In this document: positions 1 to 64,000 of the stretch, in pieces
How the letters are laid out: each line of letters starts with the position of its first letter
Position numbering within the stretch: position 1 is the first letter of the stretch
Origin: Flexistipes sp.
Lineage (GTDB): Bacteria; Chrysiogenota; Deferribacteres; Deferribacterales; Flexistipitaceae
Direction: 5' to 3'
Length of the DNA stretch: 64,000 bases
NCBI RefSeq assembly: GCF_036172515.1
Contig: NZ_JAXKVW010000003.1
Coordinates: forward strand, 45,001 to 109,000
The notes under the pieces: generated by a model
The model's input: the letters and a program-made list of their open reading frames with translations, nothing else
Databases searched by the model: none
Told to the model about the DNA's origin: nothing
Program-made: the position numbers and the translations under genes

Positions 1-1
1 G

Positions 2-667
2 GAGAGGTTAGGAGCCACAGTTGGAGATAAATGGAATTCAGAACCTGAGAAAGCTTCCAGACCTTTCGATGCTCAAAGGTGCGGTTTTGTTCCTTCAGAA
101 GGAGCGGGCAGTCTTATCCTGGAATCCCGTAAACATGCACTTAAAAGGGGCGCAAAAATATATGCTGAAATTTGCGGTTTTGGATCCACATGCGATGCCT
201 ATCATCCTACTGCACAGAATCCGGATGCTGAAAGTGTGTCAAAATGTATGGAGTCAGCGTTAAATGATGCCAGTATATCTTATGAAAATATTGGGTTTAT
301 TAATGCTCACGGCACATCAACTCCAAGCAATGATTTTATTGAGACAAAAGGAATAAAGAAGGTATTCAAAGACAAGTCTTATAACATTCCTATAACGGCT
401 AACAAGTCTGCGGTTGGACATATGTGGGCTGCGTCAGGAATTGTGGAAACTATTTTTACCATTAAATCTCTCATAGAAAATATTATTCCTCCTATTATGA
501 ACCTTGAAAATAGTGACAAAGATTGTGATCTGGATTATGTCCGTGGTGTCTGCAAAAAGATCAATGCCGATTACGCTTTGAAAAACTCATTCGGTTTTGG
601 AGGCACTAACGGTTCTTTAATCATAAAGAGCTGTTCAGAGAAAGCAATGGGAGGTTACAATGAGTAG
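2..667 (+). CDS. Beta-ketoacyl-ACP synthase, C-terminal part (cut by window edge)
   Basis: The C-terminal half (about 221 residues) of a FabF/KAS II-type condensing enzyme, which elongates acyl chains by decarboxylative Claisen condensation on an acyl carrier protein. The frame is open from base 2. The first catalytic His lies in AHGTST (window residues 102-107), the second in NKSAVGH (134-140), and a glycine-rich FGFGGTNG loop is near the end. The part carrying the active-site Cys lies outside the window. The stop overlaps the next gene by 8 nt, so the two are probably translationally coupled. The neighbouring acyl ligase suggests a dedicated acyl or polyketide-like pathway rather than housekeeping FabF. 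The product is unknown. Confidence 0.9.
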   Translation, partial: ERLGATVGDKWNSEPEKASRPFDAQRCGFVPSEGAGSLILESRKHALKRGAKIYAEICGFGSTCDAYHPTAQNPDAESVSKCMESALNDASISYENIGFINAHGTSTPSNDFIETKGIKKVFKDKSYNIPITANKSAVGHMWAASGIVETIFTIKSLIENIIPPIMNLENSDKDCDLDYVRGVCKKINADYALKNSFGFGGTNGSLIIKSCSEKAMGGYNE

Positions 668-2279
668 TTATAATGTCAAAAGATTCAGAAATTTTTTTGA
701 GGAAAACTTTGCTTACATAAAAAACATCATGCGCAATGTTGAAAGATACCCGGACTATACGGCTTTAATCGATGGTGAAAGTGGAGAAGTCTGGTCTTAC
801 GCACAGCTTAACGAGACAGTAAACAGGCTTGCAAACGCTTTTTTAGCCAAAGGAGTATCATCTGGAGATGTTGTGATTTACCAACTGCTTAATCGCCCTG
901 AATTTGTATTTATCTATCTTGCATGTCAAAAAATTGGGGCTGTAAACTGTCCGGTCAACTTCAGGCTGGCATCGGGAGAAACAGCATTAATTCTGGAGGA
1001 TTCACGGCCCAAAATGTTTTTGTATGATGAGGCTTTTGCTGATGAGAGTGAAAAAGCTCTGGAAGTTTCACGTTATAAACCGGAGTTTAGCTTCAAAATA
1101 AAATCAGCAGATTTTTCAAAATTATATAATGATTCTTCTACAAAAGAACCAAATACAACATTTACTCCCGGTGCATTTGAAGAAGTAACAAGATTGTACA
1201 CTTCCGGCACGACTGGTTTGCCGAAAGGCGTACCTTTAAATAACATAAATGAAATCTTAACTGCACATGATGTTATAATGCATTTGGGATTAAGTGACAA
1301 AGACCGCCTTTTAAATTTATCTCCCTGGTTTCACAGGGGAGGAATTCACATTGGTGGACCTAACCCCGGATTGTATGCGGGGGCTTCTTTGGTTGCTATG
1401 AAGGGATTTTTGCCGAAAGAAGCACTCGATATTATCCAGAAATACTCCGTTTCCGTTGTAATTGGTGTTCCTACTATGTTTACATTAATGCTTGAAGAGC
1501 AGGAGAAAAAGAAAAATGACCTGAGTTCTTTAAGAGCTGTTGTAAGCATGGGAGCACCACTGGAGAAAAAATTATGTACAAAAATGCAGGAAGTATTTAC
1601 ACCCAATGTATATAATGGATACGGGACTTCCGAGACGTTTTGGAATACGCTGCTTAAGCCGAAAGATTTACCTGAAATGGCCGGATCAGCTGGAAAGTCG
1701 TGTGTTTTTGATTCAATAAGAGTTGTGAAGGTCTATGAGGATAAACTTGCCGAACCGGCTGATACAGTGGCCAATAATAATGAAGAAGTGGGGGAAGTTA
1801 TAATACAGACATTTAAAACTTCAATGGACTATTTCAAGAAACCGGAAGAGGTGAAACATAAGTTTTATAAAGGCTGGTTTTACACAGGAGATCTTGCGGT
1901 TTGGAATTCAAAAAGATACATATCCATACGAGGTCGTAAAGACGACATGATAAATGTGGGCGGAGAGAACATCTATCCAACCCAGATTGAAGAAGCCATT
2001 AACGAATGCGATTTGGTTAGTGATTGTGCTGTGGTGGGTGTTTATGATGAAAAACGCGGTAACAGTATTGCCGCTTATGTGGTGGGGAAAAATGAGAATA
2101 TTTTATTGGATGAACTTAAAGTTTTCATAAAAAATCATCCTATGATTCCTGTATATAAAAGGCCGCGGTACTATAGAATTATTGAAGAACTACCTATGAC
2201 CGCCACAGGCAAAAAACAGCACTATAAATTAAGAGAACAGGCAAAAGAAGACCTCGAAAAAGGCCTGCTTTTAAGATAA
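660..2279 (+). CDS. AMP-forming acyl-CoA/acyl-ACP synthetase (ANL superfamily)
   Basis: A 539-residue adenylate-forming ligase that would activate a carboxylic acid to an acyl-AMP and pass it to CoA or a carrier protein. The phosphate-binding loop TSGTTGLPKG is at residues 181-190. NGYGTSE, the YTGDL motif and the hinge GRKDDMINVGGENIYP follow in the expected order. The C-terminal TATGKK places the adenylation lysine near residue 518. The ATG overlaps the ketosynthase stop. With that gene it forms the end of an operon, so it may load a starter or free fatty acid. The substrate cannot be read from sequence. The gene ends convergently, overlapping the MFS gene by 9 nt. Confidence 0.92.
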   Translation: MSSYNVKRFRNFFEENFAYIKNIMRNVERYPDYTALIDGESGEVWSYAQLNETVNRLANAFLAKGVSSGDVVIYQLLNRPEFVFIYLACQKIGAVNCPVNFRLASGETALILEDSRPKMFLYDEAFADESEKALEVSRYKPEFSFKIKSADFSKLYNDSSTKEPNTTFTPGAFEEVTRLYTSGTTGLPKGVPLNNINEILTAHDVIMHLGLSDKDRLLNLSPWFHRGGIHIGGPNPGLYAGASLVAMKGFLPKEALDIIQKYSVSVVIGVPTMFTLMLEEQEKKKNDLSSLRAVVSMGAPLEKKLCTKMQEVFTPNVYNGYGTSETFWNTLLKPKDLPEMAGSAGKSCVFDSIRVVKVYEDKLAEPADTVANNNEEVGEVIIQTFKTSMDYFKKPEEVKHKFYKGWFYTGDLAVWNSKRYISIRGRKDDMINVGGENIYPTQIEEAINECDLVSDCAVVGVYDEKRGNSIAAYVVGKNENILLDELKVFIKNHPMIPVYKRPRYYRIIEELPMTATGKKQHYKLREQAKEDLEKGLLLR

Positions 2280-3449
2280 TCTTTTTCGGTGTATTTTTGA
2301 GTTGAAAAAAGTAATGGCAACGAATGTTACCAGTGAAAATACGAATGCGATAATAAAAGGTCCTTTTATATTACTCAATCCGGCCAGTTTATATGCGAAA
2401 TCAACTGCAATGGGACTGAAAAACTGACCCAGGAATATAGAGGGGGTAATAAATCCCATAGCTGCAACGCCGTAGCCGTCCGGAACACTGTTTACGGCTT
2501 CTGTGAAAATATTGGGAACAGTCCAACCAAGTCCTAACCCCACCACAAAAAGACTTGTCAGTAATACGAATGTGTTTGGGGAGTAGATTATTAATAGAAA
2601 TCCTGCGCTAATCATAAAATAACAGAAGGAAAGGAAAAAACGGCTGAAAAATTTTGCTGCTTTAGAAAAAGAAAGTCCGGCGACAAAACCTGCGCCTGTC
2701 AGGAGAGATACTGCTACACCGGATAGTGATGATTCCCCGAAATTCATTTGTTCTATATAAATGGCAATATTAACAGGTACGGTATAAAAGATTATCATTG
2801 TGAGAAAAGCCATAAACATCCAACTTACCAGCAAAGGCCGTTTCAAAAGTGAAAGCGGTGTGGTGTTGACCGACTTCGGTGCCTCGGGGTCTTTTAAAAA
2901 AATGAGAGCCATTATGAATACAGGAACTGCAAGCAGGTAAACTGTAAAACTCGCCTGCCAGGTTATTTCAGCGAGAAAACCTGAAATTAAGGTGCCTATA
3001 ATTCCACCGAGATTCGAAGTGGCTGTGGATTTGCCCATCAAATTGGCACGGGTGTCACCTGAATAGAAATCTGCTATCAGGCCTGTTGCCAAGGGCATTA
3101 ACAGTCCAACTGAAATTCCCAGCAAGGCTCTAAAAACAAGGAGCATCTCCAGATTGGTTGACAATCCGCCGCCTGCTCCTCCCAAAATATATAAAATAAG
3201 AGCAACGAGGGTGACTTTTTTTTTGCTGAAAAGTAAAGCTATTTTGCCGTTAAGCAGCGCGAAAACAATTATAAAAAGTGCTGGCATTGTAAGCACAAGC
3301 TTGATTTTCCAGTACGGCTCTTCACTGAAAGCATGAGCAATATTGGCAAGCGCCGGTGAAACCACAGCTCCCGCCATTATGGTAAGCAGGGAAAGGGACA
3401 GTATTGTGGCTTTAAACAGTCTGGAGTTTATTGAAATATCTGTAAGCAT
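2271..3449 (-). CDS. MFS transporter (drug:H+ antiporter-like)
   Basis: A 392-residue integral membrane protein with about 12 hydrophobic segments, typical of the major facilitator superfamily. A glycine-rich motif between TM4 and TM5 (LGISVGLLMPLATGLIADF) resembles drug or metabolite exporters of the DHA1 type. The N-terminal segment runs directly into TM1. It is convergent with the acyl ligase and overlaps its 3' end by 9 nt. It could export the product of the ketosynthase/ligase cluster, but that is inferred from position only. The substrate is unknown. Confidence 0.85.
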   Translation of the reverse strand: MLTDISINSRLFKATILSLSLLTIMAGAVVSPALANIAHAFSEEPYWKIKLVLTMPALFIIVFALLNGKIALLFSKKKVTLVALILYILGGAGGGLSTNLEMLLVFRALLGISVGLLMPLATGLIADFYSGDTRANLMGKSTATSNLGGIIGTLISGFLAEITWQASFTVYLLAVPVFIMALIFLKDPEAPKSVNTTPLSLLKRPLLVSWMFMAFLTMIIFYTVPVNIAIYIEQMNFGESSLSGVAVSLLTGAGFVAGLSFSKAAKFFSRFFLSFCYFMISAGFLLIIYSPNTFVLLTSLFVVGLGLGWTVPNIFTEAVNSVPDGYGVAAMGFITPSIFLGQFFSPIAVDFAYKLAGLSNIKGPFIIAFVFSLVTFVAITFFNSKIHRKRLS

Positions 3450-3546
3450 TAGTTAAACATAATAAATTTTTGATATAAAATAAACAGAAAGTATAGCAAA
3501 TCTCCAAAATTTAAGTATTTATGTAATTTTACAACATTTTTGAACA

Positions 3547-3737
3547 ATAGTGGGGTTTCCACTCATATACGAGATCGGAACTCGTAACTACTGCCAGTAA
3601 CCGCCTATACCCTCTTCTCATAATTTTACTTATTAGCAAATATTTACCCTGTTAAAAGATCTATTCACAGGGTATGATCGGCAACTGGCAGTATGTTTCT
3701 CAGACATCGATCTCTCCATTCGTGAAAATCCCACTAT
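3547..3737. repeat. 191-nt imperfect palindrome with nested hairpin (repeat family B, divergent copy)
   Basis: The left arm (3547-3612) and the reverse complement of the right arm (3672-3737) match at most positions. Shared blocks are ATAGTGGG, GAGATCG, TACTGCCAGT and ATACCCT. At the centre, TACCCTGT (3646-3653) pairs perfectly with ACAGGGTA (3667-3674). The run ATATTTACC, hairpin, then ATGATCGGCA resembles the core of the repeats near 14.4, 16.0 and 23.7 kb. The block could form a long hairpin in RNA or single-stranded DNA. No transposase is present. Confidence 0.7.
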
Positions 3738-3781
3738 CGCCAGAGCTTTTAAAAATGGGAGAGAGCCAAACAAGAAGTTTG

Positions 3782-3810
3782 TTGACTAAAGTATTCCATT
3801 ATAGAATAAT
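3782..3810 (+). promoter_or_regulatory. Sigma-70-type promoter of mbfA with overlapping dyad
   Basis: TTGACT (3782-3787), a 17-nt spacer and AATAAT (3805-3810) match five of six bases in each box. The dyad ATTATAGAATAAT lies across the -10 box and is AT-rich like Fur/PerR-type sites. That would suit an iron-handling gene, but the assignment to a regulator is a guess. Confidence 0.55.
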
Positions 3811-3860
3811 ATTCAGAGGTATCTGTAACATATTTTTAAACTAAAAGTTGGAGGAAGTTT

Positions 3861-4742
3861 TTGGAAAAAATAAAGCTGGATCAGGAAACAAAAAATTCAT
3901 TGATAAATGCTCAAAAAAATGAAATCTCCGAGTATTTTTTGTATCATAAAATAGCCGGCGGACTGAAAGATGAGCAAAATAAACGGCTATTAAAAGATAT
4001 TGCTGAAGATGAACTGAGGCACTACAAATTTTTGAAGTCTGTTACCGGCAAAGATGTAAAACCGGACAGGTTTAAGATTTTTTTATATTTCTGGATTACA
4101 AAAATTTTTGGACTGACATTTGGAATAAAATTGTTGGAAAGAGGGGAGGAAACAGCTGCAAAAGCTTATGAGAAACTCGGTGAAACCCTTCCTGAAGCTG
4201 TTGATATTAAACAGGAAGAGGATGAGCATGAACATACGCTCCTTAATATGATAAAAGAGGAAAGGCTGGAGTATGTCGGCTCCATTGTGCTGGGGTTGAA
4301 TGATGCTCTGGTTGAGCTGACCGGAGCACTTGCAGGACTTACGTTTGCGTTGCAAAATGCCGGTCTTATAGCACTTACCGGTCTTATTACAGGCATTGCG
4401 GCATCATTTTCCATGGCAGCTTCGGAATATCTTTCAACTGCTGCTGAAAACAGCAAAAAATACGCTGTAAAATCTGCTATTTATACAGGTACAGCTTATA
4501 TTTTAACAGTTTTTTTGCTGATTTTGCCATATCTGCTGATGCACAATCCCTTTTTGTCTCTGCTTACTACGCTTATCATAGCCATTCTGATAATAGCGTT
4601 TTTTAACTTTTATGTTTCAGTTGCCAAAGATTTTAATTTTATCAAACGTTTTACTGAAATGAGCGCTATAAGTCTCGGAGTTGCGTTACTGACTTTTATT
4701 ATAAGCTTCGGTATAAGAAGCTTCTGGGGGATAGAAATATAA
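3861..4742 (+). CDS. mbfA: Membrane-bound ferritin-like iron exporter (erythrin-VIT1 fusion, MbfA type)
   Basis: A 293-residue two-domain protein. The N-terminal ferritin-like di-iron domain has ELRH at residues 51-54 and EEDEHEH at 119-125, which supply the ExxH ligands. The C-terminal domain is of the VIT1/CCC1 family, with GLNDALVELTGALAGL at 145-160, MAASEYLS at 185-192 and several membrane spans to the end. Characterised MbfA proteins export iron and protect against peroxide. The start is TTG, chosen because GGAGG lies 6 nt upstream and the family N-terminus begins there. It has its own promoter and no operon partner, and is convergent with the CBS gene. Confidence 0.85.
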   Translation: MEKIKLDQETKNSLINAQKNEISEYFLYHKIAGGLKDEQNKRLLKDIAEDELRHYKFLKSVTGKDVKPDRFKIFLYFWITKIFGLTFGIKLLERGEETAAKAYEKLGETLPEAVDIKQEEDEHEHTLLNMIKEERLEYVGSIVLGLNDALVELTGALAGLTFALQNAGLIALTGLITGIAASFSMAASEYLSTAAENSKKYAVKSAIYTGTAYILTVFLLILPYLLMHNPFLSLLTTLIIAILIIAFFNFYVSVAKDFNFIKRFTEMSAISLGVALLTFIISFGIRSFWGIEI

Positions 4743-4759
4743 AAAGCCGGTCTCAGATT

Positions 4760-5200
4760 TTATCCTGCAATATCTCCGGAAATATATTTTTCCAGCTCTT
4801 TTATGGTAAACTTATGATCTGAAATAACCTGCTTGACAATATCTCCTATGGATACAAGTCCTGTTAGTTTTTTGTTTTCCAGAACCGGCAGATGTCTGAT
4901 ACGTTTTTCTGTCATCAATGCCATGCATTCTTCAACAGTGTTTTTGGGTGTTACAAATAAGACGTCGGTTGTCATAATATCGGAAACTTTGAGCTCTTTT
5001 GATGATTTGCCTTTAAGAATAACTTTTCTCGCATAATCCCTTTCGGAAAAAATTCCTTTAACGTTGTCTCCTTCCGTAACTATCAGCGCACCGATGTCTT
5101 CATCACTCATAATCTTTAGTGCTTCAAAAACAGTTTTCTCCGGGGAAACGGTATAAACCTGGCTCACTTTTTTTGACAGAATGTCTTTTACAGTACTCAT
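4760..5200 (-). CDS. CBS-domain pair protein
   Basis: A 146-residue protein made of two CBS domains (about residues 7-60 and 73-130). The second contains MTEKRIRHLPVLENKKLTGL. Stand-alone CBS pairs usually sense adenine nucleotides and regulate partners. No catalytic domain is present. GGAGGTAACTT precedes the ATG. The start overlaps the stop of the upstream cupin gene by ATGA-type overlap, so the two are translationally coupled. The function in this organism is unknown. Confidence 0.85.
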   Translation of the reverse strand: MSTVKDILSKKVSQVYTVSPEKTVFEALKIMSDEDIGALIVTEGDNVKGIFSERDYARKVILKGKSSKELKVSDIMTTDVLFVTPKNTVEECMALMTEKRIRHLPVLENKKLTGLVSIGDIVKQVISDHKFTIKELEKYISGDIAG

Positions 5201-5562
5201 AAGTTACCTCCTTTTTTATTTTTAAGCCAAAAATCGAATGATCTGCCCGGAACAAATATGTCAAGTCCTGACGATATATCATCCAGTTCATTTGTGACGA
5301 TATGGGTTTCGTCTCCGGGGATATATATACAGTCTCCCTCTTCCACATATTCAGTATTGTTGTTTGAGTCCACTACGGACAGTTTTCCCTGAAGCACATA
5401 CAAAACCTGTGCATTTGGATGTTTGTGCCTGGGCGATGAATGCTTGGGCGGTTTTATGAAATGCTCAATTGATATATCTGCTTCGTTGCAAAGGCTTGTT
5501 CTTTTCCAGTCTTTTTCGGGCTCATAGTTTTCAGCCTGGGAATGCTTGATTAATTTCAGCAT
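5197..5562 (-). CDS. Small cupin-domain protein
   Basis: A 121-residue single-domain cupin. HKHPNAQVLYVLQGKLSVVD is cupin motif 1, and GDCIYIPGDETHIV carries the second motif His. Such proteins bind a metal in a beta-barrel and act as sensors or small enzymes. The start at 5562 is chosen because AGGAGG lies 6-7 nt upstream. A longer reading from 5613 would add 17 residues without a ribosome-binding site. The gene is coupled to the downstream CBS gene. The substrate is unknown. Confidence 0.8.
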   Translation of the reverse strand: MLKLIKHSQAENYEPEKDWKRTSLCNEADISIEHFIKPPKHSSPRHKHPNAQVLYVLQGKLSVVDSNNNTEYVEEGDCIYIPGDETHIVTNELDDISSGLDIFVPGRSFDFWLKNKKGGNL

Positions 5563-5679
5563 ATGAATCCTCCTGTAATAATAAAATTTTAACATAATAT
5601 TCAGGAAAAACAAATAAAATAACGAGGTTATAAAATTATAAAACTTGCCTGTGAGGGGTTATTTTGATACTAAATAATT

Positions 5680-6864
5680 ATGACGGATTATTTTAAAGAG
5701 AATGTGACTGCCACTCTGGGCGGTATGGCAAGCTTAATAGTATTTTTGGGATTCGGCAGATTCGCTTATACGCCTATTATTCCATATATGCAGGCAGGTG
5801 CCGGTATGAGCGATACGCTGGCCGGTGCAGTAGCTTCGACCAATTATTTAGGATATCTTCTGGGAACACTTGTTTTTATTTTCTTTAATAAAATGCGTTA
5901 TATTTTATTTGTAATATCCCTTGCGGCTATAGCTGTATCTTCTGTTGCAATGGGGTTTACTTCGTCTCCTTTGTTGTGGCATTTGCTTAGATTTATTGCC
6001 GGTTTTGCCTGTGCCGTAGGTTTCATTTTATCCACAGCTATGTTGTTTGATTATCTGGCTGGGAGAAATGCCGTTCGTTACATGGGATGGCATTACAGCG
6101 GAGTCGGGACAGGGATAGCTATCAGCGGTGTTATAGTTCCTGTTTTCGGAATGATCGGCGGATGGAAGGGCGCATGGATTATGACGGGTATTACCGCTGG
6201 CATTATCAGTATTTTTGCAATCTTCTTGATAAAATCTTCTCCTGAATATATAAGTAAAAAAAGCGACAGGGTCACTAATTCGAGTGAGTTTAAAAGAAAA
6301 AAAGAGTTCTGGCTGTTGAGCATTGCTTATTTTATGGAGGGTTTCGGCTATGTTATAATAGGAACTTTTATGGTTGCAGCTGCGCAAAATTATCTGGGAG
6401 AATCCGGGGTCTCTTATATAGGCTGGATAGTGGTTGGGATATTTGCTGCTCCCTCAACTATTTTCTGGTTTTATGTTTCCGGAAAAACCGGTTTTCCACT
6501 TGCTTTAATCTATGCGTATACAGTACAGCTGGCAGGTCTGGTTTTGTTTGTAAGTCTTCAGAATACGATTGCTGTATTTATTGCTGCTATAACCTTTGGC
6601 GGGACATTTATGGGTATAGTTTCAATGAGTGTGACGTTTGGCAAAGAATTATGGGTTGAAAGATCTACACAAGCGGTGGCGATACTTACCACTTTTTTCA
6701 GTGTAGGCCAAATTATCGGCCCTTTTGTTGCCGGATTTCTCTCTGATGTATATAACAGCTTTACATACCCACTGTTGTTGTCATGCGTGGCTTTATTGTT
6801 CGGATTGATATTTCTTTTATATCTTAAAAAATCAGGAGGTAATTATGCCGTTTGTAAACATTAA
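5680..6864 (+). CDS. MFS transporter, YbfB/YjiJ-like
   Basis: A 394-residue permease with about 12 hydrophobic segments. The N-terminus, with FGRFAYTPIIPYMQ, is characteristic of the YbfB/YjiJ branch of the major facilitator superfamily. The substrate is unknown. The start is poorly defined because no clear Shine-Dalgarno precedes the ATG. It overlaps the downstream tautomerase gene by 20 nt, so the two form one operon. It is divergent from the cupin/CBS pair across only about 115 nt. Confidence 0.85.
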   Translation: MTDYFKENVTATLGGMASLIVFLGFGRFAYTPIIPYMQAGAGMSDTLAGAVASTNYLGYLLGTLVFIFFNKMRYILFVISLAAIAVSSVAMGFTSSPLLWHLLRFIAGFACAVGFILSTAMLFDYLAGRNAVRYMGWHYSGVGTGIAISGVIVPVFGMIGGWKGAWIMTGITAGIISIFAIFLIKSSPEYISKKSDRVTNSSEFKRKKEFWLLSIAYFMEGFGYVIIGTFMVAAAQNYLGESGVSYIGWIVVGIFAAPSTIFWFYVSGKTGFPLALIYAYTVQLAGLVLFVSLQNTIAVFIAAITFGGTFMGIVSMSVTFGKELWVERSTQAVAILTTFFSVGQIIGPFVAGFLSDVYNSFTYPLLLSCVALLFGLIFLLYLKKSGGNYAVCKH

Positions 6865-7045
6865 AATCACAAAAGACGGGGCAACAGAGAATCAAAAAAA
6901 GGAACTTATTAAAGGAGCAACACAGTTGCTTGTTGATGTTCTTGGAAAAAATCCTGCCACCACTGTAGTAGTAATCGATGAAGTGGAGACCGACAACTGG
7001 GGGATAGGCGGCGAAACCGTTACGGATCGAAGGAATAAAAACTAA
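6845..7045 (+). CDS. 4-oxalocrotonate tautomerase family protein
   Basis: A 66-residue protein of the size and pattern of 4-OT tautomerases. It has Pro2, which becomes the N-terminal catalytic proline after Met removal, followed by FVNIKITKDG and a central helix. These enzymes form hexamers and catalyse keto-enol tautomerisation. AGGAGG lies 5 nt before the ATG, inside the end of the MFS gene. Pairing with a permease suggests import and isomerisation of a small organic acid, but this is inference. It is convergent with trmO. Confidence 0.85.
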   Translation: MPFVNIKITKDGATENQKKELIKGATQLLVDVLGKNPATTVVVIDEVETDNWGIGGETVTDRRNKN

Positions 7046-7050
7046 AAATA

Positions 7051-7449
7051 CTATTTGTCGGCAGGTATAAAAGGCTTGATATCTAAAATCGGGGTCTCAT
7101 TCAGCATATCTATGTTTTTTACATAGATTATATTGTTTTCAACTTTTGTAATTTTAAGGACAGAGATTCCCAGCGGGTTTGGCCTTACCGGGGAACAGAT
7201 ACTGAACACGCCTTTTTCTTCATTTTTGTGGGGAGGTTTTGTCCTGAGGTTCCGGGCAGAAAATTCCGGGCTTTTGTGGAAAACGAAAATTGCCATGATT
7301 TTATCCCCGGGTGAATAATCTGTAATCCCTTCTTTATATTTTTCCTCAAGGACTATTCTGCCCTTTTCTTCTGATACGCTCCAATGCCGGGGGACCTCAG
7401 CCGTATCGGTGTAAAAAAAACCTATAGGTTCAAACGTGTATTTTTTCAT
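7051..7449 (-). CDS. trmO: tRNA (t6A37) N6-methyltransferase TrmO family
   Basis: About 132 residues of the TrmO/YaeB beta-barrel family, which uses SAM to methylate the t6A base at position 37 of tRNA. The conserved segment CSPVRPNPLGISVLKI and the early FEPIGFFYTD are visible. It is shorter than the E. coli protein, which carries a C-terminal extension, so this is the minimal form. The start at 7449 follows AAGGATAGAATT. An ATG 15 nt further upstream has no ribosome-binding site. Some minimal family members are of unproven function. Confidence 0.82.
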   Translation of the reverse strand: MKKYTFEPIGFFYTDTAEVPRHWSVSEEKGRIVLEEKYKEGITDYSPGDKIMAIFVFHKSPEFSARNLRTKPPHKNEEKGVFSICSPVRPNPLGISVLKITKVENNIIYVKNIDMLNETPILDIKPFIPADK

Positions 7450-7496
7450 AATTCTATCCTTCATTAAAATTTTATATTTCGAGCCCTTTGAATAAG

Positions 7497-7582
7497 TACC
7501 CCACCCAACCTCCCCTAAATTAGGGGAGGAGCTTTATCTCCCCTCCTATCTAAGAGTTAGAAGGGGATTAAGGGGTGGTAAA
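7497..7582. repeat. REP-like inverted repeat block
   Basis: CTCCCCTAA and TTAGGGGAG form a perfect 9-bp palindromic stem at about 7510-7528. The outer ACCCCACCC and GGGGTGG tracts are also complementary, giving a cloverleaf-like structure about 80 nt long. No U-tract follows, so it is not a normal intrinsic terminator. It resembles repetitive extragenic palindromes, but no second copy is in the window. Confidence 0.55.
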
Positions 7583-7714
7583 ATTTATAAGAATATATTA
7601 TTCAAAGATTTTATTTTTTCAATGTAGCATTTTAGGCAAGAGTGGTCAAAATTTTTACTAAACTGATGCCCAACTATTTTTTAAAAGAGATATATCAACA
7701 GCAGGATATTATTG

Positions 7715-7840
7715 GTGAAATAGTGAAGTGGTGAGATAGTGAGGTGGAAAGATGTGTGCCGTCATCACCCAACTCCAAATATAAAGATAAGCTCCGGGAT
7801 AAAACTCAACTACTTTAACAACTTCAAATACCTTTAACTG
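7715..7840. repeat. Composite simple repeat, family A copy 1
   Basis: Four tandem octamers of the form GTGARRTR lie at 7715-7746. About 75 nt further on is the block TTCAAATACCTTTAACT (7823-7839), which recurs near 42.5 and 47.97 kb. See the findings for the family. Confidence 0.55.
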
Positions 7841-7868
7841 AGGCAGTTTTATTAAAAAAATATAACAA

Positions 7869-7903
7869 TTGACAAATATGCGAATATATGTATATTTGTA
7901 TAT
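7869..7903 (+). promoter_or_regulatory. Promoter and palindromic operator of the efflux operon
   Basis: TTGACA (7869-7874), a 16-nt spacer and TATATT (7891-7896) form a strong promoter. A 28-nt near-palindrome (7876-7903, ATATGCGAATAT and its mirror ATATTTGTATAT) covers the spacer and -10 box. This is the usual layout for an ArsR-family autorepressor site. The regulator gene starts 19 nt downstream. Confidence 0.7.
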
Positions 7904-7921
7904 GATTTGACGGAGGTTGAT

Positions 7922-8185
7922 ATGCTGGATAAATATGCGAATAAATTTAAAGCAATCGGACATCCCGTCCGCCTCAGAATTGTTATGGGGCTGGCACAAA
8001 AGGAGTGTAATGTAACAAAAATCTGCGAAGGTTTGGAGCTGCCACAGGCAACAATAAGCAGGCATCTGGCTCTTCTCAGGAATCTTGGAATTGTTGAAGG
8101 GGTGCGGGACGGGCACGAAATATGTTATAGTTTAGTAGATGATAAAATAGCAAAAATTGTTGATTTGCTTATGGAGGAAGAATGA
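7922..8185 (+). CDS. ArsR/SmtB-family transcriptional regulator
   Basis: An 87-residue winged-helix repressor. The recognition helix region LPQATISRHLALLRNLGIV is at residues 40-58, followed by a beta-wing. Cysteines at 29, 35 and 68 could bind metal or sense thiol state, but the canonical ELCVC motif is absent, so the ligand is uncertain. The ATG at 7922 is chosen because GGAGG sits 6 nt upstream. A TTG 15 nt earlier overlaps that site. The stop overlaps the tolC-like gene. It probably represses the whole RND operon through the palindrome at 7876-7903. Confidence 0.88.
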   Translation: MLDKYANKFKAIGHPVRLRIVMGLAQKECNVTKICEGLELPQATISRHLALLRNLGIVEGVRDGHEICYSLVDDKIAKIVDLLMEEE

Positions 8186-9489
8186 TGCGGATATTTTTGG
8201 CAGTTTGCATGGTTATATTTGCGACGACATCGTTTGCACTTCAGCTTAACTATCAAAAAGGGAAAGAACTTGTTCTGAAAAACAATAATCTGATTCAGGC
8301 CTATCAGGAAAAAGTTAAATCTTCCAAGTACAGATATTATCAGGCTAAAGGTGGGTATCTGCCTGATATCAATATTTCGGAAACCTACACAAATACGGAT
8401 GAGCCTGCAACAGCTGCTTTTTCAACGATGTCTCAGGGTGAATTTGATATGAATTATTTTAGTAATGAACTGGCGAACCCTGACAGCGTGGAAAATTATG
8501 AGACAAAAGTGGAAGTTCTTCAACCGGTATTCATGAAAGGGAAAATATATTTCGGGATAAAGCAGGCATCCGGAATGAATGATATTGCGGAGCTGACTTC
8601 TGAGAGAATACACCAAAAGGTTATCTATAATTATACCAAAGCTTTTTTCGGCATGTCTTTGGCAGAAAAAGCATTGGAAGTTACAAAAAAATCATATGAA
8701 AGGACAAAAAAATATTACCGTATGACAAAGAATTTTTATGAAAACGGAATGGTTGTAAAAAGTGATTTGATGGTTGCAAAAACTCATCTGCTTAAAAACG
8801 AAAGTGCAATAAGTGAAGCACGGAAACAGGTGGAGGTCGCACAAAGCAGACTACAGCAGGTGCTTGGGATTGATGAAAGAGTTGATATTGTTTGGGAAAC
8901 CCCCTCTTTCAAAACGGACAAATCGCTGAATAAATATCTGCAAACCGCTCTCAGCAGCAGGGAAGATCTGCTTGCTCTGGATAAGCGGCTTAACATAGCC
9001 GAGCTTGAAACCAAAAAATCGAAATTTAATTTTCTTCCTGAGGTGTCACTTTTTGCCAATTATAAATGGAATGAAAGTGACTTTATGAACGGGGGAGCTG
9101 AAGGAGCAACGTTCGGGGCAAAGGTTTCGTTCAATCTCTTTAACGGTTTTGCCGATTACAACAAGATCAGGGAAAACAAAAGTGATTATCTGTATATGCT
9201 TAATATAAAGCAGGATAAAAAACGTAAAATAAAATCGCAGGTCAAAAATGCATACTACAGTATAAAAGCCGCCCGAAAAAAACTTCAGGCTGCTGAAAAG
9301 CAAGTTGAAGCAGCTTATGAAGCTTTATCCATCACTCAAAACAGATTTAGGGAAGGTTTGGTTAAAATTACCGCACTGCTTGACAGGGAAGTGGACGTCA
9401 GGCAGGCGGAACTTAATATGTATATGGCGGAGTATGAGCTTATAACCGGCAGAGCCAGATTACTGCTAAATTCAGGTATATTGAAATAA
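8182..9489 (+). CDS. TolC-family outer membrane efflux protein
   Basis: A 435-residue outer membrane channel component of a tripartite efflux pump. A signal peptide (MMRIFLAVCMVIFATTSFA) is followed by two OEP repeats rich in alternating helices, with conserved patterns such as YENGMVVKSDLMVAKT and FREGLVKITALLDREV. Residues from about 25 to the end are the mature protein. The start overlaps the arsR stop. The next gene is the periplasmic adaptor 19 nt downstream. The alternative ATG one codon later has slightly better spacing from GGAGG. Confidence 0.9.
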   Translation: MMRIFLAVCMVIFATTSFALQLNYQKGKELVLKNNNLIQAYQEKVKSSKYRYYQAKGGYLPDINISETYTNTDEPATAAFSTMSQGEFDMNYFSNELANPDSVENYETKVEVLQPVFMKGKIYFGIKQASGMNDIAELTSERIHQKVIYNYTKAFFGMSLAEKALEVTKKSYERTKKYYRMTKNFYENGMVVKSDLMVAKTHLLKNESAISEARKQVEVAQSRLQQVLGIDERVDIVWETPSFKTDKSLNKYLQTALSSREDLLALDKRLNIAELETKKSKFNFLPEVSLFANYKWNESDFMNGGAEGATFGAKVSFNLFNGFADYNKIRENKSDYLYMLNIKQDKKRKIKSQVKNAYYSIKAARKKLQAAEKQVEAAYEALSITQNRFREGLVKITALLDREVDVRQAELNMYMAEYELITGRARLLLNSGILK

Positions 9490-9508
9490 TAATTCAGGGG
9501 GAAGATAA

Positions 9509-10696
9509 ATGAAAAGCTGGAAGGGTATTTTTTTAATGTTTTTGGCTGTTGCAGTCGTATCCTGTTCAAATGCCAAAACTGAAAAAGAAGCGTCACCATA
9601 TGATAAACCGGATAAGTTTACAGTTAATACAATGGTGGTGCATAAAGAGGTTAGAGAGGCAAAAATCACTTTTTCAGGAACTGTTACCAGTGACAAGACG
9701 GTGATGCTGATGCCCAAAATTATGGGGTATATCCGTAGCATAAATGTTGATATAGGAGATTCTTTTAGTAAAGATGAAGTGCTTGTCAATATCAGCAGTG
9801 ATGAGCTGAACGCCAGGGTGAAACGGGCAGAAAGTACGGTAAAAGAGGCACTTATAGGTTTGAAACAGGCTGAGTCCGGATTGAGAATGGCGAAGATGAA
9901 CAAAAGAAAAGCAGAAGCACAGTTCAATCTGGCTGAAAAGACATATGAACGTTATAAAAGACTAATCAAAAGCGAAAGTGTCAGCCAGCAGGAGTATGAT
10001 CAGGTGGAGGCTGAATACTTATCTGCCAGGGAATCCTATGATATAGCTGTTGAAAATGTAAATCTGGCCGAAAAGAAACTGAAACAGGCCGGAGCAAGGC
10101 TTGAACAATCCAGGGCTGTGCTTTCAGAAGCCCGGTCTTATACTGATTACAAAAAGATAAAAGCACCTTTTGACGGAATAGTGCTGCAGAAACTTTCTGA
10201 AGATGGCAACCTTGCTTCTCCCGGAAGTGCTGTACTGAAAATCGGCACCAATGATAAAATCGTTGAAGCGGAAATCGGAGAGAGTCTGTTTAATAATGTT
10301 TTTACAGGCGATAATGTTACGATAAATTACCCGTCCGGCAATATATCTTTCACTGCTAAAATTAAAAATAAATCCCGTCAGATATTACCTGGTTCCAGGA
10401 AATTTATTATTGAAACCACTGCCGATGATAAACTGCCTGCCGGTGCATATGTGAAGATAATACTAAGTAAAGGACAAAACGAAGGCATCTTTATACCAAA
10501 ATCTGCAGTGAAGCAGGTGGGGCAGCTGAGCGCTGCAATTGTAAAGGAAGGTGCCCGGGCCAAGATGCGCATTCTGAAACTTGGCAGGGAAACAGGCGGT
10601 AATGTCGAAGTATTAAGCGGACTGAATGGGGGAGAAAAATTGGTTCTTACAGATGTGGAATTAATCGAATCCGGAGATATGCTGGAGGAGAAATAG
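9509..10696 (+). CDS. RND efflux periplasmic adaptor lipoprotein
   Basis: A 395-residue membrane-fusion protein. The lipobox VVSC puts lipidation at Cys19. After it come a biotinyl-lipoyl half domain, a long coiled-coil hairpin (about 110-215, with KAEAQFNLAEKTYERYKRL), the second lipoyl half (IKAPFDGIVLQ), and beta-barrel and membrane-proximal domains. It links the inner-membrane RND pump to the TolC-like channel. A GGGGGA-type ribosome-binding site precedes the ATG. The stop abuts the RND start exactly. Confidence 0.92.
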   Translation: MKSWKGIFLMFLAVAVVSCSNAKTEKEASPYDKPDKFTVNTMVVHKEVREAKITFSGTVTSDKTVMLMPKIMGYIRSINVDIGDSFSKDEVLVNISSDELNARVKRAESTVKEALIGLKQAESGLRMAKMNKRKAEAQFNLAEKTYERYKRLIKSESVSQQEYDQVEAEYLSARESYDIAVENVNLAEKKLKQAGARLEQSRAVLSEARSYTDYKKIKAPFDGIVLQKLSEDGNLASPGSAVLKIGTNDKIVEAEIGESLFNNVFTGDNVTINYPSGNISFTAKIKNKSRQILPGSRKFIIETTADDKLPAGAYVKIILSKGQNEGIFIPKSAVKQVGQLSAAIVKEGARAKMRILKLGRETGGNVEVLSGLNGGEKLVLTDVELIESGDMLEEK

Positions 10697-13600
10697 ATGG
10701 CTGAAAACAACGACAAACGAAAACAAACTAAAAATACCGAACCAGGTTGTGATTATTCCGATAACCTTGAAGCTCTGGAGATGGGGTTAGCTGAAAGGGT
10801 TTCAAAATTATTTCTAAAATCCAAAATCACCCCGCTGCTTGTCATTGCCTCGCTTTTTATAGGTATTGTTTCTGTAATCTATACTCCCAAAGAGGAAGAA
10901 CCTCAAATTGTTGTGCCTATGGTTGATATCTTTGTCCCTTACCCCGGGGCGGATGTGGACAGTGTTGAAAAACATGTAACGGAACCGTTGTCTCAGATAA
11001 TGTGGGAGATACCGGGAGTGAAGTACGTTTATTCGACGGCAATGGATGATATGGGGCTGGTAACAGTTCGCTTTGAAGTTGGAGAAGATGAGCAAAAGAG
11101 TATAACAAAACTTAAAACGAAGATTGATTACAATATGGACCGAATGCCCTATGGTGTAAAAAGTCCGATAATAAAAAAACGCTCCATTAACGATGTCCCT
11201 CAGGTGACGCTCACCTTGTGGTCAAAAGAGATGGGTGGATATTCTCTGAGGCAGATAGCCGGTGAGGTGGAACACAGATTAAAAAGTGTTGAGGATGTTT
11301 CTATTACCGATATCAAAGGAGGATACGAAAAAGTTGTTCGTATTGAACCGGATACGGATAAACTGGATGCTTATAATGTGGATTTTTTCAAGATAATACG
11401 TTCCCTGAAAATGTCCAATGATTCTCTGAATACCGGAAATATTACCAGAAACAATGAGGTTATTTATATGTCAGCCGGAAGCTTTTTCCAGTCGGCTGAA
11501 GAGATACGAAATATAGTTGTGGGTGTTAATAAAGGCTCTCCTGTTTATCTCCGGGATGTGGCTGAGATAGAATACGGAGCTGAAATACCTGACAACTATC
11601 ATTTTATGGGTTTCAATGAAGACAAAACTGAAAAAGTCTATTCAGCCGCGACAATCACACTTGCCAAAAGAAAGGGCAGTGACTCGGTTGTGGTCTCTGA
11701 GCATATACTGAGCAAACTCGAAGATCTCAAAGGAACGGTAATTCCTGATAATGTTCATGTGAGTGTTACGCGTAATTACGGGGAAACGGCCTATGAAAAA
11801 GTAAAGACGCTTATTGAGCACCTGCTTGGGGCTATCGCTGCAGTGATACTTGTTATGACACTGACAATGGGTTGGAGAGCCGGACTCGTTGTATTTGTAG
11901 CATTGCCTGTTACGTTTGCCCTGACTTTTTTCGTATATTATATGTTTGACTATACATTAAACCGGGTAACACTTTTTGCTCTGATTTTTGTCACCGGTCT
12001 CGTGGTGGATGATGCCATTATTGTTGTGGAAAATATCGAGCGGCATTTCAGGATGGGAAGTAAAAATCTGTTTGCAAAAGCAGTGAAAGCAGTGGGAGAA
12101 GTCGGAAATCCCACGATACTGGCGACAATCACCGTCATTGTTGCCATTTATCCGATGGCTTTTGTGGGAGGGTTAATGGGTCCTTATATGAAACCGATGC
12201 CCATAGGAGCCTCCCTTGCAATGATTTTTTCACTTCTTGTGGCATTGATTATCACACCATGGCTTGCTTTGCAGCTTCTTTCCGGCAAGGCGGGAAAAGG
12301 CAAAGATGCTGAGTTGAGTGAAGATGAATGGGTAAAGGGTACAAAACTTTATAAGTTTTACAGTTTTATTTTAAGTCCTCTTATGGAGAAATGGTATTAT
12401 AAGCTGATACTTACCTTTGTTATGATAGGCCTCTTTATTGCAGCTTTTCTTATGGTGCCGGCTAAGATGGTCGTCATGAAGATGCTGCCATTTGATAATA
12501 AAAATGAACTGCAGGTTATCATAGATATGCCTGAAGGCACCCCGCTGGAAAGGACCAATACCGTGGCAATGGAGGTAGGCAATTATTTATCAGGTGTGGA
12601 GCAGGTTGAAAATTTCCAGATATATTCGGGTATAGCTGCCCCTATTAATTTTAACGGTCTTGTCAGGCAGTATTATCTGAGAAAGGGTGAGAATGTCGCT
12701 GACATACAGGTTAATTTTGTGTCTAAGAATAAAAGGGAGTTGAAAAGCCACGCGCTGGCAAAAGTTATCAGAGGACCGATACAGAAAATAGGCGATAAAT
12801 ACAATGCTAATATTAAAATAGCCGAAGTACCGCCGGGGCCGCCTGTTATGTCCACGCTTGTTGCAGAGGTTTACGGGCCTGATAAAGAGAGCAGACGTGA
12901 AGTTGCGAAGAAAATTAAAGAGGTTTTTAAATCCACCAAAGGTGTGGTGGACGTGGACTGGTATGTTGAAGACGACATGAAAGAACTCCATCTGAAGGTG
13001 GACAAAGAAAAAGCTGCATTAACGGGTATTTCAACGGAAATGATAACCCGAACTGCTTATGCGGCAGTCAAAGGAAGTAAAATCGGTATACTCCATACGG
13101 GAAATGACCGGGAAGAAGTTGATATTGTTATAAAACTTCCGGAATCTAAAAAGTCTTACCAGAATGTTTTAAGCAATATAATGCTGACATCCATGAACAA
13201 CAAACAGGTGCCTCTTAATGAACTTGTTAAATTTGAGTACAAGACAAAAGAAAAACCTGTTTATCAGAAAAATCTGAAGCCGGTAACATATGTGACAGGG
13301 GATGTGGCTGGTGTTGAAGAAAGTCCTGTGTATGCGATACTTGATATGAAAGATGATATTTCCGAAATTTCGTATAACGGACACAAGATTGAACAATACT
13401 GGATCAATCAGCCTGAAAACATTAATAAAGTTTCAATGAAGTGGGATGGAGAGTGGCAGATTACATATGAGGTTTTCAGAGACCTGGGACTGGCATTTGC
13501 AGCCGTGCTGGTAATTATGTATTTTCTTCTTGTTGCATGGTTCCGCTCTTTTGCAACCCCGATAATTATGATGCTGCCGATACCTTTGAGTCTCCTCGGG

Positions 13601-13981
13601 ATTATTCCCGGACATTACCTTTTCGGGGAGTTTTTCACCGCTACAAGTATGATAGGTTTCATTGCTCTGGCGGGGATAATGGTCAGGAATGCAATACTGC
13701 TAATTGATTTTATCGAGAACGGTCTGAAGAAAGGTAAATCGATTAAGGATTCTGTGATAGAATCCGGAGCTATCCGGACGAGGCCGGTATTTCTTACGGC
13801 AATTACAGTGGTTGTGGGAGCTTTGTTTATGCTTCCGGACCCTATATTTGCAGGCCTTGGTGTTTCACTTATCATGGGGGCTCTTGTATCGACAGTATTG
13901 ACCCTTGTGCTTATACCGATGGCGTACTATATGTTTTACAAGTTTATGCTGAAAATTGGTAAAATAAAAAAGGAGGCTTAA
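10697..13981 (+). CDS. RND-family efflux permease
   Basis: A 1094-residue inner-membrane proton-driven pump. The N-terminal extension (about 45 residues) is longer than in AcrB. The TM4 motif GLVVDDAIIVVEN carries adjacent Asp residues at 438-439, used for proton relay. Two large periplasmic loops and a second six-helix bundle at about 930-1085 complete the RND fold. KEEEPQIVVPMVDIFVPYPG is typical of a bacterial branch often annotated as AcrB/CusA-like. The absence of a CusA-type methionine relay cannot be judged without alignment, so the substrate (drug, solvent or metal) is open. Confidence 0.92.
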   Translation: MAENNDKRKQTKNTEPGCDYSDNLEALEMGLAERVSKLFLKSKITPLLVIASLFIGIVSVIYTPKEEEPQIVVPMVDIFVPYPGADVDSVEKHVTEPLSQIMWEIPGVKYVYSTAMDDMGLVTVRFEVGEDEQKSITKLKTKIDYNMDRMPYGVKSPIIKKRSINDVPQVTLTLWSKEMGGYSLRQIAGEVEHRLKSVEDVSITDIKGGYEKVVRIEPDTDKLDAYNVDFFKIIRSLKMSNDSLNTGNITRNNEVIYMSAGSFFQSAEEIRNIVVGVNKGSPVYLRDVAEIEYGAEIPDNYHFMGFNEDKTEKVYSAATITLAKRKGSDSVVVSEHILSKLEDLKGTVIPDNVHVSVTRNYGETAYEKVKTLIEHLLGAIAAVILVMTLTMGWRAGLVVFVALPVTFALTFFVYYMFDYTLNRVTLFALIFVTGLVVDDAIIVVENIERHFRMGSKNLFAKAVKAVGEVGNPTILATITVIVAIYPMAFVGGLMGPYMKPMPIGASLAMIFSLLVALIITPWLALQLLSGKAGKGKDAELSEDEWVKGTKLYKFYSFILSPLMEKWYYKLILTFVMIGLFIAAFLMVPAKMVVMKMLPFDNKNELQVIIDMPEGTPLERTNTVAMEVGNYLSGVEQVENFQIYSGIAAPINFNGLVRQYYLRKGENVADIQVNFVSKNKRELKSHALAKVIRGPIQKIGDKYNANIKIAEVPPGPPVMSTLVAEVYGPDKESRREVAKKIKEVFKSTKGVVDVDWYVEDDMKELHLKVDKEKAALTGISTEMITRTAYAAVKGSKIGILHTGNDREEVDIVIKLPESKKSYQNVLSNIMLTSMNNKQVPLNELVKFEYKTKEKPVYQKNLKPVTYVTGDVAGVEESPVYAILDMKDDISEISYNGHKIEQYWINQPENINKVSMKWDGEWQITYEVFRDLGLAFAAVLVIMYFLLVAWFRSFATPIIMMLPIPLSLLGIIPGHYLFGEFFTATSMIGFIALAGIMVRNAILLIDFIENGLKKGKSIKDSVIESGAIRTRPVFLTAITVVVGALFMLPDPIFAGLGVSLIMGALVSTVLTLVLIPMAYYMFYKFMLKIGKIKKEA

Positions 13982-14173
13982 ATGACGGTAAAAAAATTGA
14001 TGAGAATAATACCGGGACTTATGGTTACAATCAGTGCTATATTGGGGCTTATCCACAGTCCCTGGTGGTTTGCTTTGACACTTTTTGTGGGCATTAATCT
14101 CACACAGTCCGGATTTACGGACTTCTGCCCGTTGGAAAAGATACTTCGGAAACTGGGTTTTCCTGAACAGTAA
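13982..14173 (+). CDS. DUF2892 small membrane protein
   Basis: A 63-residue protein with two hydrophobic segments (about 8-24 and 27-42) and the C-terminal FTDFCPLEKILRKLGF found in DUF2892/YgaP-type membrane domains. Its role is unknown. Relatives are often attached to or beside rhodanese domains. AGGAGG lies 6 nt upstream in the end of the RND gene, with no gap, so it is the last gene of the efflux operon. The single Cys in DFCPLE is conserved in the family. Confidence 0.8.
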   Translation: MTVKKLMRIIPGLMVTISAILGLIHSPWWFALTLFVGINLTQSGFTDFCPLEKILRKLGFPEQ

Positions 14174-14186
14174 CACATGATACAGT

Positions 14187-14275
14187 GTTAAGCGTTAAGT
14201 GCTAAGTGTTAAGATAAGGCTAAGGCAAAGGTAAAGGTAAAGGTAAAGGTGGGGAAGTAGTGAAGTAAAGTGATA
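14187..14275. repeat. Tandem heptamers and hexamers, family A copy 2
   Basis: Four heptamers of GTTAAGY type (14187-14214) run into six hexamers, TAAGGC twice then AAAGGT four times (14215-14250). A GTAGTGAAGTAAAGTGA tail follows that resembles the octamers at 7.7 kb. Copy number could vary between strains by slippage. Confidence 0.75.
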
Positions 14276-14280
14276 AGCAC

Positions 14281-14480
14281 AGTTGCATATTTATTCGTTA
14301 TGTCGTTTCATATGGTAGAGATTTCTCACTTCGTTCGAAAGAATGCCTGCGGCTATCACCAGTCTTTTAGACTGGTAAATATGTTTACATTCTATTTATC
14401 CGCACAAGGCGGATGTTAGACAACAATTTATGTCATTCCGAGTGGAGCAAAGTGGAATCGAGGAATCTCTATCTATATAT
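14281..14480 (-). repeat. Hairpin-rich interspersed repeat, family B copy (reverse orientation)
   Basis: Read on the minus strand this block has ATATAGATAGAGA, TGTCTAACATC, a hairpin ATCCGC/GCGGAT, ATAAATAGAATGTAAACATATTT, a perfect hairpin ACCAGTCT/AGACTGGT, GATAGCCGCAGGCAT and AATCTCTACCATATGAAACGA. The same blocks in the same order occur at 23600-23817. The middle part also occurs at 15898-15985. Confidence 0.75.
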
Positions 14481-14722
14481 TAACAATTTCTGCGTTTCTG
14501 CTTAGTAAAGATAGAGATAATTTTAGTTGTAGATCTGGATAGTTTTGCTTTCACATTCACACTTACGTTCACTAATCTTGAACGTTTTTATAGTTGTGCT
14601 TTAGGTTTTGTACAAAACTCTAAAATTTTATTTTTCCCTTTACAGTATGGGATTATTGAACAATTATAGTTTTTGCTTATCCTTATTTATTCCGTAATTA
14701 TCAGTTGAACAAGGACGGTTTG

Positions 14723-15877
14723 TTGAATACGAGCAAAACAGGAATTCAGGCGGTATTTTTTTCACTTTTTTATTTTTTGAACTTCGCCTCTTTGGGCGTT
14801 TTTCTCCCTTATCTGGCGCTGTTTTTTAAAGAGAACGGCTTCAGCGGTCTTCAGATTGGGATAGTTCTGGCTCTTGTTCCTTTGTGCAAATTTGTTTTTA
14901 CCTCAAAATGGACGAAGCTTTTTGGTGCATCTCCAATGCCTCATTTGTTTGCAGCTTTAAGTGTACTTTTGGCTAATATCGCTCTGTATTTTCTTATCCT
15001 TTTCCCGAGCTTTTTTACAGCTGCGGTTATTGTGTTTGTCTTTTCAACCCTGAGAGTAGGTTTATTACCGGCTGTTGATCACTGCAGTATGGAATTTTTC
15101 AAAAAAAGCGGAATCGAATATGGTAAAATGCGAATGTTCGGGTCTATCGGCTTCATTGCATCCACAGTTATTATGGGTAAAATTGTTGATATCTGGGGTG
15201 TGGATTCAATTGTTATCGCCGCCTCCGTGCTGGGTTGTGTTTCTGCAGTCCCATTGATTTTTCTTCAATTGAGTGACGGGGTTTGCAAAAACGACCGAAA
15301 AAAAGGCTCAGAAGCTTTTCCCCTTTTCTTTTATTTTATACTTGTTGCCGTAATATTTTATTTTGCATCGTTTAAATTTTTCGGAAGCTTTTTTAATATT
15401 AAAATAGATGAAGCCGGGTATTCGCAGTTCCACGCCGGAGCGATCTGGGGATTCGGGATATTATGTGAAGTATTTGTTATGTACTATGCCGGAAGTATTT
15501 TCAGAAAATATAAAGCTGTAAATGTTCTGATTTTATCTATGTTTCTTGGAGCCTTCAGGCTTTTTGTAATTGCCTTCAGTGCAAATCTTTTGATTCTTTA
15601 TACTGTAAATCTGCTTCACGGATTTGCTTTCGGAGCTTATCACCTTTCCGTCTTAAGGCTTATTCAGCAAAAGCTCCCTGGAAAAGTTCGTCTCAAAGCA
15701 CAAAGCCGGTATTCTGAAATGAGTTTCGGACTCGGGGCTATAATCGGTTCTGTATTAAGTGGTATCATATATGATATGGCCGGGGTTAACGCTATCTTTA
15801 CAATCGGAGGTCTTCTGGCTGTTTTTTCATCAATTATAGTTTTTATCGGCGGCAAAAAACTTGCAACAAATAAATAA
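14723..15877 (+). CDS. MFS transporter, MFS_1-like (HcaT/nucleoside permease-like)
   Basis: A permease of about 384 residues with 12 hydrophobic segments. The N-terminal FLNFASLGVFLPYLALFFKENGFSG pattern, split here between TM1 and the first loop, and the motif LRVGLLPAVDH resemble the LacY/HcaT-like branch that imports aromatic acids or sugars. The start is taken as TTG at 14723 because AAGGA lies 7 nt before it. A TTG at 14705 in the same frame has no ribosome-binding site. It is isolated between two repeat-filled spacers. The substrate is unknown. Confidence 0.82.
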   Translation: MNTSKTGIQAVFFSLFYFLNFASLGVFLPYLALFFKENGFSGLQIGIVLALVPLCKFVFTSKWTKLFGASPMPHLFAALSVLLANIALYFLILFPSFFTAAVIVFVFSTLRVGLLPAVDHCSMEFFKKSGIEYGKMRMFGSIGFIASTVIMGKIVDIWGVDSIVIAASVLGCVSAVPLIFLQLSDGVCKNDRKKGSEAFPLFFYFILVAVIFYFASFKFFGSFFNIKIDEAGYSQFHAGAIWGFGILCEVFVMYYAGSIFRKYKAVNVLILSMFLGAFRLFVIAFSANLLILYTVNLLHGFAFGAYHLSVLRLIQQKLPGKVRLKAQSRYSEMSFGLGAIIGSVLSGIIYDMAGVNAIFTIGGLLAVFSSIIVFIGGKKLATNK

Positions 15878-15879
15878 TT

Positions 15880-16146
15880 AAGTTTCGCACTTCTCTGTGT
15901 CTAGCATTCGCTTTTAGCGAATATATAGAATGTTAAACATATTTACCAGTCTAAAAGACTGGTGCTAGCCATAGGCATCCTTGAGAAACCCTGTGAAAAC
16001 AGGGTTGTGGCAAGCTCAAAATAAGAAAAGTATGGAGATTGCTTCGTCGTTTTCACTCCCTGCCCTGTTAAATGCCACAGGCAATCAGCGAAGCTGATAT
16101 TTAACAGGGTGAACAAAGACGAGAAAACAGTGTAAGTGCGAAACTT
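15880..16146. repeat. 267-nt element with 13-bp perfect terminal inverted repeats and internal hairpins
   Basis: AAGTTTCGCACTT at 15880-15892 is repeated in inverse at 16134-16146. Between them are hairpins ATTCGC/GCGAAT (15906-15922), ACCAGTCT/AGACTGGT (about 15948-15966), AACCCTGT/ACAGGGTT and CCCTGTTAAAT/ATTTAACAGGG. The part from 15898 to 15985 is a family B core, nearly identical to that near 14.4 kb. It fills the space between two convergent genes, starting 3 nt after one stop. It resembles a MITE or a multi-hairpin RNA element; no transposase is seen. Confidence 0.7.
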
Positions 16147-16151
16147 GAATA

Positions 16152-16919
16152 TTAAGATAAACATTTCATAGTGTATTTGTATCCTGCCTCAATAAGTTCT
16201 TTACCTCTGTAAAACTCGAAAAGACCAAATTCCCTGAGATCCGGTTTCAGTATTTTCCATGCCTCAGAATTTTTCAGCTGATATGATGTCAGGTGGTGTG
16301 ACATTATTGTGATTGACCTGTTAATTGTACTCATAACATTGGGTGATTCTTCAAAGTAAGGTACTTGAAGCGGTGAGTTCAAGTCCACTGCTATAATTTT
16401 TCTGTGCCTTTTATGAGAAAGAATATCCACGGGAACGGGGTTTGTTATTCCACCGTCTACAAAATACATACCTTTGATTTCTGCAGGAGTGAACAGTCCC
16501 GGTATGGATATGGAAGCTCTTACTCCTTCTATTACAGAACCTTTTTCGAATGTTACGCATTTGCCGCTTTCCAGACTTGATGCGCAAATGTATAGTGGAA
16601 TTACTGTGTCTTCAATTTTTTTGTTTTTTAAATTTTCAGCAAAAAGTTCCAGAAGCCTGTTCCCGCTGATGAGCCCTTTTACGGGCAGAAGGTTTACATC
16701 GTAATATCTGAGTACACGGCGTTTATCGAGATTTAAAACAAAATCTTCAAATTCATTTAAAATACCGAAAGCCTCATAAGCTGCTATTATAGCACCCGCA
16801 CTTGTCCCGGAAACAGCTTCAATTTTATAATCCAGCTCTTTGAGTGCTTTTATTATGCCTATATGTGCCCATCCTTTTGCCGAGCCGCTGCCCAGTGCAA
16901 GGGATACCTTTTTAACCAA
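16152..16919 (-). CDS. Patatin-like phospholipase (RssA/YchK type)
   Basis: About 255 residues of the bacterial patatin family, which has a Ser-Asp dyad acyl hydrolase. The oxyanion loop GSGSAKGWAHIG is followed by the nucleophile elbow GTSAG (Ser near 40) and DGGITNPVP, whose Asp completes the dyad. It has no signal peptide, so it is cytoplasmic or membrane-associated. The TTG at 16919 is preferred because AAGGTGG sits 5 nt upstream. A GTG at 16928 lies inside that Shine-Dalgarno sequence. The natural substrate is unknown. Confidence 0.87.
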   Translation of the reverse strand: MVKKVSLALGSGSAKGWAHIGIIKALKELDYKIEAVSGTSAGAIIAAYEAFGILNEFEDFVLNLDKRRVLRYYDVNLLPVKGLISGNRLLELFAENLKNKKIEDTVIPLYICASSLESGKCVTFEKGSVIEGVRASISIPGLFTPAEIKGMYFVDGGITNPVPVDILSHKRHRKIIAVDLNSPLQVPYFEESPNVMSTINRSITIMSHHLTSYQLKNSEAWKILKPDLREFGLFEFYRGKELIEAGYKYTMKCLS

Positions 16920-17046
16920 TTTTGCCACCTTATCTCTTTGACTTTTGAATAATTCCAGCTTCTCTTATACTTATAGCAAATAAAATTATCTTTTGTAAAC
17001 CGATCTGAATGACCTGTCACAATTTTGTATGCTGTTATATTTTTAT

Positions 17047-17091
17047 TTGACTGTCAGAAATTTGTTGTGTATAATTGAATACTGTATACAG
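17047..17091 (+). promoter_or_regulatory. Strong promoter with GntR-type operator
   Basis: TTGACT (17047-17052), a 17-nt spacer and a perfect TATAAT (17070-17075) form one of the best promoters in the window. The palindrome CTGTATACAG (17082-17091), flanked by GAATA and AATAC, lies at the expected transcription start. TGTATACA-like sites are typical of FadR-subfamily GntR repressors, so one or both downstream regulators probably bind here. Confidence 0.7.
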
Positions 17092-17196
17092 AATACATGC
17101 AATGATTAGATATTTTAATTGTTTTCCGGATGTTTTGCTGTAGAGCATTTATCTCGGAAAAGTCAAAAAAAGGGTCTTCGTAAGGCGGGTGCAATA

Positions 17197-17868
17197 TTGG
17201 ATAATCCTAATATACTGGAGAGCAAACCACTCCGTGAGAGGATTGCGGACAGGCTGAGATCCGATATCATAAAAGGTACATACAAAGACGGCGAGCGCCT
17301 CGTTGAGCCAAAGCTGGCTGAAATGCTCGGTATCAGCAGAACCCCTATTCGTGAAGCCTTACGACAGCTTGAGAATGAAGGATTTGTGGAGATAGTCCCC
17401 AGAAAAGGGGCGGTAGTGAAGGAGCTTACTCTTAAAGACATCGATGATTTGTACGCGATTAAGGCTAATCTTGAAGGGCTTGCTGCAAAACAGACTACAG
17501 AAAATATTTCCGAAAAAGATATAGAAAAGCTGAAGAGTATTAATGAGAAATTTTACAGGATTTCATCAGGTAAAACAAATATCATCGAAGAGTACCTGAA
17601 GTATAATTTAGATTTTCATAATATGTTTATTGTGTTATCAAAGAATCATAAGCTTATAGAAATTTTAAAAGGGCTTGATAAAAACTTTCAGCGTCTGAAA
17701 TCCATACTTGTTTCCAAGTCTGACAGGGCGGAAGAAGCAAGGATAGAACATGAAGAAATTATTAAGGCTTTTGCTACAAAAGATCCTGATTTGGCGGAAA
17801 AGACAGTAAGATGGCATATTGAGAACGGCTGGGAGTATCTCAGGTCAAAACTTAAAAAGAGGTATTAA
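17197..17868 (+). CDS. GntR-family regulator, FadR/FCD subfamily (first of tandem pair)
   Basis: About 223 residues. The N-terminal winged helix contains EPKLAEMLGISRTPIREALR, and the C-terminal all-helical FCD domain binds an effector, often an organic acid, through a metal held by Asp/His residues (NLDFHNMF and HEEI are visible). The open frame extends back to a TTG at 17119, but the residues before 17197 do not look like the family. The TTG at 17197 gives the same N-terminal length as the second copy. It is followed after 2 nt by a paralogue. Its targets may be distant, because no catabolic gene is adjacent. Confidence 0.8.
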   Translation: MDNPNILESKPLRERIADRLRSDIIKGTYKDGERLVEPKLAEMLGISRTPIREALRQLENEGFVEIVPRKGAVVKELTLKDIDDLYAIKANLEGLAAKQTTENISEKDIEKLKSINEKFYRISSGKTNIIEEYLKYNLDFHNMFIVLSKNHKLIEILKGLDKNFQRLKSILVSKSDRAEEARIEHEEIIKAFATKDPDLAEKTVRWHIENGWEYLRSKLKKRY

Positions 17869-17870
17869 CA

Positions 17871-18536
17871 TTGAAAGAGCTTAATATCGACAGTACTCCG
17901 TTAAGTGAGCGTATAGCAGGGACTATAAGGGATTATATCCTTAAAGGAAGGATTAAACAGGGTGAGCGCCTCACCGAACCCAGGCTCTCAAAGCTGCTTG
18001 GCATAAGCAGAACGCCAATAAGGGAAGCTTTGCGTATTCTTGAAATGGAAGGGTTTATTGAGATTTTTCCCAGACGCGGCGCTGTAGTTACAGATGTTAC
18101 AGACAAGGATGTCGATGAGATATTTATTCTAAAGGTAAAGCTGGAGTCTTTGGCTGCCAAGCTTGCCGCTGAGCACCTTAGTGATGAAGATATTGCAGAA
18201 CTTGAAGAGTTGAACGAAAGAATGGAAAAGTTTGCCGATGCAAAAAATGTATCGATTCTCATAAAATTAAATTCAGAATTTCATAACCTTATCATTTCCA
18301 AATGCGAAAATACACGTCTTGCTAAATTTCTCGAAGCCCTGCTGAGACAGTTTAAGAGGGCGACAGCCTATTCTTTTACCGAAGCCGGCAGAATTCAGCG
18401 GGTGATTGAAGAGCATAGAGAGATTATCGAATCATTTAAAAAGCGTGATTCCGAGATGGCTGAAGAGCTTATGGCAAAGCACATTCAGAATGGCTGGCAG
18501 TTTATCAAATCCAGAGTAAGCGGCGAAGTTATTTAA
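17871..18536 (+). CDS. GntR-family regulator, FadR/FCD subfamily (second of tandem pair)
   Basis: A 221-residue paralogue of the preceding gene with the same architecture. The helix-turn-helix contains EPRLSKLLGISRTPIREALR, and the FCD domain includes NSEFHNLII and EEHREII. The TTG start follows AGAGGT at the end of the upstream gene, so both are made from one transcript. The two proteins look alike over most of their length, which points to tandem duplication followed by divergence. They may form heterodimers or sense different acids. Confidence 0.85.
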   Translation: MKELNIDSTPLSERIAGTIRDYILKGRIKQGERLTEPRLSKLLGISRTPIREALRILEMEGFIEIFPRRGAVVTDVTDKDVDEIFILKVKLESLAAKLAAEHLSDEDIAELEELNERMEKFADAKNVSILIKLNSEFHNLIISKCENTRLAKFLEALLRQFKRATAYSFTEAGRIQRVIEEHREIIESFKKRDSEMAEELMAKHIQNGWQFIKSRVSGEVI

Positions 18537-18602
18537 TCTTGTTTTTTCTATAATTCGTTGTATCTTATCAGTTTTCCAGTTGTTTACATCCTTAAAAAAG
18601 TG

Positions 18603-18631
18603 GTGACTGTGCACTTTTATTGTGTTATATA
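18603..18631 (+). promoter_or_regulatory. Possible promoter of the purine operon
   Basis: GTGACT (18603-18608), a 17-nt spacer and TATATA (18626-18631) lie 24 nt before purS. The -35 box is only a fair match. The leader is too short for a purine riboswitch, and no PurBox was recognised. Confidence 0.35.
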
Positions 18632-18654
18632 CCCAAAAAATGTTGGAGTGAAAA

Positions 18655-18888
18655 ATGAAAGTCAAGGTTGAAGTGAGATTTAAAGAGGGAGTTCTTGACC
18701 CGGAAGGTCAGACTATTCTGAATACTTTGAACAGAAAGGGGTATGATTTTGTCAGTGATGTCAGGGTTGGCAAAGTTATCGAGCTGGAAGTCGAAGACGG
18801 CATTGAAAGGTATGAGAAAAAAATAGAAGAAATCTGTCATTCCATTCTGGCCAATCCGATAATAGAAGACTACAGAATAATTTATTAA
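18655..18888 (+). CDS. purS: Phosphoribosylformylglycinamidine synthase subunit PurS
   Basis: A 77-residue subunit of the three-part FGAM synthase (PurSQL) of purine synthesis. KVKVEVRFKEGVLDPEGQTI and the end LANPIIEDYRIIY match the small dimeric PurS fold, which bridges PurQ and PurL and helps channel ammonia. GGAG lies 7 nt before the ATG. It is the first gene of purSQLF, 19 nt before purQ. Confidence 0.95.
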   Translation: MKVKVEVRFKEGVLDPEGQTILNTLNRKGYDFVSDVRVGKVIELEVEDGIERYEKKIEEICHSILANPIIEDYRIIY

Positions 18889-18907
18889 AATAGTAAAAGG
18901 TGAAGAT

Positions 18908-19603
18908 ATGAAAGCAGGGGTTGTTGTCTTTCCCGGTTCCAATTGTGACCATGACTGTTATTATGCCCTAAACAGCATACTCGGGATTGATGCTGAATAT
19001 ATATGGCATAAAGAAGACAGTGTAAAAGGCTTTGATCTTCTCGTATTACCCGGCGGATTTTCGTATGGTGACTATCTTAGATGCGGAGCTATAGCAAAGC
19101 ATTCTCCTGTAGTGGATGCAGTAGTTGATTTTGCAGAGAAAGGCGGTCATGTTCTGGGGATATGCAATGGTTTTCAGGTTCTTACTGAATCGGGACTGTT
19201 GCCGGGTGCTTTGATCAGAAATAAAAATCTTAAATTTATCTGTGAATATGTCAATGTGATTGTGGAAAATGCTAAAACAGGGTTTACATCCTATTATAAT
19301 GACGGCGAAATACTGAATATCCCCATTGCTCATATGGACGGCAATTATTACATTGATGAAAAGGGGCTGAATGATCTGCTGGAAAATGAGCAGGTGGTTT
19401 TCAGGTACTGCGATGCAGACGGTGGGATCAGTGAAGAGGATAACCCTAACGGCTCCGTTTATAATATTGCCGGTGTGATAAATAAAAAAGGCAATATAAT
19501 GGGGATGATGCCGCATCCGGAAAGATGCTGTGAGCCTTTGTTGGGGGGCAATCACGGCTATTATCTGTTTGAATCGATAAAAAATTTTCTTAAAGGTGCA
19601 TAA
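18908..19603 (+). CDS. purQ: Phosphoribosylformylglycinamidine synthase glutaminase subunit PurQ
   Basis: A 231-residue class I glutamine amidotransferase that releases ammonia from glutamine for FGAM synthesis. The nucleophile is Cys86 in GICNGFQVL, and the His/Glu pair lies in MPHPERCCEP near the C-terminus. The sequence begins with the typical AGVVVFPGSNCD. AAAAGGTGA precedes the ATG. The stop abuts the purL start with no gap. Confidence 0.96.
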   Translation: MKAGVVVFPGSNCDHDCYYALNSILGIDAEYIWHKEDSVKGFDLLVLPGGFSYGDYLRCGAIAKHSPVVDAVVDFAEKGGHVLGICNGFQVLTESGLLPGALIRNKNLKFICEYVNVIVENAKTGFTSYYNDGEILNIPIAHMDGNYYIDEKGLNDLLENEQVVFRYCDADGGISEEDNPNGSVYNIAGVINKKGNIMGMMPHPERCCEPLLGGNHGYYLFESIKNFLKGA

Positions 19604-21835
19604 ATGGGAGTCTACGAAAAATTTAAATATCCCGGCGTTAATCTGAAAGTTGCCATGGAAATGGGACTTAAAGAGGATGAGTATAAAAATGCCTGTGATA
19701 TATTGGGGCGTGAACCGAATTATATAGAGCTTGGTGTTATTACTGCTATGTGGAGTGAGCACTGCAGTTACAAAAGCAGCAAAAAACATCTGAAAAAATT
19801 TCCTACAGAAGCTGAGTGGGTTGTTCAGGGTCCCGGTGAAAATGCCGGTATTATTGAAGTGGACGGTGATATTTGTGCCTGTTTTAAAGTGGAAAGTCAC
19901 AACCATCCTTCCTACATAGAGCCATACCAGGGTGCAGCTACCGGAGTGGGCGGAATACTAAGGGATGTCTTTACAATGGGTGCAAGGCCGGTGTGCGCAA
20001 TGAATTCACTGAGATTCGGCCCTTTGAATAATGACGAGAGTGTACATTTGTTAGAAGGTGTAGTTTCAGGCATAGCCGGATACGGTAACTGTTTTGGTGT
20101 TCCGACTGTCGGCGGTGAAATATATTTTCATGAAACATATCAAAAAAACCCCCTTGTCAACGCTTTTGCTTTGGGACTGGTGGACAGAGATAAAATTTTC
20201 TATGCAAAGGCAGAAGGTAAGGGTAATCCCATTATATATGTCGGGGCAAAAACAGGTAAAGACGGTATTCATGGGGCCACCATGGCAAGTGAGGAATTCA
20301 GCGAGGAGAGTGAATCTAAAAGGCCTAATGTGCAAATTGGCGACCCTTTCAAGGAAAAACTCCTTCTGGAGGCCTGTCTGGAACTTATGCAGACGGATTA
20401 TATAGTGGGGATTCAGGATATGGGCGCAGCCGGTTTGAGCAGCTCTTCTTTTGAGATGGCTTCCAAATCGGATACAGGTGTTGAACTGGACCTTGAAAAA
20501 GTTCCTGTGAGAGAAACAGGCATGACACCCTATGAAATAATGCTGTCAGAGTCTCAGGAGAGGATGTTGCTGATTGCGAAAAAAGGGTATGAAAATAAAG
20601 TTAAAAAAATCTTCGATAAATGGGATCTGGATGCCGAAGTTATAGGTAAAGTAACAGATGATGGTTTTGTCCGATTGAACTGGAACGGCGAGGAAGTGGC
20701 AAGTCTGCCGGCTAAATCTTTGGCGGATGATGCGCCTGTTTATGATAGAAAATATACCGAGCCTGAATCTCAGAGGCAAATAAAGGATTTTGACCCGGCT
20801 TCGATTGACGATCCGGGAGGCTACCCTGCAATTCTGGCCAGAATGCTGTCTAATCCCAATATTGCATCAAAAAAATGGGTTTACAGGCAGTATGATCATA
20901 TGGTTCAGACAAATACAGTTTTTTTACCCGGTTCAGATTCAGCACTGTTGAGAGTAAAGGGGAGCAAAAAGGGGTTAGCAGTTTCTTCTGACTGTAACGG
21001 AAGATACTGTTTTGTGGATCCTTATGAAGGGGGGAAAGCTGCTGTACTAGAAAGTGCACTTAATGTAGCGGTATCCGGGGCCCGGCCGAAAGCCGTCAGC
21101 GATTGTTTGAATTTCGGTAATCCTGAAAAAGAAGGGGTAATGTGGCAGTTTGTAAGATCAACAGATGGTATGAGCGAAGCCTGCAAAATACTGAATACAC
21201 CGGTGGTAAGCGGAAATGTTAGTTTCTATAATGAAACGGAATCAAAAGCAATTTTACCCACCCCTACAGTTGTGATGGTTGGGGTTTTGGACGATATAAA
21301 TAAAAGAATCCCATCTTTTTTCAATAAAAGAGGCAGTAATATTATTGTTGCAGGGAATTTTAACCCTAAGATAGATGCAAGTGAATACCTGTATAAGATT
21401 CATAACAAACTTGAGGGAAGTGTAGGTGAAGTTGATCTGAATCTTGGTTTGAGATTAATTGATTTTTTAGCAGAAGCAGCAGAAAAGGGTCTTATCTTAT
21501 CCGCCCATGATGTTTCCGACGGCGGCTTGTGTGTTTGTCTGGCTGAAATGTGTTTTAATAAAGGAATTGGTGCCAATATAGATATCAACAGAGATATCCG
21601 CACAGATGAGTTATTGTTTGGAGAAAATATGCCTTTGGTTTTACTGGAAGTGGACGATTTGCATTTAAAAGGGGTTGAAAGTTTGCTGGAAAATAATAAT
21701 ATTCTTTTTGAAAAACTCGGTAAGACAGACGGTGATTTGCTCACAATCCGTCATAACGGTCATCTCGTAATCGATGAGAAAGTTGAAGCTGCAGCAGAGG
21801 TTTTTAATGAGTCTCTCGGAGAATTAATGCAATGA
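19604..21835 (+). CDS. purL: Phosphoribosylformylglycinamidine synthase subunit PurL
   Basis: A 743-residue small-type PurL, the ATP-dependent synthetase subunit that converts FGAR to FGAM with ammonia from PurQ. Recognisable blocks are [12 protein letters not shown] near residue 45, [19 protein letters not shown] and [17 protein letters not shown], followed by a second AIRS-like half with [11 protein letters not shown] and HDVSDGGL. The length is normal for the form that works with separate PurS and PurQ. The TGA stop overlaps the purF ATG, so translation is coupled. This also shows that TGA serves as a stop codon here. Confidence 0.97.
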
Positions 21836-23223
21836 TATTTGATAAGTTTAAAGAAGAATGTGGAGTTGCCGGTGTATACGGTGACAGCGAAGCGGCTAAT
21901 CTTGTGTATCTGTGCCTCTATGCTTTACAGCACCGAGGGCAGGAAGGGGCAGGAATTGCTTCATCCGACGGTGAAAAAATAAACTATGAAAGAGGACAGG
22001 GGCTTGTTGCCGATATCTTTTCAGAAGAAAGACTGAGCAAACTCAAAGGTGACATGGCTGTTGGGCACAACAGGTATTCCACGGCCGGAGAAAACCATAT
22101 AAAAAATACCCAACCCATTGTTGCTGATATAAGCAAAGGTTCCATTGCTCTTTCACATAACGGAAATATTGTTAATGCCGATGAAGTAAAGAATGAACTT
22201 GTGCAAAACGGGGCAATATTTACTTCCACTTCAGACAGTGAAATTATCATACATCTTTTGGCAAAAAGCAAAAAGGATAACCTGATTGACGCTATCATTG
22301 CCTCTCTGACAAAACTGAAAGGGGCATATTCGTTGTTGTTTATGACGAAGGGAACAATGATAGGTGTCCGGGACCCGTTCGGTTTTCGTCCGCTTATTTT
22401 GGGAAAAATAAGGACAGGGCACGTTCTGGTCAGTGAAACGTGTGCGCTGGATTTGATTGAAGCTGAGTTCATAAGGGAAATTGAACCCGGTGAAATGGTG
22501 ATTATCAATGATGAGGGGATCCGAAGTATTTATCCATTTGAAAAAGAGAAGCCAAGACCTTGTATATTTGAACATATATATTTTGCCAGACCGGATTCTT
22601 TTTTATTCGGTACCGATGTTTATTCGGTCAGAAAGAAAATGGGGAAAAAACTTGCCGAGGAAGCGCCTGTGGATGCCGATGTGGTAATGCCCGTTCCTGA
22701 CTCAGGAGTTGTGGCAACACTTGGATACTCTGAAGCCAGCGGAATTCCCTATGAGCACGGGCTTATCAGAAACCACTATGTTGGCAGAACATTCATCGAG
22801 CCTGCCCAGTCCATCAGGCATTTTGGAGTAAAAATCAAACTTAATGCCGTTAAATCGATAATAAAGGGAAGAAGAGTGATTGTTGTGGATGATTCCGTTG
22901 TCAGGGGAACCACAAGCAGAAAGATTGTGAAAATGCTAAGGGAAGCGGGAGCTTTAGAGGTACATTTCAGAATTAGTTCTCCTCCCACAAGATTTCCCTG
23001 CTTTTACGGAATAGATACACCCACCCGAAAGGAACTGATTGCTTCGACACATACTGTGGAGGAGATAAGGAAATATATTACAGCTGATTCCCTTGCATAC
23101 CTGAGCAGGGAGGGGATGTTTGAATGCTCAAGAAATGGCGATTTCTGTGATGCATGTTTCAGCGGCGATTATCCGACGATATATAAATTTGGTGATGACA
23201 GTAACCCAAGAGATGAGGTGTAA
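21832..23223 (+). CDS. purF: Amidophosphoribosyltransferase PurF, iron-sulphur type
   Basis: A 463-residue enzyme for the first committed step of purine synthesis, making phosphoribosylamine from PRPP and glutamine. A nine-residue propeptide precedes the nucleophile Cys10 (ECGVAGVYG), as in the B. subtilis type. The PRPP loop is [16 protein letters not shown]. Cysteines in FPCFYG and in [17 protein letters not shown] are placed to hold the oxygen-sensitive 4Fe-4S cluster known in this class. The gene overlaps purL by 4 nt and is followed after 2 nt by the selenoprotein gene. Confidence 0.96.
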
Positions 23224-23225
23224 GA

Positions 23226-23567
23226 ATGGATAAACCGGAAATCAGGATTTTTGGCTCAAGTTCCGATTTTGAGTCCGGCTGAAGCCCTTCATATTTTCCC
23301 GCAGGCTGCGGGAAGAGCGAAGATCCTTACTTTGAATTTTATGTTGCTCTGGATGCTTATTTGACCAAGAACGACTGCAGGGATTATGATATAAAATATA
23401 TTGATATTTCCACACCGGAAGTTTTGGACTATCTGGAGGATGTTAACAATATAGTAGAGGGCAGGCTGCCCCTGCCTTATGTTTCTCTGGACGGCAGGCC
23501 GTTTTGCTGGGGTATCGAAGATGCCGGTAAGGCATACGAAAAATTGAAAGAAAAGATATGTCCTTAA
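23226..23567 (+). CDS. Predicted thioredoxin-fold selenoprotein with in-frame TGA (Sec19)
   Basis: ATG at 23226 follows GAGGTG by 5 nt, directly after purF. The frame runs 18 codons, meets TGA at 23280-23282, and continues open for 94 codons to TAA. Read through, it gives 113 residues: a beta strand EIRIFGS, the Sec19 region SGUSP, Cys28, a helix, the strand DIKYIDIS, and PLPYVSLDG, whose cis-Pro-like pattern suits a thioredoxin/glutaredoxin fold resembling DUF1462. A SECIS-like hairpin lies at 23287-23322. Nearby genes end with TGA, so the codon is not generally reassigned. The part after the TGA can start only at a TTG (23361) and would lack the whole active-site end. No Sec machinery lies in the window, and the family assignment is tentative. 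Confidence 0.8.
23287..23322 (+). promoter_or_regulatory. Bacterial SECIS-like hairpin
   Basis: Bases 23294-23303 pair with 23307-23316 in a 10-bp stem with one G-U pair, capped by the loop GGC at 23304-23306. CTTC (23287-23290) pairs with GAAG (23319-23322) below an internal loop. The apex GCA-GGC-TGC closely resembles GCA-GGTC-TGC of the E. coli fdhF SECIS. The first loop G is 21 nt past the TGA, within the known bacterial spacing. No U-tract follows, so it is not a terminator. Confidence 0.75.
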
Positions 23568-23599
23568 GTTTCACTAAGGAGATTAACAGAGATTATGAG

Positions 23600-23817
23600 C
23601 ATATAGATAGAGACCTCTCCGCTGAGCTCGAGGTGACAAAAAACTGTCTAACATCGATAGATAAATAGGATGTTACACATATCTTGCCCGGCGGCGGGGT
23701 GGTTTATTAGTCTAAACAACTGATAGCGGCCGCATACATTTTTTCAAACCGCTCGGGGGCGCAGAAAAATCTCTGCCATATGAAACGATACAATAAACAA
23801 ATATGCGTTTGCGTTTA
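23600..23817 (+). repeat. Hairpin-rich interspersed repeat, family B copy
   Basis: This block shares ATATAGATAGAGA, TGTCTAACATC, ATAAATAGRATGT, AGTCTAAA, CTGATAGC, AATCTCTGCCATATGAAACGA and AATATGC, in order, with the reverse-oriented copy at 14281-14480. The central stem ATTAGT/ACTGAT differs in sequence from the AGACTGG stem of the other copies but still pairs, with one G-U. It has gained GC-rich inserts near 23690 and 23755. It lies between two convergent genes. Confidence 0.7.
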
Positions 23818-23822
23818 GTTGG

Positions 23823-25352
23823 CTAAGATAATATAACACCTCCGTTTTTGATGGAGGTCATATAAATTGCCGGTTTGTCTTTGACCGGGCACTTGTACTG
23901 GCAGATTCCGCATCCGATACATTCCTCGGGATTAATTTTCGGTTGCTTTATTTCCCTTGAACGGCCCTTATAGTTTTTGCCTTTGACTCTGTCAAAGTAT
24001 ATTGCTTTGGGTGAGGTGGGACAGTGCTCTTCGCATACAATACAGTCCACTCCGTAGGCATAGGGAAGACATCTGTTTTCATCTATGAATGCAGTTGCTA
24101 TTACTGTTTTTTTCTTTTCTTCCACACTTAATTCTTCAATTGCCCCTGTAGGGCACATTTTGCCGCACAGATTGCAGTTGTAAACACAATAGCCGTAATC
24201 GGCATTTCCCACAGGAGTCCATAAACCTTCGATACCTGATTCAAAAAGAGAGGGGGCGAGAAAATTCTCCGGACATACTTTCATGCACGCTCCGCATCTT
24301 ATGCATGTTTTAAGAAATTTATTTTCCTGAACGCTTCCAGGCGGCCTTATCAGCTGTGGGGTTTTAGCAACTGCTTTTTTTCCTGTTTTTATTACAAAGA
24401 ATCCGGACAAAGCGATTCCCAGGGTTTTTGCAGTTGCACGTTTAGACAGATCAATTTCAGCTGGTTTTATATTTAATCCGTAATAAAGCGAATCTGAAGG
24501 ACAGGCGGCGAGGCAGTTAAATAAAAGCATACATTCACTCGATTTAAAATTGTTCTTTTTGAAAGGCAGAGCATCTGCATAACATTTGTCCGAACAGCTG
24601 CCGCATGAATTACAGTTTGCCTTGTGCTGCAGTTTTAAAGGTGAATATTTGCTGAGCAAACCAAGCATCCCTCCCAAAGGACAGAGGTATTTGCACCAAA
24701 AGCGATTCCTGTAAAAGTTCAGAGCCAATAAAATTATAAATATGGTTCCGAACAGGGGCGCCTGTTCATAATATATATTATCCCTTCCGAGTACATTATA
24801 GAAGAGAAAATCCTGCATGCTGCCTGACAGTATATTCATGTTGTAAATAATAAGCACAACCGGGAGAAAAAAAACAGCTAAGCATTTAACCAAAATACTC
24901 AGCGGGTCGAGATACCCTGAGACATTGATACGCATAATTGATAAAATAACAACGGCTGTAAAAATGTAGTATTTCAGATTTTGATACTTTGGATATTCCG
25001 TTTTTTCGTATTTGTCTTTCCTGATTTTATGAGCGATAAAACTGAAAAAATGATGTATTGTCCCGAATGGGCAAATCCACCCGCAGAAAAGCCTTCCGAA
25101 AATCACCGTGAGCATTATAACGACGGCTGAAAGAATAAAAACAGCCGGCAGTTTGTATGTGCTGAAAAAAGTTGTAAGTGCTACAAGCGGATCAATCGCG
25201 AAAATGTATTCAATTTTGCTTTTTAATTTCAGCTCAAGTGAGAAACCTGAATTGTCGATGATTGAATTAAAGAAAATGTAGAAAAACAGAGCCAAAAACA
25301 AAATCTGGGATATAAGCCTTAAGTATCTGCTATATTTTTTCATATAAAACAT
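23823..25352 (-). CDS. NapH-like membrane polyferredoxin fused to a NapG-like ferredoxin region
   Basis: A 509-residue membrane iron-sulphur protein. Residues 10-230 carry about five membrane spans and the two NosR/NapH signatures CGWICPFG (90-97) and CKYLCPLGG (220-228). Next comes a cysteine cluster region (CNSCGSCSDKC at 247-257, then 274-284), another hydrophobic stretch near 310-322, and a NapG-like part with CIRCGACMKVCP (350-361), CNLCGKMCP (393-401), CIVCEEHCP (437-445) and CIGCGICQYKCP (478-489). It probably moves electrons between the quinone pool and a periplasmic partner. It overlaps the DUF362 gene by up to 23 nt. The start could also be ATG at 25343. Confidence 0.85.
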   Translation of the reverse strand: MFYMKKYSRYLRLISQILFLALFFYIFFNSIIDNSGFSLELKLKSKIEYIFAIDPLVALTTFFSTYKLPAVFILSAVVIMLTVIFGRLFCGWICPFGTIHHFFSFIAHKIRKDKYEKTEYPKYQNLKYYIFTAVVILSIMRINVSGYLDPLSILVKCLAVFFLPVVLIIYNMNILSGSMQDFLFYNVLGRDNIYYEQAPLFGTIFIILLALNFYRNRFWCKYLCPLGGMLGLLSKYSPLKLQHKANCNSCGSCSDKCYADALPFKKNNFKSSECMLLFNCLAACPSDSLYYGLNIKPAEIDLSKRATAKTLGIALSGFFVIKTGKKAVAKTPQLIRPPGSVQENKFLKTCIRCGACMKVCPENFLAPSLFESGIEGLWTPVGNADYGYCVYNCNLCGKMCPTGAIEELSVEEKKKTVIATAFIDENRCLPYAYGVDCIVCEEHCPTSPKAIYFDRVKGKNYKGRSREIKQPKINPEECIGCGICQYKCPVKDKPAIYMTSIKNGGVILS

Positions 25353-26226
25353 TCATTTTGTTTTTCTCAGATGTTCCGAGTCCCTGCTTTTCTGCAAGCC
25401 CTATAAATTCTACTTTTTCGGCGGATGTGCCGAGATATCCGGCAGCTATTGAGTCAACGGAAACCTGGTCTGTGGATACAAGCACCCTGTTTAGCCTTTT
25501 TACATCATCAAGGCTGCCTCCGGTGGGACCGTTTGACATTAATATCCTTGTGCAGTCCACTATATTCAAAGTCGGTTTGAAAAAGGAGGCCAAGTCAACA
25601 ATTGCCTGGTGGAGATTCTGATGGAGCAACCCCCTGAAGCCTCCCACTGCTCCGAGCCAGTTTTTCATGGAAACAGTTATACGTGATGAGCCGTGATGTT
25701 TGGCAACCGGCACGTTTATAACTTTATCAGCTGTATGAAATATCTCCAAAACAGACCAGTCATCCACGAATCTCCCACCCAGGTTCATATCTTTATAATG
25801 TCTGCTTTGTGGTATAAAGACTTCCGCTCCTTCCTTTTGAGCAAATGCGGGGATGTTTGAGAGAGCATAAACGCTTCTAGGGCTGTTACACGGATTATCT
25901 GTTACATAAACCTTTTTTGCTCCGGCTTCATAGCAGAGTTTTACAACTTCAGCCACAACGTCCGGGTTTGTATTTGCGGCATATTCAGGTTTTCTGGCCC
26001 ACGCCATGTTAGGCTTAACTGCAACTGTATCCCCTTTGGAAATAAAATTTTCCATATTTCCAGCCATTTTTACCGACTGTCTGACTGCCCGTCTGTGATC
26101 AGCTGATTCGCAGATTGCTACAAGAGATTTATTTTGTTCAGCAGCAAGTGTATGCAGCGGAGAAAAAAATTTTAGTGTTGTATAAGCCAATACTGACTGT
26201 TTAATGAAATTTCTTCTGTCAATCAT
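25330..26226 (-). CDS. Tat-exported DUF362 protein
   Basis: A 298-residue protein whose N-terminus DRRNFIKQSVLAYTTLKFF is a twin-arginine export signal ending near AEQ at about 30. The rest is a DUF362 domain with DTVAVKPNMAWARKP, AGAKKVYVTDNPCNSP, NVPVAKHHGSSRITVSMKNW and ILMSNGPTGG. DUF362 proteins often occur with or fused to ferredoxins, and their reaction is not established. This copy lacks its own ferredoxin motif, which the overlapping polyferredoxin gene supplies. The two probably work together at the periplasmic face. Confidence 0.85.
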   Translation of the reverse strand: MIDRRNFIKQSVLAYTTLKFFSPLHTLAAEQNKSLVAICESADHRRAVRQSVKMAGNMENFISKGDTVAVKPNMAWARKPEYAANTNPDVVAEVVKLCYEAGAKKVYVTDNPCNSPRSVYALSNIPAFAQKEGAEVFIPQSRHYKDMNLGGRFVDDWSVLEIFHTADKVINVPVAKHHGSSRITVSMKNWLGAVGGFRGLLHQNLHQAIVDLASFFKPTLNIVDCTRILMSNGPTGGSLDDVKRLNRVLVSTDQVSVDSIAAGYLGTSAEKVEFIGLAEKQGLGTSEKNKMNVLYEKI

Positions 26227-26324
26227 TTTTCCTCTTTTTTCAATTTAATTTGTAATGTTTTTAAAAAAAATCAATGATTGTTTAATGTATATTTTTTTGA
26301 AGATAAATAGAATTTTGGAATTAG

Positions 26325-26353
26325 TTGAAAGATAGCCGCAAAAATGCTATTTT
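26325..26353 (+). promoter_or_regulatory. Promoter of the methyltransferase-U32-ligA-ppsR operon
   Basis: TTGAAA (26325-26330), a 17-nt spacer and TATTTT (26348-26353) lie 32 nt before the first gene of the four-gene operon. Confidence 0.5.
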
Positions 26354-26384
26354 CAGAGTATAAAATTTTATTCAGGACTGTTAA

Positions 26385-27003
26385 ATGCAGAGCGAATTGA
26401 TGTATCCTTTTCTTGAAAATTTTCTAAACTCATATGAATCGATAGACATCGAGAAAATATACTCTTATTCCCTAAATAATAAAATACCGGCGGTCGATAA
26501 GAGTGTGGGAGAGTTTTTGCGTTTTCTGGTGCAACTTAAAAAACCTAAGAACCTTCTGGAGCTTGGATGCGGAGCCGGGGTGGCGACCAAATACCTGCTG
26601 TTTAGTGACAAAATAAAGCTTACCGCAGTTGACTACAATGCCGACAGGCTGGGGAAGGCAAAGGAGCATTTCAGCCCTTCGGATAATGTGGAGTTTGTTT
26701 TTGATAAGGCTGAAAATTTTCTTGACAAAACTGAAGATTATTACGATTTTGTTTTTGTTGATACAATAAAAAGGGAGTATCCAGGCATCTGGCATATGAT
26801 CCGTAGAAAGCTGAAAAACAACGCTTTGGTAGTGTTTGATGATATACTGCTTTATGGATACACACTTTTTGAAGATGCTGAAATCCCCGGCAGATATATC
26901 CAGTCAGTAAAGGAATTGAGAAATTTTATAAATGAGATTAAGTGCAGGTATCCATCAAATTCTTCTGTTATTCCAATCGGAAACGGTTTATTATTGATAA
27001 ATC

Positions 27004-27017
<14 letters not shown>
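26385..27017 (+). CDS. Class I SAM-dependent (O-)methyltransferase
   Basis: A 210-residue protein with a Rossmann-fold SAM-binding motif LLELGCGAGVA (57-67), an acidic end of strand 2 (TAVDYNADRLGKAKEHF), and FVFVDTIKREYPG and VVFDDILLYG further on. The double-Asp arrangement is like catechol-type O-methyltransferases that use a divalent metal. The target is unknown. Its end overlaps the U32 gene by 14 nt, so it heads an operon with an RNA-modification gene and DNA ligase. A small-molecule or nucleic acid target are both possible. Confidence 0.82.
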
Positions 27018-30181
<3,164 letters not shown>

Positions 30182-30182
<1 letters not shown>

Positions 30183-30994
30183 TGGCTGAAAAAACAGTGT
30201 ATATATTATCAGACGGAACCGGTCAAAGTGCCATAAATATTGTAAAAGCGTGCCTGATTCAGTTTGAGGATCCGGAGATTAAGCTTTCGGTGTATTCAAA
30301 GGTTGATAATGAGGACAAGATTGTGAATATTCTGGAAAAAGCTGGACGCAACAAGGCCTTTGTAGCTTTTACCATTGCCAAGAAATCGTTGAGAAGGCTG
30401 GTTCACGAGGTATGCCATAAAAGGGAAATAATTCACCATGATATTTTGGGACCGCCGGTGGAAAAACTGAGTGCTTTTTTGGACAGTGAACCGATTGAAA
30501 ATCCTAATCTGCTGAGAAAGGTGGACAGTAAATATTTTAAACGGATAGAGGCCATAGAGTTTTCAATCAATCATGATGACGGTAAAAATCTTAAAAATCT
30601 TGAAGAAGCGGATATAATAATTTTAGGTCTTTCAAGAACATCAAAGACGCCGACTTCATTTTTTCTTGCTCAGCAGGGTTACAAGGTTGTGAATATACCA
30701 GTTATCCCTGAAGTGGGGATTCCGGAAGAAGTGTATAAGGCTGATCAGAATAAAATTGTCTGTCTCATGATGGAGCCTGATATACTGCAGAAAATTCGTA
30801 TTGAGCGTTTGAAACATTACAGAACTATGAGCAAATATACAAATATTAACAATATCCTGGAAGAAGTGGAGTTTATGTATGCATTGAAAGATAAGCACAG
30901 ACAATGGCATATAGTTGATACGACAAATAAGTCTGTAGAAGAGACGGCAAGGGAAGTACTTATGAAAATTTACGGCAGAGAAATACAACTGTGA
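30182..30994 (+). CDS. ppsR: PEP synthase / PPDK regulatory kinase-pyrophosphorylase (DUF299)
   Basis: A 270-residue bifunctional regulator that phosphorylates (ADP-dependent) and dephosphorylates phosphoenolpyruvate synthase or pyruvate phosphate dikinase. The start KTVYILSDGTGQSAINIVKA and the loop GLSRTSKTPTSFFLA, which serves as the nucleotide-binding site, identify the family. Which of the two targets it controls cannot be told, since neither gene is in the window. The ATG overlaps the ligA stop as TAATG. The last gene of the operon. Confidence 0.92.
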
Positions 30995-31029
30995 CTTGTT
31001 TTTTTGCGGCTGAATTCTTTACAAAAAGC

Positions 31030-31058
31030 TTGACAACGGTTTAACTTGCAGTTATTTA
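31030..31058 (+). promoter_or_regulatory. Promoter of rho
   Basis: A consensus TTGACA (31030-31035), a 17-nt spacer and TATTTA (31053-31058). It lies about 255 nt before the rho start codon, leaving a long untranslated leader. Confidence 0.6.
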
Positions 31059-31249
31059 TACATCTATATTCAGCTTGTGAGCCGCTGAAACAGCCGTTTC
31101 GATGCTTAAATAAAACTCAAAAATCAATAAAAGTTAATTTAAGGTGTATCTAACTTGTTTTGTTTTTCTGCTGATTTGTAAACCTGGATGATAAAATAAA
31201 TAATCTTATGAAATTGTTTCAGGAAAATTTTGTTTTTGTGTACCAACAG

Positions 31250-31281
31250 TGTTTACCGCCACTGAGATGGCAAGGTAAACA
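31250..31281 (+). promoter_or_regulatory. Leader hairpin before rho
   Basis: TGTTTACC pairs with GGTAAACA (8 bp). Inside it, GCCA pairs with TGGC around the loop CTGAGA, with two unpaired A on one side. It ends 26 nt before the Shine-Dalgarno AGAGG of rho. No U-tract follows, so it is more likely a control or stability element than a terminator. Confidence 0.55.
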
Positions 31282-31318
31282 TCTAAAATAATAGATAAAA
31301 AATTGCAGAGGTGTTTGT

Positions 31319-32560
31319 GTGAATTTATCCGAACTTAAGAAAAAGTCTATAGAAGAGCTTGTTAATATTGCTGAAGAACAAGAGATTGTAGATGCTCCTA
31401 ACCTTTTGAAACAGGAACTTATATTTGAGATTCTAAAGTCCATAAGTGAAAAGAACGGCCAGATATACGGCCGCGGTGTCCTTGAGATTTTACCGGACGG
31501 TTTCGGCTTTTTACGCTCCACGGATTACAACTATCTCCCCGGGCCGGATGACCTTTATGTCTCTCCTGCACAAATCAGGCGTTTTGGACTTCGCAACGGG
31601 GATACTATAGCCGGAGAAATCAGGCCGCCAAAAGATAATGAAAAATATTTTGCGCTGCTTAAAATTACAACGGTTAACGATGGAAAACCGAGACGACAGA
31701 GAAACCTTTTTGAAAATCTCACCCCTCTTTTCCCGGAAGAGAGACTCAATCTTGAAGCTTATCCGACTTCCTATGATACGAGAATTATGAATATGCTTTC
31801 ACCTGTGGGAAAAGGACAGAGAGGCCTACTGGTGGCTCCGCCCAAAACCGGGAAAACAATGCTTTTAAAATCTATTGCCAACAGTATTACGGCGAATCAT
31901 CCTGAAGTTTATATGATTATTCTGCTTATTGATGAAAGACCTGAAGAGGTAACAGATATGCAGCGTTCGGTTGATGCCGAGGTTATCAGTTCCACATTTG
32001 ACGAGCCCGGCTACAGACATGTTCAGGTTTCTGAGATGGTTATGAATAAAGCCAAAAGACTGGTTGAGCAGGGCAGAGACGTTTGTATCCTTCTGGACAG
32101 TATTACAAGACTTGCCAGAGCTTATAACTCTATTGAGCCGCCCAGTGGTAAAGTTTTGTCGGGTGGTGTGGATGCCAATGCACTGCATAAACCCAAAAGG
32201 TTTTTTGGTGCTGCCAGGAATATCGAAGAAGGCGGCAGCCTGACGGTCATTGCTACAGCTCTTGTGGATACAGGCTCCCGTATGGATGAAGTTATCTTTG
32301 AAGAATTTAAAGGTACGGGTAATATGGAAGTTCATCTGGATAGAAGGCTAGTTGAAAAACGTATTTTCCCAGCACTCGATATTAACAGATCCGGTACAAG
32401 GCGTGAAGAGCTCCTTCTCGGAAAAGATGAGATAAACAAGGTCTGGATACTCCGGAGGTTCTTAAGCAATATGAATGCTGTGGATGCAATGGAATTTCTG
32501 CTTGATAAGATTAAAGGCACCAAGACAAACAAAGAATTTCTCGATTCCATGAATAAATAA
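31319..32560 (+). CDS. rho: Transcription termination factor Rho
   Basis: A 413-residue hexameric RNA-dependent ATPase that ends transcription. The N-terminal Rho-N helix is at about 1-45. The cold-shock-like primary RNA-binding domain (PDGFGFLRS to about residue 125) follows. The Walker A motif APPKTGKT is at 173-180, Walker B is near [14 protein letters not shown], and [21 protein letters not shown] comes after. The GTG start follows AGAGG by 7 nt. A GC-rich hairpin lies downstream. The gene is transcribed alone. Confidence 0.97.
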
Positions 32561-32566
32561 TATTAC

Positions 32567-32626
32567 AAGTTTCGCACTTAGTTCCGTCATTACGCCCGCT
32601 CACTTAACGCCTTAAGTGGGCGGGCG
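32567..32626 (+). terminator. Strong hairpin after rho, preceded by an AAGTTTCGCACTT motif
   Basis: CGCCCGC-T-CACTTAA (32593-32607) pairs with TTAAGTG-G-GCGGGCG (32612-32626), a 15-bp stem with one T-G pair and loop CGCC. T-rich sequence starts about 5 nt later, so it may terminate rho. The 13-mer AAGTTTCGCACTT at 32567-32579 is identical to the inverted ends of the 15880-16146 element. Confidence 0.55.
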
Positions 32627-32754
32627 GAAATTTTGGTATATTTTTCAGTGGGATTTTTTATTTTAAACGGAAAAATTTAGTCACATTTGTTTACTCTTGC
32701 CTCTTATTCTAATAAAATAATCTGAAACAATATCTTTTTGGCAGTGAGGATTCT

Positions 32755-33399
32755 GTGCCCAATAAGTTTAAGTTTTACCGCTATTTTGCCCTGCTACTTA
32801 TCTGTTTTATATTAGTAATAGTCATTCTGTCAAAAAGCGGCTTAATAGAACTAAATATTTTTAAACATGATTTATATAAACACCTTCTGGTCATTGTTTC
32901 TGTTTTTGCTCTGCCTCTTCTTGGATTTCCTTTTTCAGCACTTCTTGTGGCTATTGGGATTGAATTTGATTATATTATCGGACTCGTGATTTTGGTAGCT
33001 GTAATTCCCCTTCACCTTGCATTTTCTTTTTGGATTGTTAACAGGTTTTTCCGGGAAAAAATAAAACATTCACCATTGGCAAGCAGATTCAGAATCTTTG
33101 ATATATCCTCTGAGAAGCACCTTGAATACACTTTTATATTTATGATTCTTCCGGTGGTGCCTTATGCAGTGAAAAACTATCTGCTTCCCGCTTCAGGTAT
33201 TCCATTCAGATATTATTTTATTATAGGCTGGATAATTCAATCAGTTTTAGGGGCACCGTTTGTTATTTTAGGTGAGGCTGCCTCAAGCCTTGATTACCGG
33301 ATGCTTTTTGCACTTTTTATATTGTTTCCCATTTTTTATTTTGTTATGAGGAAGCTGAAAGAAAGATATTATAAGCTTATAACAAAGAAAGAAAATTAA
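32755..33399 (+). CDS. TVP38/TMEM64-like (VTT domain) membrane protein
   Basis: A 214-residue protein with about five to six hydrophobic spans. The central segment LPLLGFPFSALLVAIGIEFD and PVVPYAVKNYLLPASGIPFRYYFII match the VTT (SNARE-associated/DedA-like) pattern of re-entrant loops. Relatives act in lipid scrambling or envelope maintenance. The GTG start follows GAGG by 5 nt. The glycosidase-like gene begins 20 nt after its stop, so they may be cotranscribed. The function here is unknown. Confidence 0.75.
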   Translation: MPNKFKFYRYFALLLICFILVIVILSKSGLIELNIFKHDLYKHLLVIVSVFALPLLGFPFSALLVAIGIEFDYIIGLVILVAVIPLHLAFSFWIVNRFFREKIKHSPLASRFRIFDISSEKHLEYTFIFMILPVVPYAVKNYLLPASGIPFRYYFIIGWIIQSVLGAPFVILGEAASSLDYRMLFALFILFPIFYFVMRKLKERYYKLITKKEN

Positions 33400-33419
33400 A
33401 TGCTGAAAGGTGGTGTTGC

Positions 33420-35681
33420 ATGATAATGAGGTGGCTTCCGTGGAGATTTATAATAAAAAGAGCAGCCAAATCCCACGGTTTTATGGATCCACTCACCTTA
33501 ATGGCGAAATTAAGAAGATTCGGGCATCCTTCGGAGGTTCAGGAACCTATTGAGCTTATAAGAGCAGGCGTTCTTTTTCATGCAAGAGGGTTGGTTAATA
33601 CAAGGGCTATACAATACAATTTGGATTGGGTCTGGCCATACTGGATAAACAAGCAGTTCAGACCGGAAGACGAGTCATTCATACCAAGGGGGTTTTCTTT
33701 CAGCCATATCAATTTAACTCATCGCAACTGGACTGCTGTGGGCTCTCCTAATGAACCGCATTATCCTATTGTTGATCCACGGGGACTTTTAACACCTTAT
33801 TATGACGGATGGTCAATCGATTTCTGGCTGTTAAAAAATGACGGCAATATGCTGATACCCGCACAGATGGACAATGTACATCAAACACTGGAATATGAAG
33901 ATAATATCAGGGTGAAAACAGAAACGAAGGAAGGCCAAAGAAAAATCTCCTCTGATATATTCGTTGAAGGTAAAAACGGCAAATACACTATTTTCAGCGA
34001 TGTCAAAGTTTCCGGTGAAAAGGGTGATAAAATCATCTGTTCTATAAGACCGTATAATGCGGAAGGTGTGCAGTTTGTGGAAAAGATTGAATATGAGAGA
34101 GCCGGTAATAACTTTCTTGTTAATGAATCATCTAAAGTGTATTTTGACAAAATTCCTGATAAAATATTTTTTTCTGATTATCACGACGGGGATGTTTACT
34201 ATAAAATCAATGGTGAAGAGAGCGGTAATTCTGTCATTTGTAATATTGGGATGGCAACTGCTGCAGCTGTATTTACTTTGGATGAAAATGAATCGGAACT
34301 TTCAGTCAGTTTGCCCCTTAAATGTAAAAGCAGGAAAAAAGAAATTTACCCATCTGTCAATGTTGCCGGTGAATGGAACAGTTTAATAAGTGAAACAGCA
34401 AAACTCAATATTCCGGATGAAAAGATTCAATTTCTTTATGACGCTTCTGTAAGGACTCTTTTACTTTTAACGTCTGGCGAAGCTTACCCGGGACCTTACA
34501 CCTATAAAAGATTCTGGTTTAGAGATGCCTGCCTGATGATGAATGCACTGCTTGCTGCCGGTCTAACAGACAGAGCATATAATATGCTTCTAAAATTTCC
34601 GGAGAAACAGAAACACTCCGGCTATTTCAGGTCTCAGGAAGGCGAATGGGACTCAAATGGTCAGGTTTTATGGATAGCAAACAGAATAAAGCAAATCAGA
34701 AATGTTAAGTATAAAAAAGATTTTGTCCGTTCTATGGCAAAAGGTGCAGAATGGTTATGCAATAAAAGGATTAAAAATGCAGACGGTAAAATGCATAACA
34801 GTCTTCTGCCGGCTGGATTCAGTGCAGAGCATTTAGGCCCGAATGATTATTATTATTGGGATAATTTTTGGGCACTGGCCGGTTTGAGAGCTGTTGATGA
34901 GATTATTGGCGAGGACGAGGAGTTTGCAGATATCAAAAATAAATTCAAAGAAGTAGCTGATGAATATGAAAAAACCATATTCGATACAATAAACTCAATT
35001 CCTTCAGCTAAATCACAGGGTGGTGTTCCGGCTTCCCCTTACAGGAGAATTGATTCCGGAGCTGTGGGTTCGCTGGTGGCCGATTATCCGCTGCAGATAA
35101 CCCCGCCCGCGGATTCCAAAATAATGAAAACCATAGAGCTCCTTGAAGAGACCTCTTTTTATGAAGGGGCATTCTTCCAAAATATGATTCATTCAGGGGT
35201 AAACATATATCTGACACTGGCAATTGCACAATCTCTGCTCAGAGCCGGAGATAAAGAGTATGAAGATCTGGTATATAATGTGGCCGGGCTTGCTTCACCC
35301 ACCGGACAGTGGCCGGAAGCTATACATCCACAAACAAAAGGCGGCTGCATGGGAGACGGGCAACACGGATGGGCATCTGCAGAATGGATTATGATGATTA
35401 AAAACATTTTTGTCAGAGAAGAAAAAGACGAAATAATTGTTGGTTCGGGTATTTTTGCCCAATGGATAGAAACGGGTAAAACAATATCTTTCGGACCTAC
35501 GCCTGTTCCCGGCGGCAAAGTGGAGGTTGCCGTTGTGAAAGATGATGAAGGAGTTTCTGTGGATGTTATTTGCACGGAGCGGTCACGGGATTTATCATTC
35601 AATATTATGATTCCGGGATATGAAAGTGTAGTTGTTAAAAATGGCTGTGTTGCTAAAAAGTTGGATATTTTAAATGGGTAA
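33420..35681 (+). CDS. Six-hairpin glycosidase-like protein
   Basis: A 753-residue protein without a signal peptide, so cytoplasmic. The first 300 residues are beta-rich. The region from about 325 to 660 looks like an (alpha/alpha)6 barrel, with YKRFWFRDACLMMNALLAAG, GEWDSNGQVLWIANRI and NDYYYWDNFWALAGLRA resembling GH15/GH63/amylo-1,6-glucosidase-type enzymes. The C-terminal 90 residues form another beta region. A glucan or oligosaccharide substrate is likely, but neither the family number nor the catalytic acid can be fixed by eye. AAGGTGG lies 6 nt before the ATG. Confidence 0.7.
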   Translation: MIMRWLPWRFIIKRAAKSHGFMDPLTLMAKLRRFGHPSEVQEPIELIRAGVLFHARGLVNTRAIQYNLDWVWPYWINKQFRPEDESFIPRGFSFSHINLTHRNWTAVGSPNEPHYPIVDPRGLLTPYYDGWSIDFWLLKNDGNMLIPAQMDNVHQTLEYEDNIRVKTETKEGQRKISSDIFVEGKNGKYTIFSDVKVSGEKGDKIICSIRPYNAEGVQFVEKIEYERAGNNFLVNESSKVYFDKIPDKIFFSDYHDGDVYYKINGEESGNSVICNIGMATAAAVFTLDENESELSVSLPLKCKSRKKEIYPSVNVAGEWNSLISETAKLNIPDEKIQFLYDASVRTLLLLTSGEAYPGPYTYKRFWFRDACLMMNALLAAGLTDRAYNMLLKFPEKQKHSGYFRSQEGEWDSNGQVLWIANRIKQIRNVKYKKDFVRSMAKGAEWLCNKRIKNADGKMHNSLLPAGFSAEHLGPNDYYYWDNFWALAGLRAVDEIIGEDEEFADIKNKFKEVADEYEKTIFDTINSIPSAKSQGGVPASPYRRIDSGAVGSLVADYPLQITPPADSKIMKTIELLEETSFYEGAFFQNMIHSGVNIYLTLAIAQSLLRAGDKEYEDLVYNVAGLASPTGQWPEAIHPQTKGGCMGDGQHGWASAEWIMMIKNIFVREEKDEIIVGSGIFAQWIETGKTISFGPTPVPGGKVEVAVVKDDEGVSVDVICTERSRDLSFNIMIPGYESVVVKNGCVAKKLDILNG

Positions 35682-35702
35682 AATATTGTTCAGAGTTTCA
35701 GT

Positions 35703-36023
35703 CTAAAAAATCGACTGTAAAAATATCATATAAAAGGCTGTTGATAAAAAGATGCTTATCAGGGCATTTTTCATTTTCAGATGTAACACTGCAGACAGTG
35801 CTATTGCCGATATTTCCGGTATCCCTTTGGTATGGTCCCAGTTTGTTCCCGAGAGTGCATAAAAGATTAGGATGGTCATTATCATTACGGGAAGGTTCCT
35901 TTTTAAATAATCCATGGTGGGATTTGGTTTTACTTTAGAGAAAACGATGAATGCCAGAATACGGGTAAGAAAGGTAAATAAAGCACATAAAAGAATGGAG
36001 AAATATAAATAACCGCTACTCAT
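35703..36023 (-). CDS. azlD: AzlD-family branched-chain amino acid transport subunit
   Basis: A small membrane protein of about 106 residues with four hydrophobic segments and LTRILAFIVF and KRNLPVMIMTILIFY patterns of the AzlD family. It partners AzlC in exporting branched-chain amino acids or analogues. The ATG at 36023 overlaps the azlC stop by 8 nt and has AGAGG 8 nt upstream. A TTG two codons earlier is less likely. Confidence 0.85.
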   Translation of the reverse strand: MSSGYLYFSILLCALFTFLTRILAFIVFSKVKPNPTMDYLKRNLPVMIMTILIFYALSGTNWDHTKGIPEISAIALSAVLHLKMKNALISIFLSTAFYMIFLQSIF

Positions 36024-36675
36024 CCACAAAACCTCTCATAATGAACATCACAATGACCCCTAATGTAAGGGAGGTAATCAGCATTTTATCTGCAGAGATA
36101 AACATTAATGACAAAATACCTATTATACATGCTGTGAAGAAAGTTTTGAAATTTTTCTGCTGTCTGAGAAGATCAATTGTAAGCACCACAAACAGTACAG
36201 TCAGTGAAAACTCGATACCACTGGAGTTAAAAGAAATTGTAGAAGCAGCGGCTGCACCTATAATTGTTCCGGTAACCCAGTATAGGTGATCGAAAAGGGC
36301 AATCCGGAAAAAGGTTTTTTCCTTGTCTTCCTCTCTTTTCCACGCTTTTAAAAGTGCAAATGTTTCATCTGTGAGCCCGAAAATGATGTAAAACTTCTTC
36401 ATGCCAAAATCTTTCAGCTCGTCCATTATTGTGATTCCGTAAAAGAAGTGTCTTAAATTCAGCAGAAAAGTACCGAGCGCTATTTCAAAATACCCGGCAT
36501 GGGCACTGAGAAGGGAAACCGCCAAAAACTGCCCTGCTCCGGCAAATACCACAATGCTCATTATTACTGTGGCTGCAAAAGAAATTCCGCTCTCAACAGA
36601 AAGAATGCCGAATGCTATGCCTAACGGGATATACCCCATTAGTACGGGCAATGTGTATAAAAAAACTTTTTTCAT
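36016..36675 (-). CDS. azlC: AzlC-family branched-chain amino acid exporter subunit
   Basis: A 219-residue membrane protein with LPVLMGYIPLGIAFG at its N-terminus, FAGAGQFLAVSLLSA and LNLRHFFYGITI, which are characteristic of AzlC. The pair exports valine/leucine-type amino acids in known cases. The open frame extends 30 residues further upstream, but that stretch is not family-like and contains the promoter, so the ATG at 36675 is chosen. It is coupled to azlD and no regulator gene adjoins it. Confidence 0.87.
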   Translation of the reverse strand: MKKVFLYTLPVLMGYIPLGIAFGILSVESGISFAATVIMSIVVFAGAGQFLAVSLLSAHAGYFEIALGTFLLNLRHFFYGITIMDELKDFGMKKFYIIFGLTDETFALLKAWKREEDKEKTFFRIALFDHLYWVTGTIIGAAAASTISFNSSGIEFSLTVLFVVLTIDLLRQQKNFKTFFTACIIGILSLMFISADKMLITSLTLGVIVMFIMRGFVDE

Positions 36676-36693
36676 TATAGATAAACCGTTAAA

Positions 36694-36722
36694 TATTTTT
36701 AAGAATGAGTTATTGCAATTAA
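36694..36722 (-). promoter_or_regulatory. Promoter of azlCD
   Basis: On the minus strand TTGCAA, a 17-nt spacer and TATTTA lie 18-45 nt before the chosen azlC start. This supports the shorter azlC reading. Confidence 0.5.
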
Positions 36723-36765
36723 TAGGATTTAAGTCAAGTGATATGTAATTTTTGCCCCTTCTCAT

Positions 36766-37016
36766 TTTTTTAATAGCTATGACAATTTGTTGGTGAGATG
36801 GAGAAGTCGTAATTTGTATATTGGTTATTAGTTGAGTAGTTTATTGGTGAAAGATTTGCTATATATTAAGTCTCAAGGGCCGAGTAACAAGTGCAAAGTG
36901 GAAGTAAATGTGGGAGTAAGAACTTGAAAAAATTGATTGTAAAATTATTTTTGCAACGAAAGGAAATTGTTGCATTTTTATATTTTACTCATTAAATTAC
37001 GTTAAATATATTGAAC
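36766..37016. other. Intergenic region with degraded simple repeat and a dyad
   Basis: No gene is seen. GGTGAGATGGAGAAGT near 36792 resembles the octamer part of family A. TGCAAC (36952-36957) and GTTGCA (36969-36974) form a 6-bp dyad with an 11-nt centre upstream of the next gene and may be an operator. Confidence 0.4.
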
Positions 37017-37031
37017 ATGGTGATGATGCAT

Positions 37032-37430
37032 ATGGAAGAAAACAAAAAGAGAAAAAAAATTGAAGAATTTGTTGAAATTATGCTTGATGCCTGTGAAAAA
37101 CAGTTTCCCAAAAAGTGCAGCTGCTGCGGCAGGTATTTTGATACATTTCAGGATTTCCTAACTCACACAATCATACCTGTACACTCAAAGGATCACAGTC
37201 TGCAGCTTATTGACTCACAGGATTTGCACGATGTAATTGCGTTTAGAAACTGCTCCTGCGGTACGACGATGACAGTACAATGTGCTGTGGATAAACCGCA
37301 AAAGAAAGACTTGGTACATGCCATATCTGAAGAAGCCCGCGAAAGAGGGGTGGAGCCCGAGGATGTGGCTCAGCTTTTGAGGGATGAAGTCATTAAAAGG
37401 GCCAAGGCGTGCAATACAGCCAAGCGTTAG
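37032..37430 (+). CDS. Small cysteine-rich, probably zinc-binding protein of unknown function
   Basis: About 132 residues. I do not recognise a named family. Two cysteine clusters, KCSCCGRYFDTFQDFLTH and FRNCSCGTTMTVQC, with several nearby His residues, suggest one or two zinc sites. The rest is helical and charged. The first cluster followed by THTIIPVHSKDH looks like a zinc finger. The start is uncertain: ATG at 37032 has GGTGAT 7 nt upstream, and in-frame ATG and TTG codons lie at 37017 and 37011. It is monocistronic and convergent with the FAD protein. Confidence 0.7.
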   Translation: MEENKKRKKIEEFVEIMLDACEKQFPKKCSCCGRYFDTFQDFLTHTIIPVHSKDHSLQLIDSQDLHDVIAFRNCSCGTTMTVQCAVDKPQKKDLVHAISEEARERGVEPEDVAQLLRDEVIKRAKACNTAKR

Positions 37431-37434
37431 TTGT

Positions 37435-38802
37435 TTATTCATTAGATATGTATTCTTTCTCGTATTGATTTTTAATATCTTCTGCTGCAATGATTCCCGA
37501 TGTGGATGCCTGTATAATACCCCTCGTGATTCCAGCACCGTCGCCTATACAGTAGAGATTTTCTATACTTTTCGATTTTAAATTTTCATCAACATCAATA
37601 CGCAGTGAATAAAATTTTACTTCCACTCCGTACAGAAGTGTATTGGGATCGGCTATCCCCGGCATTATCTTATCAAGCCTGTATATCGTTTCCTTCAGGT
37701 CGGTTAGATACCTGTAGGGCAGTACAAAAGAGAGATCCCCGGGCATGGCGTTTTTAAGTGTCGGCTGGACAAAATTTTTGGCTATTCTGCTGGTTGTGGA
37801 GCGTCTTCCCCTTTCCAAATCTCCGAATCTCTGTACTATGACACTTTGGCCGCTGAGCATGTTTGCAAGGTAAGCTATATACTGCCCGTATTTAACGGGT
37901 TCTCTGAAAGGCTCTGTAAATTTTGTGGAAACGAGCAGTGCAAAATTTGTGTTGCTGCTTTTTTTGTTTTTGTAACAGTGACCGTTTACGGTTAAAAGCC
38001 CGTTTTCATTTTCTTCCATCGCCACATAGCCACCCGGATTCACACAGAATGTCCGGACTTCGTCTTCAAATTCTGTTGAAAAGTGTTTTATCTTGAATTC
38101 ATAGAGATTATTTGTGAAATGATCGGAAACCGCCCTTGGGATTTCCACCCTTACACCTATGTCCACCGGATTGATAGATGAAGATATATTATATTTCTGT
38201 GCGATTTCGTGCATCCAGGAATTGCCGCTTCTGCCCACTGCCAGTATTATTTTATCATAATAATTTATTTCTTTATCTTCTGTAACAACTCCCTTGGCAG
38301 AGCCATTATCAATGATTATGTCCGATACCTGCTTGTTGCAGTAAATGTTAACATTGGATTGACTGTTAAGAATTTCATAAAGTTTTTTTATAGCCTTAAT
38401 ACAGTTGTCTGTACCCAAATGTCTGATTTTGGCTGCATAAAGCCTTAACGTGTGTCGGGTGCACATGTATTCGAGGTCTTTGATTTTTTCGTAATTGGAA
38501 GTACTTTCAAGAGTATCCACACCGCTCACACTCTTCCATATGGAATCAGCTTCCTCTATCAGTTTTTCTAGTTTGTATTCAGGGACAAATTCAGTAAGCC
38601 ACCCCCCGAATTCAGTTGTCAGTGTAAGCTTACCATCAGAATAGGCACCTGCTCCTCCGAAGCCGCTCATTACTTCCTTGCGTGTTCTTTTATAAATATC
38701 ACTGCCTTTATCATACAGATCAATGGAAAAATTATTGTTTTGCATAAGCTTATAAGCCGCAAACATTCCGGAGCTGCCTGCTCCCACAATAGCTATCCGC
38801 AT
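37435..38802 (-). CDS. FAD-dependent oxidoreductase (COG2509-like)
   Basis: A 455-residue flavoprotein. The N-terminal dinucleotide fold is IAIVGAGSSGMFAAYKL. GFGGAGAYSDGKLTL is characteristic of the uncharacterised FAD dehydrogenase family COG2509, and IENLYCIGDGAGITRGI near residue 420 closes the flavin site. Its reaction is unknown. It shares a short junction (1 nt) with the phosphodiesterase gene upstream, suggesting cotranscription. No iron-sulphur motif is evident. Confidence 0.82.
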   Translation of the reverse strand: MRIAIVGAGSSGMFAAYKLMQNNNFSIDLYDKGSDIYKRTRKEVMSGFGGAGAYSDGKLTLTTEFGGWLTEFVPEYKLEKLIEEADSIWKSVSGVDTLESTSNYEKIKDLEYMCTRHTLRLYAAKIRHLGTDNCIKAIKKLYEILNSQSNVNIYCNKQVSDIIIDNGSAKGVVTEDKEINYYDKIILAVGRSGNSWMHEIAQKYNISSSINPVDIGVRVEIPRAVSDHFTNNLYEFKIKHFSTEFEDEVRTFCVNPGGYVAMEENENGLLTVNGHCYKNKKSSNTNFALLVSTKFTEPFREPVKYGQYIAYLANMLSGQSVIVQRFGDLERGRRSTTSRIAKNFVQPTLKNAMPGDLSFVLPYRYLTDLKETIYRLDKIMPGIADPNTLLYGVEVKFYSLRIDVDENLKSKSIENLYCIGDGAGITRGIIQASTSGIIAAEDIKNQYEKEYISNE

Positions 38803-38803
38803 A

Positions 38804-39292
38804 TTATTCCTCTACACTTTTTATTTGCAAATCATAAGAACCGTTATCAATTTCAAGGATGGCGTATGTTTTGTCATTCCCCCACCTGTTTTGACTGAGA
38901 CTGCCCGGGTTAATAAATATTTTGCCGTTGACTTTTTTGTGAGCCGGGGAATGTGTATGTCCGAATATTATTATATCAGTAGCTTCATGCAAATACATAA
39001 GACGGTTGATGATGTTGTGGGGTGCGCCGGATCCGTGTGAAATGCCAATTTTATAATTTCCGCATTCAAAATCCATCTTGCCGGGCACCGACTGAAATTC
39101 GGTCTGCATATCCATATTCCCTTTTACACCGGCAAATGATGCTGAGTCCTCTTCAAGCTCTTTGTAAAGTCTGAAGTCGGTGTAATCGCCGGCATGAACC
39201 ACCAAATCTGCTTTGCTAAGTTCAGCCAATATCTTTTTCGGGAGTTTTTTTATTGAATCCGTATGTGTATCGGATATAATAAGGATTCTCAT
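38804..39292 (-). CDS. YfcE/MJ0936-family metallophosphoesterase
   Basis: About 162 residues with the full calcineurin-like metal set in order: ILIISDTHTD, VVHAGDYTD, VKGNMD, ISHGSG and FGHTHSP. Family members hydrolyse phosphodiesters and may act on cyclic nucleotides or small model substrates. The physiological role is unknown. The ATG at 39292 is preferred, with AGGTG just upstream. A GTG two codons earlier is possible. Confidence 0.88.
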   Translation of the reverse strand: MRILIISDTHTDSIKKLPKKILAELSKADLVVHAGDYTDFRLYKELEEDSASFAGVKGNMDMQTEFQSVPGKMDFECGNYKIGISHGSGAPHNIINRLMYLHEATDIIIFGHTHSPAHKKVNGKIFINPGSLSQNRWGNDKTYAILEIDNGSYDLQIKSVEE

Positions 39293-39384
39293 ATGCACCT
39301 TTTTTTGTTTATAATTAAAGCATAGTTTATTTTAAAAACGGCAGCTTAGTCAATGTTAAGTTTAACGATTGAGCTCAATATAAG

Positions 39385-40743
39385 GTGGTTGATATTGTAC
39401 CTATAAACACCGGAGATATACCATTTGCAGATGATATTATCCGTGCTGCGGCCGACAGCGGAGCAGAAGTTTATTTTGTAGGCGGAGTTGTCAGAGATCT
39501 GCTGATGAGGCGCAGAATACATGATGTGGATATCACATGTTTTGGGATAGCTTACTCTGAATTTGCAGGCCTTTTGGCAGCAAAAGCGGATGCAACATAT
39601 GTTCCATTTAAAGACAATGTTCGTCTTGTCATAGGTGGGTTTACTATTGATGTATCCAAACCCCGTGGTGAGACGATAGAGTCTGATTTGCAAAAAAGGG
39701 ATTTTACCATCAATAATCTTGCCTTAACGTTAAAGGGTGAAATTATCGGTAATTCTTATGACCTTGAAAAAAAACTGATCAGGCATGTATATCCGTCAGT
39801 GTTTGATGATGATCCTCTGAGAATTCTAAGGGCATTTCGTTTTGTTTCTGAGTGCGGATTTGATATTGTTCCGGAAACCAGCCGTCTCATTGCGGATAAA
39901 GCTGATAAAATAAACAGTGTGCCAAAAGAGAGAGTTTACCAGGAGATATTAAGGTTTTTTAGCGGCAGTTATTTTGACAAGGCCGTTACCCTCTTTTTTA
40001 GGAAAAGTCCTAAAGATTTATTCAAGAAAGAAAACCACACTAAAAATTCTGCAGCTTACTATCTTTTCCCTGAGCTCGTTGATTCTGCAGATATCAGGCA
40101 GAACAGCATTTTTCACAGGGAGAATGTCCTTAAACACAGTCTCAGTGTGGCAAAGGAAATTTTTAAAATAGCACGCGGACTTAATATAGCTGAGGAAAGG
40201 CGCTTTGTTTTGATTACAGCTGCCCTCCTTCACGATTGCGGCAAGAAGGAAGCCTGGCTGAGAAATAATAGAAAAAATTTTATAGGTCATGACGAGTTAG
40301 GCAGCAGAGTGGCTGCTGAGATTATGAAAAGACTCGGTTATCCCAATAAATATATAAAAAGGGTTTCTTTTCTGGTCAGACAGCATTTGAAGCTGACCAT
40401 TTTTGCTGTTAACGGTGTGAGAAAAATTAGATTGCAGCGATTTGTGTTTGAAAATATGGATGAAGTAGAAGATATTATTTTATTGAGTTTGGCAGATAAC
40501 AGGGTTAAAAAATTTAATATGAAAAGACTATACAACATTATATTAAGAATAAGAAATGCACAGAAGGAGATTGATATGAGCCGGGCTAAAACAGTATCCG
40601 GTTCAGACCTCATCGACATGGGTGTTGAGAGGGGGCCTGAGGTTTCAATCCTATTAAAGGAAGTACATTTCCGGCTTGCCTTTGGTTATCTGAAAAGTAT
40701 GGAAGATGTAAAAATTTTTCTGAAAGAGATAAGGGGGACATGA
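39385..40743 (+). CDS. CCA-adding enzyme / poly(A) polymerase family with HD domain
   Basis: About 450 residues. The class II nucleotidyltransferase head has FVGGVVRDLLMRRR and the carboxylates HDVDI. RRDFTINNLAL-type motif B appears as KRDFTINNLAL, and DDPLRILRAFRFVSE follows. An HD domain with LLHDCGKKEAW lies in the second half. It adds CCA or poly(A) to RNA 3' ends; which one cannot be fixed. The only normal start in the frame is GTG at 39385, which lies inside AAGGTGG. An ATT at 39394, 5 nt after that Shine-Dalgarno, is a candidate start. The stop overlaps the next gene. Confidence 0.88.
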   Translation: MVDIVPINTGDIPFADDIIRAAADSGAEVYFVGGVVRDLLMRRRIHDVDITCFGIAYSEFAGLLAAKADATYVPFKDNVRLVIGGFTIDVSKPRGETIESDLQKRDFTINNLALTLKGEIIGNSYDLEKKLIRHVYPSVFDDDPLRILRAFRFVSECGFDIVPETSRLIADKADKINSVPKERVYQEILRFFSGSYFDKAVTLFFRKSPKDLFKKENHTKNSAAYYLFPELVDSADIRQNSIFHRENVLKHSLSVAKEIFKIARGLNIAEERRFVLITAALLHDCGKKEAWLRNNRKNFIGHDELGSRVAAEIMKRLGYPNKYIKRVSFLVRQHLKLTIFAVNGVRKIRLQRFVFENMDEVEDIILLSLADNRVKKFNMKRLYNIILRIRNAQKEIDMSRAKTVSGSDLIDMGVERGPEVSILLKEVHFRLAFGYLKSMEDVKIFLKEIRGT

Positions 40744-41501
40744 TGAAGTTCGTTAGATTTAAGACGGGTGATGTGGAAAAGAAAGGGATATATGAAGACG
40801 GTTTGATAAAAAGAATCTTCGGTTCTATTTTTCATGAATATATTGTTACCGATGAAGAGTACAATCTGGAAGAGGTTCATATATTGCCACCGGTTACGCC
40901 ATCTAAAATTGTCTGTGTTGGGAGAAACTATTCCGATCATGCCAGGGAACTTGGTAATGAAGTACCTGATGAGCCGATGATTTTTTTAAAACCATCAACA
41001 TCTCTTGCCTGTCATGAATCGGTTATTATCTATCCTGAATGTTCATCCAAAGTGGATCATGAATCTGAACTCGCCGTTATTATAGGCAAGACGTGTAAAG
41101 ATGTTTCTCCGGAAAGCGCTTCAGATTATATTTTGGGATATACCTGTTTTAACGATATAACTGCAAGAGATATCCAGAAGAAGGAAAATAAGTTTACGAG
41201 AGCCAAGTCCTTTGATACTTTTGCTCCAATGGGGCCTTTTCTGGAAACCAGGCTTGACCATTCCAATGCCGCGGTTAGATGTCTGGTGAACGGAGAGGTA
41301 AAACAGAACGGCAATACGTCAGATATGGTGTTTAGTGTGGAGTATTTAATAAGTTTTATTTCGGGTGTAATGACACTTCTGCCCGGAGACGTCATAGCAA
41401 CGGGTACCCCTGCAGGTGTCGGAGAACTTCAGCCTGGTGATATTGTTGAGGTCGAAATAGACGCAATAGGGATGCTGAGGAATTATGTGCACAAAAAATG
41501 A
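40740..41501 (+). CDS. Fumarylacetoacetate hydrolase family protein
   Basis: A 253-residue enzyme of the FAH/HpcE family, metal-dependent hydrolases or decarboxylases of acylpyruvate-like compounds. KIVCVGRNYSDHARELG, the metal ligands in ESELAVIIGK, DITARDIQ and the end TGTPAGVGELQPGD are visible. Single-domain members often act on fumarylpyruvate or oxaloacetate. The substrate is not evident. It overlaps the upstream polymerase by ATGA and the YkgJ gene by 17 nt. Confidence 0.88.
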   Translation: MMKFVRFKTGDVEKKGIYEDGLIKRIFGSIFHEYIVTDEEYNLEEVHILPPVTPSKIVCVGRNYSDHARELGNEVPDEPMIFLKPSTSLACHESVIIYPECSSKVDHESELAVIIGKTCKDVSPESASDYILGYTCFNDITARDIQKKENKFTRAKSFDTFAPMGPFLETRLDHSNAAVRCLVNGEVKQNGNTSDMVFSVEYLISFISGVMTLLPGDVIATGTPAGVGELQPGDIVEVEIDAIGMLRNYVHKK

Positions 41502-41736
41502 TGAAAGGACAGAATGTTTTGCATGCGGGGCCTGCTGTGTAGCTTTCAGTATTTCAACTTTGGGAAAGGAATCAGGAAAAGCCTGTAATTACCTTTCTGA
41601 AGACGGACTGTGCGGAATATATTCAAAACGCCCCGATGTATGCCGGGAATTTGTCCCGGATGAGATCTGTGTTTTAATCCAGGGGCTGTCTTTTGAGGAA
41701 AAAGTAGAAGTGCTTAAAAAAATTTATGGTATGTAA
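41485..41736 (+). CDS. YkgJ-family cysteine cluster protein
   Basis: An 83-residue protein of the YkgJ (zinc/iron-chelating) family. The motif CFACGACC near residues 12-19, then ACNYL, LCGIYSKRPDVCREF and EICV supply about eight cysteines for a metal centre, perhaps Fe-S or zinc. The function is not established. Its start lies inside the FAH gene, and coaE begins 13 nt after its stop, so it is a middle gene of a housekeeping operon. Confidence 0.82.
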   Translation: MCTKNDERTECFACGACCVAFSISTLGKESGKACNYLSEDGLCGIYSKRPDVCREFVPDEICVLIQGLSFEEKVEVLKKIYGM

Positions 41737-41749
41737 ATAGGGGTATGGT

Positions 41750-42385
41750 GTGTATTTAGGGCTTACCGGCGGGATAGCTTCGGGCAAAAATACAGTGGCA
41801 AAAATGTTTTCTTCATTAGGTGCCTATACAATAGATGCTGATGAAATAAGCAGAGAAGTAATGTCTTCTGGTCATAAAACGTATGATAAAATTGTTGAAA
41901 ATTTCGGCAGAGACATACTGAAGGAGAACAATGAAATTGACAGGAAAGCTCTGAGAAAGATTGTATTTGACAATGCTGAAAAAAGGCAGTTGCTTGAGTC
42001 CATTGTTCATCCTGCTATTCTGGAGGAAGAAAAAAAACGCGTAGGGGAGATAAAAGGGCGTGATGACAAGGCAATAATTATAACGCATGCTGCTCTTATT
42101 ATCGAAAAAGGAACATTTGAAAGATTTGACGGAGTGATTGTTGTTTATGCTGAAAGAGAGCAGCAGATTACACGGCTTATTAAGAGAGATTCCATTTCGA
42201 GAGAGTATGCAGAGAAAATCATTTCCTCCCAAATGCCTTTGGATGAAAAGGTTAAATATGCCGATTTTATTATTGATAATACGGGAACTCCGGAGGATAC
42301 AAAACAAGATGTTCTTCGCGTATTTAATGCAATAAAGATTTATAAATACTGTTTCAGGCAGCTTAGAAAAAAAACTAGTAAATAA
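41750..42385 (+). CDS. coaE: Dephospho-CoA kinase CoaE
   Basis: A 211-residue P-loop kinase for the last step of CoA synthesis. GLTGGIASGKNTVAKMF at residues 4-20 is the Walker A region; the usual SGKST is here SGKNT, a mild substitution. IDADEISREVM, HPAI near 85-88 and VVYAEREQQITRL follow. The GTG start has AGGGG upstream. The last gene of the operon running from the polymerase gene. Confidence 0.93.
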   Translation: MYLGLTGGIASGKNTVAKMFSSLGAYTIDADEISREVMSSGHKTYDKIVENFGRDILKENNEIDRKALRKIVFDNAEKRQLLESIVHPAILEEEKKRVGEIKGRDDKAIIITHAALIIEKGTFERFDGVIVVYAEREQQITRLIKRDSISREYAEKIISSQMPLDEKVKYADFIIDNTGTPEDTKQDVLRVFNAIKIYKYCFRQLRKKTSK

Positions 42386-42404
42386 GCTGCCAACCTACTA
42401 TTAG

Positions 42405-42600
42405 TGAGGTATTGAGAAGTATAGGTATAGGCAGAGGCAAAGGCAAAGGCAAAGGTAAAGGCTGAATTTCCACACAATCAACTTATTCAACCATTTCAAC
42501 CACCTCAAATACTTTTAACTATCTTTCCTTCAGCTGTCACGCATTACGTATTACGCGTTACGGCTTTTAAATATGTAAATTTTAGGAGGTTGCCAACAAA
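42405..42600. repeat. Composite simple repeat, family A copy 3
   Basis: Seven hexamers of AGGYAA type run at 42423-42464. CACCTCAAATACTTTTAACTA (in part 42501-42520) follows. Next comes an ACGCATTACGTATTACGCGTTACG run, and then GGTTGCCAACAAATAAGTTG at the right end. The ordered blocks recur at 47825-48030. Confidence 0.7.
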
Positions 42601-42607
42601 TAAGTTG

Positions 42608-42636
42608 TTGACTTGATATTACTGTTCATATATATT
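42608..42636 (+). promoter_or_regulatory. Promoter of the ffh-ribosomal operon
   Basis: TTGACT (42608-42613), a 17-nt spacer and TATATT (42631-42636), each five of six to consensus, 64 nt before ffh. Confidence 0.6.
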
Positions 42637-42700
42637 TTCTCTCTCCAAAGGGTGGAATGTGCCCAATTGAATACGATAAGCGTAACGGGATGGGAAGTAT

Positions 42701-44050
42701 ATGTTTAATACGCTGAATGAAAAGCTTCAGTCTGTATTTAAAAAAATGCGCGGTGAAGCAAGAATCACCGAAGACAATATTAAAGAAGCCATCAGACAGG
42801 TCAAGATGGCTATGCTTGAAGCTGATGTTAATTATAAAGTTGTAAAGAAATTTATTTCCGGTGTCCAGGAAAAAGCTCTGGGCGAGGAAGTTCTCAAAAG
42901 TCTTAGTGCCGATCAGGTTTTCATAAAAATAGTAAATGACGAACTAACCAGTATTCTGGGAGGAGAGGATCCTTCCGCTTCCAAAATCACTCTCAGCTCT
43001 ACTCCTCCCACGGTTATAATGCTGGTGGGGCTGCAGGGCTCAGGTAAGACTACTACTGCGGGTAAGCTTGCAAAACATTTCCAGAAAAATGACAAACGTG
43101 CATTGATGGTGGCCGATGATATATACAGACCGGCAGCTATCGATCAGCTGGAAGTCCTTGGGAAACAGCTGGGTGTGGACGTTTATTCCGACAAAGACAA
43201 TAAAAATGCAGTCGACATTGCTCAAAAATCGTATGAATACGCAAAGAAGAGTGCGAAAGATATTGTAATCATTGATACCGCTGGCAGGCTTCATGTCAAC
43301 AATGAGCTTATGGATGAGCTCTCCAATATCAAGAAAGCTGTTAGTCCCGATGAGATTTTGTTTGTTGCCGATGCTATGACAGGACAGGATGCTGTGAATG
43401 TTGCCACAAAGTTTAACAATGATCTGGATATATCCGGTGTAATTCTTACAAAGCTTGACGGTGATGCCAGAGGCGGAGCCGCACTGTCCATCAGGGAAGT
43501 TACCGGCAAACCTTTGAAATATGTCGGTGTAGGGGAAAAACTGGATGCCTTTGAACCCTTTTATCCAGACAGGATGGCTTCAAGAATTCTTGGCATGGGC
43601 GATGTTGTTTCTCTGGTTGAAATGGCACAGGATGCAATAGAAGAGGATGAAGCCGAAAAGCTTGCCGATAAAGTTTCAAAAGGCGGGATGGACTTTAACG
43701 ATATGCTTTCGCAGTTTAAGATGATAAGAAAAATGGGCTCATTTGAAAGCATTATGAAACTGATGCCCGGAATGGGCAACATGAAAAATGCAGATGTGGA
43801 TGAAGACCAGATTAAGAAGATAGAAGCGATTATCAATTCCATGACCCCCCGGGAGAGAAGGTATTATAAACTCCTCAACGGGAGCAGGAAAAAACGTATA
43901 GCCAGAGGAAGCGGAACCTCGGTAAACGATGTCAATAAACTTATCAGCCAGCTGCAGCAGATGAATAAGATGCTGAAAAAATTTAAAAAGAAATACGGCG
44001 GAGCAGATAAGTTTGACAAAAATATGTTAAAAAATATATTCCCTATGTAA
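42701..44050 (+). CDS. ffh: Signal recognition particle protein Ffh
   Basis: A 449-residue GTPase that binds 4.5S RNA and signal sequences to target membrane proteins. It has the N domain (1-90), the GTPase domain with VGLQGSGKTTTAGKLA at 109-124, DTAGRLHVNNELM and TKLDGDARGGAALS, and a methionine-rich M domain from about 300 (FNDMLSQFKMIRKMG, MTPRERR) to a basic end. Order and length are normal. It heads ffh-rpsP-khpA-rimM-trmD-rplS. Confidence 0.97.
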   Translation: MFNTLNEKLQSVFKKMRGEARITEDNIKEAIRQVKMAMLEADVNYKVVKKFISGVQEKALGEEVLKSLSADQVFIKIVNDELTSILGGEDPSASKITLSSTPPTVIMLVGLQGSGKTTTAGKLAKHFQKNDKRALMVADDIYRPAAIDQLEVLGKQLGVDVYSDKDNKNAVDIAQKSYEYAKKSAKDIVIIDTAGRLHVNNELMDELSNIKKAVSPDEILFVADAMTGQDAVNVATKFNNDLDISGVILTKLDGDARGGAALSIREVTGKPLKYVGVGEKLDAFEPFYPDRMASRILGMGDVVSLVEMAQDAIEEDEAEKLADKVSKGGMDFNDMLSQFKMIRKMGSFESIMKLMPGMGNMKNADVDEDQIKKIEAIINSMTPRERRYYKLLNGSRKKRIARGSGTSVNDVNKLISQLQQMNKMLKKFKKKYGGADKFDKNMLKNIFPM

Positions 44051-44067
44051 ACAAGGAGGTGTGAAAC

Positions 44068-44346
44068 GTGGCTACTAAAATCAGACTCATGAGAATGGGA
44101 CGAAAAAAGAGACCTTATTACAGACTGGTTGTTGCAGACAGCAGAGCTAAAAGAGACGGCAGATTTATAGAGATAATCGGCCATTACAACCCGCTGCCGG
44201 ACCCGACCGAATATAAGGTTGATGAGGAGAAGGCTCTTAAATGGTTGAGCGATGGTGCTGTACCGACCGATACTGCCAGGAGTATTCTTTCCAGGGCCGG
44301 AATAATGAAAAAGTTTGATGAGCAGAAGCATCAAAAGAGCAGCTAA
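44068..44346 (+). CDS. rpsP: 30S ribosomal protein S16
   Basis: A 92-residue S16. [19 protein letters not shown] and [20 protein letters not shown] are the family signature. The GTG start has AAGGAGGTG 6 nt upstream. It is 17 nt after ffh and 21 nt before khpA. Confidence 0.97.
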
Positions 44347-44367
44347 AACCAATGCGGAGGTGTACAA

Positions 44368-44598
44368 GTGAAAGAGTTAGTTGAATTCATCGTTAAGTCT
44401 TTGGTTGACAACCCGGACAAGGTTCTGATTGAAGAAGTTGAGGGTGAAAAAACAACCGTTATTGAGCTTAGAGTTGACCCTTCAGATTTAGGTAAAGTTA
44501 TAGGAAAGCAGGGCAGGACAGCCAGAGCTATCAGAACAATACTAAATGCCGCCGGCATTAAAAAGAACAAAAGAGTTGTTCTGGAAATATTGGAATAA
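44368..44598 (+). CDS. khpA: KH-domain RNA-binding protein KhpA
   Basis: A 76-residue single KH domain with the loop [17 protein letters not shown] at about 47-63. KhpA (YlqC) binds RNA and works with KhpB in cell growth control in Gram-positives. In this ribosomal operon position (rpsP-khpA-rimM) it is widely conserved. The GTG start follows GGAGGTGTACAA. An intrinsic terminator lies just after its stop. Confidence 0.95.
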
Positions 44599-44602
44599 AT
44601 AG

Positions 44603-44628
44603 AGCGTCTCTTTTGTGAGACGCTTTTT
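44603..44628 (+). terminator. Intrinsic terminator between khpA and rimM
   Basis: AGCGTCTC (44603-44610) pairs with GAGACGCT (44617-44624) around TTTTGT, followed by a T run to 44628. It ends only 11 nt before rimM, so it may let part of transcription through and reduce rimM-trmD-rplS expression relative to rpsP. Confidence 0.8.
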
Positions 44629-44639
44629 ATGGTGTTGCT

Positions 44640-45155
44640 ATGAAATTTTTCAGAATCGGCAGAGTTGCCGGTCATCACGGTCTTGACGGAGAAATAAAAG
44701 TCAGACCGATTACAGATAACATAAACATATACAACAATCTGTCACATATCATGCTGTCTGTCGACGGTGAAGTCAGGAAATCGTATAAGATTGAATCCTT
44801 TTTCCTTCAAAATAAGTTTTTTATCTTCACTCTGGAAGGGCTTGATGATATAGAGGAAGCCAAAGCACTTAAAGGTATGGAAATAGTTATTCCGGAAACT
44901 TTTCTGCCGGGGGCGTCATCTGGTGAAATTTACTGGTATAAAATAAAGGGCTCAAGTGTTTTTGATGAAGACGGCCGGGATATCGGAGTTCTCTATGATT
45001 ATATCGAATCCGGCGGCACAGATGTTTTTGAAATAAAAGGACATGACGGTATTTTATACTTAATCTCAAATAATCCCGATCATATCAAAAAGATAGATGC
45101 GGAGAGAAAGTCTATATTTATAAATTCAGACGGACTGGTTAGTGAAGAAGTTTAA
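44640..45155 (+). CDS. rimM: Ribosome maturation factor RimM
   Basis: A 171-residue 30S assembly factor that helps mature the 16S 3' domain through S19. The N-terminal RimM domain starts FFRIGRVAGHHGLDGEIKVRP. The PRC-barrel follows from about 95 (GEIYWYKIKGSSVFDEDG to DHIKKIDAERKSIFI). The ATG has no strong Shine-Dalgarno and follows the terminator closely. It overlaps trmD by 14 nt. Confidence 0.95.
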   Translation: MKFFRIGRVAGHHGLDGEIKVRPITDNINIYNNLSHIMLSVDGEVRKSYKIESFFLQNKFFIFTLEGLDDIEEAKALKGMEIVIPETFLPGASSGEIYWYKIKGSSVFDEDGRDIGVLYDYIESGGTDVFEIKGHDGILYLISNNPDHIKKIDAERKSIFINSDGLVSEEV

Positions 45156-46446
45156 TATTCTGACCATTTTTCCTGATTATTTTGACTCGTTTTTTTCATA
45201 CGGAGTGATTTCCAAAGGTATAGAGAACAAACTTATAGATGTGGAAGTTCTAAATATCCGGGATTATACCCGTGATAAACATAGAATGACGGACGATTAT
45301 CAGTACGGCGGAGGACAGGGGCTGGTTATGAAACCGGAGCCCATATGCGAGGCTGTGGATGAGATACAAGCCGCAGAAAGAAGTCATGTAATACTGCTTG
45401 ATCCCCGCGGACGCAGATTTGATCAGTCTAAAGCCGAAGAATTGTCAGAAAAAGATAACATAACGTTTATATGCGGAAGATACGAAGGTGTTGATGAGCG
45501 CATAAGAGATCTTGTTGTGGACGAAGAGATTTCCATAGGAGACTTTATCCTAAGCGGTGGGGAATTGGCAGCAGCTGTAATTATCGATGCGGTGGGCAGA
45601 CTTATTCCCGGTGTCCTGGGAGATGAAAATTCAGCCGAAGAGGAATCTTTTTCACAAAATCTGCTGGAGTTCCCCCATTACACAAGACCCTATGAATACA
45701 GAGGGTTGAAAGTTCCGGACGTACTGAGAAGCGGGGACCATAAAAAGATTGAAGAATGGAGAAAAAAAGAATCGATAAAAATTACTTTACAAAACAGATT
45801 TGATTTGTTAAAAGATAAGGCTCTTGACATCGGGGATGCGGAAATAGTAGAAAAAGAAAAGGCAAAAATGAATTCAGGACCCAGTTTATACGTGGCTTTG
45901 ATGCATTATCCGATGCTTGACAAACAGGGTGATACAGTATCTACTGCTATCACCAATATGGATTTGCACGATATTTCCAGAAGCTGCAAGACATTTGGTG
46001 TTAAAAAATATTTTGTGGTAACCCCCCTTGAGGCACAGCGTGAGATTGCTGGGAGGGTTTTGAAACACTGGCAGGTGGGATACGGCTCTGCCTATAACGG
46101 TAACAGAAAAGAAGCCTTCAGCGGTACAGTGATTAAAAGCTCGCTGGTGGAAACAATTTCTGATATAGAAGATGCAGAGGGTGAAAAGCCCCTGTTAGTG
46201 GCAACAAGTGCGAAAAGACATGAAAAAACTGTTGCTTATAAAAAGATTGCGGGAATGGCTGCTAAAAAGCCTGTTTTGCTGTTGTTCGGTACCGGATGGG
46301 GTTTTGTACCGGATATTATGGAAGAGGTGGATTATACTGCCGAACCAATAGAAGGTGCGGGTGATTTCAATCACCTGTCAGTAAGAAGTGCAGTGGCTAT
46401 AATACTTGATAGAGTTGTTAAGTTTTTACAGGAGGAAGCATCATGA
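45142..46446 (+). CDS. trmD: TrmD tRNA (m1G37) methyltransferase fused to a second SPOUT-like domain
   Basis: 434 residues against about 230-250 for normal TrmD. Residues 1-240 are Trm[43 protein letters not shown] and [14 protein letters not shown] form the SAM knot and active site that methylates G37 of tRNA. Residues from about 246 ([17 protein letters not shown]) to the end match the SAM-dependent RNA methyltransferase domain seen as a separate protein next to trmD in Thermotoga (PF09936 type), with [15 protein letters not shown] in its knot. The reading frame is continuous. The second target is unknown. The GTG start lies within rimM. Confidence 0.93.
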
Positions 46447-46799
46447 GAAATGCATTGATAGAATCAGTTGAGGCTGAATACAAAAAAAGCGATATTCCTG
46501 AATTCAGGGCTGGTGACACTGTGAATGTGGATTTCAGAATTGTTGAAGGGAACAAAGAAAGAATACAGTCTTTTTCAGGACTGGTTATAAGAGTGAATAA
46601 TAACGGTCTGAGTTCAACGTTTACCGTCAGAAAAGTTGTCGGGGACATCGGTGTTGAAAGGATTTTTCCCTTCCACTCTCCGCGGATCGAAGGAATAAAA
46701 GTTCTCCGCAGGGGCAGAGTGCGCAGAGCCAAACTTTATTACATCAGAGAAAGAAGAGGAAAAGCAGCCAGGATTAAGGAGCGCAGGAAAGGTTTTTAA
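46443..46799 (+). CDS. rplS: 50S ribosomal protein L19
   Basis: A 118-residue L19. [41 protein letters not shown] and [20 protein letters not shown] match the family. AGGAGG precedes the ATG within the trmD end, with a 4-nt overlap. The last gene of the operon. Confidence 0.97.
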
Positions 46800-46800
46800 A

Positions 46801-46827
46801 TTGACATCGGGATTCAGCTTGTATAAA
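46801..46827 (+). promoter_or_regulatory. Promoter of rplM-rpsI
   Basis: Consensus TTGACA (46801-46806) followed after 15-16 nt by TATAAA (46822-46827), 35 nt before rplM. Confidence 0.6.
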
Positions 46828-46861
46828 TAATTTTAGATAGCAGAAAAGGGGTTAGTGAGTT

Positions 46862-47287
46862 ATGAAAACGACATGGGCAAAAAAGGATGAAAATCGTAAT
46901 TGGTATACGGTTGATGTTGAGGGTAAGACCCTTGGCAGAGTTGCCAGCCAGATTGCCAAAATATTAATAGGCAAGCATAAACCCGAATATACTCCATTCA
47001 TCGATACAGGAGATTTCGTGGTGGTTATCAATGCTGAGAAGATAAGTGTCACCGGTAAAAAGCTGAGTGATAAAAAGTATTACAGACATTCCGGATATCT
47101 TGGCGGTCTGAAAGAAAAAAATCTCGAACAAATGCTTGCTGACAAGCCGGAAGATGTCATCAAGCTGGCGGTAAAGAGAATGCTTCCCAAGAATCGTCTT
47201 GGAAGACAAATGTTAAAAAAACTTAAGGTTTATGCCGGGGAATCTCATCCCCACGAAGCTCAGAAACCTGTTCTTATAGAGTTATAG
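46862..47287 (+). CDS. rplM: 50S ribosomal protein L13
   Basis: A 141-residue L13 with [40 protein letters not shown] and [20 protein letters not shown]. It is first in the conserved rplM-rpsI pair. GGGGTTAGTGAGTT precedes the ATG, giving a moderate ribosome-binding site. Confidence 0.97.
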
Positions 47288-47298
47288 GAGGAGTATTG

Positions 47299-47688
47299 AT
47301 GGCTGAATATTTTTATGGTACCGGCAGAAGAAAAACATCGATTTCAAGGGTATTTTTAAAGCCCGGTTCCGGTGTTATCACGGTTAACGGCAAACCGCTT
47401 GAATCTTATCTTGACAGACCTGTTTCAAGGCAGGTGGTAAAGCAGCCTTTGGAAAAGCTCGGTGTTCAAGCTAAATTCGATTTTTATATAACCGTTACCG
47501 GCGGCGGTAAAAGCGGACAGGCCGGTGCGATAAGACACGGCATTGCAAGGGCACTTCTTCAGTATAATCCTGAATTCAAAAAAGCTTTACGCGAAGGCGG
47601 ATTTCTTACAAGAGATCCCAGAATGGTTGAAAGGAAAAAGCCTGGACAGCCCAAGGCACGTAAAAAACCTCAATTTTCAAAACGTTAA
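47299..47688 (+). CDS. rpsI: 30S ribosomal protein S9
   Basis: A 129-residue S9. [21 protein letters not shown] and the basic C-terminal tail [12 protein letters not shown], which reaches the P-site tRNA, identify it. The ATG at 47299 follows GGAGGAG by 6 nt. A TTG codon directly before it is not needed. An intrinsic terminator follows. Confidence 0.97.
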
Positions 47689-47717
47689 TAAATTTATATT
47701 TTGTAAGATATATTCGG

Positions 47718-47755
47718 GCAGGTTGCAGTTTGTTATAGCTGTTACCTGCTTTTTT
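47718..47755 (+). terminator. Intrinsic terminator after rpsI
   Basis: GCAGGT (47718-47723) pairs with ACCTGC (47744-47749), with further pairing inside, followed by six T. A normal rho-independent terminator. Confidence 0.82.
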
Positions 47756-47824
47756 ATTATTAGGGTTCAGAATGAGATACTCCAAAAAACTTCTTCCCCA
47801 ATTTTTTTAAAGAGCTATGCCAAT

Positions 47825-48030
47825 CTAAATGGTGAGGGAGTGAGATTTGGAAATAGTGAGATTAGGGAGATAGAGAAGTAGAGGCAAAGGTTAAGGTTGA
47901 GATGGTTGAGGAAGTTTATAAAGCTTTGTACTCAGATGGACTTCAAAATACCCCAATTACCTCAAATACCTTTAACTACATTTTTACGCATCACTGCTTT
48001 TTAAATGAGAAAATATTGTGAGCCTACCAA
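47825..48030. repeat. Composite simple repeat, family A copy 4
   Basis: GTGAG-type octamers (47828-47880) lead into degenerate AGGYAA hexamers (47882-47905), then ACCTCAAATACCTTTAACTA (47959-47978), TTTTTACGCATCACTGCTTTTTAAAT and GAGCCTACCAACAAA. The block order equals that at 42405-42600. Confidence 0.65.
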
Positions 48031-48080
48031 CAAAAAAAGCTTGAAAAGGCTCGGTTACTGTGTTATTTTCTTTGACTCTA

Positions 48081-48130
48081 TTGGCAACAGCCTGAAAGGC
48101 TGGTAAATTTATCGGTCTTTGACCGATGCT
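48081..48130 (+). repeat. Family B hairpin core, short copy
   Basis: CAGCCT/AGGCTG (48088-48102) and ATCGGTC/GACCGAT (48111-48127) are perfect stems separated by GGTAAATTT and followed by GCTAG. The arrangement equals the core at 15906-15970, but the stem sequences are different. Confidence 0.6.
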
Positions 48131-48167
48131 AGTGAAACACATCAATTTAAATAAAGAGGTGTTAAAG

Positions 48168-48398
48168 ATGAAAGAAGGCATTCACCCGGAATATAAAGAT
48201 TCTGTAATTAAATGTGCCTGCGGGAATGAAATTCATACCAAGTCAACAGCCGGAGATACTTCTGTTGCAATTTGCTCCGCCTGCCACCCTTTCTTTACAG
48301 GCAGACAGAAGTTTGTTGATACAGCCGGGCGTGTGGAAAAATTTATGAAAAAATACGGCGAGTACGGCAAGAAAAACGAAAAGAAAAAAAGTAAGTAA
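48168..48398 (+). CDS. rpmE: 50S ribosomal protein L31, zinc-binding type
   Basis: A 76-residue L31. It begins [19 protein letters not shown] and has [20 protein letters not shown]. Cysteines at 16, 18, 36 and 39 fit the C+ zinc form. The ATG at 48168 follows AGAGGTG by 6 nt. A longer reading from 48126 would translate repeat DNA. The C-terminal tail is lysine-rich. Confidence 0.95.
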
Positions 48399-48413
48399 CC
48401 TGGCGGTGTGATT

Positions 48414-49148
48414 TTGAAAGGTAAAGCTGTTAAACCTGTAGTGGAACTGCTTTCTCATGCACCCGAACCGGAAAAAACAGTGGCTTTAGCCGCTAAACTT
48501 TGTTATTCCTCTTCGGATATTGAAGGCTTACGGGAAAAGATTCAGGCAAAAGATCAGGGTGATTTTGTTAACAAGATTATGGGGCTCGGTCATTTTTCCG
48601 TGTTAGAGCATGTAAGTTTTACCTTCGGCGTGGAAGGTGTCTCAAGAGCGCTCACACATCAGCTTGTAAGACACAGAGTTGCAAGTTATTCACAGAAGTC
48701 GCAGAGGTATGTATCCGAAACGGAAGGGTTCGACTTTATTTTGCCTGAAAGTATAAAAGAGGATTCCGGCTGTGCTGAACGTTTCCACAATCTGATGTCG
48801 GAAATATCCGATTTTTACGGTGAAATGATAAATAAGGGAATCAAAGCTGAAGATGCCCGTTATGTTCTTCCCAATGCATGTGAGACAAAGATAATCATTA
48901 CAATGAATGCCAGAGAACTGCTTCACTTCTTTTCTTTAAGATGCTGTGAGCGGGCTCAGTGGGAAATCAGGCAGATGGCAGATCTGATGCTTCAGAAATG
49001 TTATGAAACCGCTCCTCTGATATTCAAAAATTCGGGTCCCGGATGTCTCAGCGGCCCCTGCCCCGAAGGTGAGTTTGCCTGCGGTAAAATTTCTGCAGTC
49101 AGACAGAAGTACAGTGAGATGCTGGACAAATACGATAGGTTGAACTGA
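48414..49148 (+). CDS. thyX: FAD-dependent thymidylate synthase ThyX
   Basis: About 244 residues. ThyX makes dTMP from dUMP using FAD and methylene-THF. The ThyX motif appears as RHRVASYSQKSQRY, preceded by GHFSVLEHVSFTF. NARELLHFFSLRCCERAQWEIR carries substrate-binding residues. The start is TTG at 48414 with GGCGGTG 5 nt before it. A GTG two codons earlier lacks a ribosome-binding site. It lies 9-15 nt after rpmE. Confidence 0.94.
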   Translation: MKGKAVKPVVELLSHAPEPEKTVALAAKLCYSSSDIEGLREKIQAKDQGDFVNKIMGLGHFSVLEHVSFTFGVEGVSRALTHQLVRHRVASYSQKSQRYVSETEGFDFILPESIKEDSGCAERFHNLMSEISDFYGEMINKGIKAEDARYVLPNACETKIIITMNARELLHFFSLRCCERAQWEIRQMADLMLQKCYETAPLIFKNSGPGCLSGPCPEGEFACGKISAVRQKYSEMLDKYDRLN

Positions 49149-49334
49149 ATGCAATCTGCCCTTATCATAATATTACACAGTTAAACAGAACTTCCGTCGC
49201 ATAAAATCTAACTTTTCATATAGACGTTAAAATAAATAAATTTAAGATTATTGTGTACTATTTTGGCAAAATGACTATATTAACAGATTAATTTACGAAA
49301 TGTATTAAAAAAAGCTTAAAGTGTCAGGTGAAAA

Positions 49335-50243
49335 ATGAAAAATAAAGAATATAGTGATGTAGGTGGTCAGGCGGTCATAGAGGGTGTTATGATGAGAGCA
49401 CCCGAAAAGTTTGTTATTGCTGTACGCAATCCTGAAAACCAGATTGTTGTTCAGAAGAAGAATGTTACCATTGACAATAAAGGTATCTTCAAAAAACCTT
49501 TTATCAGAGGTCTTGTGGCGTTGTATAATGCCCTTATTCTGGGAGTGCAGGCTCTTAATTTCAGCGCTTACCATGCTATGGGAGAGGGCGAGGAAAAAAT
49601 GACTAAAAAGGAAATTTTTCTCAGTATGTTCCTCGGGCTGGGATTGGGTATTGTACTCTTTATATTTCTCCCTCTTTTGATAACAGATCTCCTTAAACAT
49701 GTTTTACCCATAGTTAAGCAGTCATTCCTGGCATTTAATGCTGTGGACGGGGTAATCAGGGTGATATTTTTTCTGATTTATATTTATATAATTTCTTTTT
49801 TTAAAGATATAAAAAGAGTGTTTGAATATCATGGTGCCGAACATAAGTCGATTTTTACTTATGAGGCCGGTGAAGAGCTGACAGTGGAAAATGCACGTAG
49901 TAAAAGCAGATTTCACCCGAGATGCGGTACAAGTTTTCTGCTTATTGTTATGATAGTAAGTATTTTTGTTTTCAGCGTCATTCCGAAAGATTCCCATTTT
50001 GTAATTAAGTTTGCATCCAGACTTGTTTTTATCCCTGTTATAGCCGGGATTTCATATGAAATACTGAAATTCAGCAGCAGAAATCAATCGGGTAAACTTA
50101 TTCAGCTGCTTATTGTTCCCGGTTTGTGGCTGCAGAAAATTACCACCAAAGAGCCCGATGACAAACAGCTTGAAGTTGCTTTGTTGTCTCTGCGGGAAGC
50201 TTTAGGAGAGAATGTGGAAGAGGAAGGCGTAGTTTATGTATGA
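49335..50243 (+). CDS. DUF1385 membrane protein
   Basis: A 302-residue protein with the family signature VGGQAVIEGVMMRAP at residues 9-23, EYHGAEHKSIFTYEAGEELT and HPRCGTSFLLIVMIVSIFVFS, and four or five hydrophobic segments. DUF1385 genes often sit beside prfA and prmC, as here, but the function is unknown; relatives are annotated YqhQ. AGGTG lies 7 nt upstream of the ATG. It overlaps prfA by 8 nt. Confidence 0.9.
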   Translation: MKNKEYSDVGGQAVIEGVMMRAPEKFVIAVRNPENQIVVQKKNVTIDNKGIFKKPFIRGLVALYNALILGVQALNFSAYHAMGEGEEKMTKKEIFLSMFLGLGLGIVLFIFLPLLITDLLKHVLPIVKQSFLAFNAVDGVIRVIFFLIYIYIISFFKDIKRVFEYHGAEHKSIFTYEAGEELTVENARSKSRFHPRCGTSFLLIVMIVSIFVFSVIPKDSHFVIKFASRLVFIPVIAGISYEILKFSSRNQSGKLIQLLIVPGLWLQKITTKEPDDKQLEVALLSLREALGENVEEEGVVYV

Positions 50244-51306
50244 AAAACTGGCTGAAGTGAAAGAAAAATATGACATGCTAACAGAAAAAATGACCGATCC
50301 GGATGTCATAGCCGATCAGAATCTTTTCCAGAAATACGCCAGGGAACTTTCCGAACTAAAACCTATTGTGGAAAAATATGATGAGTACACAACGGCTCTT
50401 GGACTGGTTGAAGAAGCTGAAGAAATACTTGCGAAATCAAGCGATTCCGAATTGAAAGAAATTGCGGAAGCCGAGAAGAAAGAGAATGAAGATAAACTGT
50501 GTGAGCTCGAACACGATATAAAGAGACTCCTGGTGCCCAAAGATCCCTTTGATGAGAAGAATATTTATCTTGAAATACGAGCCGGGACGGGCGGAGATGA
50601 AGCAACGCTCTTTGTGGCTGATTTGTTGAGAATGTATACAAGGTATGCCGAAAGAAAAGGTTTTAAAACGGAGATTGTAGAAGCCAACGAGACCGGAGTG
50701 GGCGGATACAAGGAAGTTGTGTTACTGATTAAAGGCAGGGGAGCTTACAGTCATTTGAAGTTTGAAGCCGGCGGACACAGAGTGCAGCGAATTCCGGAAA
50801 CCGAATCCGGCGGAAGGATACATACTTCCGCGTGTACTGTTGCAGTTCTCCCGGAAGCCGAAGATGTGGAGCTGCAGATAGACCAGAATGATTTGAGGAT
50901 AGATGTTTTCAGGGCGAGCGGTGCAGGCGGACAGCATGTGAATACAACCGATTCGGCGGTAAGGATAACTCATGAGCCCACCGGTATTGTGGTTTCCTGC
51001 CAGGATGAAAGAAGCCAGACAAAGAACAAAGACAAGGCAATGAAGCTTCTCAAAGCAAAACTTCTCAACATGGAGATTAGAAAGCAGGAAGAGGAAATTG
51101 CCGAAAGCAGGAAACTGCAAGTTGGCTCAGGTGACAGAAGCGAAAGAATCAGGACATACAACTTCCCTCAGAACCGCGTAACCGATCACAGAATTAATTA
51201 TACAAGCCACAGTTTGGATAAATTCCTGGAAGGGGAGATAGACGAACTGCTGGAAGCTCTCTGGACATATGATGAAACGGAAAGATTGAAAGAAGCCGGT
51301 TTATAA
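50236..51306 (+). CDS. prfA: Peptide chain release factor 1
   Basis: A 356-residue RF1 for UAA/UAG stop codons. The peptidyl-hydrolase GGQ motif is at 231-233 (GAGGQHVNTTDSAV), and the codon-recognition region lies near RIHTSACTVAVLPE. RF1 does not read UGA. The gene follows DUF1385 and precedes prmC, whose product methylates the GGQ glutamine. Confidence 0.97.
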   Translation: MYEKLAEVKEKYDMLTEKMTDPDVIADQNLFQKYARELSELKPIVEKYDEYTTALGLVEEAEEILAKSSDSELKEIAEAEKKENEDKLCELEHDIKRLLVPKDPFDEKNIYLEIRAGTGGDEATLFVADLLRMYTRYAERKGFKTEIVEANETGVGGYKEVVLLIKGRGAYSHLKFEAGGHRVQRIPETESGGRIHTSACTVAVLPEAEDVELQIDQNDLRIDVFRASGAGGQHVNTTDSAVRITHEPTGIVVSCQDERSQTKNKDKAMKLLKAKLLNMEIRKQEEEIAESRKLQVGSGDRSERIRTYNFPQNRVTDHRINYTSHSLDKFLEGEIDELLEALWTYDETERLKEAGL

Positions 51307-51313
51307 ATGTTTT

Positions 51314-52144
51314 ATGATTTCAAACTCCTGGAAAGAAAAAAATATTTCCGAAATAATTTCTTCTCTATGTAAACACTACAATCTATCCAAAAGTGATGCC
51401 GGTGATTTGGCATCTTATGTTACAGGTATTCCTTACAAGAAATTAGCACTTTTTTCCCATACAAAATTTATCCCGATTTTAGATTTTGACGATATTATCC
51501 GAAAACTGGATAAAGGAATTCCTCCAGCCTATATAACAAACCGCAGGGAGTTTTACGGCAGAGAATTTAATGTCGATGAAAGTGTTTTGATTCCCCGCAT
51601 TGAAACGGAAATTTTGGTGGATACTGTATTAAAATATGTGAAGAATGAAAATGGTCTGATACTTGACTTGGGGACGGGCTCAGGGTGCATACTGCTTACC
51701 CTGCTTAAAGAACTTAAACATTTTAAAGGACTCGGGGTGGACAAAAACTATCATGCCCTGAATGTTGCCAAAAAGAACGCCCTTAAGTACGATCCGGATG
51801 AAAGATCATTTTTTGTTTGTGCCGATATGCTTGATTCCGATATGTTTCATAAAACACGTTTTGATATTATTATCTGCAACCCCCCCTATGTTTCAGAAAC
51901 GGATAAATATGAAAAATCAATCCTTTTTGAACCTAAAGAGGCTCTGTTTGCTCCGGATAACGGTCTGTTTTTTTATAAAAAGCTATTGTCTAAGCTGAAT
52001 AAATTATGTAAAAAGGATGCAATTGTTTTTTATGAAATAGGAAATACCCATAAAAAGGATCTTGAATTAATATACAAGAATGAAAAAATCGAATTTATTA
52101 AAGATCTGGCCGGGCATGACAGGATAATGATGTGGAAAAACTGA
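51314..52144 (+). CDS. prmC: Release factor glutamine methyltransferase PrmC
   Basis: A 276-residue SAM-dependent N5-glutamine methyltransferase acting on RF1 and RF2. It has an N-terminal helical domain (1-80), ILDLGTGSGCILLTLLKEL (near 115-133) for SAM, and the catalytic NPPY at 189-192. It lies 7 nt after prfA and overlaps murA by 13 nt. The Shine-Dalgarno is weak, so it probably relies on coupling. Confidence 0.94.
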   Translation: MISNSWKEKNISEIISSLCKHYNLSKSDAGDLASYVTGIPYKKLALFSHTKFIPILDFDDIIRKLDKGIPPAYITNRREFYGREFNVDESVLIPRIETEILVDTVLKYVKNENGLILDLGTGSGCILLTLLKELKHFKGLGVDKNYHALNVAKKNALKYDPDERSFFVCADMLDSDMFHKTRFDIIICNPPYVSETDKYEKSILFEPKEALFAPDNGLFFYKKLLSKLNKLCKKDAIVFYEIGNTHKKDLELIYKNEKIEFIKDLAGHDRIMMWKN

Positions 52145-53391
52145 TAGTTAAAGGTGGCAATAAGATAAACGGAAGTGTGAAGGTCAGCGGTGCTAAAAAT
52201 GCTGCTCTTCCAATCCTTTGTGCAACAATTTTAGCCGAAGGGGAATATTATCTGAGCAATATCCCTAAATTGAGGGATATAAGTACAATGCTTGGTATGC
52301 TTGATGTGCTTGGGATAACCTCTCGTCAGGTGCAGAATGATGTCACTGTACTTAATGTTGAAAACAGAGATTTTTATACAGCTCCTTATGAGCTGGTAAA
52401 ACTGATGCGGGCTGGAGTGCTTATGCTGGGACCGCTTCTGGCAAAACGTAAAAAAGCCAGAATATCCCTTCCCGGCGGTTGTGCTATAGGGGAGCGTCCG
52501 GTTGATCTTCATATAAAAGCACTGACCCAGATGGGGGCAGATGTTGAGATTAAGCACGGCTATATTGAGGCGGAATGTGACGGACTTAAAGGTGCCGATA
52601 TAAATTTTGATATTGTGACTGTAACAGGTACTGAAAATATTATAATGGCAGCTACTCTCGCTGAAGGGGTTACAGTAATTAAAAATGCTGCCAGGGAACC
52701 TGAAGTCATTGATTTGATAAATTTCCTTAATAAAATGGGTGCTGATATAAAAGGGGCAGGTTCTTCGACAATCACTGTCAGAGGTGTTAAAGTATTAAAG
52801 CCTTGCAGTTATTCTGTCATGACCGACAGGATAGAAGCCGGTACTTTTCTCTGCGCTCTTGCAGCAGTAGGCGGAGAATTGACTTTGAAAAATGCGCCGG
52901 TGAAACATATGGGTGTAATGCTGGATAAGTTGAAAGAGATTGGTCTCAATATCGATATAAAAGAGGACTGTATAAGAGCTTCGGCAAATGAGAGACCCTC
53001 TTCAGCAGATGTGAGTACTCAGCCTTATCCCGGATTTCCCACTGATATGCAGGCTCAATTTATGGCATGTATGACAGTGGCGTCGGGTATATCGGTTATT
53101 ACGGAGAATATTTTTGAAAACCGGTTTATGCATGTTGCGGAGATGAAGCGCATGGGCGCAGATATTACACTTAAAAACAGATCTGCTGTTGTGAAAGGTG
53201 TTGACAAGCTTACAGGTGCTCATGTTATGGCATCTGACCTGCGGGCAAGTGCCGGTCTGTTTATCGCTGCGATGCTTGCTGAAGGGGAAAGCCATATACA
53301 CAGGGTTTATCATCTGGACCGGGGTTATGATGGTTTTGATAGAAAGATGGCAGAGCTCGGAATCAGTGTGAAGAGGGTGGCTGATGAATGA
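52132..53391 (+). CDS. murA: UDP-N-acetylglucosamine 1-carboxyvinyltransferase MurA
   Basis: A 419-residue enzyme for the first committed step of peptidoglycan synthesis, transferring enolpyruvate to UDP-GlcNAc. Lys22 is in SGAKNAALP. The reactive cysteine, target of fosfomycin in other species, is Cys117 in GGCAIGERPVDLH. YPGFPTDMQAQFMA and DLRASAGLFIAAMLAEG complete the two-domain fold. The GTG start lies inside prmC. It overlaps hisG by 8 nt. Confidence 0.97.
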   Translation: MEKLIVKGGNKINGSVKVSGAKNAALPILCATILAEGEYYLSNIPKLRDISTMLGMLDVLGITSRQVQNDVTVLNVENRDFYTAPYELVKLMRAGVLMLGPLLAKRKKARISLPGGCAIGERPVDLHIKALTQMGADVEIKHGYIEAECDGLKGADINFDIVTVTGTENIIMAATLAEGVTVIKNAAREPEVIDLINFLNKMGADIKGAGSSTITVRGVKVLKPCSYSVMTDRIEAGTFLCALAAVGGELTLKNAPVKHMGVMLDKLKEIGLNIDIKEDCIRASANERPSSADVSTQPYPGFPTDMQAQFMACMTVASGISVITENIFENRFMHVAEMKRMGADITLKNRSAVVKGVDKLTGAHVMASDLRASAGLFIAAMLAEGESHIHRVYHLDRGYDGFDRKMAELGISVKRVADE

Positions 53392-54007
53392 TTATTTAAC
53401 AATAGCACTGCCTAAGGGGCGGTTAGCTGAAGAGACGGTGAACCTTTTGGACAGCCGCCGTATCATAAACAAAGAAAGTATAAACTTCAAATCCCGTAAA
53501 CTGATTTTTGAGGACACAAAAGGGAAAGTTCGTTTTCTGATGATAAGAAATATGGATGTGCCCACCTATGTGGAGCACGGCGCATGCGATTTGGGTGTTG
53601 TGGGAAAGGATATCCTTCTGGAGTTAAATCCTGAGCTATACGAGTTCAAGGATCTCGGTTTTGGATACTGCAGGCTGTGTGTCGCTGCCAAAAGAGGCGG
53701 CAGTAATTCATACGCCCACGATATGCGTGTGGCAACCAAATTTGTAAATATTACTAAAGATTTTTTTGCTTCCAGGGGAGTGCTTGTGGAAACAGTGAAA
53801 TTATACGGATCGATTGAAATTGCTCCCCTGCTTGGTTTGTCGGATTTTATTGTGGACCTTGTTTCCACCGGTGAAACGCTTAAGAAAAACGGTCTCGAGG
53901 AAGTTGAAACAATTCTTGAATCAACGGCGCGTCTTGTGGCAAACAAGAATTTATCCAAGAGCAAATCTGAAAGGATAAAAAATATAATAAATGTATTGGA
54001 TGAGTGA
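53384..54007 (+). CDS. hisG: ATP phosphoribosyltransferase, short form HisG
   Basis: A 207-residue catalytic subunit for the first step of histidine synthesis. LTIALPKGRLAEETVNLL, VEHGACDLGVVGKDIL and LSDFIVDLVSTGETLKKNGL are the family blocks. The C-terminal regulatory domain of the long form is absent, so a HisZ partner is expected elsewhere in the genome. It sits alone between murA and bamA, away from other his genes. Confidence 0.95.
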   Translation: MNDYLTIALPKGRLAEETVNLLDSRRIINKESINFKSRKLIFEDTKGKVRFLMIRNMDVPTYVEHGACDLGVVGKDILLELNPELYEFKDLGFGYCRLCVAAKRGGSNSYAHDMRVATKFVNITKDFFASRGVLVETVKLYGSIEIAPLLGLSDFIVDLVSTGETLKKNGLEEVETILESTARLVANKNLSKSKSERIKNIINVLDE

Positions 54008-54011
54008 TTTT

Positions 54012-56246
54012 ATGAGACTTTATTTGAAGATTGTTTTAATAGTTCTGGCTGCAGCTTTTACGGTTAATGCTGCCACCATTGATAAGGTTGTGGTGAAAGG
54101 CAATAAAAGAGTCCCTGATGAGAAGGTTCTTGAAAAGGCTGTGCAGGTGGGCTCTGAGTTTGATCTGGCTGAAATCGATAAATCAATCGGACGTTTGTAT
54201 AAGACGGGTCTTTTTGTTAACATAAAGGTTGATCTGAAGGTTACCGAAAAGGTGATTGTAACATATATTGTAGAGGAAAAGCCGTTTATTAATGATATCT
54301 ATTTTGAAGGGAATGAGGAAATCGACAGGGGAGCCCTGCTGGAAAAATTATCTATTTCAGAAGGTGATGTTTTTGAGAAACCTGCTATTGAAAATGCAGT
54401 AAAAACGATAATAGCTGAATATCAGGACAGAAATTATTATAATGTTGATGTGAATTTTTCTATAGAGCAGAGACCTGACAATACTGTTGATATTATATTT
54501 ACTATTAATGAAAGGAAAGAAGCAAAGGTCGAGGAGATAAAATTTTACGGTAATGACAATATCTCTGATGATAAGTTGGAAGATATTATTCAGACAAGTG
54601 AAAAGGGGTTCTTTTCATGGTTCACGGGCAGCGGTAAGCTGAAATCACAGCAGCTGGATCTTGACAGACAGCGGATAAGGGCCACTTATCTTAATAACGG
54701 ATATATTCAGGCTAAAGTGGGAAAACCTGAAGTTATATATAATGAGGATAAAACGGAAATTACCCTTGTTTTTCGAATCCAGGAAGGCAAACAGTATCAT
54801 ATAGGTGAAATCCGCTTTGAAGGAAATGAGCATCGGACAGATGAATATTTGGGAAAAGTCATTACCCTTAAAGAGGGGGATCTTTTTAAAAGTGAGAAGT
54901 TTCAGAAAGATATCGAGTCTTTAACAAAGGCGTTTACCAAGATTGGATACGCTTATTCTAATGTTAATCCGTCAACTTCTGTTAATGAAAGTACCAGAAA
55001 GGTTAATATAACCTATAAAATTACGGAAAATAACCTGTATTATATTAATAAAATAAAAATAACCGGCAATACAAAAACCCGGGACAGGGTTATCAGAAGG
55101 CAGTTTGATATCGTTGAAAAAGACAAGTATGACAGTTTGGAAATTCAACAGTCCAAAAAACAAATTGAATATCTAAACTATTTTGAACAGGTGAAGCTGG
55201 TGGAAGAGAGAATTGACAATAACAGTATAAATTTAAATTTGTCTGTTAATGAAAAACCCACAGGTATGTTTACCATAGGTGCAGGATATTCAACTCTGGA
55301 CGGTGCTGTGGGAATGATACAGGTTTCACAGAAAAATCTGCTGGGATATGGCTATGATTTGAGCCTGAAATCAGAGTTCTCCTCAAAGAGAACAGACTAT
55401 ACATTAAGTTTTACTAATCAGTGGCTTTTTGACAGGCCTATCTCATTCGGGTTTGACTTGTATAAATTCAGACGGAGTTATTACGAATATACAAAAGATT
55501 CTACAGGCGGTGCATTAAGAATAGGGCATCCCATTATTAAAAGAAAACTTAATATGTATTACCGTTTTGCCTATGAGAAAGTTGATATAACTTCTATTGA
55601 TGATGACGCTTCACAGTATATCAAGGATCAAGAAGGCATAACAACCACCGTAAGTTTTACTCCGAAGCTTGTATGGAATACATTAAACCATCCTGTTGAT
55701 CCCACACGAGGAAACAAGTCAAGTTTGTTTGTAAAATATGCGGATACGTTTCTGGGCGGAGACAGTAATTTTTACAAAGCCGGTATTGAATCAAGTCAGT
55801 ATGTGCCCCTCTGGTGGAAGTTTGTTGGTATGCTGCACGGTGAGGCAGGATATATGGAGTCACTGGATGATAAAAAACTTCCCATAGATGAGCGGTACAG
55901 ATTAGGCGGAATGCAAAGCGTCAGAGGATTTGATTACGGAGATATTTCCCCGGTTGATGAAAACGGCTATGAGTATGGTGGAAACAAATTCCTGCTTTTC
56001 AATGCAGAGCTAATTTTTCCTCTTTCCGAAGCGGCTAACCTGAAAGGTGTACTTTTTTACGATACCGGTCAGGTATATGACAATGATGAAAGTTATTTTG
56101 AAAAAGATATGAGAAGTTCAGTGGGATTTGGTTTCCGCTGGTTCAGCCCTATAGGCCCTCTTAGGTTAGAATATGGCTACAAACTGGATAAGAAAAAGGA
56201 TGAAGAGCAAGCCCAGTGGGATTTTTCAATAGGCGGGACGTTTTAA
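54012..56246 (+). CDS. bamA: Outer membrane protein assembly factor BamA
   Basis: 744 residues. A signal peptide MRLYLKIVLIVLAAAFTVNA is cleaved before ATIDK. Five POTRA repeats fill about 22-400, each with patterns like VVKGNKRVPDE and IRFEGNEHRTDEYL. The C-terminal 16-strand barrel has RLGGMQSVRGFDYG (the RGF loop) and ends in F. It folds and inserts outer membrane proteins. The ATG at 54012 starts the signal peptide; upstream in-frame ATGs overlap hisG. Confidence 0.95.
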   Translation: MRLYLKIVLIVLAAAFTVNAATIDKVVVKGNKRVPDEKVLEKAVQVGSEFDLAEIDKSIGRLYKTGLFVNIKVDLKVTEKVIVTYIVEEKPFINDIYFEGNEEIDRGALLEKLSISEGDVFEKPAIENAVKTIIAEYQDRNYYNVDVNFSIEQRPDNTVDIIFTINERKEAKVEEIKFYGNDNISDDKLEDIIQTSEKGFFSWFTGSGKLKSQQLDLDRQRIRATYLNNGYIQAKVGKPEVIYNEDKTEITLVFRIQEGKQYHIGEIRFEGNEHRTDEYLGKVITLKEGDLFKSEKFQKDIESLTKAFTKIGYAYSNVNPSTSVNESTRKVNITYKITENNLYYINKIKITGNTKTRDRVIRRQFDIVEKDKYDSLEIQQSKKQIEYLNYFEQVKLVEERIDNNSINLNLSVNEKPTGMFTIGAGYSTLDGAVGMIQVSQKNLLGYGYDLSLKSEFSSKRTDYTLSFTNQWLFDRPISFGFDLYKFRRSYYEYTKDSTGGALRIGHPIIKRKLNMYYRFAYEKVDITSIDDDASQYIKDQEGITTTVSFTPKLVWNTLNHPVDPTRGNKSSLFVKYADTFLGGDSNFYKAGIESSQYVPLWWKFVGMLHGEAGYMESLDDKKLPIDERYRLGGMQSVRGFDYGDISPVDENGYEYGGNKFLLFNAELIFPLSEAANLKGVLFYDTGQVYDNDESYFEKDMRSSVGFGFRWFSPIGPLRLEYGYKLDKKKDEEQAQWDFSIGGTF

Positions 56247-56273
56247 AAAATTAATATAAATCAGGAGGTAATT

Positions 56274-56798
56274 GTGAGGAAAATAGCAGTAATCAGTTTC
56301 ATGTTTATTTTTGTGTTGTCATCAATGGCTTTTGCTGAACTCAAAGTGGGTGTTGTGGACATGCAGAAAGCTCTGGATGAGTGTGATGCAGGTAAGGCAG
56401 CAGCTAAGAAAATAGAGCAAGAGTACAAAGAGATGCAGGAAAAGATTCAGAAAAAAAGAGAAGAGCTGCAAAATATGCAGACAGAGCTCAACAGTCAAAG
56501 CGGTGTACTTTCCGAGCAGGCAAAACAAAACAAAATGGCAGAGTATCAGGATAAACTGAAGGATTTAAAAAGAATGATAGAGGATTCAAATGCAGAATTG
56601 CAGAGGCAGGAAAGGTCATATGTTAACAGGATTGCCGAAGATTTGACACAGGTTGTCAGAGAGCTCGGTAAAGAGCTTAAATATGATATAATTATGGAAA
56701 AGCAGGAAGCCGGTATTATTCATAACTCGGAAACGGTGGACATTACTCCTATTGTGATTGAAAGATATAATAATGAATGGAATGCGGAAAACAATTAA
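56274..56798 (+). CDS. skp: Periplasmic chaperone Skp/OmpH
   Basis: A 174-residue protein with a signal peptide cleaved after AFA (residue 21), then [22 protein letters not shown] and a long coiled coil (about 45-120, rich in Glu, Lys and Gln). These are the tentacles that hold unfolded outer membrane proteins on their way to BamA. The GTG start follows AGGAGG. Its place between bamA and lpxD is the standard order. Confidence 0.93.
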
Positions 56799-56800
56799 TC

Positions 56801-57814
56801 ATGAAGCTTAGTTTTATTGCCGAAAAAATCGGTGCCAGGCTTTCAGGTGAAGATGCAGAAGTCGGGAATATCTCCGATATTAACGAAACAGCTGATAATT
56901 CGCTTGTACTCCTGACTGACATAAAAATGCTTGAGATGTATGACACTGAAAACGTTTCCGCTTTTGTGGTGCCTGCAAAACTGTTTGATAAATATAGTAA
57001 TCTTTTTCATAAGTCTGCAATTGTTGTGGATGATTATAAGTATGCTTTAAAATGCATTATCGATATTTTTTATCCGGATGATCAGCAGGCCGGGTTTATT
57101 TCAGAGTCCGCTTATGTGGAAAAAGATGCTGTAATTGCGGGAGATGCCTGTATTGGAGATAATGTCAGTATTGGTGCCTCAAGTAAAATCGGCAGATGCT
57201 GCAAAATTAAGTCCGGCGCAGTAATAGGAAATAATGTTTCAGTTGGTGATAACTGTACAATTTACCCCAATGTAACAATATATGACAACTGTATTATAGG
57301 TAACAATGTGATTATTCATGCAGGAACGGTTGTCGGTTCAGATGGTTTCGGATTTGTAAATACGAAACAGGGACATCTGAAAATCAAACATATTGGGCGT
57401 GTTGTTATAGAGGATAATGTAGAAATAGGTTCCAACTGCTCAGTGGATAAAGGTACACTATCTTCCACTGTTATCGGGGAGGGGACGAAAATTGACAACC
57501 TTGTCCAGGTTGGACATAATGTAAAAATCGGTAAGCATTGTATAATTGTTGCACAGGCTGGTATTGCTGGCAGCAGCCGTATAGGAGACTTTGTTGTTCT
57601 GGGTGGACAGACTGCAGTGGCCGACCATGTTAATATCCCGGATGGAACTATGATTGGTTCCAAATCCGGGGTGGCATCTGATATAGAAAAGAAAGGTATA
57701 TATTCAGGCATCCCTGTTGTGGACCACAAACTTTGGCGGAGAAATGTAACCGCTTTCAAAGATTTATATAAAGTTGTCAGGTATATGAAGAAAAAAGAGG
57801 AAGAGGAAAAATGA
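56801..57814 (+). CDS. lpxD: UDP-3-O-acylglucosamine N-acyltransferase LpxD
   Basis: A 337-residue enzyme for the third step of lipid A synthesis. The N-terminal uridine-binding domain (1-100) is followed by a left-handed beta helix of hexapeptide repeats ([18 protein letters not shown] onward) and a C-terminal helix. [16 protein letters not shown] holds the catalytic His. The ATG at 56801 is 2 nt after skp; an ATG inside skp would add eight non-family residues. Confidence 0.95.
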
Positions 57815-58245
57815 ACATTAAAGATATTTTATCCAGACTGCCTCACAGGTATCCTTTTCTGCTTGTGGACAGGGTGTTGGAAGCAGATGAAGATAAGATC
57901 AAAGCTTTGAAAAATGTAACATTTAATGAGCAGTTTTTTCAAGGTCATTTTCCGGATAATCCCGTGATGCCGGGTGTTCTTATTGTTGAGGCACTTGCCC
58001 AGACGGGTGGGCTTATGGCCTTTAACAGGATAGATGAAGATAACGTGAACAATTATCTTGTTTATTTTATGGCTATAGAAAATGTAAAATTCAGAAAACC
58101 TGTTGTTCCCGGTGATAACTTGATATTGGATGCGGAGCTGCTTAAACGTAAAAGAAATATCTGGCGTATGAAAGGGGTTGCTTCTGTAAAAGGAGAAACT
58201 GTTTGCGAAGCTGAGTTTATGGCCATGATCAGGGAGAAAGAATGA
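57811..58245 (+). CDS. fabZ: 3-hydroxyacyl-ACP dehydratase FabZ
   Basis: A 144-residue hot-dog-fold dehydratase of fatty acid synthesis. [11 protein letters not shown] is near the start. The catalytic pair is His46 in [11 protein letters not shown] and Glu60 in [10 protein letters not shown]. It overlaps lpxD and lpxA by 4 nt on each side, so lipid A and fatty acid synthesis are coupled. Confidence 0.96.
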
Positions 58246-59012
58246 TAGACAAGGGTGCCCAGATAAGTTCCGACGCAGTCGTTGCAGAGAGTGCTCAGGT
58301 GGAAGCCGGAGCATTTATAGGTGAGGGCTGCATAATAGGTGAAAATGTCAGAATCGGCAGAAACAGCATTGTGGAAGCGTATACGGAAATCGGGGATAAC
58401 ACTGTACTTTCCCCTAATGTTCATATAGGTGGAGCTCCTCAGGATATCGGGTTCAAAAATGAAGCCACCAGATTAATTATCGGGAAAAACTGTACTATAA
58501 GAGAGTTTTCCACTATACACAGGGCAAGCACAAAAGAGGACTGGGTCACTGAAATAGGTGATAACTGTTATATTATGGCCACTTCGCATATAGGGCATGA
58601 CTGTAAAGTGGGCAATAATGTAATAATCACGTCTTTTGTCGGATTGTCCGGACATGTTTCTGTCGGGGATAATGTTGTATTCGGCGGAATGGCCGGAATA
58701 CACCAGTTTGTCAAAATTGGCAAGGGTGCTATGATAGGCGGATTTTCAAGAATTGCCAAGGACGTACCCCCTTTCTGCCTGGCTGAAGGAAATCCTGCAA
58801 AGATACACGGGTTAAATTCAGTCGGCTTGAGGAGAAGCGGTTTTAAAAAAGAGCAGTTGAGCAGTCTAAAAAAGGTTATGAAAATCTTTTTAAATAAAGA
58901 ATATCTGATGGACGATGCAGTCAACGAAATAGTTAAAGTGGCTGATTCTGCAGAAGTGAAAGAATTTGCAGAATTTTTAAAGAATTCAAAACGCGGGGTA
59001 TTAAGGAGATAG
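58242..59012 (+). CDS. lpxA: UDP-N-acetylglucosamine acyltransferase LpxA
   Basis: A 256-residue first enzyme of lipid A synthesis, adding a 3-hydroxyacyl chain to UDP-GlcNAc. Hexapeptide repeats fill residues 5-180. GAPQDIGFKNE, REFSTIHRAS and TSHIGHDCKVGNN (with the catalytic His) are conserved. The helical C-terminus starts with AEGNPAKIHGLNSVGLRR. It overlaps fabZ by 4 nt. Confidence 0.96.
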   Translation: MIDKGAQISSDAVVAESAQVEAGAFIGEGCIIGENVRIGRNSIVEAYTEIGDNTVLSPNVHIGGAPQDIGFKNEATRLIIGKNCTIREFSTIHRASTKEDWVTEIGDNCYIMATSHIGHDCKVGNNVIITSFVGLSGHVSVGDNVVFGGMAGIHQFVKIGKGAMIGGFSRIAKDVPPFCLAEGNPAKIHGLNSVGLRRSGFKKEQLSSLKKVMKIFLNKEYLMDDAVNEIVKVADSAEVKEFAEFLKNSKRGVLRR

Positions 59013-59014
59013 TT

Positions 59015-59989
59015 ATGTTGAAAATGGGTTTAATCGGATTAGGAAGAATGGGGAAATATCATCTGAACCTGTATGAAACCATCAGAGATATTGAGCTTTC
59101 TGCCCTCAGCGATGTTAACAAAGAGGTACTGGATAAAACACTTGAACACCACAATGTTGCCGGGTCCACAGATTACAGAGAAATTCTGGATAAGGTGGAT
59201 GCTGTCACGGTGGCTGCGCCGACTAAATACCACCATCAGATTGTTAAGGACTGCCTTCTGGCCGATAAACATGTGCTTGTGGAAAAACCGATTACTACAA
59301 ACATTGAAGAAGCCCAGGAGCTTTTTGAAATAGCCAGACAACGGGGGCTCACTCTGCATATCGGGCACGTGGAAAGGTTTAACGGTGCTGTTCAGGAACT
59401 GAAAAAAATCGTCAGGAATCCTTTTCTCATAGAGTCAAGGAGAGTGGGGCCATATGATGAAAGGGTGAAGAATGACAGTATTATATTGGATTTGATGATA
59501 CATGACATTGATATTATACTTAACATTGTCGGTAAAGATGTAATAGATGTTGAGGCAAAAGGAAGCAAAGTTTATTCCAATCTGCCTGATTTTGCTTCGG
59601 TAAATCTTATTTTTGAAAACAATGCAGTTGCCAATATTATTGTAAGCCGTATAACGCAGAAAAAGGACAGGACCCTCAGTATCAGCCAGGAAGACACTTT
59701 TGTATTTCTGGATTACACAAATCAGGATATAAATATTTACCGTAAAGGTTCATCACAGCATATATTCGGAGAGAGGGAGCTCAGATACAAAAATGAGTAT
59801 ATTACCGAAAGGCTGTTTGTCTACAAGGATAATCCGCTGATGCTTGAGATAAGGCATTTTGTGGATTGTGTCAAAGGAAATGTAGTAAGAATGATACCTG
59901 TTGAACATGAGCTCAGATCTCTTAAACTTGCTCTTAAAGTTGATGAAATAATCAGTAAAAAAGAAGGCCGATGTGAGGTATCTGTTTGA
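59015..59989 (+). CDS. Gfo/Idh/MocA-family oxidoreductase
   Basis: A 324-residue NAD(P)-dependent dehydrogenase. The Rossmann motif GLIGLGRMGKYHLNLY lies at the N-terminus, and VEKPITTNIEEAQEL carries the typical EKP. LMIHDIDIILNIV places the catalytic His. Genes of this family often sit between lpxA and lpxI, and one group makes 2,3-diamino sugars for lipid A with GnnB. No such aminotransferase is adjacent here, so the substrate is unknown. AAGGAG lies 7 nt before the ATG. Confidence 0.87.
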   Translation: MLKMGLIGLGRMGKYHLNLYETIRDIELSALSDVNKEVLDKTLEHHNVAGSTDYREILDKVDAVTVAAPTKYHHQIVKDCLLADKHVLVEKPITTNIEEAQELFEIARQRGLTLHIGHVERFNGAVQELKKIVRNPFLIESRRVGPYDERVKNDSIILDLMIHDIDIILNIVGKDVIDVEAKGSKVYSNLPDFASVNLIFENNAVANIIVSRITQKKDRTLSISQEDTFVFLDYTNQDINIYRKGSSQHIFGERELRYKNEYITERLFVYKDNPLMLEIRHFVDCVKGNVVRMIPVEHELRSLKLALKVDEIISKKEGRCEVSV

Positions 59990-60804
59990 AAATAGGCCTG
60001 ATCGCCGGTTATGGTAAAATATCTCTGATTGCTGCCAAAGTATTGTCGGCAAATGGTCATGATGTTCTTATTATATCATTGTCCGAGTCTGTCTCCGAAA
60101 ATCTTTCCCCTTACAGCAGAAAAATTTATACTGTGAGTGTTACACAAATAAAAAAAATTCTGAAAATTTTAAAGGAAGAGGACATTAAGAGTGTCCTTTT
60201 TGCCGGAAAAATAACCAAAGAGCTCATTTACAGTAATCTGAAATTTGACATGCTCGCTGTAAAAACATTATTAAACCTTAAGGACAGGAAGGATGACACG
60301 ATTATGCTTGCCGTGGTTGACCTTTTGAAAAATGAAGGGATAAAGGTTTTAAAACAAACGGAGATACTAAAAAGTCTTCTTGCCGGCAAAGGGGTGTTCA
60401 CCAAAAAGAAACCGGATAAAAAACAGTTGGAGGATATCCGGTTCGGCCTGGATTCTGCCATTGAGCTGGGAAGGCTTGACATCGGTCAGACTGTGGTGGT
60501 TAAAAATAAAGCTGTTATGGCCGTGGAAGCCATAGAAGGCACAGATGCTGCGATTGAGCGCGGGTGCAGGTTAGCCCGCGGGAAAGCAGTCGTTGTAAAA
60601 ACAGCAAAACCCCGGCAGGACGAACGGTTTGACGTACCTACAGTCGGTATTGACACATTGAAGAAAATCGCAGATAATAACGGCTCTGTATTGGCTGTTG
60701 AGGCCGGCAAAACTTTTGTTGTGGATTTTGAAGAGTGTGTGAAATTTGCCGACAAGCACGGTTTAGTCTTTTTGTCTGCAGAAGGGGTGGATAATGACGT
60801 TTAG
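59986..60804 (+). CDS. lpxI: UDP-2,3-diacylglucosamine diphosphatase LpxI
   Basis: A 272-residue LpxI (DUF1009), which replaces LpxH in the fourth lipid A step, cleaving UDP-diacylglucosamine to lipid X. IGLIAGYGKISLIAAKVL, GKITKELIYSNLKFD, AIEGTDAAIERGCRLARGK and VPTVGIDTL are family marks. The TTG start overlaps the dehydrogenase by 4 nt. The last gene of the bamA-skp-lpxD-fabZ-lpxA-lpxI run. No lpxB follows. Confidence 0.93.
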   Translation: MKIGLIAGYGKISLIAAKVLSANGHDVLIISLSESVSENLSPYSRKIYTVSVTQIKKILKILKEEDIKSVLFAGKITKELIYSNLKFDMLAVKTLLNLKDRKDDTIMLAVVDLLKNEGIKVLKQTEILKSLLAGKGVFTKKKPDKKQLEDIRFGLDSAIELGRLDIGQTVVVKNKAVMAVEAIEGTDAAIERGCRLARGKAVVVKTAKPRQDERFDVPTVGIDTLKKIADNNGSVLAVEAGKTFVVDFEECVKFADKHGLVFLSAEGVDNDV

Positions 60805-60919
60805 CAGCAGCAAAGTTTTTATTTTACCTTTGAATATTTTTGGTCTTTATATCTTTAGGTACTGTCACTTAACAAAACACAAAAAATTATATTTTAGTAA
60901 GACCGGATAAAATTTTCAG

Positions 60920-61702
60920 ATGATTCCTACCCTTGTTTTTATACTCGGCTTAATTTTCGGAAGTTTTATGAATGTACTTATTGCACGTTTGCCTGACGGG
61001 GTTTCCATAGTAACACCGTCTTCAAGCTGCCCTGCATGTGCATCCAAAATCAGGTTTTACGACAATATCCCCCTGCTCAGCTTTATTTTACTCAGGGGTA
61101 AATGCCGGAATTGCGGTGAAAAAATTTCACTTAAGTATCCTCTGGTGGAGTTTGTTACAGCATTTTTATTTTTATCTGTTTATATTAAAATCGGTTTCAG
61201 CCTTATCCTGATAAAATATCTTATTTTTGTTTTTTTGTTACTTGCCGCTGCTTTTACAGATCTGTTTACCGCATTCGATGAAAAATATGAGTGCGGGATA
61301 ATTCCGGATGAAATATCCATTGGCGGCATCGGTGCCGGTTTAATACTATCATTTTTTTTCAATCCGGGTATAATCAATTCTGTCATCGGAGCTGCTGCTG
61401 GTTTTTTGATTCTGTGGGTTCCTTCATTCGTTTATTATATTCTGACAAAAAAAGAGGGCATGGGCGGCGGCGATTTGAAACTTTTTGCAATGATCGGTGC
61501 ATTTCTCGGCTTTAAACCTTTGTTTTTTATATTATTTTTCAGTTCGCTCGCAGGCGTAATTGTGGGACTGCCGTTTATTGTTTGGAAAAAAAGCCGGAAC
61601 TTCCCAATTCCCTTCGGCCCCTTTATTTCTCTTGCAACAATTTTTTATATTTTCTATGGTAACAGGATTATTGATATTTATCTGAATAAAATGTATTTGT
61701 AG
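60920..61702 (+). CDS. Prepilin peptidase / N-methyltransferase (A24 family)
   Basis: A 260-residue polytopic membrane aspartyl protease that trims and methylates type IV prepilin or pseudopilin leaders. FGSFMNVLIARLP is at 13-25. The zinc loop has Cys37, Cys40, Cys62 and Cys65. The catalytic aspartates lie in the TDLFTAFDE-to-IPDEIS region and in GMGGGDLKL. It is alone; its pilus or secretion genes are elsewhere. The start lacks a clear Shine-Dalgarno. TyrS follows 9 nt later. Confidence 0.93.
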   Translation: MIPTLVFILGLIFGSFMNVLIARLPDGVSIVTPSSSCPACASKIRFYDNIPLLSFILLRGKCRNCGEKISLKYPLVEFVTAFLFLSVYIKIGFSLILIKYLIFVFLLLAAAFTDLFTAFDEKYECGIIPDEISIGGIGAGLILSFFFNPGIINSVIGAAAGFLILWVPSFVYYILTKKEGMGGGDLKLFAMIGAFLGFKPLFFILFFSSLAGVIVGLPFIVWKKSRNFPIPFGPFISLATIFYIFYGNRIIDIYLNKMYL

Positions 61703-61711
61703 GAGGAGAAT

Positions 61712-62911
61712 TTGTTGCCTTTAAAAGATCAGCTTCAGCACATAAAAAGAGGGGCTGAAGAGGTTATCGTTGAAGAAGAACTGGTTAGAAAGATAGAGAA
61801 ATCTATAAAAGAAGAGAAGCCTCTCAGGGTAAAAGCCGGTTTCGATCCGACAGCTCCCGATTTGCATCTTGGACACACAGTGCTGATACAAAAGTTAAAA
61901 CATTTTCAGGAACTGGGACACCAGGTGATTTTTCTAATAGGTGATTTTACCGGTATGATAGGTGATCCTTCAGGAAAGTCTGAAACCAGAAAGGCTTTGA
62001 CGAGGGAAGAAATAGTGAAAAATGCTGAAACGTATAAAGAGCAGGTTTTTAAAATACTGGATCCGGAGAAAACGGAGATTGCTTTCAACAGTCACTGGAT
62101 GAATAAGATGACTGCCGCGGACATGATTAAGCTGGCTTCACAGCACACCGTTGCAAGAATGCTGGAAAGGGATGATTTTAACAAGCGCTATAAATCCAAC
62201 AGGTCAATTAGTATTCATGAGTTTTTATATCCTTTGGTTCAGGCTTATGACTCTGTTGCTTTAAGGGCAGACGTAGAGTTAGGGGGGACTGATCAGAAAT
62301 TCAACCTTCTTGTGGGAAGAGAAATTCAGAAGGCCTACGGGCAGGAATCCCAAATCGCTTTGACTATGCCTATACTTGAAGGTCTTGACGGTGTGCAGAA
62401 GATGAGTAAATCTTTAAACAATTATGTAGGTATTACCGAAAGTCCATCGGATATGTTTGGTAAACTTATGTCTATTTCAGATGAGCTTATGTTCCGCTAC
62501 ATGCTTTTACTGAGCGACAGAAGTATGAAATCCATAGAAGATTTAAAAAAGGACATCAAAAACGGCAGGCTGCATCCGATGGATGTGAAAAAGGATTTTG
62601 CATGTGAAATTGTGGAAAAATTCCACGATAAAAGTGCAGCAGAAAAAGCCAAATCGGATTTTGAAAGGGTGTTCTCCAAAAGGGAAAATCCGGAGGATAT
62701 GCCTGTTTTGGAAGTTAATGGTGAAAGTATGCTGGAGATAATAAGAAAGCTGAATTTTGCTTCAAGCAACAGTGATGCCAGAAGGCTTGCCAAGCAGGGG
62801 GCTGTATCTGTGAACGGGGAGAAAATCAGTGATATTGAGATGAGCCCGGCAGCCGGAGAATATACTTTAAAAGTTGGTAAACGTAAGTTTGCCAGAATAA
62901 TATGCAAATAA
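61712..62911 (+). CDS. tyrS: Tyrosyl-tRNA synthetase
   Basis: A 399-residue class I synthetase of the TyrZ-like long-insert type. HLGH is at 52-55, and the KMSKS loop (KMSKS at 230-234) sits in [11 protein letters not shown]. The C-terminal S4 domain (about 340-399) includes [18 protein letters not shown]. The TTG start, or the TTG one codon later, follows AGGAGGAG. It is cotranscribed with the prepilin peptidase gene. Confidence 0.96.
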
Positions 62912-62924
62912 CGGGAGGTTAATT

Positions 62925-64000
62925 GTGGTTACCGTTAGACCTTTTAGAGGAGTAAGATACAATCTGGAAAAAGCCCTTTTGAAACATGTTGTTTCACCCC
63001 CCTATGATGTGATAAGCGAGAGTGAAAGAGAGAGCTTTAAAACAAAATCACCGTATAACGTTGTCCATCTTATTCTGCCCGAGGGCAAAAACAAGTACAA
63101 TAATGCCGGTAAACTCTACAATCAATGGAAATCGGAAAAAGTCCTGGTAAAAGATGATGTGCCGTCATTTTACGTTTATGAGCAGGAGTACAGGTACGAA
63201 GGCAAAAAATATGTCAGGACCGGTTTTGTTGGTTTGATGAAGCTGGAAGAATTTGGTAAAGGGAAAGTTTTCCCCCATGAAAAGACGTTGGCCGGACCCA
63301 AAAAAGACCGATACGAGCTGATGAAGGCTTGCAAAGCGAACTTCAGCCAGATTTTCGGACTTTATCTGGATAAGGAAAATGAGCTGGAAAAGGCTTTTGC
63401 CAGTGCGAAGAAGACGATGCCTGCAGCTTCAGCAGTTGATGATGACGGCGTCAAGAATTCTTTATGGCTTATACAGGATCAGGATATTGTTAATAAAATA
63501 TCCAGGTTTATGTCAAACAAATCTATTTATATTGCTGATGGGCATCACAGGTACGAGACCTCTCTTAATCTGAGGGACTTTTTCAGAAAGCAGAACAAAG
63601 ATGCAGCAGATGAGTTAAAGCCTTACGACTTTGCAATGATGATGTTTGTCAATTTTTATGACGAAGGTCTAAAGATATTTCCCACTCACAGAGTGGTTGA
63701 TATAGATGATAAATTTGACGAAAAAGTGTTTTTTGAGAAGCTTGAGAATTATTTTGTAGTTGAGGAGATTGAGCATACCCGCTATGAGAAGTTTCTGAAT
63801 AAGAAAGAGAATTGCAAGATAGTAATGGTTTACGGGGACAAATATTACGGTCTGTCAATTAAGGACGACGATTATGAAAAACTTCACCCCGTTTACCGAA
63901 GAGTTGACACTTATATCCTTCAGGAACTTATCTTAAAAGGTGTCATGGGCTTTTCCGAAGATAAACTTCTTAATAAAGAAGGCATTTCTTTTATGCAGAG
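62925..64000 (+). CDS. DUF1015 family protein (cut by window edge)
   Basis: The first 358 residues of a DUF1015 protein. VVSPPYDVISE near residue 25, FPHEKTLAGPKKDRYELM, IYIADGHHRYETSL and FPTHRVV identify the family, whose function is unknown. The frame is open to the right edge. The GTG start follows GGGAGG by 7 nt, 13 nt after tyrS. It is often called SpoIIE-linked or HTH-like in databases without evidence. Confidence 0.88.
   Translation, partial: MVTVRPFRGVRYNLEKALLKHVVSPPYDVISESERESFKTKSPYNVVHLILPEGKNKYNNAGKLYNQWKSEKVLVKDDVPSFYVYEQEYRYEGKKYVRTGFVGLMKLEEFGKGKVFPHEKTLAGPKKDRYELMKACKANFSQIFGLYLDKENELEKAFASAKKTMPAASAVDDDGVKNSLWLIQDQDIVNKISRFMSNKSIYIADGHHRYETSLNLRDFFRKQNKDAADELKPYDFAMMMFVNFYDEGLKIFPTHRVVDIDDKFDEKVFFEKLENYFVVEEIEHTRYEKFLNKKENCKIVMVYGDKYYGLSIKDDDYEKLHPVYRRVDTYILQELILKGVMGFSEDKLLNKEGISFMQ

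Follow-up and report, generated by a model that had tools for sequence, protein, structure and literature searches.

What is the 267-nucleotide stretch, closed on both sides by the same 13-mer in inverse orientation, that separates two convergent genes in a Flexistipes genome? An earlier note on this DNA had offered two readings, a miniature mobile element and a modular terminator cassette. The stretch belongs to the window, the whole 64,000-nucleotide stretch of DNA that was analysed, which is part of a 31-contig draft genome of 2,472,319 bases (hereafter the home genome). The 13-mers proved to be perfect and inverted as described, with exact copies of AAGTTTCGCACTT at 15880-15892 on the plus strand and at 16134-16146 on the minus strand. 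The position between two stop codons was likewise accurate: the stretch starts 3 nt past the TAA of a gene for an MFS_1-like transporter (14705-15877) and ends 5 nt short of the stop codon of a minus-strand gene for a patatin-like phospholipase (16152-16928), whose lowest coordinate is 16152. No open reading frame of at least 100 aa was found inside 15880-16146, and no Rfam match anywhere in the window. The element strand has a predicted folding energy of -103 kcal/mol (z = -8.4 against shuffles). A further exact copy of the 13-mer, also pointed out earlier, was confirmed at 32567-32579 on the plus strand. The element, its ends and the remnant around the third 13-mer are as follows.

15877-16149, plus strand: the complete miniature transposon (MITE) with its outermost 3 nucleotides at either end; the boundary is taken from the target-site duplications and empty sites of other copies
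15880-15892, plus strand: left terminal inverted repeat AAGTTTCGCACTT (family consensus YTCAAGTTTCGCACTT)
16134-16146, minus strand: right terminal inverted repeat, intact, with the outer GAA at 16147-16149
32564-32624, plus strand: relic of a second copy after rho, comprising the left end and the slot-1 hairpin

Copies, boundaries and empty sites of the family

Within the window alone, AAGTTTCGCACTT at up to 2 mismatches gave 4 matches against 2.3 expected, which is not unusual. Genome-wide (2.47 Mb), there are 81 exact matches to AAGTTTCGCACTT and none to its reversed control. The 13-mer is thus not rare in the home genome, and pairing of ends with at most 4 mismatches in total yielded 48 elements with inverted ends, 128-485 nt long and falling mainly into size classes of about 138, 189, 216, and 267 nt. 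A blastn search of the whole element against the home genome returned 55 matches, several of them full length at about 94% identity. The exact 15-mer TCAAGTTTCGCACTT is present 72 times in the home genome, 44 times in F. sinusarabici, and 3 times in a third Flexistipes genome, and was absent from the other genomes of the same search. A search of 60 genomes matched the element to the three Flexistipes genomes and otherwise gave a single hit of about 34 nt, in a different genus; a pattern scan of GTDB gave one Deferribacteraceae MAG and a single match in one alphaproteobacterial MAG, which is within chance expectation. The literature on the module sequences or on Flexistipes repeats yielded nothing relevant. 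Having terminal inverted repeats but no transposase gene, and with many copies dispersed over the genome and a near-constant target-duplication length of 6-7 bp, the element belongs to a MITE family that is confined to the genus Flexistipes and numbers about 50 copies in the home genome.

The true terminal repeat is 16 bp long (YTCAAGTTTCGCACTT), and the mobile unit reaches 3 nt past each 13-mer. At this boundary the elements are flanked by AT-rich target-site duplications, mostly of 6-7 bp and once of 8 bp; 16 perfect 6-mers were counted where 0.7 would be expected, and 13 perfect 7-mers where 0.1 would be expected. The duplication signal is clearest 3 nt outside the 13-mers and weaker at other boundaries. 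Orthologous sites were sought in about half of the F. sinusarabici genome (1.2 Mb read base by base). Six precise absences were recovered in F. sinusarabici MAS10, in which the flanks overlap by 7 bp (five sites) or 6 bp (one site), meaning that one copy of the target is present there. About a dozen further sites are occupied in both genomes, and none of the 48 elements lies within an open reading frame of at least 100 aa. Paired ends, target duplications, and empty sites bear out the reading as a miniature mobile element: the family is a non-autonomous DNA transposon that inserts into AT-rich intergenic DNA.

The copy in the window is not the cleanest example of this family. Its left outer three nucleotides have decayed to ATT from YTC, and no target-site duplication was found around it. 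The orthologous site in F. sinusarabici is without the element and holds 83 bp of unrelated DNA instead, so that it is not a clean empty site. The window copy is thus a recombinant or decayed one, whose target duplication may have been lost or may never have been present, and it is the other copies that show mobility. What remains at the third 13-mer, at 32567, is the left portion of an element that F. sinusarabici has in full at the orthologous site after rho; in the window its right part (about 170 nt) is gone, as seen from the alignment of window 32000-32624 and 32627-33200 with F. sinusarabici 2100992-2101616 and 2101788-2102360.

Larger relatives were also encountered. In F. sinusarabici, the same ends also bound a 1.26-kb element (C1:1346345-1347606), which carries a gene for a ParE/RelE-type toxin (PF05016, 39 bits) and, upstream of it, a small gene with weak RelB/ParD similarity only; the two are flanked by two direct copies of another repeat. 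Its site in the home genome is not a clean empty site. The 485-bp element of the home genome (C1:51900-52384) has a nested insertion in its hairpin module A (see below), and the ends of this insertion match those of an F. sinusarabici IS (TTGGCACCCTCCCATTTT). Other repeats of the window include a 32-nt repeat (AACTACTTTAACAACTTCAAATACCTTTAACT and variants) at 7808-7839, 42489-42520, and 47946-47977, and AAGGYAAAGG-like units in short intergenic tandem runs at 14216-14249 and 42428-42461.

Hairpin modules and their exchange

Of the 48 elements, 38 could be parsed into a frame, made of a left arm, a spacer, and a right arm, with three slots. Module A (79 nt) is found in slot 0, which may also be empty; slot 1 has a hairpin tip of one of three types; and slot 2 is filled either by TCG or by the 54-nt module B, whose core is a palindrome of 47 nt. 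The parts of the window copy, and a second insertion in the window that has a module in common with it, are listed below.

15893-15901, plus strand: left frame arm CTCTGTGTC, lineage Lb
15902-15980, plus strand: module A, a 79-nt hairpin, occupying slot 0; other repeat families have it too, for example at about 14334-14422 of the window
15987-16008, plus strand: hairpin tip in slot 1, AACCCTGTG..CAGGGTTGT type (elsewhere in the family, CGAGCACTTAA.. or CGCCCACTTAA.. types)
16015-16034, plus strand: spacer of type Sa (CTCAAAATAAGAAAAGTATG); the same sequence is present in the home-genome copy at contig C3:155009
16060-16113, plus strand: hairpin module B in slot 2, replacing the TCG of the short class
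16063-16109, plus strand: core palindrome of module B, CCCTGTTAAAT..ATTTAACAGGG
16114-16133, plus strand: right frame arm, lineage Ra
14271-14503, plus strand: 233-bp insertion with different ends and module A in common, flanked by the 7-bp duplication AGTAAAG at 14264-14270 and 14504-14510

The 14271-14503 insertion has a precise empty site in F. sinusarabici. Mosaic hairpins were also noticed at about 23572-23825 of the window, with segments inverted relative to 14274-14509; the F. sinusarabici alignment ends at 23571.

The frames fall into three lineages (a, b, and c), within which left arm, spacer, and right arm mostly match. Arm Lb is elsewhere mostly paired with spacer Sb and right arm Rb; in the window copy this b-type left arm is joined to the a-type spacer and right arm (Sa and Ra), which makes the copy chimeric. 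Modules are distributed over the parsed elements in all four combinations, with 14 elements having neither module, 11 having B without A, 4 having A without B, and 9 having both. Module B is present in all three frame lineages and module A in two. Module B is 99.3% identical within frame lineages and 99.4% between them, and module A 96.2% within and 96.7% between. The corresponding values for the frame are 85.7% and 72.4%; because the lineages were defined from the left arm, the frame identities are partly circular, which does not apply to those of the modules.

Some sites occupied in both species differ in their modules. At C2_60363, module B is absent in the home genome and present in F. sinusarabici, the remainder being nearly identical; at C1_266082, it is present in the home genome and missing in F. 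sinusarabici; at C5_92024 and C13_71119, the slot-1 tips differ between the two species. Another hairpin also has module B at its tip (GTCATCCCTCG-B-CGAGCGAAGCCGAGGGATCTC), and elsewhere B is solitary; one copy, from the finished F. sinusarabici genome, has the left part of one B context and the right part of the other. The home genome being a draft, a module difference here and there could stem from misassembly; the same mosaicism is seen in the finished F. sinusarabici genome. The earlier description of the element as modular is therefore sound, in that hairpin modules sit in fixed slots and are exchanged: the three frame lineages carry them in various combinations, and a single insertion site can have different modules in the two species.

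Near-identical modules across divergent frames, together with differing tips at shared sites, indicate exchange without movement of the element. The simplest reading is that gene conversion, or template switching during replication, swaps modules within elements that stay where they are and are not re-inserted, the exchange partners presumably being hairpins with stem sequence in common. A bolder version, which we regard as unlikely though worth stating, is that the hairpin tips themselves, module B for instance, are mobile and form one exchangeable pool across otherwise unrelated MITE families; such short palindromes would then be inserted at the tips of other hairpins, or swapped there, either through recurrent template switching or through a REP-associated tyrosine transposase (RAYT) that works on hairpins in single-stranded DNA. 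It is improbable that no exchange took place at all, with the size classes representing old subfamilies and the species differences reflecting independent deletions of hairpins by slippage. Hairpins do favour deletion, and the relic after rho is a deletion product, as several solo ends may also be; but deletion does not put different sequences in place of a slot-1 tip at one and the same site, as at C5_92024 and C13_71119, nor does it agree with the near-identity of module B over frames that are 72% identical, or with the occurrence of B in an unrelated hairpin and in a chimera of both contexts.

Candidate source of the transposase

The ISPepr1 subgroup of the IS4 family is described as having ends of the form YT-AA-YTT---A, 7-8 bp direct repeats, and a preference for AT-rich targets (PMC2266710). 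With the boundary fixed beforehand by the target duplications, 66 of the 96 ends fitted YT-AA-YTT---A exactly, and none did at shifted boundaries. The targets are AT-rich as well. The duplications, at mostly 6-7 bp and once 8 bp, differ slightly from the published length, so the match to ISPepr1 is good but incomplete. The fit of the ends suggests that the element was probably mobilised in trans by a transposase of the ISPepr1 subgroup.

None of the three Flexistipes genomes yielded an autonomous element with these ends, nor a cognate gene for the DDE transposase with YREK motif that marks the subgroup; in F. sinusarabici, about half of the genome was read base by base for such a partner and the rest was covered by pattern and family. 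Among inward-facing, near-matching end pairs 0.7-3.5 kb apart, only the 1.26-kb toxin-antitoxin-like element stood out. The assignment to the ISPepr1 type is therefore an inference from the ends, the duplication length, and the target preference, and the cognate transposase may since have been lost from the sampled Flexistipes genomes or be present in an unrecognised form. The DDE_Tnp_1 genes of the three genomes were considered as partners and set aside, the IS families examined having other ends; this applies to the main IS families in the read half of F. sinusarabici, whose duplications, where read, are mostly 4-5 or about 9 bp. DDE_Tnp_1 matches number 115 in F. sinusarabici and one each in the home genome and the third Flexistipes genome. 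IS load thus differs strikingly within the genus, F. sinusarabici standing far above the other two genomes.

We consider it very likely that the observations are jointly explained by a Flexistipes MITE that was moved in trans by an ISPepr1-type transposase and whose modules were exchanged in place. That the element is instead a REP/BIME/REPIN-type repeat moved by a RAYT, and not by a DDE transposase, is quite improbable. RAYT-like Y1 transposases are encoded in the home genome and in F. sinusarabici (63 bits against NCBIfam REP_Tyr_transpos, the cut-off being 80), and module B is a REP-like palindrome that occurs in several contexts. However, target duplications of 6-7 bp and precise empty sites are typical of DDE transposition, and HUH (Y1) elements make no target duplications; nor was any element or module found beside RAYT genes at the loci examined. 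A RAYT could have acted on module B alone. The RAYT-like genes lie at four loci, encode 297-308 aa, and have an upstream stretch, GGGGACAGGTAAAT, in common; two of the four loci have a longer similar segment in common.

Least probable of all is a modular cassette, retained at the 3' ends of genes for its role in intrinsic termination or RNA processing, in which the repeats merely form the outer stem: the window copy does lie between two convergent stop codons, its predicted folding is very strong, module A has one terminator-like hairpin on the minus strand, and the relic comes after rho, but target duplications and empty sites mark a mobile insertion, the outer hairpin is not followed by a T-run, presence and absence vary at orthologous gene ends, and among the 44 copies with both neighbours identified only 7 lie between convergent genes, with 8 between divergent and 29 between co-directional ones. 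The search of the element for a G+C-rich hairpin followed by a T-run found none on the plus strand and, on the minus strand, the one match in module A. The terminator suggestion of the earlier note is thus not supported; that the window copy has two convergent neighbours is incidental, and effects of the MITE on neighbouring transcripts, if there are any, would be a side effect.

Relation to other repeats and significance

At the level of general features, the family resembles other bacterial MITEs such as the Correia elements and MITEAba12 in being short, gene-free, and intergenic, with inverted repeats, target duplication, and dozens of copies; it is unlike them in that its hairpins are exchangeable fixed-slot modules that are also found in other repeat families. 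With REP, BIME, and REPIN sequences it has hairpin arrays and a mosaic make-up in common, and module B alone is REP-like; unlike these, whole Flexistipes elements have terminal repeats and target duplications, and no link to a RAYT gene was found. Insertion sequences of the ISPepr1 subgroup are alike in the form of their ends, in AT-rich targets, and in similar duplication length, and differ in that the duplications of the Flexistipes element are mostly of 6-7 and not 7-8 bp, that it has no transposase, and that no cognate IS was found in the three genomes. Tn3 makes a 5 bp duplication. TIMEs are Tn3-derived miniature elements that are reported to build mosaic transposons (PMC4133298). TIMEs are comparable in having miniature ends able to carry other DNA, as in the 1.26-kb F. 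sinusarabici element; the Flexistipes ends and duplication length differ from theirs, and mosaicism here lies within the hairpins.

Mosaics of palindromic repeats are common in bacteria, though how such repeats turn mosaic is rarely visible. At shared insertion sites of this family, the same target duplication and outer arms can surround different tips, so that exchange can be told apart from transposition and quantified. One F. sinusarabici derivative of the family carries a toxin-antitoxin-like pair of genes, and the family is a ready marker for comparing strains in the little-studied phylum Deferribacterota.
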